Shown here piece by piece: positions 1-38,809 of a stretch of DNA of 38,809 nucleotides. The notes beneath the pieces are model-generated. The model was not told the origin of the DNA. It saw only the letters and a list, made by a program, of their open reading frames with translations, and made no database searches. The stretch is from positions 1-38,809 of the forward strand of contig DYFA01000064.1 of assembly GCA_020725425.1 (NCBI GenBank), read 5' to 3'. Both the position numbers and the translations under genes were made by a program. The DNA comes from Aneurinibacillus sp. Lineage in GTDB: Bacteria > Bacillota > UBA5301 > DYFA01. The first letter of the stretch is position 1, and each line of letters starts with the position of its first letter.

Positions 1-479
1 CGCACCCGCTGCGCGCCGACGCCGGCGTACATCTCGACGAACTCCGAGCCGGAGGCCGCCACGAAGACCGAGTCGGTGTAGTTGGCCGCCGCCCTCGCCA
101 GCAGCGTCTTGCCGGTTCCCGGAGGCCCGGAGAGCAGGATGCCTTTGAGCGGGCGGATCCCCATCCGGCTCACCTGCTCTTCCTCCCGGATGAAGTTCAA
201 CGCCTCGAGGAACTCCCGCTTGGCCACCTCCTGGCCGCCGATGTCGTCGAAGCTGACAGAGGAAAAGGCCGCCTGGCCGGGCGCTGACACCACACCGAAC
301 TTGCGCGGCGCCGAGAAGCCAGGCAGCCCCTTACCATCCGTCACCAGGCGCAGGAGGAGAAAAGCCCCACCCAGCAGAAGAAGGGCGCTCACGTCCAGCC
401 CCCGGCTGATCAGAAAGACCAGGAGAGCCAGGCCGGCGCCGATCAGAGCTTCCCGCCACGGCCACTTCTGTCTATCCAA
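1..479 (-). CDS. FtsH-like membrane-anchored AAA+ ATPase (3' end outside window)
   Basis: The first 159 codons of an FtsH-type AAA+ protein are present; the rest lies beyond base 1. I read the start as TTG at 479, preceded by GGGAGGTGG on the minus strand, overlapping the end of the upstream gene by 8 bases. Two hydrophobic stretches (about residues 10-26 and 30-46) are joined by a very short loop, so the usual extracytoplasmic FtsH domain is absent. The AAA+ part follows: the FDDIGGQE box and a Walker A motif GPPGTGKT, then the SEFVEMYAGVGAQRVR segment typical of FtsH. Known FtsH proteins are processive membrane proteases. The Walker B and HEXXH zinc-protease motifs are not in view, so a protease function is inference; it could be a protease-dead ATPase. 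Confidence 0.8.
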   Translation of the reverse strand, partial: MDRQKWPWREALIGAGLALLVFLISRGLDVSALLLLGGAFLLLRLVTDGKGLPGFSAPRKFGVVSAPGQAAFSSVSFDDIGGQEVAKREFLEALNFIREEEQVSRMGIRPLKGILLSGPPGTGKTLLARAAANYTDSVFVAASGSEFVEMYAGVGAQRV

Positions 480-1032
480 GCGGACCACCTCCCTCGCCCG
501 GAGGGTCCACGGGCGGTGCCGGGCGGCGCTCGAGCACCGCGTAGAGCACTGCCTTCCCGTCACGCAGCCCCAGGTAAATGCGTCCGTCCTCCACCCAGAG
601 ATAGGGCTGGTCCAACCCCAGCGTCCTGGCCTGGTCCTCCACTGCCGCCCGCATCGCGCTGAACCGCCCCGTGGCCAGCCCTTCCTGGAGAGTGAAGTTC
701 ATCTCGTACAGCGCCCGGGTGAGCCGCGCCGTGCGGTTGTCCCGCACCACGACCCGCCCTCCGTTCCGTCCGTAGGCCCGGGCCAACAGGTCAGAGAGCT
801 GCTGGTACGAGGCGCGGAAGTCGCGCGCCGGCCCCATGGTGACCACCAGGTCGACCCGCCCACTCTCACGCACCAACTCCGCCCGCCGAACCCCGTCGAC
901 TGAAGACGCGGCGCCCACCAGCGGGCGCTCGACCTGGTACCGGCTGACCAGCCAGTCGGCGCCGAAGACCGCCGCCGCGAGGGCGGCGAAGACCGCCAGG
1001 ATGATCTCGAGTCTTAGCCCGTTGAGCCGCAC
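472..1032 (-). CDS. Membrane-anchored protein of unknown function
   Basis: A 186-residue protein that I do not recognise as a named family. It starts with GTG at 1032 behind a strong GAGGTGGGG site. One N-terminal hydrophobic segment (about residues 8-28) should anchor it with the rest outside the membrane. The remainder is a soluble alpha/beta-looking domain of about 130 residues, ending in a proline- and glycine-rich tail. Its stop overlaps the start of the FtsH-like ATPase by 8 bases, so the two are probably translationally coupled and may work together, for example as adaptor or extracytoplasmic sensor for the ATPase. That pairing is inference from gene order only. The coding call is firm; the function is unknown. 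Confidence 0.75.
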   Translation of the reverse strand: MRLNGLRLEIILAVFAALAAAVFGADWLVSRYQVERPLVGAASSVDGVRRAELVRESGRVDLVVTMGPARDFRASYQQLSDLLARAYGRNGGRVVVRDNRTARLTRALYEMNFTLQEGLATGRFSAMRAAVEDQARTLGLDQPYLWVEDGRIYLGLRDGKAVLYAVLERRPAPPVDPPGEGGGPLG

Positions 1033-1065
1033 TTTCCCCCACCTCTTCTGGCCCGGGCCGATTGC

Positions 1066-1111
1066 TTTACATAATAATGGGCAACAGGTTTACATAATCG
1101 GTTTACGTAAG
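1066..1111 (-). promoter_or_regulatory. Three direct repeats of TTTACATAAT, operator-like
   Basis: Plus-strand copies are TTTACATAAT at 1066-1075, the same at 1089-1098, and TTTACGTAAG at 1102-1111 (the last contains the palindrome TTACGTAA). They sit at and just downstream of the expected transcription start of the promoter at 1115-1123, the usual place for a repressor site. The minus-strand form ATTATGTAAA also resembles one arm of Xer/dif recombination sites. No protein can be assigned. Confidence 0.5.
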
Positions 1112-1114
1112 GGC

Positions 1115-1123
1115 ATTATAGCA
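1115..1123 (-). promoter_or_regulatory. Extended -10 promoter of the 186-aa/FtsH-like unit
   Basis: The minus strand reads TGCTATAAT here, a perfect TATAAT with an upstream TGn extension. There is no convincing -35 box in the GC-rich sequence before it, as is common for extended -10 promoters. Predicted start is near 1108, about 75 bases before the GTG at 1032. Confidence 0.6.
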
Positions 1124-1169
1124 CACTTCGCTCCGCCCCGCCACCCGCCGCGCCTGCTCCACAGCATGG

Positions 1170-1188
1170 TAAAAGGCGGCCGCCGCCT
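1170..1188 (-). terminator. Weak intrinsic terminator after pgsA
   Basis: The minus strand can form AGGCGG-CGG-CCGCCT followed by TTTTA: a 6-bp GC stem, 3-base loop and short T run. It lies between the pgsA stop (1222) and the next promoter (1115), so it fits the end of the liv-rimO-pgsA transcript. The stem is short, so termination may be partial. Confidence 0.45.
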
Positions 1189-1221
1189 GGCGCCCGCCTC
1201 GCTTCTCCCGACACTCCCCCG

Positions 1222-1797
1222 CTACTGCGGTTTGGCTATTCCAGCCCCCTTGCTCCGGGCCGGAGAGCCCGCCGCCGGCAGTCGCCCGACCATCAGTTCG
1301 AGCGGGGCGGCGGCAAAGTACGCTACCCCGGAGAGCACGGTGATCCCGGCCGCCACCCACATCAGCTGGCGCGCCAGCGGGAACTGGATCAGGGTCGCCA
1401 CCACTGCGACGATCTGGGCCAGGGTCTTCGCTTTGCCCCACCCGCTGGCCGGGATGACCACGCCCTCCGCCGCCGCCACCAGGCGTAGGCCCGTGACGGC
1501 GAACTCCCGCCCGATGATGAGGACCGCCACCCCGGCCCCCACCTGCCTCAACTGAACCAGGGAGACCAGGGCGGCAGAGATCAGCAGCTTGTCCGCCAAC
1601 GGATCCAGGAGCGCGCCCAGCCGGGTCACCTCATTCCGCCGCCGGGCCAGGTACCCGTCGAGGCCGTCGGTGGCCGCCGCCAGGGTGAAGACGAGCGCCC
1701 CTGCATACCCCCCGTAGGGGAGGTTCAGGAGGAGCACTGTCATGAAAAGGGGCACGAGAAAGATACGCCCCAGCGTGAGCAGGGTGGCAAGCGTCAC
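1222..1797 (-). CDS. pgsA: CDP-diacylglycerol--glycerol-3-phosphate 3-phosphatidyltransferase
   Basis: A 191-residue integral membrane enzyme that makes phosphatidylglycerol-phosphate from CDP-diacylglycerol and glycerol-3-phosphate, the committed step to phosphatidylglycerol and cardiolipin. The CDP-alcohol phosphotransferase signature is complete: D44, D47, G48, A51, R52, G61, D65 and D69 fit the pattern DxxDGxxARx8Gx3Dx3D. Several hydrophobic helices flank it, as in the family. The GTG start at 1797 overlaps the rimO stop by four bases (GTGA), so translation is coupled to rimO. A rimO-pgsA order is common in Firmicutes. The C-terminal 20 residues are polar and variable. Confidence 0.93.
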   Translation of the reverse strand: MTLATLLTLGRIFLVPLFMTVLLLNLPYGGYAGALVFTLAAATDGLDGYLARRRNEVTRLGALLDPLADKLLISAALVSLVQLRQVGAGVAVLIIGREFAVTGLRLVAAAEGVVIPASGWGKAKTLAQIVAVVATLIQFPLARQLMWVAAGITVLSGVAYFAAAPLELMVGRLPAAGSPARSKGAGIAKPQ

Positions 1798-3146
1798 CGG
1801 GCCACCTCCTCCAGAACACCGAAGGCGTCGTAGGCCGTCGTCCGTTCTATCCTGCCCCAGACGAAGGTCCCCACCGGCGCTCGACCGCGGAGCACCACCC
1901 GCCCGTCCACCTCGGGCGCTTCCCGGGTTGTCCGCCCCTCGACCGTCCGCCGGCCGACCTTCTCCACCAGCACCAGGTCCCGCCGGCCGCGCCGGGCCCG
2001 CTGGCAGGTCGCTGAGATCGCCTGCTGGACTCGTATCGCCCGGCGGAGCCGCTCCTCCGCCACCTCGCGCGGCACCCGCCCTCGCAGCCGGGCCGCCGGT
2101 GTCCCCTCCTCGGGGGAGTAGACGAAGAACCCGGCGTGGTCCAGCCTGGCCCGGCGCAGGAAATCCAGAAGCTCCGCGAAGGCTTCGTCCGTCTCACCGG
2201 GGAACCCGACGATGAACGTGCTCCGCACAACCAGGCCCGGCACGGCCGCCCTGGCCCGCTCGAGCAGGCTCAGGTACTCCTCGCCGTTCCCGGCGCGGCG
2301 CATCCCCCGAAGCACGGCCGCGCTGGCGTGCTGCAACGGCAGGTCCAGGTACTTCACGACCTTCTCCTCCTCCGCCATCACCCCGAGCAGGTCCGGCGTG
2401 AGGTGGGCGGGGTGGCCGTAAAGAAACCTGAGCCAGACCAGGCCTTCGAGACGGGCGAGCCGCCGCAGGAGCTCCGGGAGCTTGAACTCACCGCAGCGGT
2501 CCCGCCCGTAAGCCGTGGTGTCCTGGGCAACCAGGGTGATCTCCCGCACACCCCCCGCCACCAGCGCCTCCGCTTCCTTGGCCACGCTCTCCTCGGAACG
2601 GCTGCGATACCCGCCCCGCATCCGCGGGATGGCGCAGAAGGCGCAGCCATGGCTGCACCCCTCGGCGATCTTGACGTAGGCCGAGGCTGGGCCGGTGGTC
2701 ACAAGGCGCGGCCCCTCCTCCGGGAGGTATCCCGCCGCTCCGACTGCCAGGACCCGCTCCCCGGCCAAAGCCCGCGCCACGATCTCCGGCAGGCGGGCAT
2801 ACTCCCCCGTCCCCACCACGGCGTCGACCTCCGGGAGTTCCCGGAAGAGGGTGTCGCCGTAGCGCTGGGCCAGGCAGCCGGCCAAAACGAGGGCACGGCA
2901 ACGGCCGTGCCCCTTCTGCTCCGCCAAGGACAGGACCGTCTCCAGGCTCTCCTCCTTGGCCGCCTGTATGAACCCGCAGGTGTTGACAATCAGCACCTCG
3001 GCTTCACCGGCCTGGTCAGTGAGGGTGTATCCCGCCTCCCCAAGCTTCCCCAGGATCAACTCGGTGTCGACGAGGTTCTTGGCGCAGCCCAGGCTGGCCA
3101 CGGCCACCCGCGGGCCGGCCCCCTGCGTCTCGTATCTATCCTCCAA
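1794..3146 (-). CDS. rimO: Ribosomal protein uS12 methylthiotransferase RimO
   Basis: A radical-SAM methylthiotransferase of about 450 residues that modifies the conserved aspartate of ribosomal protein uS12. The N-terminal UPF0004 domain carries Cys21, Cys57 and Cys91 for one Fe-S cluster, and the radical-SAM triad CSHGCAFC (Cys164, Cys168, Cys171) binds the second. A C-terminal TRAM domain follows. RimO rather than MiaB is supported by SLGCAKNLVDTE and PRMRGGYRSR. I chose TTG at 3146 because AAGGAGG stands six bases before it; an upstream start at 3179 would extend further into livF. With this start the gene overlaps the livF stop by 11 bases, placing a ribosome-modifying gene on the amino-acid transporter transcript. 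Confidence 0.93.
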   Translation of the reverse strand: MEDRYETQGAGPRVAVASLGCAKNLVDTELILGKLGEAGYTLTDQAGEAEVLIVNTCGFIQAAKEESLETVLSLAEQKGHGRCRALVLAGCLAQRYGDTLFRELPEVDAVVGTGEYARLPEIVARALAGERVLAVGAAGYLPEEGPRLVTTGPASAYVKIAEGCSHGCAFCAIPRMRGGYRSRSEESVAKEAEALVAGGVREITLVAQDTTAYGRDRCGEFKLPELLRRLARLEGLVWLRFLYGHPAHLTPDLLGVMAEEEKVVKYLDLPLQHASAAVLRGMRRAGNGEEYLSLLERARAAVPGLVVRSTFIVGFPGETDEAFAELLDFLRRARLDHAGFFVYSPEEGTPAARLRGRVPREVAEERLRRAIRVQQAISATCQRARRGRRDLVLVEKVGRRTVEGRTTREAPEVDGRVVLRGRAPVGTFVWGRIERTTAYDAFGVLEEVAR

Positions 3147-3846
3147 GATACGCCTCCTTGACCCGGGGATCGGCCGCAAGCTCGGCCGCGGTCCCCGCGA
3201 GCACCACCCGGCCCGTCTCCAGCACGTAGCCCCGGTGAGCGATCTTCAGCGCCATGTGGGCGTTCTGCTCGACCAACAGGATTGTCGTCCCCCGGGCGTT
3301 GATCTCCCCGATTGTCCGGAAGATCTCCTTGACCAGAAGCGGCGAGAGCCCCATCGACGGCTCGTCCAGGAGCATCACCCGCCCCCGGGTCATCAGGGCC
3401 CGCGCCACCGCCAGCATCTGCTGCTCTCCGCCGGAGAGGGTGCCACCCAACTGCCGCCGACGCTCCCCAAGGCGCGGGAAGAGCTCGTAGACGTAGCGGA
3501 AGTCCGCCGCCACCTGGGCCTTGTCCTTCCGGGTCCAGGTCGCAAGCTCCAGGTTCTCCTGAACCGTCAGGTTGGCGAAGATGCCCCGCCCCTCCGGGAC
3601 GTGGGCGATACCGCGGGCGACGATCTCGTGCGCCGGCAGCTTCCGCAGGTCCACCCCGCCGAGGCGCACCTCCCCCCGCCGCAGCGGCAGGAGCCCGGAA
3701 ATCGTCCGGAGGGTGGTGGACTTCCCCGCCCCGTTGGCCCCCAGGAGGGTGACGATCTCGCCTTCTTCCACTTGAAAGGAGACTCCCTGGAGTGCCACGA
3801 TCGCCCCGTAGGCCACCTCGACGTCGAGGAATTCGAGGAGCTTCAT
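3136..3846 (-). CDS. livF: Branched-chain amino-acid ABC transporter ATP-binding protein LivF
   Basis: A 236-residue cytoplasmic ATPase of the high-affinity branched-chain amino-acid (LIV/HAAT) importer. Visible motifs: Walker A GANGAGKST near residue 36, signature LSGGEQQ, Walker B VMLLDEPS with the LivF-typical MGLSP continuation, and the switch histidine region near LLVEQNA. The EGRGIF segment after the Q-loop region is characteristic of LivF rather than LivG. ATG at 3846 overlaps the livG stop by four bases (ATGA). It should dimerise with LivG to drive LivH/LivM. Substrate preference cannot be read from the ATPase. Confidence 0.95.
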   Translation of the reverse strand: MKLLEFLDVEVAYGAIVALQGVSFQVEEGEIVTLLGANGAGKSTTLRTISGLLPLRRGEVRLGGVDLRKLPAHEIVARGIAHVPEGRGIFANLTVQENLELATWTRKDKAQVAADFRYVYELFPRLGERRRQLGGTLSGGEQQMLAVARALMTRGRVMLLDEPSMGLSPLLVKEIFRTIGEINARGTTILLVEQNAHMALKIAHRGYVLETGRVVLAGTAAELAADPRVKEAYLGG

Positions 3847-4613
3847 GCGCCTTCCTCCTCCCCGAGATACGCTTCGATGACCCGCCGGTTGTCAACTATT
3901 TCCGCCGGCGTCCCTTCCGCGATCGTCTCGCCGAAGTCCATCACCTGGATACGCTCGCACAGGTTCATCACCAGGCGCATCTGGTGCTCGATCAGAAAGA
4001 CCGTCAGTTGGAACTTCTCGCGCACCCAGCGGATGAGCTCGACCAGCTCTCCGACCTCCCGGGGGTTCATCCCCGCCGCCGGTTCGTCCAGGAGGAGGAG
4101 GCGCGGGTTGGTCGCCAGCGCCCGGGCGATCTCGAGCCGTCGCTGCTCGCCGTAGGGGAGGCTCTTCGCCAGCTGGTCGTACCTGCTCTCCAGGCGGAAG
4201 AGGCGGAGCAACTCGTAGGCCTGCTCTGTGATAGCCTGTTCCCGGGCGTTGAAGCCGGGGCCGTGGAGAACCGCTCCCCAGAGGTGGTAGCCGGTCCGGT
4301 AGTTGAACGCCACCTTTATGTTGTCCAAGACCGTCATCCCGCCGAACAGCCGGATGTTTTGGAAGGTCCGGGCGACCCCCCTCTGCGTGATCCTGTGCGC
4401 CGGGAGGCCGACGAGCTCACGACCGGCCAGCTTGACGCTCCCCGCCGTCGGAGGGTAAACCCCGGTGATCAGGTTGAAGACGGTCGTCTTGCCGGCCCCG
4501 TTCGGACCGATCAGCCCGTACAGGGCGCCCTCCGGCAGGTCGAGGTTGAAGTCAGCCACCGCGAGGAGGCCGCCGAAGCGCTTCGACAGGTTCCTAACCT
4601 CGAGCAGGTTCAC
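3843..4613 (-). CDS. livG: Branched-chain amino-acid ABC transporter ATP-binding protein LivG
   Basis: A 256-residue ATPase partner of LivF. It has Walker [10 protein letters not shown], the LivG-type [18 protein letters not shown] segment, a degenerate signature [15 protein letters not shown], Walker [14 protein letters not shown] and the H-loop in LIEHQM. The start is GTG at 4613: GGAGGTG lies seven bases upstream, and the family alignment begins at this point; the longer frame reaching 4643 has an unlikely Cys/Arg-rich leader. The start lies inside the end of livM (20-base overlap). LPYGEQ in place of LSGGEQ is normal for LivG. Confidence 0.94.
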
Positions 4614-5625
4614 GTCGGGGCACCTCCTCCCGCCGCGGCACAAAGGCGAATTCCCGGTTGCCCATCAGCCCCTGCGGCCGGGTCAGCATGATCACGATGA
4701 GCACCAGGGGGCTGATCACCATGCGCCACTCGGCCAGGTTGAACTGGCTGAGGACACCGCGGAGCGACTCGAGCAACACCGTCATGATAGTCACGCCCAG
4801 CACCGACCCGGAGAGGCTGGCCATCCCGCCCAGGTAGAGCATCACGAGCAGGTCGGTAGTGCGCAGGTAAGTGAAGCTGGACGGGTGGATGTACTGCTGG
4901 TAGTGGGCCCAGAGAGCGCCTGCCAGCCCCGCGAAGAACGCCGCGATCACGAAGGCGATCATCTTGTACCGCATCACGTCGACGCCCATCATCTCAGCGG
5001 CGATTTCGTTCTCCCGGATGGCCAGCCACACCCGGCCGTAGTTGGAGTAGACCAGGTTCCGGAGAATGATCAGGGACAGGCCGGCGACCACCGCCACCAG
5101 CCAGAAGCTCGTCATCTTCGGCTGCCCGCCCCACCCTCGCGGCCCCCCGATCACCTCGAGGTTCTGGATGATGTTCACGATGATCATGTTGAACCCCAGC
5201 GTGACGATGGCCAGGTAGTCGCCGAAGGTCTTGAAGGCCGGCAGCGCGATCAGGTAGCCTACCACTGCTCCGGCCAGCGCTCCCACCGGCAGGGCTACCC
5301 AGAACGACTGGTGGAAGAGCAGGGTCACTACAGAGGAGGCGTACGCCCCCACTGCCAGGAAGCCGGCATGCCCGATCGCGAATTCGCCGAGATACCCGTT
5401 GACCAGGTTCAAGCTCGCCACCAGGATCACGTTGATCCCGATCAGCGTCAGGTTGTGAAGGTAGTAGGGGTTGGCGAGCTCCACCGACCCGATGGACCAC
5501 TGGTACCGTGCGGCCAGCATCACCAGGATCACCAGCGCGGCGTAGACCCCGGCGGCCGCGTAGCCCCGCCATCCGAGGCGGAGCCGGTCCCGCATGATCT
5601 GCCACTCAGGCTGAATCGTATGCAT
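4594..5625 (-). CDS. livM: Branched-chain amino-acid ABC transporter permease LivM
   Basis: A 343-residue membrane permease with about ten hydrophobic segments. The core block [23 protein letters not shown], with the phrase IGHAGF, is the hallmark of LivM-type permeases; [13 protein letters not shown] further on is the coupling loop that contacts the ATPases. I chose ATG at 5625, preceded by GAGGCGGG; the frame stays open upstream but overlaps livH and has no hydrophobic or family-like content there. The C-terminal [11 protein letters not shown] is a normal ending, followed by a basic tail. It forms the translocation pore with LivH. Confidence 0.94.
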
Positions 5626-5639
5626 CGTTCCCGCCTCAC

Positions 5640-6518
5640 CTACACTTTCTTGGTCACTGGCCGCCCGAGCAGGCCGGTGGGCTTGATCAGGAGCACCAGG
5701 ATAAGGATGGCGAAGGCAATGCCGTCCCGGAGAGTGGACCGGAAGGTGGCGCCGATCACCTCGACCGTCCCGAGGATGAAGCCGCCGAGCATAGCCCCGT
5801 CCACCTGGCCGATGCCGCCCATGACGGCCGAGATGAAGGCTTTCCACCCGATGACGATCCCCATGTACGGGTCGATCATCGGGTAGGCCTGTCCGTAGAA
5901 GATGCCGCCCGCCGCGGCGAGGGCCGAGCCCAGGGCGAAGGTGGCCGAGACAATCAGGTTCAGGTTGATCCCCATGAGGGGAACGACCTCCTTGTTGTCG
6001 GAGACGGCGCGCATCGCCTTGCCCAGCATCGTCTGACGGATGATGTACCGCAGGACGAGCATCAGGGCGATCGACACGCCGATGACCATCAACTGGACGT
6101 TGGTGGTCGAAACCCCGGACAGGCTGAGGGTGCGCGGGGCGATGAGCACCGGGTAAGCCTGGGGGTTGGCGCTGATCGCCGCCCGCACGAAATTCTCCAG
6201 AAAAATGCCGACACCCAACGCCGTGATCACTGCCGACATGCGCTGGGCGTGCCGCAGGCGCCGGTAGGCGACCCGCTCGATCGTCACGCCCAACAGGGCG
6301 GTGAGCCCCATAGTAACCAGGACGAGCACCAGGAAGGGCGGCTTGAGGAAGAGGGCGACGCCCAGGCCGATATACGCCCCCACCATGAAGATGTCCCCGT
6401 GGGCGAAGTTGATGAGGCGGATGATCCCATAGACCATGCTGTAACCCAGGGCGATCAGCGCGTAGATCGCTCCCAACTGCAGGGCGTTGAGCGCCTGCTG
6501 GATGATGACGGTGTACAC
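5640..6518 (-). CDS. livH: Branched-chain amino-acid ABC transporter permease LivH
   Basis: A 292-residue membrane permease. Diagnostic blocks are [27 protein letters not shown] near the N-terminus and the ATPase-coupling loop [19 protein letters not shown], both typical of LivH. GTG at 6518 is the start, with AAAGGAG eight bases upstream; a frame extending to 6548 would include that site in the coding region. The gene follows the binding-protein gene after a strong hairpin, which probably sets its expression below that of the binding protein. The C-terminus ([12 protein letters not shown]) is family-typical. Confidence 0.94.
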
Positions 6519-6552
6519 TGGCCTTTCTCCTTTAGCCGGAATAGGCAAGGGC

Positions 6553-6579
6553 GGGGAGGGGTCGCTCCGACCCCTCCCC
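6553..6579 (-). other. Strong intercistronic hairpin between binding protein and livH
   Basis: GGGGAGGGGTCG and CGACCCCTCCCC form a perfect 12-bp stem with a 3-base loop (6565-6567). No T run follows on the minus strand, so it is unlikely to be a full terminator. In many ABC operons such hairpins protect the upstream binding-protein message from 3' exonucleases or give partial attenuation, which would fit here. Confidence 0.75.
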
Positions 6580-6596
6580 CCTCCCCTGGTTGACTC

Positions 6597-7742
6597 CTAG
6601 GGGTTGACCGTCGAGTCGTACACGAACTTTCCGCCGGTGATCTTGATCATGACGGCGGACTTGACCGGATCCGGGCTGCCGGCGAAGGTGATGGTCCCCG
6701 TCACGCCCTTGAAGCCCTTGGTTTGGGCCAGGGCGTCGCGGATAGCCTTCCGGTCGAGCTTGCCGGCCTTCTCAATCGCCTGGAAGACGATGTAGGCCGC
6801 GTCGTAGGTCAGGGCGCCGGCCGCATCCGGCTTCATCCCGAACTTCTTCTCGTAGGCCGCCACGAACTTGTCCGAGATCGGGTTCTTCACGTCGGGCGAG
6901 TAGTGGTTGGAGAAGTAGGTGCCCTCCAGGTACTCGGCTCCCAGCTTCAGGAGGTCCGGGCTGTCCCAGGAGTCGGAGCCGATGACCTTCGCCTTCAGGC
7001 CGAGCTTATGCGCCTGCTGAACCTGGAGCGGGACTTCGTTGAAGTAGTTGGGCAGGAAGAGCACGTCGGGGTTGGCCGTCTTGATCTTGGTGAGCTGGGC
7101 GGAGAAGTCCTTGTCGCCGGTGGTGTAGGTTTCGAAGGCCACCACCTTGCCGCCGGCTCTGGCGAACTCCTCTTTGAACACCTCGGCGATTCCCTTGTTG
7201 TAGTCGCTCGCCACATCGTAGAGGACGGCCGCCGTCTTGGCCTTCAGCCGGTTCTTGGCGAACATGGCGACTACCTTGCCCTGGAACGGGTCGATGAAGC
7301 AGGCGCGGAAGACGAACTGCTTCCCCTTGGTCACGTTCGGGTTGGTGGACCAGGGCGAGATCTGCGGTACACCCGCCGCCTCGGCGATCGGCGCCCCGGC
7401 GTTGGAGCATTTGGACGACTGGGAGCCGATGATCGCCAGCACCTGGTCCTGGTTGATCAGCTTCTGAAAGACCGTGGCGGTCGACTCCGGCTTGTTCTCG
7501 TCGTCCTCGATGACGAACTTGACCTTGATCTTCTCCTTGCCGACCTTGAGCCCGCCTTTGGCGTTGATCTCCTCCTCCGCCATGAGGGCGGCGTTCTTGG
7601 TCGACTGCCCTAGAGCGGCGATGTCCCCCGTGATCGGCGCTGAAACCCCGATCCGGATCTCCTTGGCTGCCAGGGCGGTGCCGGCTGTGGCGACCACCAG
7701 CGCCACCGCCAGCAGCGCGACTATCCCTTTACGGCTTGCCAC
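6597..7742 (-). CDS. livK: Branched-chain amino-acid ABC transporter substrate-binding protein
   Basis: A 381-residue periplasmic-binding-fold protein (LivJ/LivK type) that captures branched-chain or related amino acids for LivHMGF. It begins with GTG at 7742 behind GGAGGG. A Sec signal peptide spans about residues 1-25, with likely cleavage after ALAA before KEIRIG. There is no lipobox cysteine, although Firmicute binding proteins are usually lipoproteins, so how it stays at the cell surface is unclear. The mature part has the family pattern IRIGVSAPITGDIAALG, AIIGSQSS and PQISPWSTNP. A hairpin separates it from livH. Exact ligand cannot be decided from sequence by eye. Confidence 0.93.
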   Translation of the reverse strand: MASRKGIVALLAVALVVATAGTALAAKEIRIGVSAPITGDIAALGQSTKNAALMAEEEINAKGGLKVGKEKIKVKFVIEDDENKPESTATVFQKLINQDQVLAIIGSQSSKCSNAGAPIAEAAGVPQISPWSTNPNVTKGKQFVFRACFIDPFQGKVVAMFAKNRLKAKTAAVLYDVASDYNKGIAEVFKEEFARAGGKVVAFETYTTGDKDFSAQLTKIKTANPDVLFLPNYFNEVPLQVQQAHKLGLKAKVIGSDSWDSPDLLKLGAEYLEGTYFSNHYSPDVKNPISDKFVAAYEKKFGMKPDAAGALTYDAAYIVFQAIEKAGKLDRKAIRDALAQTKGFKGVTGTITFAGSPDPVKSAVMIKITGGKFVYDSTVNP

Positions 7743-7846
7743 GCAAACTTCCCTCCTCGTCTTCTGGGTGGATCTGGCTTAACCTTCCTGCGTCAACACG
7801 TGTCTCTTGGGCCAGCGGGCCAGGTTCGTCTCGCGCTGAAGGTCCC

Positions 7847-7857
7847 TCACCTCCTTT
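7847..7857 (-). promoter_or_regulatory. Orphan perfect Shine-Dalgarno sequence in the binding-protein leader
   Basis: The minus strand reads AAAGGAGGTGA, the full 11-base complement of the 16S rRNA 3' end, in the 139-base gap between cobO and the binding-protein gene. No ATG, GTG or TTG follows at a usable distance. A 22-codon frame starts with the GTG inside the motif itself and ends near 7780, but its spacing is wrong for initiation. It may be a relic or a ribosome standby site. Confidence 0.4.
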
Positions 7858-7881
7858 CCGGCCCGTCGACCGTGCCTCGAC

Positions 7882-8409
7882 TCAGTACTCGATCCCCGCC
7901 CGGGCGGACCGGCCGTTCCGGTAGGGGTGTTTGATCTCCTGCATCACCGTGACCAGGTCCGCCGCCGCCACAAACTCCTCCGGCGCCTCCCGCCCGGTCA
8001 AGACCACGTCCACTCCGGCGGGCCGCTGCGCCAGGAGGTTCACCACCTCGTCCACTCCAACCAGACCGTGGGCGGCCGCCACGTTCACCTCATCCAGGAT
8101 GACCAGCCGGTAGGCCCCGCTCCGCAGCGCCTCGGCCGCCCGCTCGAGCCCCTTCCGGGCCAGCGCCCGGTCGGCTTCAGAAGGCCGGGCGAGCTCCACG
8201 AAAGCGGGCCGGCCAACTTGGACCACGTCGAACCCCGGCAGGAGCGCTGCGGCCCGCAACTCGCCCGTCGCCCGGCCCTTCAGGAACTGCACCAGGAAGA
8301 CGCGGCCCCCGTGGCCGATCACCCGCAGGGCCAGACCGAGGGCGGCCGTGGTCTTGCCTTTTCCGGGCCCGGTATACACGATCGCCAGCCCGTCTTCAGA
8401 CTTTCCCAA
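7882..8409 (-). CDS. cobO: Cob(I)yrinic acid a,c-diamide adenosyltransferase (CobO/BtuR family)
   Basis: A 175-residue cytoplasmic enzyme that transfers the adenosyl group of ATP to cob(I)alamin or its precursors, giving coenzyme B12. The P-loop GPGKGKTT (residues 14-21), the VILDEVN Walker B region and the C-terminal signature HPYRNG..ARAGIEY are all present, and length matches the family. The start is TTG at 8409, with only a weak GTGAG upstream; no better start exists before the P-loop. It stands alone, without other cobalamin genes or a visible B12 riboswitch. A SigH-like promoter lies just upstream (8435-8463). Confidence 0.93.
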   Translation of the reverse strand: MGKSEDGLAIVYTGPGKGKTTAALGLALRVIGHGGRVFLVQFLKGRATGELRAAALLPGFDVVQVGRPAFVELARPSEADRALARKGLERAAEALRSGAYRLVILDEVNVAAAHGLVGVDEVVNLLAQRPAGVDVVLTGREAPEEFVAAADLVTVMQEIKHPYRNGRSARAGIEY

Positions 8410-8434
8410 ATATTCTCACGTCCTGATGGCGCCC

Positions 8435-8463
8435 TTTTTCTACAACGCGCCAGAGTTTCCTGC
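8435..8463 (-). promoter_or_regulatory. SigH-like promoter upstream of cobO
   Basis: On the minus strand: GCAGGAAAC, 11 bases, GTAGAAAAA. This matches the known SigH pattern RnAGGAwWW-N11/12-RnnGAATww except for one base in each box. Predicted start is near 8428, leaving a leader of about 20 bases before the TTG at 8409. Confidence 0.4.
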
Positions 8464-8483
8464 CTTCTGAAAAGCGTTTTTTC

Positions 8484-9131
8484 TCAGCCGACCCCGCACA
8501 GCGGGAGCAGGTCGGCCATCCGGCCCAGCAGGTGGTCGGGCCGCTCCGCCCGAAGCGCCTGCGGGGGGAAAGTGCTCCAGGCCACCGCCGCTGTCCGGGT
8601 GCCCGCCCGCCGGCCCGCCTCGAGGTCCGCCGGGCTGTCCCCCACCATCAGGGTTTCGCCGGGCAAGAGGCCGAGCCGCTCGACCGCCATTTCGACCGGC
8701 TGCGGGTCCGGCTTGTGCCGCTCCGTGTCCTCCAGGGTCACGACTGCCTGGAAGAAGCGGGACAGATCAAAGAGGTCAAGCCCCCGTCTCACTCCCCAAT
8801 GACCCTTGGAGGAGACCACCGCCAGCCTGACCCCCGCTCCGGCAAGAGCCGCCAGCGTCTCCCGGACCCCCGGGAAAAGCCTGGCCAGCCGGTCGTGGTT
8901 CGCCAGGTTGAAGGTGCGGTAAACCGCCACCATCTCCTCCACTTTGGCCGGGTCTTGGTGATAGAGCGCCAGGTGCGCCGAGAGAGTGAGGCCGAGGTTG
9001 GCGAGAATCTCCCCCTCCCCGACTTCGCGCCCCAGGCACTGCCGGAAGGTGTGTTGATAGGAGCGGACGATCAGCTCGACCGTGTCGAGCAGCGTCCCGT
9101 CCAGGTCGAAGAGGACCCCGGCGTAGGTCAC
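8484..9131 (-). CDS. HAD-superfamily phosphatase, PpaX/Gph-like
   Basis: A 215-residue HAD hydrolase. Motif I FDLDGTLLDT (nucleophile Asp9, acid/base Asp11), motif II VVSSKG, motif III lysine in RHKPDPQP and motif IV VGDSPADLEAG are intact, with a small alpha-helical cap between motifs I and II. DTVELIVRSYQHTF after motif I resembles the pyrophosphatase PpaX; phosphoglycolate phosphatase is the alternative. PpaX hydrolyses pyrophosphate released by HPr-kinase action. I chose GTG at 9131, which gives PpaX length; an ATG at 9224 would add 31 glycine/proline-rich residues. Neither start has a convincing ribosome site. The gene leads a minus-strand run toward cobO. Confidence 0.85.
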   Translation of the reverse strand: MTYAGVLFDLDGTLLDTVELIVRSYQHTFRQCLGREVGEGEILANLGLTLSAHLALYHQDPAKVEEMVAVYRTFNLANHDRLARLFPGVRETLAALAGAGVRLAVVSSKGHWGVRRGLDLFDLSRFFQAVVTLEDTERHKPDPQPVEMAVERLGLLPGETLMVGDSPADLEAGRRAGTRTAAVAWSTFPPQALRAERPDHLLGRMADLLPLCGVG

Positions 9132-9233
9132 CGCGGGCCCTGGGCCAGTCGGGCCACCACCGCGCCCCGGAAGGGTGGGATCGCCCTCACGCCACCTCGT
9201 CGCGTTATGAGTCTGTGAGGACATTGTTCGTTG

Positions 9234-9263
9234 TTATTCTTGCGTTCCTCCAGGCATTCCTGC
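9234..9263 (-). promoter_or_regulatory. SigH-like promoter upstream of the PpaX-like gene
   Basis: On the minus strand: GCAGGAATG, 12 bases, CAAGAATAA, close to the SigH consensus. The -35 region lies within the inverted repeat AGGCA-GGAA-TGCCT, a possible operator. Predicted start near 9227 would make the ATG at 9224 almost leaderless, or give the GTG at 9131 a leader of about 95 bases. Confidence 0.4.
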
Positions 9264-9288
9264 CTTGAGGAGTGCTGCGGATCGAAGT

Positions 9289-11214
9289 ATGCAGGATACG
9301 TGGCTGGTAAACAGCCTGATAACCCGCCTGGCCGGCGGACAAGCTACCCATCGGAGGTGCGGATTCCTGGAGATCATCATCACCGAGCCTCTCCTGAGAG
9401 GCGCCGCCGCCTCCCGCCCGGTCCCGTTCTCGGCCCACGGCCCAGAGGCGTACGTGGCCTGGGAAGGACTGGAGGACCGCGAGGGGGCGCCGGGCCTCTT
9501 CCCGGTCTTCGTCTACCGCACCGGTCTTGCGGAAACGCTGCTTCTTCTGCGCCGGCGCACCTTTGGCGCCTGGGCCTGGTTCCGCCTGGCGCTCGAGGCA
9601 GAGGAACTGGCGCTCCTCTCGCCGCCCGCCGACCTGCTCGTGCCCGGTCACCTGGCGGAGCGCTGGAAGGAAGTGGGCGTCATCCCGTACCCTCACCAGT
9701 TAGAGACGGCCCGCCGGGTGATCAACGAGCTGTGCGGCCGGGCTATTCTGGCCGACGAGGTCGGCCTCGGCAAGACGATCGAAGCGGGGATCATCGTCAA
9801 GGAGTACCTGCTGCGCCGCCTCGCCAGCCGAATCCTCATCCTCGCGCCCGCCACCCTGTGCCGGCAATGGGCCTGGGAGCTCCGGGAAAAGTTCGACCTC
9901 TCTGCTGTCATCGCCCGGAGTGACTGGGACTGGGAGCGCAGCGAGATCGTCATCGCCTCGCTCGACCTGGCCAAGTCCGCCCGCCACCGGGAGCGGGTCC
10001 TGAGCCGCCCGTGGGATCTGGTCATCGTGGACGAGGCGCACAAGCTCAAGAACAACCGCAGCCAGAACTGGCAACTCGTGAGTGCGCTGCACTCCAAGTA
10101 CCTGCTCATGCTGACCGCCACGCCGGTCCAGAATGACCTCCGCGAACTGTACAACCTGATCAACCTCCTCCGCCCCGGGCAGCTCGGGACCTACCGGGAG
10201 TTCCGTCGCCGGTACGCCGCGGGCCCCCGCCAGCCCCGCAACGCCGACGAGCTCCGCGGGTTACTGCAACAGGTCATGATCCGGAACCGCCGGGGCGACG
10301 ACACCGTCCGCTTCACCCGGCGGATCATCCATTCGGTCCCGGTCCAGTTGACGCCGGCTGAGGAGGAGCTGTACCGGGCGATCACGTCCCGCCTGCGGGC
10401 CGCCGGCCGCCGGGCCAGGGAGGAAGGGCGACCCCTGCTCAACCTCCTCCCTCTGGTCACCCTCCAGCGGGAGGCCTGCTCCAGCTCGTTCGCCGTCATC
10501 CTGACCCTGGACCGGATGCGCCGCTCCACTCCGGACCCGATGATGGCCCGGGACTTGGCCGAGCTCCTCCAGCTGGCGCTGGCCGTCCCCTCCAACGCCA
10601 AGGGGGATGCGGTGGAAGCGATCCTGGCGGGGATCCGGGAGAAGGTCATCATCTTCACCGAGTACCGGGGCACGGCGACCTACCTCGCCCGGCGCCTGGC
10701 CGCCGCCGGCCGATCGGTGCTCGGTTTCGGCGGGCACCTCTCCGCCAGCCGGAAGGACTACGTCCGCTGTCTCTTCCAGCGCTCGGCTGACGTCCTGATC
10801 AGCACCGAGTCCGGCGGGGAGGGCTTGAACTTCCAGTTCTGCCACCACCTGATCAACTTCGACCTGCCCTGGAACCCCATGCGGATCGAGCAGCGCATCG
10901 GCCGGGTCCACCGGCTGGGGCAGACTGAGGACGTGCACATCTATAACCTGGCCACGCGCGGCACGATCGAGGAGCGCCTGGTCCGGCTCCTCTTCGAGAA
11001 GCTGAGTCTCTTCACGGAAGTGATGGGAGACCTGGTGGACCTGCTCGGGGAGGATCTGGCCGAGCGGGGCTTCCAGAGGCGGGTGATGGAGGCGGTCCTG
11101 ACCGCGGGCGACGACGCGGAAGAGGAGGCACACCTGGAAACCCTGGGCCGGGAGTTGACCGACCGCCTCGCCACCCGGGGTGAGCCTTCCCGCGCCTGGT
11201 GGGACGTCCTGTGA
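9289..11214 (+). CDS. SNF2/RapA-family helicase (YqhH-like)
   Basis: A superfamily-2 Swi2/Snf2 ATPase of about 641 residues. Helicase motifs run in order: DEVGLGKTIEAG (Walker A, about residues 155-166), DEAH (248-251), LTATPVQN, then in the second RecA lobe FTEYRGTATYLA, STESGGEGLNFQ and RIEQRIGRVHRLGQ. These proteins translocate on double-stranded DNA and remodel protein-DNA complexes; RapA recycles RNA polymerase. The N-terminal 130 residues are specific to this group. I prefer ATG at 9289; a TTG at 9265 is in frame but neither has a strong ribosome site. The stop overlaps the next gene (GTGA). Pairing with a YqhG-type protein matches B. subtilis yqhH-yqhG, whose role is unknown. Confidence 0.9.
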   Translation: MQDTWLVNSLITRLAGGQATHRRCGFLEIIITEPLLRGAAASRPVPFSAHGPEAYVAWEGLEDREGAPGLFPVFVYRTGLAETLLLLRRRTFGAWAWFRLALEAEELALLSPPADLLVPGHLAERWKEVGVIPYPHQLETARRVINELCGRAILADEVGLGKTIEAGIIVKEYLLRRLASRILILAPATLCRQWAWELREKFDLSAVIARSDWDWERSEIVIASLDLAKSARHRERVLSRPWDLVIVDEAHKLKNNRSQNWQLVSALHSKYLLMLTATPVQNDLRELYNLINLLRPGQLGTYREFRRRYAAGPRQPRNADELRGLLQQVMIRNRRGDDTVRFTRRIIHSVPVQLTPAEEELYRAITSRLRAAGRRAREEGRPLLNLLPLVTLQREACSSSFAVILTLDRMRRSTPDPMMARDLAELLQLALAVPSNAKGDAVEAILAGIREKVIIFTEYRGTATYLARRLAAAGRSVLGFGGHLSASRKDYVRCLFQRSADVLISTESGGEGLNFQFCHHLINFDLPWNPMRIEQRIGRVHRLGQTEDVHIYNLATRGTIEERLVRLLFEKLSLFTEVMGDLVDLLGEDLAERGFQRRVMEAVLTAGDDAEEEAHLETLGRELTDRLATRGEPSRAWWDVL

Positions 11215-12266
11215 CCGTCGGGAACGGTTCAGGCCCGGCCAGGGTCCGCCGCCCGGTCGAGTCGCTGCTCTCCGCCGCCGGGGTGCCGTTCGCCTGGAAT
11301 GGGGACTGCTTGCACGCCGACCTTTCCGCCCAAGCGATGACCGCCCTCGAGGGGCGGTGGGCTCCCGGCGGATCCCTCCTCCTGGTCTTCGATCCGGAGG
11401 CCGCCGCGGCGCATCCCGAAGCCGATCTGGTGGCGCCGGGCTCCTTCCGGCTGGAGCGGTTCCTCGCCTGGATCCGGCGCGAGGTCCAGGTGAGCCGGGC
11501 CTACCTCCCGCCCCTGCCGCCGGAGGCGGGACAGGCTCTCCTTCCCCACGTCCTCGCCGCGGCGAGCCGGGACCTCCCGCTGGCCAGTTACTATGTCCTG
11601 GACCGGGCGCAAGTCTGGGAACCTCACCTGGTGGTGGCCTTCCTGGCCGCCCGCATCGGGGTGGAGCGCCACGAGACCCTTCACGTTCCGGGGATCAATC
11701 TAGTGACCGGCGCCCTCTCCACCGACCTGCGGCCCTGGCTCCCGGAGGAGGAGGGGGCGCCGTGCGGCCCGACGGCCCGCCGCCGCCTCCCTTACCGGAG
11801 GGCGTACGACGCCCTGCTGGCGTCGGTGGCGCGCCAGGTCCGGGCTGAAGACCCGGCGTGGGCGGCGGCGGCGCTCCGCCGCTACCAGGAGGAGGAGGAG
11901 CGGCTCTTGGCCTACTACGCCGACCTGGCCCGGGAGAACCGCGCTTCCCAGGAGACTCTGGCTCAGTTGGAAGCCAACCGGCAGCGCCGGCTGCGCGAGC
12001 AAAGAGACCGGTTCCGCCCGAGGGTGCTCATCCGGCCGGCGGCCGTCGCCCTCCTGCACGTCCCGGTCCTGAACTACTCCGTGCTCTTCTGCGATGGGCT
12101 TCGGGAGCGCCGGCGCACCTTTACGTACGACTCCCTCCTGGGCGGCTTCCGCCCGCCCTCAGCGCCGCCAGCGCCGCCCGCCGGTCCGCTGCGCCGAAGA
12201 CCGCCGAACCCGCCACCAGGATCTGTGCCCCCGCCTCCACCAGCCGGCTGGCGTTGGCCGCGGTGA
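11211..12266 (+). CDS. YqhG-family protein, partner of the SNF2 helicase
   Basis: A 351-residue frame that I assign to the YqhG family by its fixed position after a YqhH-type helicase, size and composition. The start is GTG at 11211, overlapping the helicase stop by four bases (GTGA), with GGTGGGA upstream. The central part (about residues 190-280) is rich in charged helices and could form a coiled coil. From about residue 315 the sequence becomes almost only Pro, Arg, Gly and Ala, because the frame runs antisense through the last 146 bases of rpe. That tail is probably not a folded domain. No catalytic motif is visible; function unknown. Confidence 0.75.
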   Translation: MTVGNGSGPARVRRPVESLLSAAGVPFAWNGDCLHADLSAQAMTALEGRWAPGGSLLLVFDPEAAAAHPEADLVAPGSFRLERFLAWIRREVQVSRAYLPPLPPEAGQALLPHVLAAASRDLPLASYYVLDRAQVWEPHLVVAFLAARIGVERHETLHVPGINLVTGALSTDLRPWLPEEEGAPCGPTARRRLPYRRAYDALLASVARQVRAEDPAWAAAALRRYQEEEERLLAYYADLARENRASQETLAQLEANRQRRLREQRDRFRPRVLIRPAAVALLHVPVLNYSVLFCDGLRERRRTFTYDSLLGGFRPPSAPPAPPAGPLRRRPPNPPPGSVPPPPPAGWRWPR

Positions 12267-12801
12267 CTCCCCCGTCCACCTCGATCAGAGGCGGCTGGCG
12301 CAGCCGCCCGCTCAGGCGGCGCGCCCGCCGGATCTTCGGCAGGACCGCCTCGACCAGGCGCTGACCCCCGAAGCCTGGGTTGACCGTCATGACGAGGACC
12401 AGGTCGGCGGCTTCCCATACATAGCGGATCGTCTCCAGCGGAGTGGCCGGGTTGAGCGCCACCCCCGCCTTGACGCCCAGGGCCCGGATGTGCTCCAGCG
12501 TCCGGTGAAGGTGGGGGCAGGCTTCGACGTGAACTGTCAGGAAGGCCGCGCCGGCTGCGGCGAACTCCTCGAGATAACGGTCGGGTTCGCTGATCATGAG
12601 GTGGACGTCCAGGGGCAGCGGCGTCACCCGGTGCAAAGCCCCCACCACCCCCGGGCCGACCGTCAGGTTCGGCACGAAGTGCCCGTCCATCACGTCCACG
12701 TGCAGCAGGTCGGCCTCCCCGACCGCCGCCACTTCCTCCCCCAGGCGGGCGAAATCCGCCGAGAGGATCGAAGGGGCGACCCACGGGAACGGTCTGGTCA
12801 T
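12121..12801 (-). CDS. rpe: Ribulose-phosphate 3-epimerase
   Basis: A 226-residue TIM-barrel enzyme that interconverts ribulose-5-phosphate and xylulose-5-phosphate in the pentose-phosphate pathway. Metal-binding and catalytic residues are in place: H34 and D36 in LLHVDVMDGHFVPNLT, H67 in LDVHLMI, and D176 in IEVDGGV; the MTVNPGFGGQ loop is also typical. ATG at 12801 follows GGTGGGGGAGG. It is the last gene of the stp-ftsW-pbp-pknB-rsgA-rpe run, as in B. subtilis. The C-terminus is about eight residues longer than usual, and the stop codon lies inside the convergent YqhG-family gene. Confidence 0.96.
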   Translation of the reverse strand: MTRPFPWVAPSILSADFARLGEEVAAVGEADLLHVDVMDGHFVPNLTVGPGVVGALHRVTPLPLDVHLMISEPDRYLEEFAAAGAAFLTVHVEACPHLHRTLEHIRALGVKAGVALNPATPLETIRYVWEAADLVLVMTVNPGFGGQRLVEAVLPKIRRARRLSGRLRQPPLIEVDGGVTAANASRLVEAGAQILVAGSAVFGAADRRAALAALRAGGSRPGGSRT

Positions 12802-12832
12802 GCTCCTCCCCCACCTTCGCGGGAGCCGGTCC

Positions 12833-13717
12833 CTACCAGGGACGCCGCTCCCGGGCTTCGCGCAACAGGACGAGATAGCGCTGGTAGCGCTCTTCTGGGA
12901 GCTGGCCCGCTTCAACCGCCTGTTTTACTGCGCAATCCGGCTCCTGGTCGTGCAGGCAGCCGCGGAACCGGCAGCCGCGGCCGAGCCGGGCGTACTCGGG
13001 GTAAAGCTGCGCCAGCTCCTCGGGTCGGAGGGCCTCGTCCTCCAGGACGGAAAAACCCGGCGTATCGGCGAGCAGACCGCCGCCCGGCAGGAGCAACAGC
13101 TCGGCGTGACGGGTGGTGTGACGTCCCTGCCGCAGCCTCCGGCTGACCTCGCCGGTCCTCGCCTGCCGCCCGGGGATCAGCCGGTTGGAGAGGGCGGTCT
13201 TCCCGACCCCCGACCGGCCAGCCAGGACCGAGATCTTCCCGCGGAGCAGGCCCGCCAGCTCATCCAGGCTCGCTCCAGTCAGAGCCGAGACGGCCACCGC
13301 GGCGAAGCCCTCCTTTCGGTAAGGACGGAGGAGCCGCTCCGCCTCCGCCGGTTCCACCAGGTCGATCTTGTTGAGACAGACCACGGCCTCCACGGCGAGG
13401 CGCCCGGCCAGACAGAGCAGCCGGTCCAGCTGGAGCAGATCCGGCGCGGGAGAAGCGGCGGCGATCACCGCCACCAACTGGTCCACGTTGGCCACGGGAG
13501 GGCGCACCAGCGCCACCCGCCGCGGGTGCACCGCCTCGATGACCCCTTCTGTCCCGGCGGCGGGAGGCTCGTACTCCACCCGCTCCCCGACCAGGATTCG
13601 CTCGACCACGCGCTTCAGGCGGCCGCGAACCCGGCATGGGACGGGGTCCCCTGACAGCGCAGCCGGGAGCACGTAGTAGAACCCGCCGTAGGCCCGGACC
13701 ACCACACCCTCGCTCAA
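12833..13717 (-). CDS. rsgA: Small ribosomal subunit biogenesis GTPase RsgA
   Basis: A 294-residue circularly permuted GTPase that helps mature the 30S subunit. An N-terminal OB fold (about residues 1-70) is followed by GTPase motifs in permuted order: G4 LNKIDL, G1 AGRSGVGKTAL, G3 DTPGF. The C-terminal zinc site CRFRGCLHDQEPDC is complete, and RQGRHTTRHAELL is the family switch region. The start is TTG at 13717, matching the N-terminus of B. subtilis RsgA; the ribosome site is poor. It follows pknB by 16 bases, as in B. subtilis, where RsgA is itself a PrkC substrate. Confidence 0.95.
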   Translation of the reverse strand: MSEGVVVRAYGGFYYVLPAALSGDPVPCRVRGRLKRVVERILVGERVEYEPPAAGTEGVIEAVHPRRVALVRPPVANVDQLVAVIAAASPAPDLLQLDRLLCLAGRLAVEAVVCLNKIDLVEPAEAERLLRPYRKEGFAAVAVSALTGASLDELAGLLRGKISVLAGRSGVGKTALSNRLIPGRQARTGEVSRRLRQGRHTTRHAELLLLPGGGLLADTPGFSVLEDEALRPEELAQLYPEYARLGRGCRFRGCLHDQEPDCAVKQAVEAGQLPEERYQRYLVLLREARERRPW

Positions 13718-13733
13718 CCCGGCGACCAGCCCC

Positions 13734-15614
13734 CTATTCGACCGTCTCCTCTTTCAGCAGCGTGCCGTCGAGGTAGACCCGGACGCGAATCCGTGTGCCC
13801 ACCCCCTGCACGTCCCGCACGATGCGGTCACCCGGCGCATGGACCCGGCGATAGACCTCTCGCGACCCCTGGGCGTCGATCACCACGATGCTGACCACCT
13901 GCTCGGCGGGGCCCGCCGGCACCGACAGGCTGACCGTGGCTTGCTTCAGGCGTCCCGCCCCCGGCGCCAGCCCCTCCCCGATGGTCCGGCTCACCACCAG
14001 GTCCACCGGGTCTCCGGGGTTGGCTGCCGTATCCGGCGGAGGGTTCTGGTCCAGCACGGTCCCCGGCCGGAAGGCGTTGGCGGGGCGCACCTCCTCGATC
14101 ACCCGACCCACCAAGAGGCCTGCCGCGGTGATCTGGGCCACCGCCTCGTCGTACCCCATCCCGATCAGGTTCGGCACCACCACCGCGTTGACGGAAGGAC
14201 CCCGGCTGACGGTGACGTTGACCTGCATCCCCTTCTCCAGCCGGGCGAAAGGCGGCGGGTCCTGGGCCATGATGAGACCGGGGGCGATTTCCGCCGAGAA
14301 GCCCTCGCCCGTCTCCCCGAGCTTCAGACCGGCCTGGGAGAGCGTAACGTCCGCCTGGCGCAGGTCCTGGCCGGTCAGGTCCGGCACGACAACCAGTTCC
14401 GGCCCGCGGCTGACGGTCACCCGCACCGACCGGTTGACCTTGATGAACCGGGTCGGGCGCGGGTCCTGGCTGATCACGTGGTCGACCGGGATCCGTTCAT
14501 GGTACGCCCGGCCGGCGATCTCCAGGGTCAACTGCCTGGCGGCCAGGATGCGCCGGGCCTCCTCCAGCGGCCGTCCCGTCACGTCCGGGACGCGCACCTC
14601 GGGGACGTAGAACCAGGCACGGAAGAACGGCCAGAAAACGCCGGCCGCCAGGGCCAGGGCGACCGCGGCCAGAGCCGCCCAGGCGCCCCACCCGGCCTTT
14701 CGGCGGCGGGAGCGAGCCGCCCGTCGGGCGTACTGCCACTCCCCCGCCGGCAGGACCTGCGTGGCCTCGGCCTCGCTCTCCGGGCCGTCCGCCCCGGCCG
14801 TCCAGAGATAGCGGCGGAGGTCGCCGGCCATCTGGGCGGCGTCCTGGTACCGTTCCAGCAAATCCTTGGCCAGGGCCCGCTCGACGATGCGCACCAGGGC
14901 GGGCGGACAGTCGGGACGCCGCTCCCCGAGCCGCGGCGGGGGGTCGTTGATCTGTTTCAGCGCCACGGCGATGGGGGAGTCCCCGGTGAACGGGACCTCC
15001 CCGGTCAGCATCTCGTAGAGCACCACCCCCAGCGAGTAGAGGTCGGACCGGGGGCCGATGTTGCTGCCCTTGGCCTGTTCGGGAGAGAAGTAGTGGACCG
15101 ATCCGATGATGATCCCGGTCTGCGTCAGGGTGGAAGTCGACGCGGCCCGGGCGATGCCGAAGTCGGTGACCTTGACCCGATCGTCCGGGGTGATGAGGAT
15201 GTTGTGCGGCTTGATGTCCCGATGGATCAAGCCCCGCTCGTGGGCGTGCTGGAGCCCCTCGCAGATTTGAAGGGCGTAGCGCGCCGCCCGCACCGGGGAG
15301 AGCCGTCCCTCCTCCTGGATCACCCGGCGCAGGCTCCGGCCGTGCACGTACTCCATCACGATGAAGTGGACGCCCTCCACCTCGCCGACATCGTAGATGT
15401 TGACGATGTTGGGATGGGAGAGGCTCGCCGCCGCCTGGGCCTCCCGCCGGAAGCGCTCCACGAACTGCTCGTCGGAGGCGTACTGTTCCCGCAGGACCTT
15501 GATCGCCACCTCGCGGTGGAGCAACTTGTCCAGGCCCCGGTAAACGAGAGCCATCCCGCCCTCGCCGAGCTTGTCGACGATCTCATACCGGCTGGTCAGA
15601 GATTTTCCGACCAC
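13734..15614 (-). CDS. pknB: PASTA-domain Ser/Thr protein kinase (PrkC/PknB/Stk)
   Basis: A 626-residue membrane kinase. The cytoplasmic kinase domain (about 10-270) has the glycine loop LGEGGMALV, Lys39, HRDIKPHN with catalytic Asp133, and DFG at 151-153, followed by the activation loop with several Ser/Thr. A basic juxtamembrane stretch precedes one transmembrane helix (about 309-332). Three extracellular PASTA repeats follow (about 338-545), then a C-terminal domain of about 80 residues. PASTA repeats bind muropeptides or lipid II, so the kinase should report on cell-wall state and spore-germination signals. I chose GTG at 15614, with GAGGTGG five bases upstream. It is next to its likely antagonist phosphatase and cell-wall synthases. 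Confidence 0.95.
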   Translation of the reverse strand: MVGKSLTSRYEIVDKLGEGGMALVYRGLDKLLHREVAIKVLREQYASDEQFVERFRREAQAAASLSHPNIVNIYDVGEVEGVHFIVMEYVHGRSLRRVIQEEGRLSPVRAARYALQICEGLQHAHERGLIHRDIKPHNILITPDDRVKVTDFGIARAASTSTLTQTGIIIGSVHYFSPEQAKGSNIGPRSDLYSLGVVLYEMLTGEVPFTGDSPIAVALKQINDPPPRLGERRPDCPPALVRIVERALAKDLLERYQDAAQMAGDLRRYLWTAGADGPESEAEATQVLPAGEWQYARRAARSRRRKAGWGAWAALAAVALALAAGVFWPFFRAWFYVPEVRVPDVTGRPLEEARRILAARQLTLEIAGRAYHERIPVDHVISQDPRPTRFIKVNRSVRVTVSRGPELVVVPDLTGQDLRQADVTLSQAGLKLGETGEGFSAEIAPGLIMAQDPPPFARLEKGMQVNVTVSRGPSVNAVVVPNLIGMGYDEAVAQITAAGLLVGRVIEEVRPANAFRPGTVLDQNPPPDTAANPGDPVDLVVSRTIGEGLAPGAGRLKQATVSLSVPAGPAEQVVSIVVIDAQGSREVYRRVHAPGDRIVRDVQGVGTRIRVRVYLDGTLLKEETVE

Positions 15615-15624
15615 CTGCACCACC

Positions 15625-17040
15625 TCAACGTCCCAGCGCGGCGGCGATGACCTCCCGGGCCACCGGCGCTGCCACTTCCCCGCCCAGACCCCCGTTTTCC
15701 ACCACAACCGCCACGGCCACCACCGGGGCGTCCGCCGGGGCGAAGCCGATGAACCAGGCGTGGGGCGCTCCATGGGGGTTCTCCGCCGAGCCGGTCTTCC
15801 CCGCCACCTTCACTCCGGCCAGCCGGGCCCGCCCTCCTGTCCCTTCCGCCACCACCCGCTCAAGCATCCGGTTGACCGCCGCCACACTCTCCGGATCAGC
15901 GACTCTGCGCGGCCGCGGCGCCCGTCCAGCGCCCAGAGCCACCATCCCGGCCCCGGGAAGGCCGACTCCCCGTACCAGGCGCGGCTCGACCAAGCGGCCG
16001 CCGTTGGCCAGCATCGCCACAAAGCGCGCCAGGGCGAAGGGGGTCAAGAGCAACGACCCCTGCCCGATGCCCAGTTCCGCCAGGTCCGCCGGTTCCAGCC
16101 GCGCCGGGTCGGGAAAGTGGCCGGCCCGTTCCGGCAGTCCCAGCCCGGCAGGGGCCAGGAGGCCGAAGCGCCCGGTCTGCTGCGCCAACCAGGCCGGGTC
16201 CAGACGCATCGCCAGGCCGGAGAAAACATAGTTGCAGGAGACAACCATCGCCCGGGAGAGATCCAGCGGGCCGTGCGCCACGCTGCCCAGGTCGGCGATA
16301 GTCTGTCCCCGCACCGTCCGCCGCCCGGGACAGACAAAGGGCTCGCCCGGCCGGGTCTCCCCCGCCTCCAGCGCCGCCAGCGCCACCGCCGGCTTGAAGG
16401 CGGAACCTGGGGGATAGAGCCCGGCCAGCGCCCGGTTGAGGAGAGGGCTGTCCGGCCGCTGGCGCAGGGTTTCCCAGTCCCGGTCCACCCGGTCGGGGGC
16501 GAAGCCCGGGAGGCTGACCAGGGCCAGGACCTCGCCGGTGCGGGGATCGAGGGCGACGACCGCCCCCCGGCGACCGTCCATGGCTTGCTCCGCGGCTTGC
16601 TGCACCCTGAGACGGAACGTCGTACGGAGGTCGGGGAGGCCTCCCGCTCGCCCGCCGCGCCCCGCGGCCAGGAGGCGGGCTGCCCAGCTCTCGACCGTCG
16701 TCCCCCTCAACAAGGCGTCATAGGCCGCTTCCAGCCCGCTCGCCCCATACCGGGGGGAAAGGTAGCCGATGGTGGCCGCCAAGCCGGCCGGCCCGCGGTA
16801 TTCCCTCCGGTAGCGCTCTCCGCCCTCGGCCACGCTTCGGGCCAGCACTTCGCCGTCGGCTGAGAGGATTCCTCCTCTGGGTAAGTCGGCGCTCAGCCGC
16901 AGCCGAGGGTTCCGCCAATCCTCCCGCAAGGCGGGACCGAGGATGACCTGCCAGTAGGCGGCTGTCCCGATCGCCGCCAGACAAAACGCCGTGAAAACGA
17001 GGAAGAGGTGGTAGACGGCACGAGCCTCACGCCGGTTCGT
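15625..17040 (-). CDS. pbpA: Class B penicillin-binding protein (PbpA/FtsI-type transpeptidase), apparent ACG start
   Basis: A transpeptidase that cross-links peptidoglycan, paired with the SEDS polymerase upstream. Counting from 17040 gives 471 residues: an N-terminal transmembrane helix (about 10-32, ending YWQV), a short linker domain, and the penicillin-binding domain with SAFK (Ser213/Lys216), SCN (268-270) and KTG (415-417). The first usable TTG (16929) would remove the membrane anchor. The family start should fall at NRREARAVYHLFLVF, and the codon there is ACG, not ATG or GTG. The preceding GGGGAGGGGGAAGGG region can serve as ribosome site. Initiation at ACG, or a mutation or base-call error, is inferred. 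The frame overlaps the ftsW stop by 14 bases. Confidence 0.88.
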   Translation of the reverse strand, partial: TNRREARAVYHLFLVFTAFCLAAIGTAAYWQVILGPALREDWRNPRLRLSADLPRGGILSADGEVLARSVAEGGERYRREYRGPAGLAATIGYLSPRYGASGLEAAYDALLRGTTVESWAARLLAAGRGGRAGGLPDLRTTFRLRVQQAAEQAMDGRRGAVVALDPRTGEVLALVSLPGFAPDRVDRDWETLRQRPDSPLLNRALAGLYPPGSAFKPAVALAALEAGETRPGEPFVCPGRRTVRGQTIADLGSVAHGPLDLSRAMVVSCNYVFSGLAMRLDPAWLAQQTGRFGLLAPAGLGLPERAGHFPDPARLEPADLAELGIGQGSLLLTPFALARFVAMLANGGRLVEPRLVRGVGLPGAGMVALGAGRAPRPRRVADPESVAAVNRMLERVVAEGTGGRARLAGVKVAGKTGSAENPHGAPHAWFIGFAPADAPVVAVAVVVENGGLGGEVAAPVAREVIAAALGR

Positions 17041-18298
17041 GGCCCTTCCCCCTCCCCGCCGAGACCAGTCCCAACAGCGCCATGATCAAAAGGTCGGTGA
17101 CAGCCGCTGTTCCGCCGTAACTGAAGAAGGGCATCGTCACCCCGGTCAACGGAATGACCCGAGTCACTCCGCCCAGGATGGTCGCTCCCTGGACCGCCAG
17201 GATGGTGGTGAGGCCGGCACCGAGGAGCAAACCGTAGTCGTCGGGCGCGGAGACGGCGAGCTGAGCCCCCCGCGCCACCAGGGCCAGAAAGGCTGTCACC
17301 AGGGCGGCGGTGCCGACCAGCCCCCACTCCTCGGCCCAGGCCGCCAGCGCAAAATCGGTCGTCACAGCGGGGATGAGCGCCGGGTGTCCCAAGCCGATCC
17401 CCGTCCCCCAGAGTCCCCCCGCGGCCAGGGAAAAGAGGGCGGTCACCATCTGGTACCCCCGCCCGTGGAGGTCAGCCCACGGGTCGAGCCACAAGGCGAT
17501 CCGCAGACGGACGTGCGGCACCCACCGGTAGGCGGCCAGCCCGCCCAGGGCCGCCAGCAGCAACCCCATGCCCACGTATGTCCGCCGCCCCGTGGCCACG
17601 TAGAGCATCACCAGGAAGATCCCGAAGAAGAGCAGCGCCGCCCCGAGGTCGTTCTGGCCCACCAATAGCACCATCGAGACGGCCCAGAGCAGCGTCACCG
17701 GTCCCAGGTAGCGGAAGTTGGGCAACCGGATCCCCAAGCGGGGCGACGGCACCCCTGGCACGGACAGCACCTCTTTCGTCTCGTCCAGGTAACCGGCGAG
17801 AAAGAGCACCAGGAGCACCTTGCCCACTTCCGACGGTTCGAAATGAAAGGGCCCCAGAACGAGCCAGGCCCGGGCTCCCCCCGCCGTCTGCCCGAAAAGG
17901 AGAGTGGCGGCGACCAGGAGAAGGCCGGTTACGCCAGCGAGGTAGCGGTACCTGGCCAGCCGCTGGTGAGTCCGGACCCATCCGGCACCGCCGAGCGCCG
18001 CCGCCAATCCCAGGGCGGTCCAGGCGAGCTGACGCCAGGCGGTTGCCGGGCGCAGCCGGAACAGGGTCACGAGCCCGAGCCCGACCAAAAGGCACACCAG
18101 CGGCAACAGCAACTCGTCGGCGCCCGGCAGGAGGCGGCCTATCGCCCAGTGGGCAGCGAGGAAGCAGGCCGCGTACAGAAGAAAAAAGGCTAAGAGCGCC
18201 GGACCATCGCCCGGCCGGGTTGCCGCCAAGAGAGCGGCTGCCGCCCCCACCAGGCCGATGGCGCCTGCCAGGAAGGCGCGCTCCTCCCGCCGGTTCAC
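17027..18298 (-). CDS. SEDS-family peptidoglycan glycosyltransferase (FtsW/RodA)
   Basis: A 423-residue polytopic membrane protein with about ten hydrophobic helices. SEDS landmarks include the LFGQTAGGARAWLVLGPFHFEPSEVGK block and the C-terminal IPLTGVTMPFFSYGG motif. SEDS proteins polymerise lipid II and act with a class B penicillin-binding protein, here the next gene. The GTG at 18298 overlaps the phosphatase stop (GTGA). Position in an FHA-phosphatase-SEDS-PBP-kinase cluster matches actinobacterial rodA, so an elongation role is more likely than division, but FtsW cannot be excluded. The N-terminus (MNRREERAF) resembles that of the downstream gene. Confidence 0.93.
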   Translation of the reverse strand: MNRREERAFLAGAIGLVGAAAALLAATRPGDGPALLAFFLLYAACFLAAHWAIGRLLPGADELLLPLVCLLVGLGLVTLFRLRPATAWRQLAWTALGLAAALGGAGWVRTHQRLARYRYLAGVTGLLLVAATLLFGQTAGGARAWLVLGPFHFEPSEVGKVLLVLFLAGYLDETKEVLSVPGVPSPRLGIRLPNFRYLGPVTLLWAVSMVLLVGQNDLGAALLFFGIFLVMLYVATGRRTYVGMGLLLAALGGLAAYRWVPHVRLRIALWLDPWADLHGRGYQMVTALFSLAAGGLWGTGIGLGHPALIPAVTTDFALAAWAEEWGLVGTAALVTAFLALVARGAQLAVSAPDDYGLLLGAGLTTILAVQGATILGGVTRVIPLTGVTMPFFSYGGTAAVTDLLIMALLGLVSAGRGKGHEPA

Positions 18299-19074
18299 CG
18301 CAAGCTCACGCCCTGGAGGGCCAAAGAGTTCTCAAGGTCCGTCGACAGCTCAGCCTCGGGCGGCAGGTCCAGCACCGGCGGGAGCAGGTGGGCCACGATC
18401 ACCGTCACGTTATCCGGCCCGCCGCGGGCATTGGCCAGCGCCACCAGCCCCTCGGCCGCCGCCTGCGGCTCGGCGTGGCGCATCGTCTCCGCCAGGATTT
18501 CCTCGTCGGTGAGAAGACCGGTCAAGCCGTCCGTGCAGAGGATGAGGATATCGTCGATCGCCAGCGCCAGGCGGCTCACGTCGACCTCCACCTCCTCTGC
18601 CGTGCCCAGGGCGCGGGTCAGCAGGTTCCGGTGGGGGTGGAGCATCGCCTCCTGCGCGGAGATGGAGCCGTTTCGCACCAGCTCTCCGACGAGGGAGTGA
18701 TCATCGGTCAGCCGTCGGATGGCGCCGTCGCGCACGAGGTAGGCCCGGCTGTCCCCCACCTGGGCGATGTGGCACTCCCCCCCGTTGAACAGGGCCGCGG
18801 TGATGGTGGTCCCCATGCCCTCCCACTGCGGCTTCTGCCGGGCGGCCCGGTAAATCTCGCGGTTGGCGGCCTTGATGGCGGCTACCAGCTCCTGGGCGCC
18901 AGCGCCGGAGAAGGGGTAGAGGAGCAGGGCGTCGATGACCATCTGGCTGGCCACCTCGCCCGCCTGTGTACCGCCCATGCCGTCAGCCACCGCCAGGAGG
19001 TTCGGCAGGATTCCGTAGCGGTCCTCATTGGTGGCCCGCACCCGCCCCGGGTCAGACTTCGCCCCCACGCGCAT
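18295..19074 (-). CDS. stp: PP2C-family protein Ser/Thr phosphatase (Stp/PrpC)
   Basis: A 259-residue cytoplasmic, metal-dependent phosphatase. PP2C motifs are intact: RVRATNEDRYG, ADGMGG (31-35) with the bridging Asp, GDSRAYL, ILCTDGLTGLL and GGPDNVTVI. It should remove phosphates placed by the PASTA kinase encoded three genes downstream, resetting cell-wall and translation signalling. ATG at 19074 lies six bases after the FHA gene stop; the stop overlaps the SEDS gene start (GTGA). About 30 residues after the last motif form a variable tail. Confidence 0.95.
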   Translation of the reverse strand: MRVGAKSDPGRVRATNEDRYGILPNLLAVADGMGGTQAGEVASQMVIDALLLYPFSGAGAQELVAAIKAANREIYRAARQKPQWEGMGTTITAALFNGGECHIAQVGDSRAYLVRDGAIRRLTDDHSLVGELVRNGSISAQEAMLHPHRNLLTRALGTAEEVEVDVSRLALAIDDILILCTDGLTGLLTDEEILAETMRHAEPQAAAEGLVALANARGGPDNVTVIVAHLLPPVLDLPPEAELSTDLENSLALQGVSLR

Positions 19075-19080
19075 CAGGCG

Positions 19081-19557
19081 TCACCCCACGAACCGAAAAG
19101 TGCAACTTCCCACGGTGATCCGGTCACCCGACGAGAGCCGCATCGCCCTCGAGATCCGGTGGCCGTTGAGCAGGGTCCCGTTCTTGCTCCCCAGGTCTTC
19201 CACCCAGTAGCCTCCGTCCCGACGGAAGAGCCGGACGTGCCGGCCTGAGGTAAACCGGTCGCCGATGACCAGCGAGTTGTCCTCGTTCCGCCCCAGAGTA
19301 AGCTCGTCGCCCAGCGGTACCGCCTCGCGGAGGGCAAGCCGCGGTCCGCCCTGTCCCAGAGATACACCGTCCACCGCGTTATCCTGCACCAATATGAGCC
19401 GGGCCACCGCCGCGCCTCCCCGGCCGGCGGCTCCGGCTTCCTCTCCCTGAGCCCCCCGAGCTACGCCCGCGGCGAGACGTCGCGCCACCGCCCACAAGTA
19501 GCCCAGGAGTCCCGCCAGCACGAGGAGCCTGCCCATCCATAACACAAGCTCGGGCAA
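19081..19557 (-). CDS. fhaB: FHA-domain membrane protein (FhaB-like)
   Basis: A 158-residue protein with one N-terminal hydrophobic helix (about residues 5-25), a glycine/alanine-rich linker, and a C-terminal FHA domain (about 85-158). The FHA signature is clear: LGRNEDN, SGRHVRLF and DLGSKNGTLLNG, so the phosphothreonine-binding arginine, serine and asparagine are kept. In actinobacteria the small FHA protein FhaB (FipA) links kinase signalling to septal or polar wall synthesis; that role is inferred here from the same gene order. The TTG at 19557 is three bases after fhaA, with GGAGCGG before it; the short spacing argues for coupling. Confidence 0.88.
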   Translation of the reverse strand: MPELVLWMGRLLVLAGLLGYLWAVARRLAAGVARGAQGEEAGAAGRGGAAVARLILVQDNAVDGVSLGQGGPRLALREAVPLGDELTLGRNEDNSLVIGDRFTSGRHVRLFRRDGGYWVEDLGSKNGTLLNGHRISRAMRLSSGDRITVGSCTFRFVG

Positions 19558-19560
19558 GCC

Positions 19561-20376
19561 TTACCGCTCCCGGTAGACGAGCAGATTCAGGCCGATCTGG
19601 AGTTCGTCGCCGTCCATCAACTCACACTCCCCGACCGGTTCCCCGTTCCGCCGGGTGCCGTTCCGGCTCCCCAGGTCGCGCAGCCGTGTCGCCCCGCCCT
19701 CCCTGACCAGAACAGCGTGGTAGCGGGAGACGTTCGTGTCCCCCAGCACCAGGTCGTTATCCTCCGCCCGGCCCACCCGGTTCTCACCCGGCCGCAGCCG
19801 CAGGACCCGCCCGGCGTCGGGCCCGCGGCTCACCACTACCTGCGGCCCGCCCTCCGGCCCGGCCGGAGGCCCGGCCACCGCCGCCCCTGCGGCCCTCGCC
19901 GGCCCCGGCTGGGCGGGCGACGGCGCTTCCCGGTGAGAGGGGCGGCGGAAGACCAGCGTGGTGGCGTCGGGCGGTAGCCCGCCCTCTTTTCCCTGGTCCC
20001 GCCCGTCTGCAGCCGGGGTGAACGAGGCCTCGACGCGAAAGGTGCCGGGCGGCAGGTCGGGCACTTCGCTCCACTCCACGGCCAACGGCCCGACCAGAGC
20101 GTACCCCTGCCGGTGCGCCACCCGGGCCAGGTGCTGTTCGAGCTCCTCCGAGAGCCGGGGAGAGATGCTCGCCAGGCGGGCGTAATCCGGCGGCGCCAGG
20201 TGGACCAGGAACGAGTTGGGGGCGTAGACCTCGCTCACGCTGACCTGCTTTTGCTCCTCCATCAGCCTGGCGAGCTTGCGGCCGACGTCAAGCGGCTGAA
20301 CGCCGCCGGAACGGCGCCCGAAAAGGCCCTCGATGCTCCGTTCCAACCACCCCTCCAGGCGGGCGAGAACGCTCAT
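19561..20376 (-). CDS. fhaA: FhaA-like protein (DUF3662 plus FHA domain)
   Basis: A 271-residue cytoplasmic protein. Residues 1-115 form a DUF3662 domain (begins MSVLARLEGWLERSIEGLFG), a low-complexity Pro/Ala/Gly linker follows (about 120-180), and an FHA domain closes the protein (about 185-271) with VGRAEDNDLVLGD, SRYHAVL and DLGSRNGT. In actinobacteria FhaA binds phosphorylated partners such as the lipid II flippase MviN and restrains wall synthesis. Here it should read threonine phosphorylation by the kinase of this cluster (inference). ATG at 20376 overlaps the rlmN stop by four bases (ATGA). Confidence 0.92.
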   Translation of the reverse strand: MSVLARLEGWLERSIEGLFGRRSGGVQPLDVGRKLARLMEEQKQVSVSEVYAPNSFLVHLAPPDYARLASISPRLSEELEQHLARVAHRQGYALVGPLAVEWSEVPDLPPGTFRVEASFTPAADGRDQGKEGGLPPDATTLVFRRPSHREAPSPAQPGPARAAGAAVAGPPAGPEGGPQVVVSRGPDAGRVLRLRPGENRVGRAEDNDLVLGDTNVSRYHAVLVREGGATRLRDLGSRNGTRRNGEPVGECELMDGDELQIGLNLLVYRER

Positions 20377-21422
20377 CCCGGTTCACCGGCCTTTCCCGCC
20401 CGGCGGCGCAGTTGCCCGCAGGCTGCCTCGATCTTCGTCCCCATCTCGCGCCGGACTGTCACCGGAATCCCCGCTTCTGCCAGAATACTCCTGAATTCTT
20501 CGACCCGGTCCGGAGAACTCCTCTCAAAGCCGCTCCCCGGCACCTCGTTGAACGGAATGAGGTTGACGTGGCAGAGCACCCCGCCGAGGAGCCGCACCAG
20601 CCCCCGCGCCTCCCCCGGCCCGTCGTTCACCCCGGCGATCAGCGCATACTCGAAGGTCACGCGGCGCCCGGTCCGCTCCGCATATGCCGCACAGGCCGGG
20701 ATAAGCCGGCTCAGGGGATAACGGCGGTTGACCGGCATCAGCCGGGAGCGGAGGCGGTCGCAAGGCGCGTGGAGCGAAACCGCCAAGGTCAGAGGGAGGT
20801 TCTCCTCCGCCAGGCGCTCGATCCCGGGGACGAGGCCGCAGGTGGAGATGGTCATGTTCCGGTAGCTCATCCCGAACCCCTCCGGGGCGTGGAGAAGGCG
20901 CACAAAGCGCAGCACCTCCCCGAGGTTGGCCAACGGCTCGCCCATCCCCATCACCACGGCGTGACTCACCCGGCGCCCCTCCGCCGCCGCCTGGGCCTCC
21001 AGGACCTGGGCCAGCATCTCGCCGGCAGTGAGGTTGCGGGCGAGGCCTCCCCGGGTCGAAGCGCAGAAGCGGCACCCCATGGCGCAGCCGACCTGGCTCG
21101 AGACGCAGACGCTCACCCCGTAGTCGTGGTGGAGGAGCACCGTTTCCACCATCTCCCCGTCCGCCAGCCGGAGCAGCAGCTTGGCGGTGGAGCCATCCGC
21201 CGACCGTTGGACGGCGGCCACCTCCAGCCGCCCGATCTCGGCCTCCCGGAGGAGCAGTTGCCGCAGGTCCGCCGGCAAGTCGGTCATCTCGCCGAAGCTA
21301 CGGGCGTCCTTGCGATAGACCCAGCGCATCACCTGGTCCGCCCGGTAGGCGGGCTGTCCCAGCGCGGCGAACCGCTCCGCCAACTCCGCCCGGGACAGTC
21401 CAAGGACGGTCCAGCGGCTCAT
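20373..21422 (-). CDS. rlmN: Dual-specificity RNA methyltransferase RlmN
   Basis: A 349-residue radical-SAM enzyme that methylates C2 of A2503 in 23S rRNA and A37 of some tRNAs. The cluster motif CAMGCRFC (Cys113, Cys117, Cys120) is present, preceded by VCVSSQVG, and the mechanistic C-terminal Cys lies in EAACGQL near residue 335. The gene begins with ATG at 21422, overlapping the trxB stop (ATGA). The frame stays open upstream through trxB and the tRNA antisense strand, but that extension is spurious. It precedes the phosphatase-kinase cluster as in B. subtilis. Confidence 0.96.
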   Translation of the reverse strand: MSRWTVLGLSRAELAERFAALGQPAYRADQVMRWVYRKDARSFGEMTDLPADLRQLLLREAEIGRLEVAAVQRSADGSTAKLLLRLADGEMVETVLLHHDYGVSVCVSSQVGCAMGCRFCASTRGGLARNLTAGEMLAQVLEAQAAAEGRRVSHAVVMGMGEPLANLGEVLRFVRLLHAPEGFGMSYRNMTISTCGLVPGIERLAEENLPLTLAVSLHAPCDRLRSRLMPVNRRYPLSRLIPACAAYAERTGRRVTFEYALIAGVNDGPGEARGLVRLLGGVLCHVNLIPFNEVPGSGFERSSPDRVEEFRSILAEAGIPVTVRREMGTKIEAACGQLRRRAGKAGEPG

Positions 21423-22366
21423 TCCGCCCCGCCCCAGGTGTGCCCTGGAACTGTCAGGTACTCCACCGCTTCCACGGCGGCGATGGCCCCGTCGGCCACG
21501 GCGGTCACGATCTGCCGCAGCCCCTTCCGCCGGACGTCCCCGGCGGCCAGGGCCCCCGGCGCCGGCAGGCGCAGCCGCTCGTCTGTAATGAGATACCCCA
21601 GCTCGTCCAGGGGAAAGGCCCCGTCCAGCCATCCGGTGTTCGGCTCGTAACCCACGTAGATGAAGAGCCCGTCGGTCTCCTCCTGCTCCTCCCGGCCGTC
21701 GCGGTACCGCAGGCGGACCGCCTCCACCCGGTCCTCTCCCTCGATCCCGACCACCTGCGCCTCCCACGCCACCCTGACCTTGGGGTGGCGCAGGATCTCC
21801 TCCTGCAGGACCTTGGTCGCCCGGAGCTCGCTCCGCCGGTGGACCAGCGTGACGCTCTCGGCAAAGCGGGTGAGAAAAAGGGCCTCGACCACCGCGCTGT
21901 CCCCCCCGCCGACGACGTGCACCCTCCGGTCGCGGAAGAAGGCCCCGTCGCAGGTGGCGCAGTAGGAGACACCCCGACCGGTCAGCCGGTCCTCCCCCGG
22001 AACGCCGAGGCGCTTGGAGCGGGCCCCGGTGGCGATGATCACCGCCCGCCCCCTGAGCGGCTCCGCGTCCGTCTCCACCACCCACCGGGCGCCCTCCGGC
22101 CGCAGCGCCCGCGCCTCGGCCGTCAGGAACTCCACCTCCAACCGCTTCGCCTGCTCCGCCATGCGCTCTGTCAGTTCCGGGCCGCTGATCCCCTCCGGGA
22201 AACCGGGATAGTTCTCGACCCGGTCGGTGGTGGCCGCCTGGCCGCCGGTGAAACCCTTCTCGACCAGTACCGTGGCGAGACGGGCCCGCCCGGCGTACAG
22301 CCCGGCCGACAGCCCCGCCGGTCCTCCGCCGATCACTAAGACGTCCGCTTCCTTCACGCCAGTCAC
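21419..22366 (-). CDS. trxB: Thioredoxin reductase (NADPH/FAD, disulfide)
   Basis: A 315-residue flavoprotein that reduces thioredoxin. It has the FAD site VIGGGPAGLSAG, the redox pair in SYCATCDGAFF (Cys136, Cys139), a second dinucleotide site VVGGGDSAVVEA with HRR downstream, and the closing AAGDVR..LRQIVTAVADGAIAA segment. The GTG at 22366 follows GGGAGAGGGA. It is the first gene of a run continuing into rlmN. Its probable promoter lies beyond the tRNA gene, so the leader would be antisense to the whole tRNA. Related ferredoxin- or flavodoxin-dependent enzymes look alike; the HRR motif favours NADPH. Confidence 0.95.
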   Translation of the reverse strand: MTGVKEADVLVIGGGPAGLSAGLYAGRARLATVLVEKGFTGGQAATTDRVENYPGFPEGISGPELTERMAEQAKRLEVEFLTAEARALRPEGARWVVETDAEPLRGRAVIIATGARSKRLGVPGEDRLTGRGVSYCATCDGAFFRDRRVHVVGGGDSAVVEALFLTRFAESVTLVHRRSELRATKVLQEEILRHPKVRVAWEAQVVGIEGEDRVEAVRLRYRDGREEQEETDGLFIYVGYEPNTGWLDGAFPLDELGYLITDERLRLPAPGALAAGDVRRKGLRQIVTAVADGAIAAVEAVEYLTVPGHTWGGAE

Positions 22367-22379
22367 TCCCTCTCCCTGG

Positions 22380-22408
22380 TTGACAGCCCGGCCGGGATGA
22401 GATAGAAT
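22380..22408 (+). promoter_or_regulatory. Strong SigA-type promoter of tRNA-Pro
   Basis: TTGACA (22380-22385), a 17-base spacer, and TAGAAT (22403-22408). This is a near-consensus housekeeping promoter. The predicted start near 22415 is about seven bases before the mature tRNA 5' end at 22422. Confidence 0.85.
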
Positions 22409-22421
22409 ACAGGTGTTTCGA

Positions 22422-22498
<77 letters not shown>

Positions 22499-22516
22499 TC
22501 CATCATGACCACTTTC

Positions 22517-22546
22517 GTTATAGAATAACAACCGGGCCGGGGTCAA
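22517..22546 (-). promoter_or_regulatory. Candidate promoter of the trxB operon inside the shared terminator
   Basis: The minus strand reads TTGACC (22546-22541), an 18-base spacer, and TATAAC (22522-22517), each one base off the SigA consensus. The -35 box lies in the loop and stem of the terminator hairpin, and the transcript would begin near 22510 and cross the tRNA gene antisense before trxB. This is inferred from sequence only. Confidence 0.5.
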
Positions 22547-22560
22547 CTCCCGGCCCGGTT
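22530..22560. terminator. Bidirectional terminator of tRNA-Pro and spo0A
   Basis: AACCGGGCCGGG and CCCGGCCCGGTT form a perfect 12-bp stem with loop GTCAACT (22542-22548). It lies 31 bases after the tRNA and 20 bases after the spo0A stop. The flanks are moderately T-rich on both sides (TTATTCTATAA on the minus strand, TTCGTTCCTTCC on the plus), fitting termination from both directions. Confidence 0.8.
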
Positions 22561-22579
22561 CGTTCCTTCCCTGAAGGGC

Positions 22580-23374
22580 TCACCCGGCCCGCAGCTTGAC
22601 CCGCAACTGGTCGGCGATCTTGGCGATCAACAGCGAATTCGACGGGAACTTCCCCTTCGTCGAAATCGCCGACTTCCCGACGATGCTCGAGATGTACGGC
22701 CGGTTCCCATGCTCCCAGGCAGTCAGGATGGCGTTCCGGATGGCCGCTTCCACGCCGCCGGTGGTCGTCCCGTATTTCTGGGCGATGCGCGGATAGAGGC
22801 TCTTGGTCAGGTTCCCGCCGAGGGTCGAATCCTCCTCCAAGACCATCATCACCGCATCGCGGATGTAGTTGTACCCCTTGAAGTGGGCGGGAATCCCCAT
22901 GAGATGGATGATCTCGGTCACCATGGTGAGCAGGTCCCGCTTTCCGGAAGCCACCGCCGGCGCGGTGAACTCCCCTCCCGCCCCCTCCTTGATGAGGGGC
23001 GCGGCATCCTCGGCGAACTGGCGGATGCGGGTCACCAGCACGTCCATGTCGAACGGCTTGACCACGTAGTAATCGGCGCCGAGCTGGGTCAGCTTCAGAA
23101 TCAGATCCTCGCGCCCGAAGGCGGTGAGAATAATGATCTTCGGCCGCCTGGACAGGTTGAGCGACGGCAGCCGTTCGAGCACTGCCAGCCCGTCCAACAC
23201 CGGCATCGTGATGTCGAGGATCACCACATCCGGCGTCTGCTCCTGGATCAGGCGGAGCGCCTGCTCCCCGTCGTAGGCGGTCCCCACGACTTCGATGTCC
23301 TCGAGTTTCTCAAAGAAGCGGTTGAGAATAGTGCACAATTCCACGTTATTGTCGGCGATGAGGACTCTAATCAC
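22580..23374 (-). CDS. spo0A: Sporulation master regulator Spo0A
   Basis: A 264-residue response regulator that, when phosphorylated, switches on sporulation. Receiver domain residues 1-125: phospho-acceptor Asp54 in VILDITMP, Thr84, and Lys106 in VVKPFD. The acidic pair near the N-terminus reads Asp8-Asn9 instead of Asp-Asp. The C-terminal Spo0A DNA-binding domain is intact (LTKSLYPRIAQKYGTTTGGVEAAIRNAI). I chose GTG at 23374, with AAGGAGG eight bases upstream. spo0A usually follows spoIVB in Firmicutes; here it stands between rsmB and the trxB-rlmN group. The upstream gap has a SigH-like promoter and a tandem palindrome, but no TGTCGAA box for autoregulation. Confidence 0.96.
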   Translation of the reverse strand: MIRVLIADNNVELCTILNRFFEKLEDIEVVGTAYDGEQALRLIQEQTPDVVILDITMPVLDGLAVLERLPSLNLSRRPKIIILTAFGREDLILKLTQLGADYYVVKPFDMDVLVTRIRQFAEDAAPLIKEGAGGEFTAPAVASGKRDLLTMVTEIIHLMGIPAHFKGYNYIRDAVMMVLEEDSTLGGNLTKSLYPRIAQKYGTTTGGVEAAIRNAILTAWEHGNRPYISSIVGKSAISTKGKFPSNSLLIAKIADQLRVKLRAG

Positions 23375-23410
23375 TAGCGAACCCTCCTTCGCGATCACCC
23401 TGGCGTAAGG

Positions 23411-23439
23411 AAGTTCTGTGCGGACCCAAGAATTCCTTT
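23411..23439 (-). promoter_or_regulatory. SigH-like promoter of spo0A
   Basis: On the minus strand: AAAGGAATT, 11 bases, ACAGAACTT. The -35 box fits RnAGGAwWW completely and the -10 box differs by one base (GAAC for GAAT). The predicted start near 23404 is 30 bases before the GTG. B. subtilis spo0A is also transcribed from a SigH promoter at sporulation onset. Confidence 0.6.
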
Positions 23440-23465
23440 CCCGGGGGAAAATTTTCCCAGGGGAA
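23438..23465 (-). promoter_or_regulatory. Tandem palindrome TTCCCnnGGGAA upstream of spo0A promoter
   Basis: TTCCCGGGGGAA (23438-23449) and TTCCCAGGGGAA (23454-23465) are separated by AATT. Each half is a 5+5 inverted repeat, and they start 16 bases apart, about one and a half helical turns. The first touches the -35 box of the SigH-like promoter. This is the layout expected of a regulator binding as two dimers; the protein is unknown. Confidence 0.55.
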
Positions 23466-23473
23466 TCCGCTTC

Positions 23474-24853
23474 TTAGACTTTCCGGCGCTCGAAGCAGGC
23501 GGCGAAGAATCCGTCCGTGCCGTGCCGGTGGGGCCAGAGGCGCAGGTACGGCCCGTTGAACGCCGAAGCGGTCCCGCCCGCGGCCACGCCCCGCTCGGCC
23601 AGGATCTCCCTGGCCGCCAGTACCACGAACTCGCCTCCCTGGTCCCGGAGAAAATCCTCCGCCACCTCCTCCCCCTCCTCCGGCTCCGTCGAGCAGGTGG
23701 AGTAGACCAGCCGGCCTCCGCGGCGCACAGTCTGCGCCACGGAGCGCAGTAACTGCCGTTGCTGGGCCGAAAGCGCCGCCACGTCGCCGGGTTCCTTCCG
23801 CCAGCGGGCATCCGGGCGGCGCCGCAGGACGCCCAAGCCAGTGCAGGGAGCGTCGAGCAGTGCGCGGTCGAAGGAGCGCGACCAGTCGGCCGCCTCCGCC
23901 AGCTCCAGGGCGCTCCTGAGCTCCGGGCGGACGCTCGAGAGCCCCAGCCGGGCCGCATTCTCGCTGATCAGCCGCAGCTTCCCCGGGTGCACGTCCAGCG
24001 CCCGGACTTCGCCCCGGTCGTCCATCAGTTCGGCCAGGTGGGTCGCCTTCCCTCCCGGGGCGGCAGCCGCGTCCAGGACCCGTTCCCCCGGCTCCGGCGC
24101 CACCAGGTGGGCGATGAGCATCGATGCTTCGTCCTGGACCTGGACCAGGCCCTTGGCGACCTCCGGGAGTTCCTCCACCGCGCCGCCCCGCGACCGGAGC
24201 ACGATCCCTTCCGGGACCCACCGCGAGGCCTCCGCCTCGACTCCGCGCTCCGCCAAGCCGGCGAGGACTTCCTCCCGGGAGGCGCGCCGCCGGTTGACCC
24301 GCAAAACCAGCGGAGGAGGCTGGTTGTTCACCGCCAGGAGCTCCGCCGTCTCGCCGAACCCCAGCCGGGCCAGCCACCGTTCGACCAGCCACTCGGGGTG
24401 GGACTCCCGTACCGCCAGGTGCTTCGCCGGTCCGCTCTCCGGGTCCGGCCAGGCGAGGTTGTCCCGGCCGCGCAGAAAGGCCCGGAGCACGGCGTTGACA
24501 AAGCCGGCGGTCCCCCGGTGGCCCCGGGTCTTGGCGATCTCCACCGCCTCATGACAGGCCGCCTCGGGCCGCACCCGCGTAAGGTACAGCATCTGGTACA
24601 GGGAAAGCCGGAGAAGGTTCCGCACCCAGGGGGCGAGGCTCCCCACCGGCCTCGTGGCGAACTGGCCGATCACCCAGTCCAGCGTCAGGCGGCGCCGGAC
24701 CACGCCGTAGACCAGTTCGGTGGCGAGGCCCCGGTCGGCCGCGGACAGCCCGGAGCGGGCCAGCGCCGACCCGAGAGCGAGGCTGGCGTAGGCGCCCCGC
24801 TCTTCAATGGCGCACAGCACCTCCAGGGCCAGCTCGCGGCTCCCCCGGCCCAC
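23474..24853 (-). CDS. rsmB: 16S rRNA (cytosine(967)-C(5))-methyltransferase RsmB
   Basis: A 459-residue enzyme. The N-terminal 130 residues are a NusB-like RNA-binding domain (LVYGVVRRRLTLDWVI); the C-terminal part is a Rossmann methyltransferase with the SAM motif VLDAAAAPGGKATHLAELM, the catalytic Cys in YSTCS, and the second Cys in LDAPCTGLGVLRRRPD. It forms m5C967 in 16S rRNA. The GTG at 24853 follows GGAGG. It sits at the end of the yicC-to-rsmB run; in B. subtilis rsmB also follows fmt directly, whereas two membrane-protein genes are inserted here. Confidence 0.95.
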   Translation of the reverse strand: MGRGSRELALEVLCAIEERGAYASLALGSALARSGLSAADRGLATELVYGVVRRRLTLDWVIGQFATRPVGSLAPWVRNLLRLSLYQMLYLTRVRPEAACHEAVEIAKTRGHRGTAGFVNAVLRAFLRGRDNLAWPDPESGPAKHLAVRESHPEWLVERWLARLGFGETAELLAVNNQPPPLVLRVNRRRASREEVLAGLAERGVEAEASRWVPEGIVLRSRGGAVEELPEVAKGLVQVQDEASMLIAHLVAPEPGERVLDAAAAPGGKATHLAELMDDRGEVRALDVHPGKLRLISENAARLGLSSVRPELRSALELAEAADWSRSFDRALLDAPCTGLGVLRRRPDARWRKEPGDVAALSAQQRQLLRSVAQTVRRGGRLVYSTCSTEPEEGEEVAEDFLRDQGGEFVVLAAREILAERGVAAGGTASAFNGPYLRLWPHRHGTDGFFAACFERRKV

Positions 24854-24866
24854 CCCCCGGCCTCCG

Positions 24867-25565
24867 CTAATCGTCCCGGCTCCCCCGCAGCATCAGCAGA
24901 CGGACCAGCTGCAACACCGCCACCAGCGCCGCGGCGACGTACGTCCAGGCGGCCGCGGACAGGACCTGCCACGCCCCGTCCGTCTCTTCCGGCAGGAGAT
25001 ACCCGCCTTCCTCCAGGAGGGCGACCGCCCGGCGGGAGGCGTTAAGCTCCACCGGCAGCGTGACGACCTGGAAGAGCAGCGCCCCGGTGAAGAGGAGGAT
25101 GCCCAGGTCCATGAACCAGACCCCGCTCCGGCCGCCGAAGAGGAAACCGAGGACGAAAAGGGGGAAGGCCAGGGTCGAGCCGAGGTTGGCCACCGGGAAG
25201 AGGCTGTTCCGGATCCCCAGGGGAGCATAGCCCCGGGCGTGCTGGAGGGCGTGCCCGGTCTCGTGGGCCGCCACGCCGAGGGCGGCCAGGCTGTCTTCGT
25301 GGTAAACCGCCGGAGAGAGCCGGACGACCTGGTGGCGGGGGTCGTAGTGGTCAGTCAGGTTGCCCGGGATCGGTTCCACCGCGACGTTGTGCAGCCCCGC
25401 CTGGTTCAGCATGGCCCGGGCCACCTGGGCCCCCGTCAACCCCCGGCGCGACCGCACCCGGGAGTACCGAGCGAAAGTGCTGCTCACCTTGGCCTGGGCC
25501 CAGAAGGCGAGAATCAACCCCGGGATCAGGAGATACCATGTGGGGTCGTAGCCGAAGAAAAACAT
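24867..25565 (-). CDS. YugP-type neutral zinc metallopeptidase
   Basis: A 232-residue membrane protease of the Zn_peptidase_2 (YugP) family. The zinc-binding and catalytic motif HETGH is at residues 101-105, with hydrophobic helices at about 8-25, 128-150 and 158-178 and one more near the C-terminus (about 205-225). The family is widespread in Firmicutes but its substrates are unknown. ATG at 25565 follows GGAGGTGG; an in-frame TTG fifteen bases upstream would overlap that site. It lies between the DUF116 gene and rsmB in what looks like one transcript. Confidence 0.9.
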   Translation of the reverse strand: MFFFGYDPTWYLLIPGLILAFWAQAKVSSTFARYSRVRSRRGLTGAQVARAMLNQAGLHNVAVEPIPGNLTDHYDPRHQVVRLSPAVYHEDSLAALGVAAHETGHALQHARGYAPLGIRNSLFPVANLGSTLAFPLFVLGFLFGGRSGVWFMDLGILLFTGALLFQVVTLPVELNASRRAVALLEEGGYLLPEETDGAWQVLSAAAWTYVAAALVAVLQLVRLLMLRGSRDD

Positions 25566-25603
25566 CGCATCCACCTCCAAGTGTCGTTATCTGCACTCCA
25601 GAC

Positions 25604-26371
25604 CTACTCCTCCTCGCCGACCGGCCCGCTCACCCCGAGGAAGTGGTCGAGGGCAGCCTCCACCCGCTCCAGGTTGACCCGCGTGTTGACGCAGTAGCCG
25701 CAAGGCCGGTCGTTCACGATCCCGAACACCGGCAGAGGGAAGGTCTCCAGGAGACCGCTGGTGAGGTCCCTCTCGCAGGCCACGGCGATGACCGCTGCCG
25801 GACGCAGGTCGTGGATCAGCTTTCGGGCCATCCCCCCGCCCGTCGCCACCGCCAGGTTCACTCCGCGGCTCTCCGCCAGCTCCACCACGGCGGCGATCTG
25901 GCACTTCCCGCAGCGGCGGCAGTTCCGGGCATCCACCGTGATGCGGTGGGGACACTCCGCCCGCTGCAGACAGTGAGGGACGAGGAGAAGGACCTCTCGC
26001 GGCTGCAGGGGGGAGCGCACGCCGAGGTTGGCCAGAGCGTTGTTCACCGCCACGAAGGACAACTGGACCCGCTCCTTGGGCACTCCCACCAGTGGGCCGA
26101 GCCGCAGCGTCACGGGGTACATCAGCTCGAGGACCAGCCGGATGAAGGGCGCCAGGAAAACCGTGCGGCCCCGCCAGACACTCAGAGCGATGGCCACGAC
26201 CCCGGCGGCGGTCGCCGCCGCCACCATGAAGCCGAGCCAGGCCCCGGCGATGAGCAGCGTCTGGCCCCAGGCGCCCCGCCGTGCCAGCGCCCAGACCGCC
26301 GCCGCCATGGCTCCCCCGGCCAGGATGATGCCGGACACCAGCCCCAGGAAGACCCTCTTCCGCACCGGCAT
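25604..26371 (-). CDS. DUF116 membrane protein with cysteine-rich domain
   Basis: A 255-residue protein of the DUF116 family. Two transmembrane segments (about 8-28 and 38-64) precede a cytoplasmic cysteine-rich domain with Cys134, 140, 151, 154, 157, 199, 224 and 227. The spacing CRRCGKC and CGYC suggests one or two Fe-S clusters or zinc sites, as proposed for the family; no reaction is established. ATG at 26371 has AGAGGT upstream. Its position after fmt recurs in related Clostridia as far as I recall. Function unknown. Confidence 0.85.
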   Translation of the reverse strand: MPVRKRVFLGLVSGIILAGGAMAAAVWALARRGAWGQTLLIAGAWLGFMVAAATAAGVVAIALSVWRGRTVFLAPFIRLVLELMYPVTLRLGPLVGVPKERVQLSFVAVNNALANLGVRSPLQPREVLLLVPHCLQRAECPHRITVDARNCRRCGKCQIAAVVELAESRGVNLAVATGGGMARKLIHDLRPAAVIAVACERDLTSGLLETFPLPVFGIVNDRPCGYCVNTRVNLERVEAALDHFLGVSGPVGEEE

Positions 26372-26383
26372 CGCCGTTACCTC

Positions 26384-27340
26384 TTACCTCCCCAACCGCT
26401 CCCCCGCCGCGAGCCTTTGGCCCCGGGCGAACTCCTCGCCCGGCAGGACTCTGCCGCTCTCCCCCTGAACCTCAAGCAACTGCAGCAACCCCCGGCCGGT
26501 CGCCACACACACCGCCCGGCGGCTGACGCTCACCGTTCCCGGCGCCCCGCCTCCGGCCTCCCCCGGCCGCGGCTCCTCCTCACCCGGCTCCCTCACCCGG
26601 GTCCGCCAAATCTTCAGCCGCCGACCCCGCCAGAAGGTGTAGGCGCCGGGTGAAGGCGCCAGGCCGCGCACCAGGTTGTGAAGCTCCAGGGCGGGGCGGG
26701 TCCAGTCGATCTCCCCTTCCTCCGGCCGCAGCCGCGGCGCCAGCGTCGCCTCCGCCTCGTCCTGCGGCTCCCGCGGCGCCGCCCCGCGGGCGACAAGCGC
26801 CATGGTCTCCGCCAACACCTCCGCCCCGACCCCCGCCAGCCGTTTCGAGAGTTCCCCGGCGTTCTCCTCCGGGTCGATCGGCACCGGGCGCCGCAGGATC
26901 ATGTCGCCGGTGTCCCAGCCCGAGTCGAGGTAGATAGTCGTGACTCCGGTCACCGCATCCCCGGCCATGATCGCCCGGGCCACGGGGGCCGCCCCCCGCC
27001 AGCGCGGCAGGAGCGAGGCGTGGACGTTCACCCAGCCCTTCGGGGGAACGTCAAGCAACCCGGGGGTGATCTTTTGCCCGAAGGCTACTACAACGCAGGC
27101 TTCCGGGTCGAGCCGGCGCAATTCGTCCCGAAACTCCCCGGTGGCCACCGACTCCGGCTGGGCCAGGGGGAGCCGCCGTGCCAGGGCGGCCTCCTTGACC
27201 GGTGACGGGGCCAGCCGGTAGCCACGCCCCGCCGGGCGGTCCGGTTGGGTGACCACAAGGGCGACCTCGTGCCCCGACGCCACCAGCGCCTCAAGGCTCG
27301 GCACCGCGAACTCGGGAGTGCCGAAAAACGCCAGCCTCAC
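26384..27340 (-). CDS. fmt: Methionyl-tRNA formyltransferase
   Basis: A 318-residue enzyme that formylates initiator methionyl-tRNA with 10-formyl-tetrahydrofolate. The N-terminal catalytic domain begins RLAFFGTPEFAVPSLEAL and carries the active-site block NVHASLLPRWRGAAP (Asn105, His107) and LDSGWDTGD; the C-terminal tRNA-binding domain follows from about residue 205. The GTG at 27340 overlaps the def stop (GTGA). Together with the upstream deformylase it handles the N-formyl group cycle of protein synthesis. Confidence 0.96.
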   Translation of the reverse strand: MRLAFFGTPEFAVPSLEALVASGHEVALVVTQPDRPAGRGYRLAPSPVKEAALARRLPLAQPESVATGEFRDELRRLDPEACVVVAFGQKITPGLLDVPPKGWVNVHASLLPRWRGAAPVARAIMAGDAVTGVTTIYLDSGWDTGDMILRRPVPIDPEENAGELSKRLAGVGAEVLAETMALVARGAAPREPQDEAEATLAPRLRPEEGEIDWTRPALELHNLVRGLAPSPGAYTFWRGRRLKIWRTRVREPGEEEPRPGEAGGGAPGTVSVSRRAVCVATGRGLLQLLEVQGESGRVLPGEEFARGQRLAAGERLGR

Positions 27341-27810
27341 GCCTGTTCCGCCGTCCCTTTCTTCTCCCAGACCCCCTCGGCCCGGTCGATGAAGAGGATG
27401 CCGTCCAGATGGTCGATCTCGTGCTGCAGGACCCTCGCCAGGAGCCCCTTCCCTTTGACCTCCGACGGCTGTCCCCGCTCGTTCAGCCCTTTCACTGTCA
27501 CCTCAGCCGGCCGGCTCACGTACCCCACGCGCCCCGGGACGCTCAGGCATCCTTCCAGATCGGTCTCCTGGCCGCGGGCCGCCACGACCTCCGGGTTTAC
27601 CAGGGCCATGGGGCCCTCCCCCACATCCAGCACGATCACCCGGAGCAGCTGGCCCACCTGGGGAGCGGCCAGGCCAACCCCCTCAGCGTGGCGCATTGTC
27701 TCGAGCATGTCCTTGATCAGTCTCTGAACGCGCCTCGTCACCCGCTCCACCGGTTTCGACCGCCGGCGCAGGACTTCGGCACCTTCCTCCAGAATCGGCA
27801 AGACCGCCAC
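27337..27810 (-). CDS. def: Peptide deformylase
   Basis: A 157-residue metal hydrolase that removes the formyl group from nascent proteins. The three family motifs are present: GVGLAAPQVG (44-53), EGCLSVPG with metal ligand Cys88, and QHEIDHLDG with His130, Glu131 and His134. GTG at 27810 is the start; GAGGGG lies upstream and the protein begins with the usual MAVLPIL. It follows priA by 15 bases and overlaps fmt, as in most Firmicutes. Confidence 0.96.
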   Translation of the reverse strand: MAVLPILEEGAEVLRRRSKPVERVTRRVQRLIKDMLETMRHAEGVGLAAPQVGQLLRVIVLDVGEGPMALVNPEVVAARGQETDLEGCLSVPGRVGYVSRPAEVTVKGLNERGQPSEVKGKGLLARVLQHEIDHLDGILFIDRAEGVWEKKGTAEQA

Positions 27811-27825
27811 CGTCCAACCCCTCTC

Positions 27826-30342
27826 TCACAGCATCGCCTGGGGATCCACGTCCCAGTTGACCCTCAGGTTCTCGTCGCCGCCGCGGATTTCCTCCGCCGC
27901 CGCCCGCAGGGCGGCCCGCTGCTCCCCGTCCAGATGCCCCTTCACGAGCACCTGGAAGCGGTACAATCCCCGCAACCTGGCCAGCGGCGCCGGGCTCGGG
28001 CCCAACACCGTCGCCGCCTCCCCGGCCACCCCGCGCACCCTCTGGGCCAGCCGGTCCGCCCCTTCCCGGGCCCGCTCCTCGCCGGCCCCCGCCACCGTCA
28101 CCAGGACCAGTTCGCTGAAGGGCGGATAGCCGGCGAGCCGGCGGAAGGCGATCTCCCGCTCGTAGAAGAGGGCGTAGTCGTGGCGGCTCGCCGCCACCAC
28201 GCTGTAGTGGTCGGGGTTGTACGTCTGGACGATCACCTCGCCCGGCCTCGCCCCCCGCCCGCTGCGCCCGGCCACCTGCGCCAGCATGGCGAAGGTCCGC
28301 TCGGCCGCCCGGAAGTCCGGCAGCCCGAGGGCGGTGTCGGCGGCGACCACTCCCACCAGGGTCACCCCAGGTAGATCGAGCCCTTTGCCGATCATCTGCG
28401 TCCCCACCAGGACGTTGAATTCCCGTCGAGCAAAGCCGCCCAGGATCCGCGCGTGCGCCCCCTTCCGCCGGGTCGTGTCCACGTCCATCCGGACCGGCAC
28501 CGCCTCCGGGAAGAGGCGGCGGACCTCCTCCTCCACCTTCTCCGTGCCCACACCGAAGTGCCGGATGTACCGGCTGCCGCAGGAGGGGCAGGCGGTGGGC
28601 GGGGCGGCGGAATGCTGGCAGTAGTGGCAGACCAGCCGGTTTTCAGCGGCGTGATAGGTCAACGCCACCTGACACAAGGGACAGCGCACCACCAGCCCGC
28701 ACGCCCGGCACAGGACCACCCGGCTGAAGCCCCGGCGGTTGAGGAAGAGAATAACCTGCTCGCCGCCGGCGAGCCGCTGCCGGATCGCCTCCTGAAGCCG
28801 GCGGCTGAAGATCTCCCGGTTGCCGGCGGCGAGTTCCGCCCGCATGTCCACCACGTCCACCTCCGGCAACGGCCGGCCCAGCGGGCGTTCCTCCAGGTAC
28901 GCCAACCGGAATTCGCCCCGGGTTGCCCGGTAATAGCTTTCCACTGCAGGCGTGGCGCTTCCCAGGACCACCACGGCGTCCTCCGCCGCGGCCCGCGCCA
29001 GCGCCACCTCGCGGGCGTGGTACCGCGGGCTGTCCTCCTGCTTGTAGCTGCTCTCATGCTCCTCGTCCACAATCACCAGGCCCAGGTTCCGCACCGGGGC
29101 GAAGACTGCCGACCGCGCCCCGAGCGCCACCCGCGCCTCGCCCCGCGCCAGCCGTTGCCACTCGTCATACCGCTCGCCCGCCCCGAGGCGGCTGTGGAGA
29201 ACTGCCACCTCTTCCCCGAACCGGGCTCGGAACCGCCCCGCCATCTGAGGGGTCAGGGCGATCTCCGGCACCAGCACGATCGCTCCCCGCCGGCGGGCCA
29301 GCGCCCCGCCGACGGCCTGCAGGTAAACCTCGGTCTTCCCACTGCCTGTCACCCCGTGCAGGAGCACCGGGCGCGGGCAGGTTGCCGCGGCCTCAGCCCG
29401 GATGGCCGCCACTGCCGCCTCTTGCGCCGGAGTGAGCCGGACCGCCGCCGGCCGGCCTTCCCATGTCTCGTCCTCGGGCGCCCGCCGGACCGGCCGGTCC
29501 ACCGCCGCCACCACCCCTTGTCTCACCAGGCGGCGCACCACGCCTTCCCCGACACCCGCCGCGGCCAGCTCCCGTCGGGTCACGCCCCCGGGATGGGCGG
29601 CGAGCAGAGCCAGGGCCGTCCGGCGGGCAGGGGAGATTCGCCCGCTCTGCGTCTCCGCTCCCGCATCGGTCGCCGCCCCGGCAGCCGCCTCGGACCATGC
29701 TCCAGAGAGACGGTAGTGTCGGACCAGCCGCGGCCGTACCCCCGGCTCCACCTCGCTCACCAGCACCAGGCCCCGGCTGGCCAGCGTCTCGACCGCGCGG
29801 ACCGCCCGTTCCCCACCCCATCGGCGAAGCTCGGCTCGGGTGAGCGGGGCCTTCCGCGCCACAAGCCGCGCCCAGACTTCGGCACAGGCGCCTTCCAGAG
29901 GCGGCTGGACCTCGTCTCCCGGCGCCCGCCGGGTTGCCCGGTACGCCACCTGCACCTCCCCGGCGAGCCCGGGGGGAGCGAAAAGCGAAAGCGCCTCCCG
30001 CCATCCGCAGAGGTAGCGGTCGACCAGCCAGCCCGCGACTTCCAGGGTCGTCCCGGGCAGGGGCGGGCAGGCCGCCACCACGCCGGCGATCGCCCGGAGC
30101 CGGTCCGCGGGCACGCCGGCCTTCACCTTGCATCTCACCACCCAGCCCTCGACCCGGCGGGAACCGAACGGAACGCGCACCCGCCAGCCGGGGGCGACCG
30201 TCCCGGCGAGTTCCGGCGGGATGAAATAGTCAAAAGGCCGGTCGATCTCCCGGCCGGCCACGTCCAACACCACTTCGGCGACGGGTCCGCCCGCCGGCGC
30301 GGAGGCTAGGTCGCTCGTCCGAGGTTCTCCCCGCCCGTCCAT
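27826..30342 (-). CDS. priA: Primosomal protein N' (PriA helicase)
   Basis: An 838-residue replication-restart helicase that loads the replisome at stalled forks. The N-terminal 3' DNA-binding domain (REIDRPFDYFIP, RVRVPFGSR) and a winged-helix region are followed by Walker A GVTGSGKTEVYL, DEEH box VIVDEEH, GSATPAVESY, the cysteine-rich zinc-binding insert (CRAC, CPLC, CHYC, CPSC), and GTQMIGKGLDLP with the arginine-finger region QVAGRSGRG. I chose ATG at 30342, overlapping the coaBC stop by 37 bases, with GGTGGAG close upstream; an ATG at 30363 is also possible. Confidence 0.95.
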   Translation of the reverse strand: MDGRGEPRTSDLASAPAGGPVAEVVLDVAGREIDRPFDYFIPPELAGTVAPGWRVRVPFGSRRVEGWVVRCKVKAGVPADRLRAIAGVVAACPPLPGTTLEVAGWLVDRYLCGWREALSLFAPPGLAGEVQVAYRATRRAPGDEVQPPLEGACAEVWARLVARKAPLTRAELRRWGGERAVRAVETLASRGLVLVSEVEPGVRPRLVRHYRLSGAWSEAAAGAATDAGAETQSGRISPARRTALALLAAHPGGVTRRELAAAGVGEGVVRRLVRQGVVAAVDRPVRRAPEDETWEGRPAAVRLTPAQEAAVAAIRAEAAATCPRPVLLHGVTGSGKTEVYLQAVGGALARRRGAIVLVPEIALTPQMAGRFRARFGEEVAVLHSRLGAGERYDEWQRLARGEARVALGARSAVFAPVRNLGLVIVDEEHESSYKQEDSPRYHAREVALARAAAEDAVVVLGSATPAVESYYRATRGEFRLAYLEERPLGRPLPEVDVVDMRAELAAGNREIFSRRLQEAIRQRLAGGEQVILFLNRRGFSRVVLCRACGLVVRCPLCQVALTYHAAENRLVCHYCQHSAAPPTACPSCGSRYIRHFGVGTEKVEEEVRRLFPEAVPVRMDVDTTRRKGAHARILGGFARREFNVLVGTQMIGKGLDLPGVTLVGVVAADTALGLPDFRAAERTFAMLAQVAGRSGRGARPGEVIVQTYNPDHYSVVAASRHDYALFYEREIAFRRLAGYPPFSELVLVTVAGAGEERAREGADRLAQRVRGVAGEAATVLGPSPAPLARLRGLYRFQVLVKGHLDGEQRAALRAAAEEIRGGDENLRVNWDVDPQAML

Positions 30343-31526
30343 CGCTCCACCACTGCATCCCATATCCGCTCGGCGACCTCGCTCTTCGGCCGCTGCTCCA
30401 GCTCGGCCACCGGTCCTTCCGGGCCGAGGATGATCACGCTGTTCGTCTCGGCGTCGAAGCCGCTCCCCGCCATGCCGACCAGGTTGGCGACGATCAGGTC
30501 CAGCCCTTTCGCCCGCCGCTTCGCCTCGGCGTTGCGGAGCAGGTCCTCTGTCTCAGCGGCAAATCCCACCAGCACCTGTCCGGGCCGGCGCGCCGACCCC
30601 ACCTCCCGGGCGATGTCCGGGTTGGCGACGAGCCGCACCACTGCCTCGTCCGCTGTCCGCTTCAGCTTATGCGGGGCCGGCTCGGCGGGCCGGTAGTCGG
30701 CCACCGCCGCCGCCAGGACCACCGCGTCGGCCGCCGCAGCCAGCTCCAGGGTGGCCTGCCGCATCTCCCCGGCCGTTTCGACCTGCGTCACCCGGACTCC
30801 CGGCGGGGGCGCCAAGGCCACCGGGCCGGAGACCAGCTCCACTTCGGCCCCGCGTCGGCGCGCCGCTTCCGCCAGAGCGTATCCCATTCTCCCGCTCGAG
30901 CGGTTGGAGATGAACCGCACCGGATCGAGGGGTTCCCGCGTCGGCCCGGCGGTAATCAGAACGCGCCGTCCGGCCAGATCCGCCGCCTTCAGAAGACGCC
31001 CGGCCGCGGTGAGGATCTCCTCCACGGGGGCGAGCCGCCCCTCCCCCGTCTCGCCGCAGGCCAGCCACCCGGTGGCCGGCCCGACGAAATGGTATCCGAC
31101 TCCCTTGAGCCGCTCGACGTTGGCCTGCACCACGGGGTTCTGCCACATCCGCACGTTCATGGCCGGTGCAAAAAGCACCGGCGCCCGGGTGGCAATGATG
31201 GTGGTCGTCAGGAAGTCGTCCGCCACCCCCGCCGCCACCTTCCCCAGCACGTTCGCCGTGGCCGGGGCCACCACCACCACGTCCGCCGCTTCGGCAAGGC
31301 TGACGTGGGCGACAGGCCGCCCGGCAAGCTCGGCGAAGAGATCCACGCAGACGGGGTGGCGGGAGAGCTCCCGGAACGTCGCCGGCGCCACGAGGTTGGT
31401 CGCCGCCCGCGTCAGCACGACGTGGACCTCCGCCCCGGCCTGGGTCAACCGGCTGACCAGCTCACACGCCTTGAAGGCGGCGATGCTGCCGGTCACGCCG
31501 ACAACGACCTTCTTACCCTCCCACAT
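30306..31526 (-). CDS. coaBC: Bifunctional phosphopantothenoylcysteine decarboxylase/phosphopantothenate-cysteine ligase
   Basis: A 406-residue fusion enzyme for two steps of coenzyme A synthesis. The N-terminal CoaC flavoprotein (about 1-180) has [10 protein letters not shown], active-site His74, PAMNVRMW (Asn124) and the [10 protein letters not shown] loop with Cys157. The C-terminal CoaB domain (about 188-400) has [34 protein letters not shown] and the KLKR motif. ATG at 31526 is 15 bases after rpoZ. Both activities look intact, with normal family length. Confidence 0.96.
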
Positions 31527-31541
31527 CGCCCGCTCTCCGCC

Positions 31542-31766
31542 TCACTTGATCCCCGAGCGCGCTGTCCGCTCGCTGCGGACGTAGTCCCGGGCGATCTCCT
31601 CCAGCGCCGCTGTTACGGGTTTCTCGCTGCTGCCCGACACCAGTTTCTCGTCGCCTGCCATAAGCTGGCGGGCGCGTTTTGCGGCCATTACCACCAGGGC
31701 GTACTTGCTGTCAACCTTGCGCATCAAAAGGTCCAGCGACGGTTCCATCATCTCCGGCTGCTCCAC
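31542..31766 (-). CDS. rpoZ: RNA polymerase omega subunit
   Basis: A 74-residue protein that supports folding and assembly of the RNA polymerase beta' subunit. The core [21 protein letters not shown] and the [12 protein letters not shown] stretch are clear family features. The start is GTG at 31766, with GGGGAGAAGG upstream; the ATG codons at residues 6 and 7 are alternatives. It lies between gmk and coaBC, the usual order in Firmicutes and Actinobacteria. Confidence 0.94.
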
Positions 31767-31821
31767 CCCTTCTCCCCCGGCAAATCATGTGTACCTTCCT
31801 GACAAATATGCGAAACACCCC

Positions 31822-32448
31822 TCAGCCTTCGAAGAAGCCGCGCAGGGGCTCCTCGCCCAGCCGCTCGGTGCGGCACATCTCGGCCGTGAGGATCGCCTCT
31901 AGTTCCTTAACGGCGACCTCGACCTCCCGGTTCCACACCACGTACTGATATGCCGGGAGGGCCGCGATCTCCTCTCGAGCCGCCGCAAGTCGGCGGCAGA
32001 TCTCCTCTTCCCGGTCGGTGCCCCGGGCCCGGATGCGGGCCTCGAGGACCTCCCACGAGGGCGGGAGAAGAAAAACGAGCACCGACTGCGGCATGGCCTC
32101 CCTCACCTTCCGGGCGCCCTGCACGTCGATGTCGAGCACGACATGGTACCCAAGGGCCAGCGACTCTGCGACAAACGGGCGGGGAGTGCCATAACAGTGC
32201 CCGCAAAACTCCGCCCACTCCAAAAACTCCCCGGCAGCTACCCGGCGGGCGAACTCCTCCTCCGAGAGGAAGAAGTAGTGCTTGCCGTGTACCTCCCCGG
32301 AGCGGGGTGGGCGGGTGGTGGCGGATATCGAGTATCGAACCCGGGGGTTCCGAGCGATGAGCGCGTTGAGCACCGTGTTCTTGCCCACGCCCGATGGGCC
32401 GGAGAGCACCAAGAGAATTCCCGGCCGTCCCCCGTTCACCTGGCGCAT
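31822..32448 (-). CDS. gmk: Guanylate kinase
   Basis: A 208-residue enzyme that converts GMP to GDP. The P-loop reads GPSGVGKNT (17-25); most homologs have GKG or GKS at this place, so Asn24 is a mild variant. The GMP-binding block YSISATTRPPRSGEVHGKHYFFL and EWAEF..YGTP are present, as is the LDIDVQGA motif. ATG at 32448 follows AGGAAAGG. Position between remA and rpoZ is conserved in Firmicutes. Confidence 0.95.
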   Translation of the reverse strand: MRQVNGGRPGILLVLSGPSGVGKNTVLNALIARNPRVRYSISATTRPPRSGEVHGKHYFFLSEEEFARRVAAGEFLEWAEFCGHCYGTPRPFVAESLALGYHVVLDIDVQGARKVREAMPQSVLVFLLPPSWEVLEARIRARGTDREEEICRRLAAAREEIAALPAYQYVVWNREVEVAVKELEAILTAEMCRTERLGEEPLRGFFEG

Positions 32449-32461
32449 ATCTCGACCTTTC

Positions 32462-32728
32462 CTAATCGGAAACGTCTACTCCCGCATCCTTGGAGATCAG
32501 TCGGTGAGCCACCGTTTCCGGCTGAACTGCCGACAGGATGACGTGGTCTGAGTCGGTGATCACCACCGCCCGGGTGCGCCGCCCGTAGGTGGCGTCGATC
32601 AACATCCCCCGGTCGCGGGCCTCCTGGATGATCCGCTTGATCGGCGCCGATTCGGGACTGACTATTGCCACGATGCGATTCGCCGCAACGATGTTGCCGA
32701 ATCCTATGTTGATCAGTCTAATGTCCAT
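32462..32728 (-). CDS. remA: RemA-family regulator (DUF370)
   Basis: An 88-residue DNA-binding protein. The sequence from [32 protein letters not shown], with [30 protein letters not shown], is the full DUF370 family. In B. subtilis RemA forms oligomeric rings and activates extracellular matrix and osmoprotection genes. ATG at 32728 follows GGGGAGGCC; the frame extends upstream into mihF without support. It lies just before gmk, as in B. subtilis. Confidence 0.95.
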
Positions 32729-32741
32729 GCTTGGCCTCCCC

Positions 32742-33050
32742 TTACCCGAGCTTGGCCAACAGCGCTCCGCGTTGCCGCTGCCCCAAGCCCTGGACCCGCC
32801 GGCTCTCATCGATACCGATCTCTTCCATGATCTTCCGGGTCGTCACCTTCCCGATCTTCGGGAGGGACTCCAGGAGGTAAGCCACCCGCATGCGGGCGAT
32901 CACCTCGTCGTTGTCCCGGCGAAGCACTTCGGCCAGCGTCAGCTTGCCCCCCTTGAGACGCCGCCGAATGTCGGCCCGTTTGCTGCGCATGTCCTGCGCC
33001 TTCTTCAGGGCCTTCTTCTTCTCCTCCGCGGTCAGCTTCGGCAGTGCCAT
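32742..33050 (-). CDS. mihF: Integration host factor, actinobacterial type (mIHF)
   Basis: A 102-residue basic nucleoid protein. It starts [19 protein letters not shown], a helical basic arm, and contains a helix-two-turn-helix with the family block [32 protein letters not shown]. Mycobacterial mIHF bends DNA, supports phage integration and is essential. It is unrelated to the HU/IHF fold. ATG at 33050 has GGAGGTGAG upstream. In Actinobacteria it also precedes gmk and rpoZ; its presence here beside remA shows the same order in a Spo0A-bearing genome. Confidence 0.93.
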
Positions 33051-33081
33051 CCTCTTCTCACCTCCTTGCCCAAGACTAGTC

Positions 33082-33960
33082 TTACTCGATGTTCTGGACC
33101 TGCTCCCGAATCTTCTCCAGTTCGGCCTTCACAGCAATCACCTGTCGGGCGATTTGCACGTCGGTGCCCTTCGACCCGATGGTGTTGATCTCCCGGTTCA
33201 TCTCCTGGAGGAGAAACTCGAGCTTCCGCCCGACCGCGGGCTCGTCGCTGGCCAGGGTGGCAGCGGCCTCTGCCAGATGGCTGCGCAGCCGGACCACCTC
33301 CTCGCTGATGCTGCTGCGGTCGGCCACGAGGGCCACCTCCTGCAGCAGGCGAGCTTCGTCGACCGGCGCCTCCCCGAGGACTTCACGCACCCGCTCCTCA
33401 AGGCGCTGCCGGTATTCCTCGCTTAGTGCCGGAGCCCGTTCGGCGATCGCCTCGACCTCCTCGCTCACGGCCGAGAGCCTCTGCTCCAGGTCGGCCTTAA
33501 GCCGCGCCCCCTCGCTCTCCCGCATGCGCACGATCTCGCTCAGAGCGGCGGCCGCTGCTTCCTCCAGAGCGGTCCAGAGCGTATCGGGGTCGGTCGTCTC
33601 CTCCGCCACCACCACGCCGGGCAGCCCCAGAACAGTCCCGAGCGTGATCTCGCCGGGCAAGCCCAACGCCCCCTGCAGTTCCGCGAGCGCTTCCTGGTAC
33701 CCGCGGGCCAGGGGGATGTCCACCTTGACCGGCCGGCGAGTCTCCCCCACTTCCTCCAGGCTGACAGAGACCTCGACCCGTCCCCGGCTGAGCCGGCCGG
33801 CGATCATGGCCCGCAGTCTCTCCTCGAATCCCGCCGCCGCCTTCGGCAGGCGGAACGCCACATCCAGAAAACGATGGTTGACGGCCCGAGCTTCCACGGT
33901 GACCCGATAGCGATCGCGCACGGCCTCCCCCCGGCCGAACCCGGTCATGCTCCTGACCAT
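33082..33960 (-). CDS. yicC: YicC/YloC-family endoribonuclease
   Basis: A 292-residue protein with the N-terminal YicC domain (begins MVRSMTGFGRGEAVRDRYRV) and the C-terminal DUF1732 domain, containing LLQEMNREINTIGSKGTDVQI. Known YicC proteins are endoribonucleases linked to small-RNA turnover in stationary phase. ATG at 33960 follows AAAGGAG; the frame runs 34 residues further upstream through the promoter region, which is not credible. It leads the mihF-remA-gmk run, with a SigH-like promoter at 34005-34033, as yloC does in B. subtilis. Confidence 0.94.
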   Translation of the reverse strand: MVRSMTGFGRGEAVRDRYRVTVEARAVNHRFLDVAFRLPKAAAGFEERLRAMIAGRLSRGRVEVSVSLEEVGETRRPVKVDIPLARGYQEALAELQGALGLPGEITLGTVLGLPGVVVAEETTDPDTLWTALEEAAAAALSEIVRMRESEGARLKADLEQRLSAVSEEVEAIAERAPALSEEYRQRLEERVREVLGEAPVDEARLLQEVALVADRSSISEEVVRLRSHLAEAAATLASDEPAVGRKLEFLLQEMNREINTIGSKGTDVQIARQVIAVKAELEKIREQVQNIE

Positions 33961-34004
33961 CAACCAGACTCCTTTGGGGCGCCCTATCCTCGAAATTGAG
34001 TATT

Positions 34005-34033
34005 CTATTCCACCCCTCCCCGCTAACTCCTCC
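34005..34033 (-). promoter_or_regulatory. SigH-like promoter of the yicC-mihF-remA-gmk run
   Basis: On the minus strand: GGAGGAGTT, 11 bases, GTGGAATAG. The -10 GAAT box is perfect and the -35 box is one base off the SigH consensus. Predicted start is near 33998, 38 bases before the yicC ATG. Confidence 0.5.
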
Positions 34034-34066
34034 TGCCTGCGGTGATTTTTTCCAAGTCCCACGGCC

Positions 34067-36811
34067 TCAGGCCGCCCGCGCCGCGGCCGTCCGCCGCGGG
34101 CGGTGCGCCGGCCGCAGATCCCCCACCATGCTGGCGTAACTCGCCGCCACCAGGATGAGAAACCAGTCGGTGGCCCCCAGGGGGACGGTGCGGAAGACGG
34201 CCGCCATGGCCGGCACGTACACCACTGCCAGTTGCATGACGAAGCTTGCCATCACCGCCAGGAGCAGCCTGGGGTTCCCGAAAACCTGGTACTCGAGTCC
34301 TCGCGGTGTCTCCCGGCAGCGGAAGACGTAGAAGAGCTGGGCCAGGACCAGGGTGGTGAAGGCGATGGTCCGCGCCCGCTCCACCGGGTAGCCGAAGGAG
34401 AGGGTCAAAAGGAACACAGCTACGGTGTTGAGCCCGATCAGAGCGCCGGTGGAGAGAATCCGCCCGAGGAGCCCGCCGGCGAAGATCCCCTCGTTCCTCC
34501 GCCGCGGCGGCCGGACCATCACGCCGGCGTCCACCGAATCCAACCCCAGGGCCAGGGCCGGCAGCCCGTCGGTCACGAGATTCATGTAGAGGATCTGGAT
34601 GGCCAGGAGAGGCAGCGGCAGGTTCAGGGCCACCGCCACCGCCATCGCCAGGACCTCGCCGACGTTGCAGGTCAGAAGGTACCGGATGAACTTGCGGACG
34701 TTCTCGTAGATCCGCCGCCCCTCCTCGATCGCCCGCACGATGGTGGCGTAGTTGTCGTCCGCCAGGACCATGGCCGAGGCCTCCTTGGCCACGTCCGTAC
34801 CCTGGAGGCCCATGGCGATCCCGATGTCCGCCTGGCGGATGGCGGGGGCGTCGTTGACCCCGTCCCCGGTCATCGCCACCACCTCGCCGCCGGCCTGTAA
34901 CGCCTTGACCAGCCTCAGCTTGTGGGCGGGCGAGACGCGGGCGTAGACCGAGACGTGGCGCACCAACCTCTGTAGTTCCTGCTCGGGCAGCGTCTCCAGC
35001 GCGTTCCCGGTCACCACCGGAGCCCCGGGCGGCGCCAAGCCGAGTTGGTTGGCGATGCTGGCGGCAGTCAGGGCGTGGTCCCCGGTGATCATGATGGTCC
35101 GCACCCCGGCGCTCCGCGCCACCCTGATCGCCTCCGCCGCTTCCGGGCGGGGCGGGTCGTAGAGGCCGACCACTCCGGCGAGCATCAGGTCGCGCTCCCA
35201 CCGCTCCTCTTCGCTCCCCGGCCCGCTCTCGGCTGCCGCCCCTCCGCCGAGCCGGTAGGCCAGCCCCAGCACCCGCAGGCCGGCTGCGGCCATCCGCTCG
35301 CCCTCCGCCAGGACCTGCCGCCGCCGCTCCTCGGTGAGCGGCTCCTCCCTCCCGTCCAGGGAGACTGCCCGGCAGCAAGCCAGGACGACATCGAGCGCCC
35401 CCTTGGTGCAGACCAGCCGCTGCCCCGCTCTGGTCGTCCAGACGGCCGTCATGCGCCGGCGCTCCGGCGAGAAGGGCACTTCCGTCACCAGACGGTGGGT
35501 GCGCTCGTACTCCCGCCGGGCGAGCCCCGCCTTCCCCGCCGCCACCAAAAGCGCCCCCTCTGTCGGGTCGCCCTCGACCCGCCACCCCCTGGCCGGTCTT
35601 CCCTGCCTCTCCCTCCCGGCGGGCGGCATCAGAGTCGCAGTGTTGCACAGAAGCCCAATCTCTAACGCCCGCCGCAGTTCGGGAAGCAGAGCCGCCTGGA
35701 TCGCCCGTCCCGCCTCCCGGAACTCCCCCTCCGGCCGGTAGCCGGTGCCTTCCACGGTGAAGGAGCGCCCGCCGGCCCACACCTCCCGCACCGTCATCTC
35801 GCTCTTGGTCAGCGTTCCGGTTTTGTCAGCGCAGATGACCGTGGTGCACCCGAGCGTCTCCACCGCCGGCAGCCGCCGGATGATCGCCCCCCGCCGGCTC
35901 ATCCGCTGAACGCCTGCGGCCAGGGCGACCGTCACCACCGTCGGCAGCCCCTCCGGAATCGCCGCCACCGCCAGGCTCACCCCGGTCAGGAACATGTCGC
36001 GGACCGGCCGCCCCTGCATCACCCCGAAGATGAAAACTCCGAGGCAGACCGCCCCGCATCCGGCCACCAGCCACCGTCCGAGTTCCTCCAGCCGACGCTG
36101 GAGCGGCGTGGTCTGATCGTCGGATTCGGCGATCAGGCGGGCGATTTTCCCCATCTCCGTCTCGCGGCCCGTGGCCACGGCCACGCCTCGCCCATGTCCC
36201 CGGGTCACCAGCGTTCCGAGAAAGGCCATGTTCCGCTGGTCGGCCAGAGCCGCCCCCTCTTCACCCAGAGTCTCCGCGGTCTTGCCCACCGGCACCGATT
36301 CTCCGGTGAGTGCCGCTTCATCCACCTCCAGGGCCACCGTCTCGCTCAGCCGGAGATCGGCTGGGACCCGGTCCCCCGTCGCCAGGAGAACCACATCGCC
36401 TGGGACCACCTCCCCCGCCGGAATAGTCTGGGGCTCCCCGTCCCGCACCACCCGGGCCGCCGGAGCGGAGAGCTCCCGCAGGGCCGCCAGGCACCGCTCC
36501 GCCCGGTACTCTTGGACGAAGCCGAGGATGCCGTTGAGCAGGACGATCAACAGGATGGTGACCGCGTCGACCATCTCGCCCAGGACAGCCGAGACCAGGG
36601 TGGCCCCGAGAAGCACAAGCACCGTGAAGTCGGTAAATTGGGCCAGGAAGAGGCGCCACGGCGCGGGGCGGGGGCGGGCGGCCAACAGGTTCTCTCCTAC
36701 CTGAGCCAGCCGGCGCCGCGCCTCGCCCCCGGTCAGCCCGCGGCTCGGGTCTGTCTTCAGCCAGGCCGCCACCGCCTCTATCGGGCAGGCGTGCCATCTC
36801 CGCTCCGCCAT
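34067..36811 (-). CDS. P2-type Ca2+-transporting ATPase (SERCA-like)
   Basis: A P-type ATPase of about 914 residues. Landmarks in order: N-terminal cation-ATPase domain, actuator motif LTGESVP, transmembrane PEGLPTVV (ion site, TM4), phosphorylation site CADKTGTLTKSEM, nucleotide-domain KGA and VGLYDPPRPE, hinge TGDGVNDAPAIRQADIGIAMG, then the C-terminal membrane part with NVGE and NLVTDGLPALALG. PEGLP with NVGE and DGLPALALG points to P2A/P2-type calcium pumps; it should export Ca2+ or a similar ion. I prefer ATG at 36811; a GTG at 36820 is also possible. It follows the terminator of the TPR gene and precedes yicC. Confidence 0.93.
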   Translation of the reverse strand: MAERRWHACPIEAVAAWLKTDPSRGLTGGEARRRLAQVGENLLAARPRPAPWRLFLAQFTDFTVLVLLGATLVSAVLGEMVDAVTILLIVLLNGILGFVQEYRAERCLAALRELSAPAARVVRDGEPQTIPAGEVVPGDVVLLATGDRVPADLRLSETVALEVDEAALTGESVPVGKTAETLGEEGAALADQRNMAFLGTLVTRGHGRGVAVATGRETEMGKIARLIAESDDQTTPLQRRLEELGRWLVAGCGAVCLGVFIFGVMQGRPVRDMFLTGVSLAVAAIPEGLPTVVTVALAAGVQRMSRRGAIIRRLPAVETLGCTTVICADKTGTLTKSEMTVREVWAGGRSFTVEGTGYRPEGEFREAGRAIQAALLPELRRALEIGLLCNTATLMPPAGRERQGRPARGWRVEGDPTEGALLVAAGKAGLARREYERTHRLVTEVPFSPERRRMTAVWTTRAGQRLVCTKGALDVVLACCRAVSLDGREEPLTEERRRQVLAEGERMAAAGLRVLGLAYRLGGGAAAESGPGSEEERWERDLMLAGVVGLYDPPRPEAAEAIRVARSAGVRTIMITGDHALTAASIANQLGLAPPGAPVVTGNALETLPEQELQRLVRHVSVYARVSPAHKLRLVKALQAGGEVVAMTGDGVNDAPAIRQADIGIAMGLQGTDVAKEASAMVLADDNYATIVRAIEEGRRIYENVRKFIRYLLTCNVGEVLAMAVAVALNLPLPLLAIQILYMNLVTDGLPALALGLDSVDAGVMVRPPRRRNEGIFAGGLLGRILSTGALIGLNTVAVFLLTLSFGYPVERARTIAFTTLVLAQLFYVFRCRETPRGLEYQVFGNPRLLLAVMASFVMQLAVVYVPAMAAVFRTVPLGATDWFLILVAASYASMVGDLRPAHRPRRTAAARAA

Positions 36812-36853
36812 CCGCCTCACCCCGCTTTCCGCCGAAGCCTATGCCTGCCCGGC

Positions 36854-36879
36854 AAAAAAAATGCACCCCGCAGGGTGCA
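36854..36879 (-). terminator. Intrinsic terminator of the TPR-protein gene
   Basis: The minus strand forms TGCACCC-TGCG-GGGTGCA and then runs into eight Ts (36861-36854). It lies 32 bases after the stop of the TPR gene. Clear factor-independent terminator, so the downstream Ca2+ ATPase needs its own promoter. Confidence 0.9.
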
Positions 36880-36910
36880 CTTCCGCAGCTACACGCCTTT
36901 TATGCTGCGG

Positions 36911-37621
36911 TCAGCCGTTGCCCTTGAGCGGACGGGCGCTTCCGCCGCCTTCCTTCAGCCGCCGCAGCGCCTCCGCCGCCTCGGTCAAGCCCGGGTTCAG
37001 CCGGACGGCCATCTCAAGGGCCCGGCGGGCTTCGGCTGCCCGGCCAGTGACCAGATAGAGCTGGCCGACGGCCGCCAGAGCCTCCGGATCATCCGGATTA
37101 TCCTCCAGGAAGCGCTCGTACTCGGCGATCGCTTCCTCGGTCCGCCCCAGGCGGCTCAGCCCCTCGGCCAACCCCACCCGGGCCAGCCCCAGCGACGGGT
37201 CGGCGCTGAGCGCCTCCCGATACAGTTCCACCGCTTCGTCCACCCGGCCCCGGTCGGCCGCCGCCCGCCCCAGGAACGCCTTGATCGCCGGGCGGCTCAA
37301 CACGGCGGACCCAGAGGAAACCGCCTGCTCCGCCGCGGTAAAGGTTTCGACTGCCCGCTCAGGCCGTCCCAGCGCCTCAAGCAAGAGGCCGCGCAGGACC
37401 AGGATTTCCGCCTCCGCCCCGCCCGCGGCGCTCGCCTTCTCCAACTCGTGCAAGGCCAGCTCCGGTAACCCCATCTGCAGGTAAAGCAGAGGTTTCTCCA
37501 GTTCCGCCCCGCCGGCCGCGGCCACCCCGGGCGGACCTACTGCACATGTTACAGGCAGATACACCAGGAGCAACAGACCAGTGAGCGCCCGGGCCCATGA
37601 CCGGCGGAATCCGCGTCCCAT
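36911..37621 (-). CDS. Secreted or membrane-anchored TPR-repeat protein
   Basis: A 236-residue protein with an N-terminal hydrophobic signal or anchor (about residues 12-34), then tetratricopeptide repeats. At least four units are visible, the clearest being DEAVELYREALSADPSLGLARVGLAEGLSRLG, followed by EEAIAEYERFLEDNPDDPEALAAVGQLYLVTG and AEARRALEMAVRLNPGL. TPRs are protein-protein scaffolds; no specific partner is evident. ATG at 37621 follows GGAGG at good spacing. It is a single-gene unit, divergent from the NFACT gene and closed by its own terminator. Confidence 0.85.
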   Translation of the reverse strand: MGRGFRRSWARALTGLLLLVYLPVTCAVGPPGVAAAGGAELEKPLLYLQMGLPELALHELEKASAAGGAEAEILVLRGLLLEALGRPERAVETFTAAEQAVSSGSAVLSRPAIKAFLGRAAADRGRVDEAVELYREALSADPSLGLARVGLAEGLSRLGRTEEAIAEYERFLEDNPDDPEALAAVGQLYLVTGRAAEARRALEMAVRLNPGLTEAAEALRRLKEGGGSARPLKGNG

Positions 37622-37698
37622 GGCAAAACCTCCGCCTCTTTACTTCGCCGGGCCGCCCGGCAGCTCCTTTCTTCCATAGGCTCCTCCGGAAGCTGGCA

Positions 37699-37727
37699 TT
37701 GTCCCTCCCGGCCGCCGATGGTATACT
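37699..37727 (+). promoter_or_regulatory. SigA-type promoter of the NFACT gene
   Basis: TTGTCC (37699-37704), a 17-base spacer, and TATACT (37722-37727). The predicted start near 37735 gives a short leader before the ATG at 37748. Confidence 0.65.
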
Positions 37728-37747
37728 GGGGCGTGAGGTGGCAGCGG

Positions 37748-38809
37748 ATGCCCATGGATGCGGCGGTCTTCGCCGCCCTAGCCCTTGAACTGGAGCGGGA
37801 ACTCCGGGAAGCCCGGCTGGAGAAGATCATCCCCGTCAACCCCCGGGAGCTCAGCTTCGTCCTGCGCCTCGCCGCCTCAGGCGGCAGGCGGGACGAGCGG
37901 GCGCTGGTGGTCTCGCTCGACGGCCCTCTCGCCCGCCTTCACCTGGAGGCTTCCACCCCGGGAGACGCGGCCCGCCCGGTGTGGCCGAACTCGCCGCGAC
38001 GGCCGGCCGGGGAGCCGCCGGCAGCCCTCCCCTTCGTGCTCCTGCTCCGGCGCCACCTCACCGGTTGCCGCCTTACCGCCGTCCATCATCCGGCGTGGGA
38101 ACGGATTCTGCACCTGACCTTCCTCGGCCCGGCCGACGAGTTCCCCCGCCGCCGCCTGACCCTGGTCTACGAGCTCTTGGGGACCCAGGGAAACCTGCTG
38201 CTTCTCGACGCCCAGGACGTCCTGTTGGGAGCCCTCCGCCCCCTTCCGCCGCCGGAGCGCGGCGCCCGGATGATCCTGGGGGCCCGCTACGCTCCGCCGC
38301 CACCTCCGCCGGCCGTCCCCGGCGCACCGCTCTCCTACCTGCAACAGGCGGTGACTCTGGCCGCCCCTGCCACCCCCCTCCGCTCCGCCCTGGTGCGGAA
38401 CGTCGGTGGGCTGAGCCCCTGGGCTGCCCGGGCGCTGGCCGGGGCGGCCGGGCTCGACCCGGAGGCGCCGTGCCGCACTCTTTCCCCGGAGGACGTAGCG
38501 CGCCTCCACACGCAGCTTGAGACCTTCGCCGGTGCCGTGACGGAGGGCCGCTTCTCCCCCGTCCTCTGGCGGGAAGCGGGGCAGCCCCGCGAGTTCTGGG
38601 TCTACCCGGCGCCCTGCCCGGCGGGATGGTCTGCTGAGCCTCAGCCCAGCGCCAACGAGGCGGTGACCCGCTTCTTCACCGAACGCGTGGCGGCCGCTCG
38701 CTTCGCCCAGGCCCGGCAAGCTCTGCTCCAGCGGCTCGACGCCCAGCTCGCCCGGTTGGAGCGGCGGTTGAAGGCTCAACGGGAGGACCTGGCCCGGGCC
38801 GAGGCGGCC
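37748..38809 (+). CDS. rqcH: NFACT-family ribosome quality-control protein RqcH (3' end outside window)
   Basis: The first 354 codons of an NFACT protein (also annotated fibronectin-binding protein FbpA/YloA). The N-terminal NFACT-N domain begins MPMDAAVFAALALELERELREARLEKIIPVNPRELSFVLRL and includes LTLVYELLGTQGNLLLLD; a helix-hairpin-helix region (ALVRNVGGLSPWAARALAG) follows, and the last visible part enters the coiled coil. RqcH binds stalled 50S subunits with peptidyl-tRNA and adds alanine tails for degradation. ATG at 37748 has GAGGTGG six bases upstream; a second ATG is two codons on. The gene is next to yicC-region genes in B. subtilis as well. Confidence 0.92.
   Translation, partial: MPMDAAVFAALALELERELREARLEKIIPVNPRELSFVLRLAASGGRRDERALVVSLDGPLARLHLEASTPGDAARPVWPNSPRRPAGEPPAALPFVLLLRRHLTGCRLTAVHHPAWERILHLTFLGPADEFPRRRLTLVYELLGTQGNLLLLDAQDVLLGALRPLPPPERGARMILGARYAPPPPPPAVPGAPLSYLQQAVTLAAPATPLRSALVRNVGGLSPWAARALAGAAGLDPEAPCRTLSPEDVARLHTQLETFAGAVTEGRFSPVLWREAGQPREFWVYPAPCPAGWSAEPQPSANEAVTRFFTERVAAARFAQARQALLQRLDAQLARLERRLKAQREDLARAEAA

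Follow-up and report, generated by a model that had tools for sequence, protein, structure and literature searches.

A tandem palindrome beside the SigH-type promoter of an rsmB-linked spo0A paralogue: a candidate operator in a genome with two Spo0A-type genes

Two near-identical 12-base palindromes lie directly against the -35 element of a SigH-type promoter in Aneurinibacillus sp. (GTDB lineage Bacteria; Bacillota; UBA5301; DYFA01), and the gene behind this promoter encodes, to judge from comparison with related genomes, a second member of the Spo0A family. From their sequence and position the palindromes are a fair candidate for an operator and a plausible switch site. The pair of Spo0A-type genes, together with a conserved promoter carrying a 0A-type -10, is better supported than the operator itself. 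The window, i.e., the whole stretch of DNA analysed, comprises 38,809 nucleotides (assembly GCA_020725425.1, contig DYFA01000064.1, positions 1 to 38,809 of the forward strand), and the features discussed are the following.

22580 to 23374, minus strand: rsmB-linked Spo0A paralogue, 264 aa, receiver and Spo0A_C domains, GTG start set by orthologue alignment
23382 to 23389, minus strand: Shine-Dalgarno-like sequence AAGGAGGG, read by eye
23413 to 23416, minus strand: -10 element GAAC; the four bases before it are CACA, as against (T/C)GT(C/A) in most orthologues
23431 to 23437, minus strand: -35 element AGGAATT, SigH-type, its spacing kept in orthologues
23438 to 23449: promoter-proximal palindrome TTCCCGGGGGAA, read as TTCCCCCGGGAA on the minus strand, with 6-base arms counting flanks
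23445 to 23458: central overlapping perfect palindrome GGGAAAATTTTCCC, 14 bp
23454 to 23465: promoter-distal palindrome TTCCCAGGGGAA, read as TTCCCCTGGGAA on the minus strand
23474 to 24853, minus strand: rsmB, 16S rRNA m5C967 methyltransferase, the upstream gene, whose stop lies 8 bases before the distal palindrome

The two 12-mers, TTCCCGGGGGAA at 23438-23449 and TTCCCAGGGGAA at 23454-23465, are separated by AATT and both fit the motif TTCCCNNGGGAA with 0 mismatches. On the minus strand the AGGA of the -35 element begins at 23437, immediately after the last base of the promoter-proximal copy at 23438, hence the two abut, and the tandem reported in the preliminary description, with its AATT spacer and its place against the -35, is exact at 23438-23465. 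The pair sits within the 99-base gap (23375-23473) between rsmB, whose stop codon is at 23474-23476, and the spo0A-type gene, both genes being on the minus strand. GGGAAAATTTTCCC spans the junction and links both 12-mers, so that four alternating half-sites are a second way of reading the element. Compared by eye as two 16-mer units, the copies are identical at 12/16 positions, with the differences confined to the central NN and the linker of a motif that was defined after the units were seen. Taking AGGA together with the 45 bases that precede the -35 element, there are 6 inverted repeats with an arm of at least 5, a number reached in 56 of 5000 shuffles, and the longest single arm upstream of the -35 is unexceptional (P 0.072, shuffles).

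The protein encoded in the window is a member of TIGR02875 (297.8 bits, cut-off 200) and, like canonical Spo0A, combines a receiver with Spo0A_C. Unlike canonical Spo0A, its gene comes after rsmB and not directly after spoIVB, and its recognition helix carries G-E-A, not R-E-R. The spoIVB-linked spo0A of the same genome lies at G000:C40:42610-43341 in the gene order argR-like, recN, spoIVB, spo0A, steA-like, where spoIVB and spo0A were identified by family search, and argR-like, recN and steA-like are putative names based on sequence and place. Both Spo0A types are present in 7/7 genomes of the class, and two Spo0A_C proteins each were found in 13 further genomes recovered with the window protein, as well as in G026. 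The other Spo0A copy adjoins spoIVB in 20/20 genomes, and rsmB is upstream of the window-type copy in 19/20, with none in the stretch examined in G391. Across the phylum, a window-type Spo0A was found in 20 of 398 sampled genomes (E up to 1e-78). In a tree of 60 rows, one branch (99/81) sets the rsmB-linked proteins apart and another (96/76) does the same for the spoIVB-linked proteins, although in the latter group G002 and G004 are long branches of unsure placement. Judged by sequence and neighbourhood, the window gene is the rsmB-linked paralogue, in a clade of its own, and not the usual spo0A. The preliminary description had placed the palindromes at the spo0A promoter; that this is the spo0A which governs sporulation is not supported, the spoIVB-linked spo0A being elsewhere, on C40. 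Among open-licence full texts we found no description of an rsmB-linked and spoIVB-linked Spo0A pair, and the passages searched in PMC7924749 and PMC6136694 make no statement on two Spo0A proteins. One genome of the class, G006, has a third, divergent Spo0A-type gene (L160, G006:C184:31096-31803) directly after a second rsmB-like gene, with the helix ESVEAAIRGAL.

Three positions of the recognition helix separate the two kinds of protein. We take these key positions to be those of R211, E213 and R214 in B. subtilis Spo0A, with numbering and contact role as in the DNA complex 1LQ1. At the same positions the rsmB-linked copies have G-E-A (20/20), the spoIVB-linked copies x-E-R (20/20) and the reference Bacillota Spo0A rows R-E-R (17/18, the odd row, L093, having G-E-S), in an alignment of 60 rows in which the two rows of G026 and the third, divergent G006 copy stand outside the counts of 20. 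The helix as a whole reads (R)VER..RHAIE as against GGVEA..RNA in the rsmB-linked copies. The box recognised by Spo0A, TGTCGAA, is an asymmetric 7-mer of which G2, C4 and G5 are contacted, according to PMC3485338. Because the recognition helix is altered, it is doubtful whether the window Spo0A reads 0A boxes. In the tree, the protein with the G-E-S helix, L093 (G026:C10), branches as the sister of the rsmB-linked clade, and it is a possible intermediate.

The promoter had been called SigH-like, and the orthologues agree. AGGAATT and GAAC stand at the spacing of the SigH consensus, with a -10 of GAAC in the window, as against GAAT. When 200 bases were searched, AGGR-N17-GAA was found upstream of 16/20 rsmB-linked spo0A genes, including that of the window, compared with a mean of 0.97 and a maximum of 4 in 300 shuffles. 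With N17 or N18 allowed, the count rises to 20/20, of which one or a few may be chance given the null mean. The same two spacings precede spoIIAA in 17/20 cases, spoVG in 7/7 and the spoIVB-linked spo0A in 17/20. SigH itself is encoded in the genome, at G000:C38 (profile search, TIGR02859, 371.5 bits, cut-off 294.8). By comparison with its orthologues, the SigH-type promoter before the window gene is real.

The -10 region of the window, CACAGAAC, reads CACAGAA where most relatives have YGTMGAA overlapping the -10. At promoter spacing, this sequence, which overlaps the 0A box TGTCGAA, covers the -10 of 12 of the 20 rsmB-linked promoters surveyed (the 20 being those of loci L085, L163-L169 and L190-L201), compared with 4/20 for the spoIVB-linked spo0A, 0/20 for spoIIAA and 1/7 for spoVG. 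Counted by YGTMGAA with N13 alone the figure is 11/20 (shuffle mean 0.003), by the stricter NGTCGAA on the -10 it is 9/20, and exact TGTCGAA on either strand is present in 5/20, all of these counts coming from related genomes and so not representing independent events. The absence of a TGTCGAA box from the gap, also part of the preliminary description, extends to TGNCGAA, which is found on neither strand in the 199 bases upstream of the window start codon. Set against the orthologues, the missing 0A-type -10 of the window is a real lineage difference. Other relatives (G002, G215, G391 and others) are without the 0A-type -10 and also without the palindromes, which means that loss of the box requires no substitute. 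The nearest known arrangement is that of B. subtilis, where box 0A4 overlaps the -10 of the spo0A Ps promoter, as given in PMC12090719. Like Ps, the window gene is a spo0A-family gene with a SigH-type promoter, and 12/20 of its orthologues share the 0A4 layout, with 0A-type sequence over the -10; unlike Ps, the window promoter has no box, two palindromes stand upstream of its -35 and its gene is rsmB-linked, not spoIVB-linked.

Among the orthologous promoters compared, the palindromes are confined to this one genome. The preliminary description had proposed a search for the motif upstream of spo0A in relatives and across the genome. The first of these found the pair absent from 19/19 other rsmB-linked promoters (6 other class genomes and 13 further ones), all at class distance or further, the nearest belonging to the same class; a class-wide conserved operator is thus rejected. 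A lack of conservation in relatives, which the preliminary description had named as refuting its inference, is therefore what is seen at class distance and beyond, although genomes closer to the window would make the fairer comparison. Of 398 phylum genomes, 5, its own included, contain the tandem pattern when up to 2 mismatches are allowed, and a reversed control pattern is commoner, being present in 11 (both counted by eye). One relative, G391, has a different palindrome, GGTAAATTTACC, upstream of its -35, which shuffles match at P 0.126. G167 and G138 have inverted repeats (P 0.04 and 0.098) that run into the rsmB end in our own reading. These shuffles covered 16/20 promoters, with G309, G191, G330 and G372 left out because their -35/-10 pair was doubtful.

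Within the 2.38-Mb genome the exact tandem is found once, even allowing 3 mismatches. The genome-wide search for the single 12-mer gave 7 exact sites, both window copies included, against about 3.6 expected, and 130 sites at one mismatch against about 111 expected (both expectations scaled). The single-copy motif is therefore near its chance number, and it is not enriched at promoters. Five other exact sites exist: three in coding genes (C30, C50 and C52), one of unclear context at C11:11175 and one at C11:38807. The last (G000:C11:38807-38818, L118 position 3808) reads TTCCCCCGGGAA and is the sole clearly intergenic further copy. It is flanked by genes for a response regulator of LuxR type and an ABC permease (genes by eye), some 65-76 bases before the permease start in our own reading. 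Site counts and site contexts show no genome-wide regulon of the 12-mer, and we reject one; an operator with a single target would be compatible with this lack of enrichment. A phage origin of the tandem is likewise rejected (0 exact matches in viral_contigs). A literature search with the motif letters found no paper on bacterial regulation, judging by titles and the starts of abstracts.

We tentatively read the palindromes as a lineage-specific operator at a promoter without a 0A box, probably for a dimeric regulator that binds as a pair, and hold this reading to be close to evenly poised between right and wrong. Dimeric repressors and activators with tandem palindromic operators are known, e.g., of the MetJ/ribbon-helix-helix and TetR/QacR types. 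Like their operators, the window has two short near-identical palindromes, 16 bp from centre to centre, by the -35; unlike them, its palindromes show no regulon and are not kept in the relatives compared, which are of the same class or further away. Both palindromes would be occupied, side by side, by a transcription factor other than Spo0A that is dimeric or binds cooperatively. If transcription starts some 10 bases downstream of the -10, the centres of the palindromes would fall near -40 and -56, and a bound pair next to the -35 may contact or exclude SigH RNA polymerase, and so help or block it. The operator would have been added to, or have replaced, an older control in the window lineage, and the palindromes may have taken over from the lost 0A box. 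Control of entry into sporulation by such a regulator had also been suggested. The symmetric tandem at an operator-like place agrees with the regulator, but the sporulation part is unsupported and does not follow, because the window gene is the paralogue with the changed DNA-reading helix.

A neutral origin is a serious rival, somewhat less probable to us but still to be reckoned with. A palindrome that arose by chance near the promoter would have been doubled in a 16-bp tandem duplication, and no protein would bind there, as the agreement of the units at 12/16 positions and the near-chance number of single sites would lead one to expect. Tandem palindromes as such are not rare: with any arm sequence (arm 5, gap 0-4, links of at most 20) 2 Mb of Markov sequence yields 6 of them (~3 per Mb), and 724 kb of other loci contain 9 rows at 7 places, single-letter arms having been filtered out and overlaps between loci kept in. 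The exact form (gap 2, link 4) has 0 occurrences in these 2 Mb, which were generated from the window. The probability of such a tandem in one 99-base intergenic region is roughly 3e-4, and that of some such pair in the whole 38.8-kb window is about 0.1, which is unremarkable. That the palindromes are not kept at class distance also suits a neutral duplication. However, the units match everywhere outside the central NN and the linker, albeit for a motif defined with the units in view, and the position exactly against the -35 is that expected of an operator.

The operator may also belong to a larger change, in which the promoter was handed from Spo0A to a dimeric regulator via the tandem palindrome and the two-Spo0A sporulation circuit of the window lineage was rewired. 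The setting would be a deep-branching group of the Bacillota in which the spoIVB-linked Spo0A reads 0A boxes, and the rsmB-linked one has a rebuilt helix and a SigH promoter that is normally 0A-controlled. We regard this wider reading as rather unlikely.

The palindromes could instead act in RNA, as a 3'-terminal hairpin of the rsmB transcript serving as a stabiliser, a pause or a weak terminator. The 28-mer can fold on itself (CCCC..GGGAA-AAUU-UUCCC..GGGG), starting 8 bases past the rsmB stop, but it has no T tract, 0 intrinsic terminators were found in 23300-23560, and its folding is no better than that of shuffles (z 0.68 on the minus strand and -0.51 on the plus strand). The intergenic regions of relatives have no such hairpin (by eye). 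An intrinsic terminator and an unusual RNA structure are thereby both rejected, which makes a DNA site the simpler role, and an RNA element improbable. Autoregulation, in which the altered helix of the window paralogue would read the palindromes instead of TGTCGAA, draws on that change (G-E-A, 20/20) and is the least probable explanation, since 19 relatives share the changed helix at promoters without the palindrome, 12/20 rsmB-linked promoters retain the 0A-type -10, and the box that Spo0A is known to bind, a 7-mer without symmetry, is not a palindrome (PMC3485338).

If the palindromes are an operator, as in the reading that we tentatively favour, they would mark a point at which a Spo0A-type regulator came under the control of another protein. 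The finding of two Spo0A proteins, one with an altered helix and a conserved SigH promoter, is more solid and perhaps more useful than the palindromes. With two Spo0A-type genes in each of the 20 phylum genomes examined (three in G006), the usual picture of a single Spo0A with a single box fails for these organisms.
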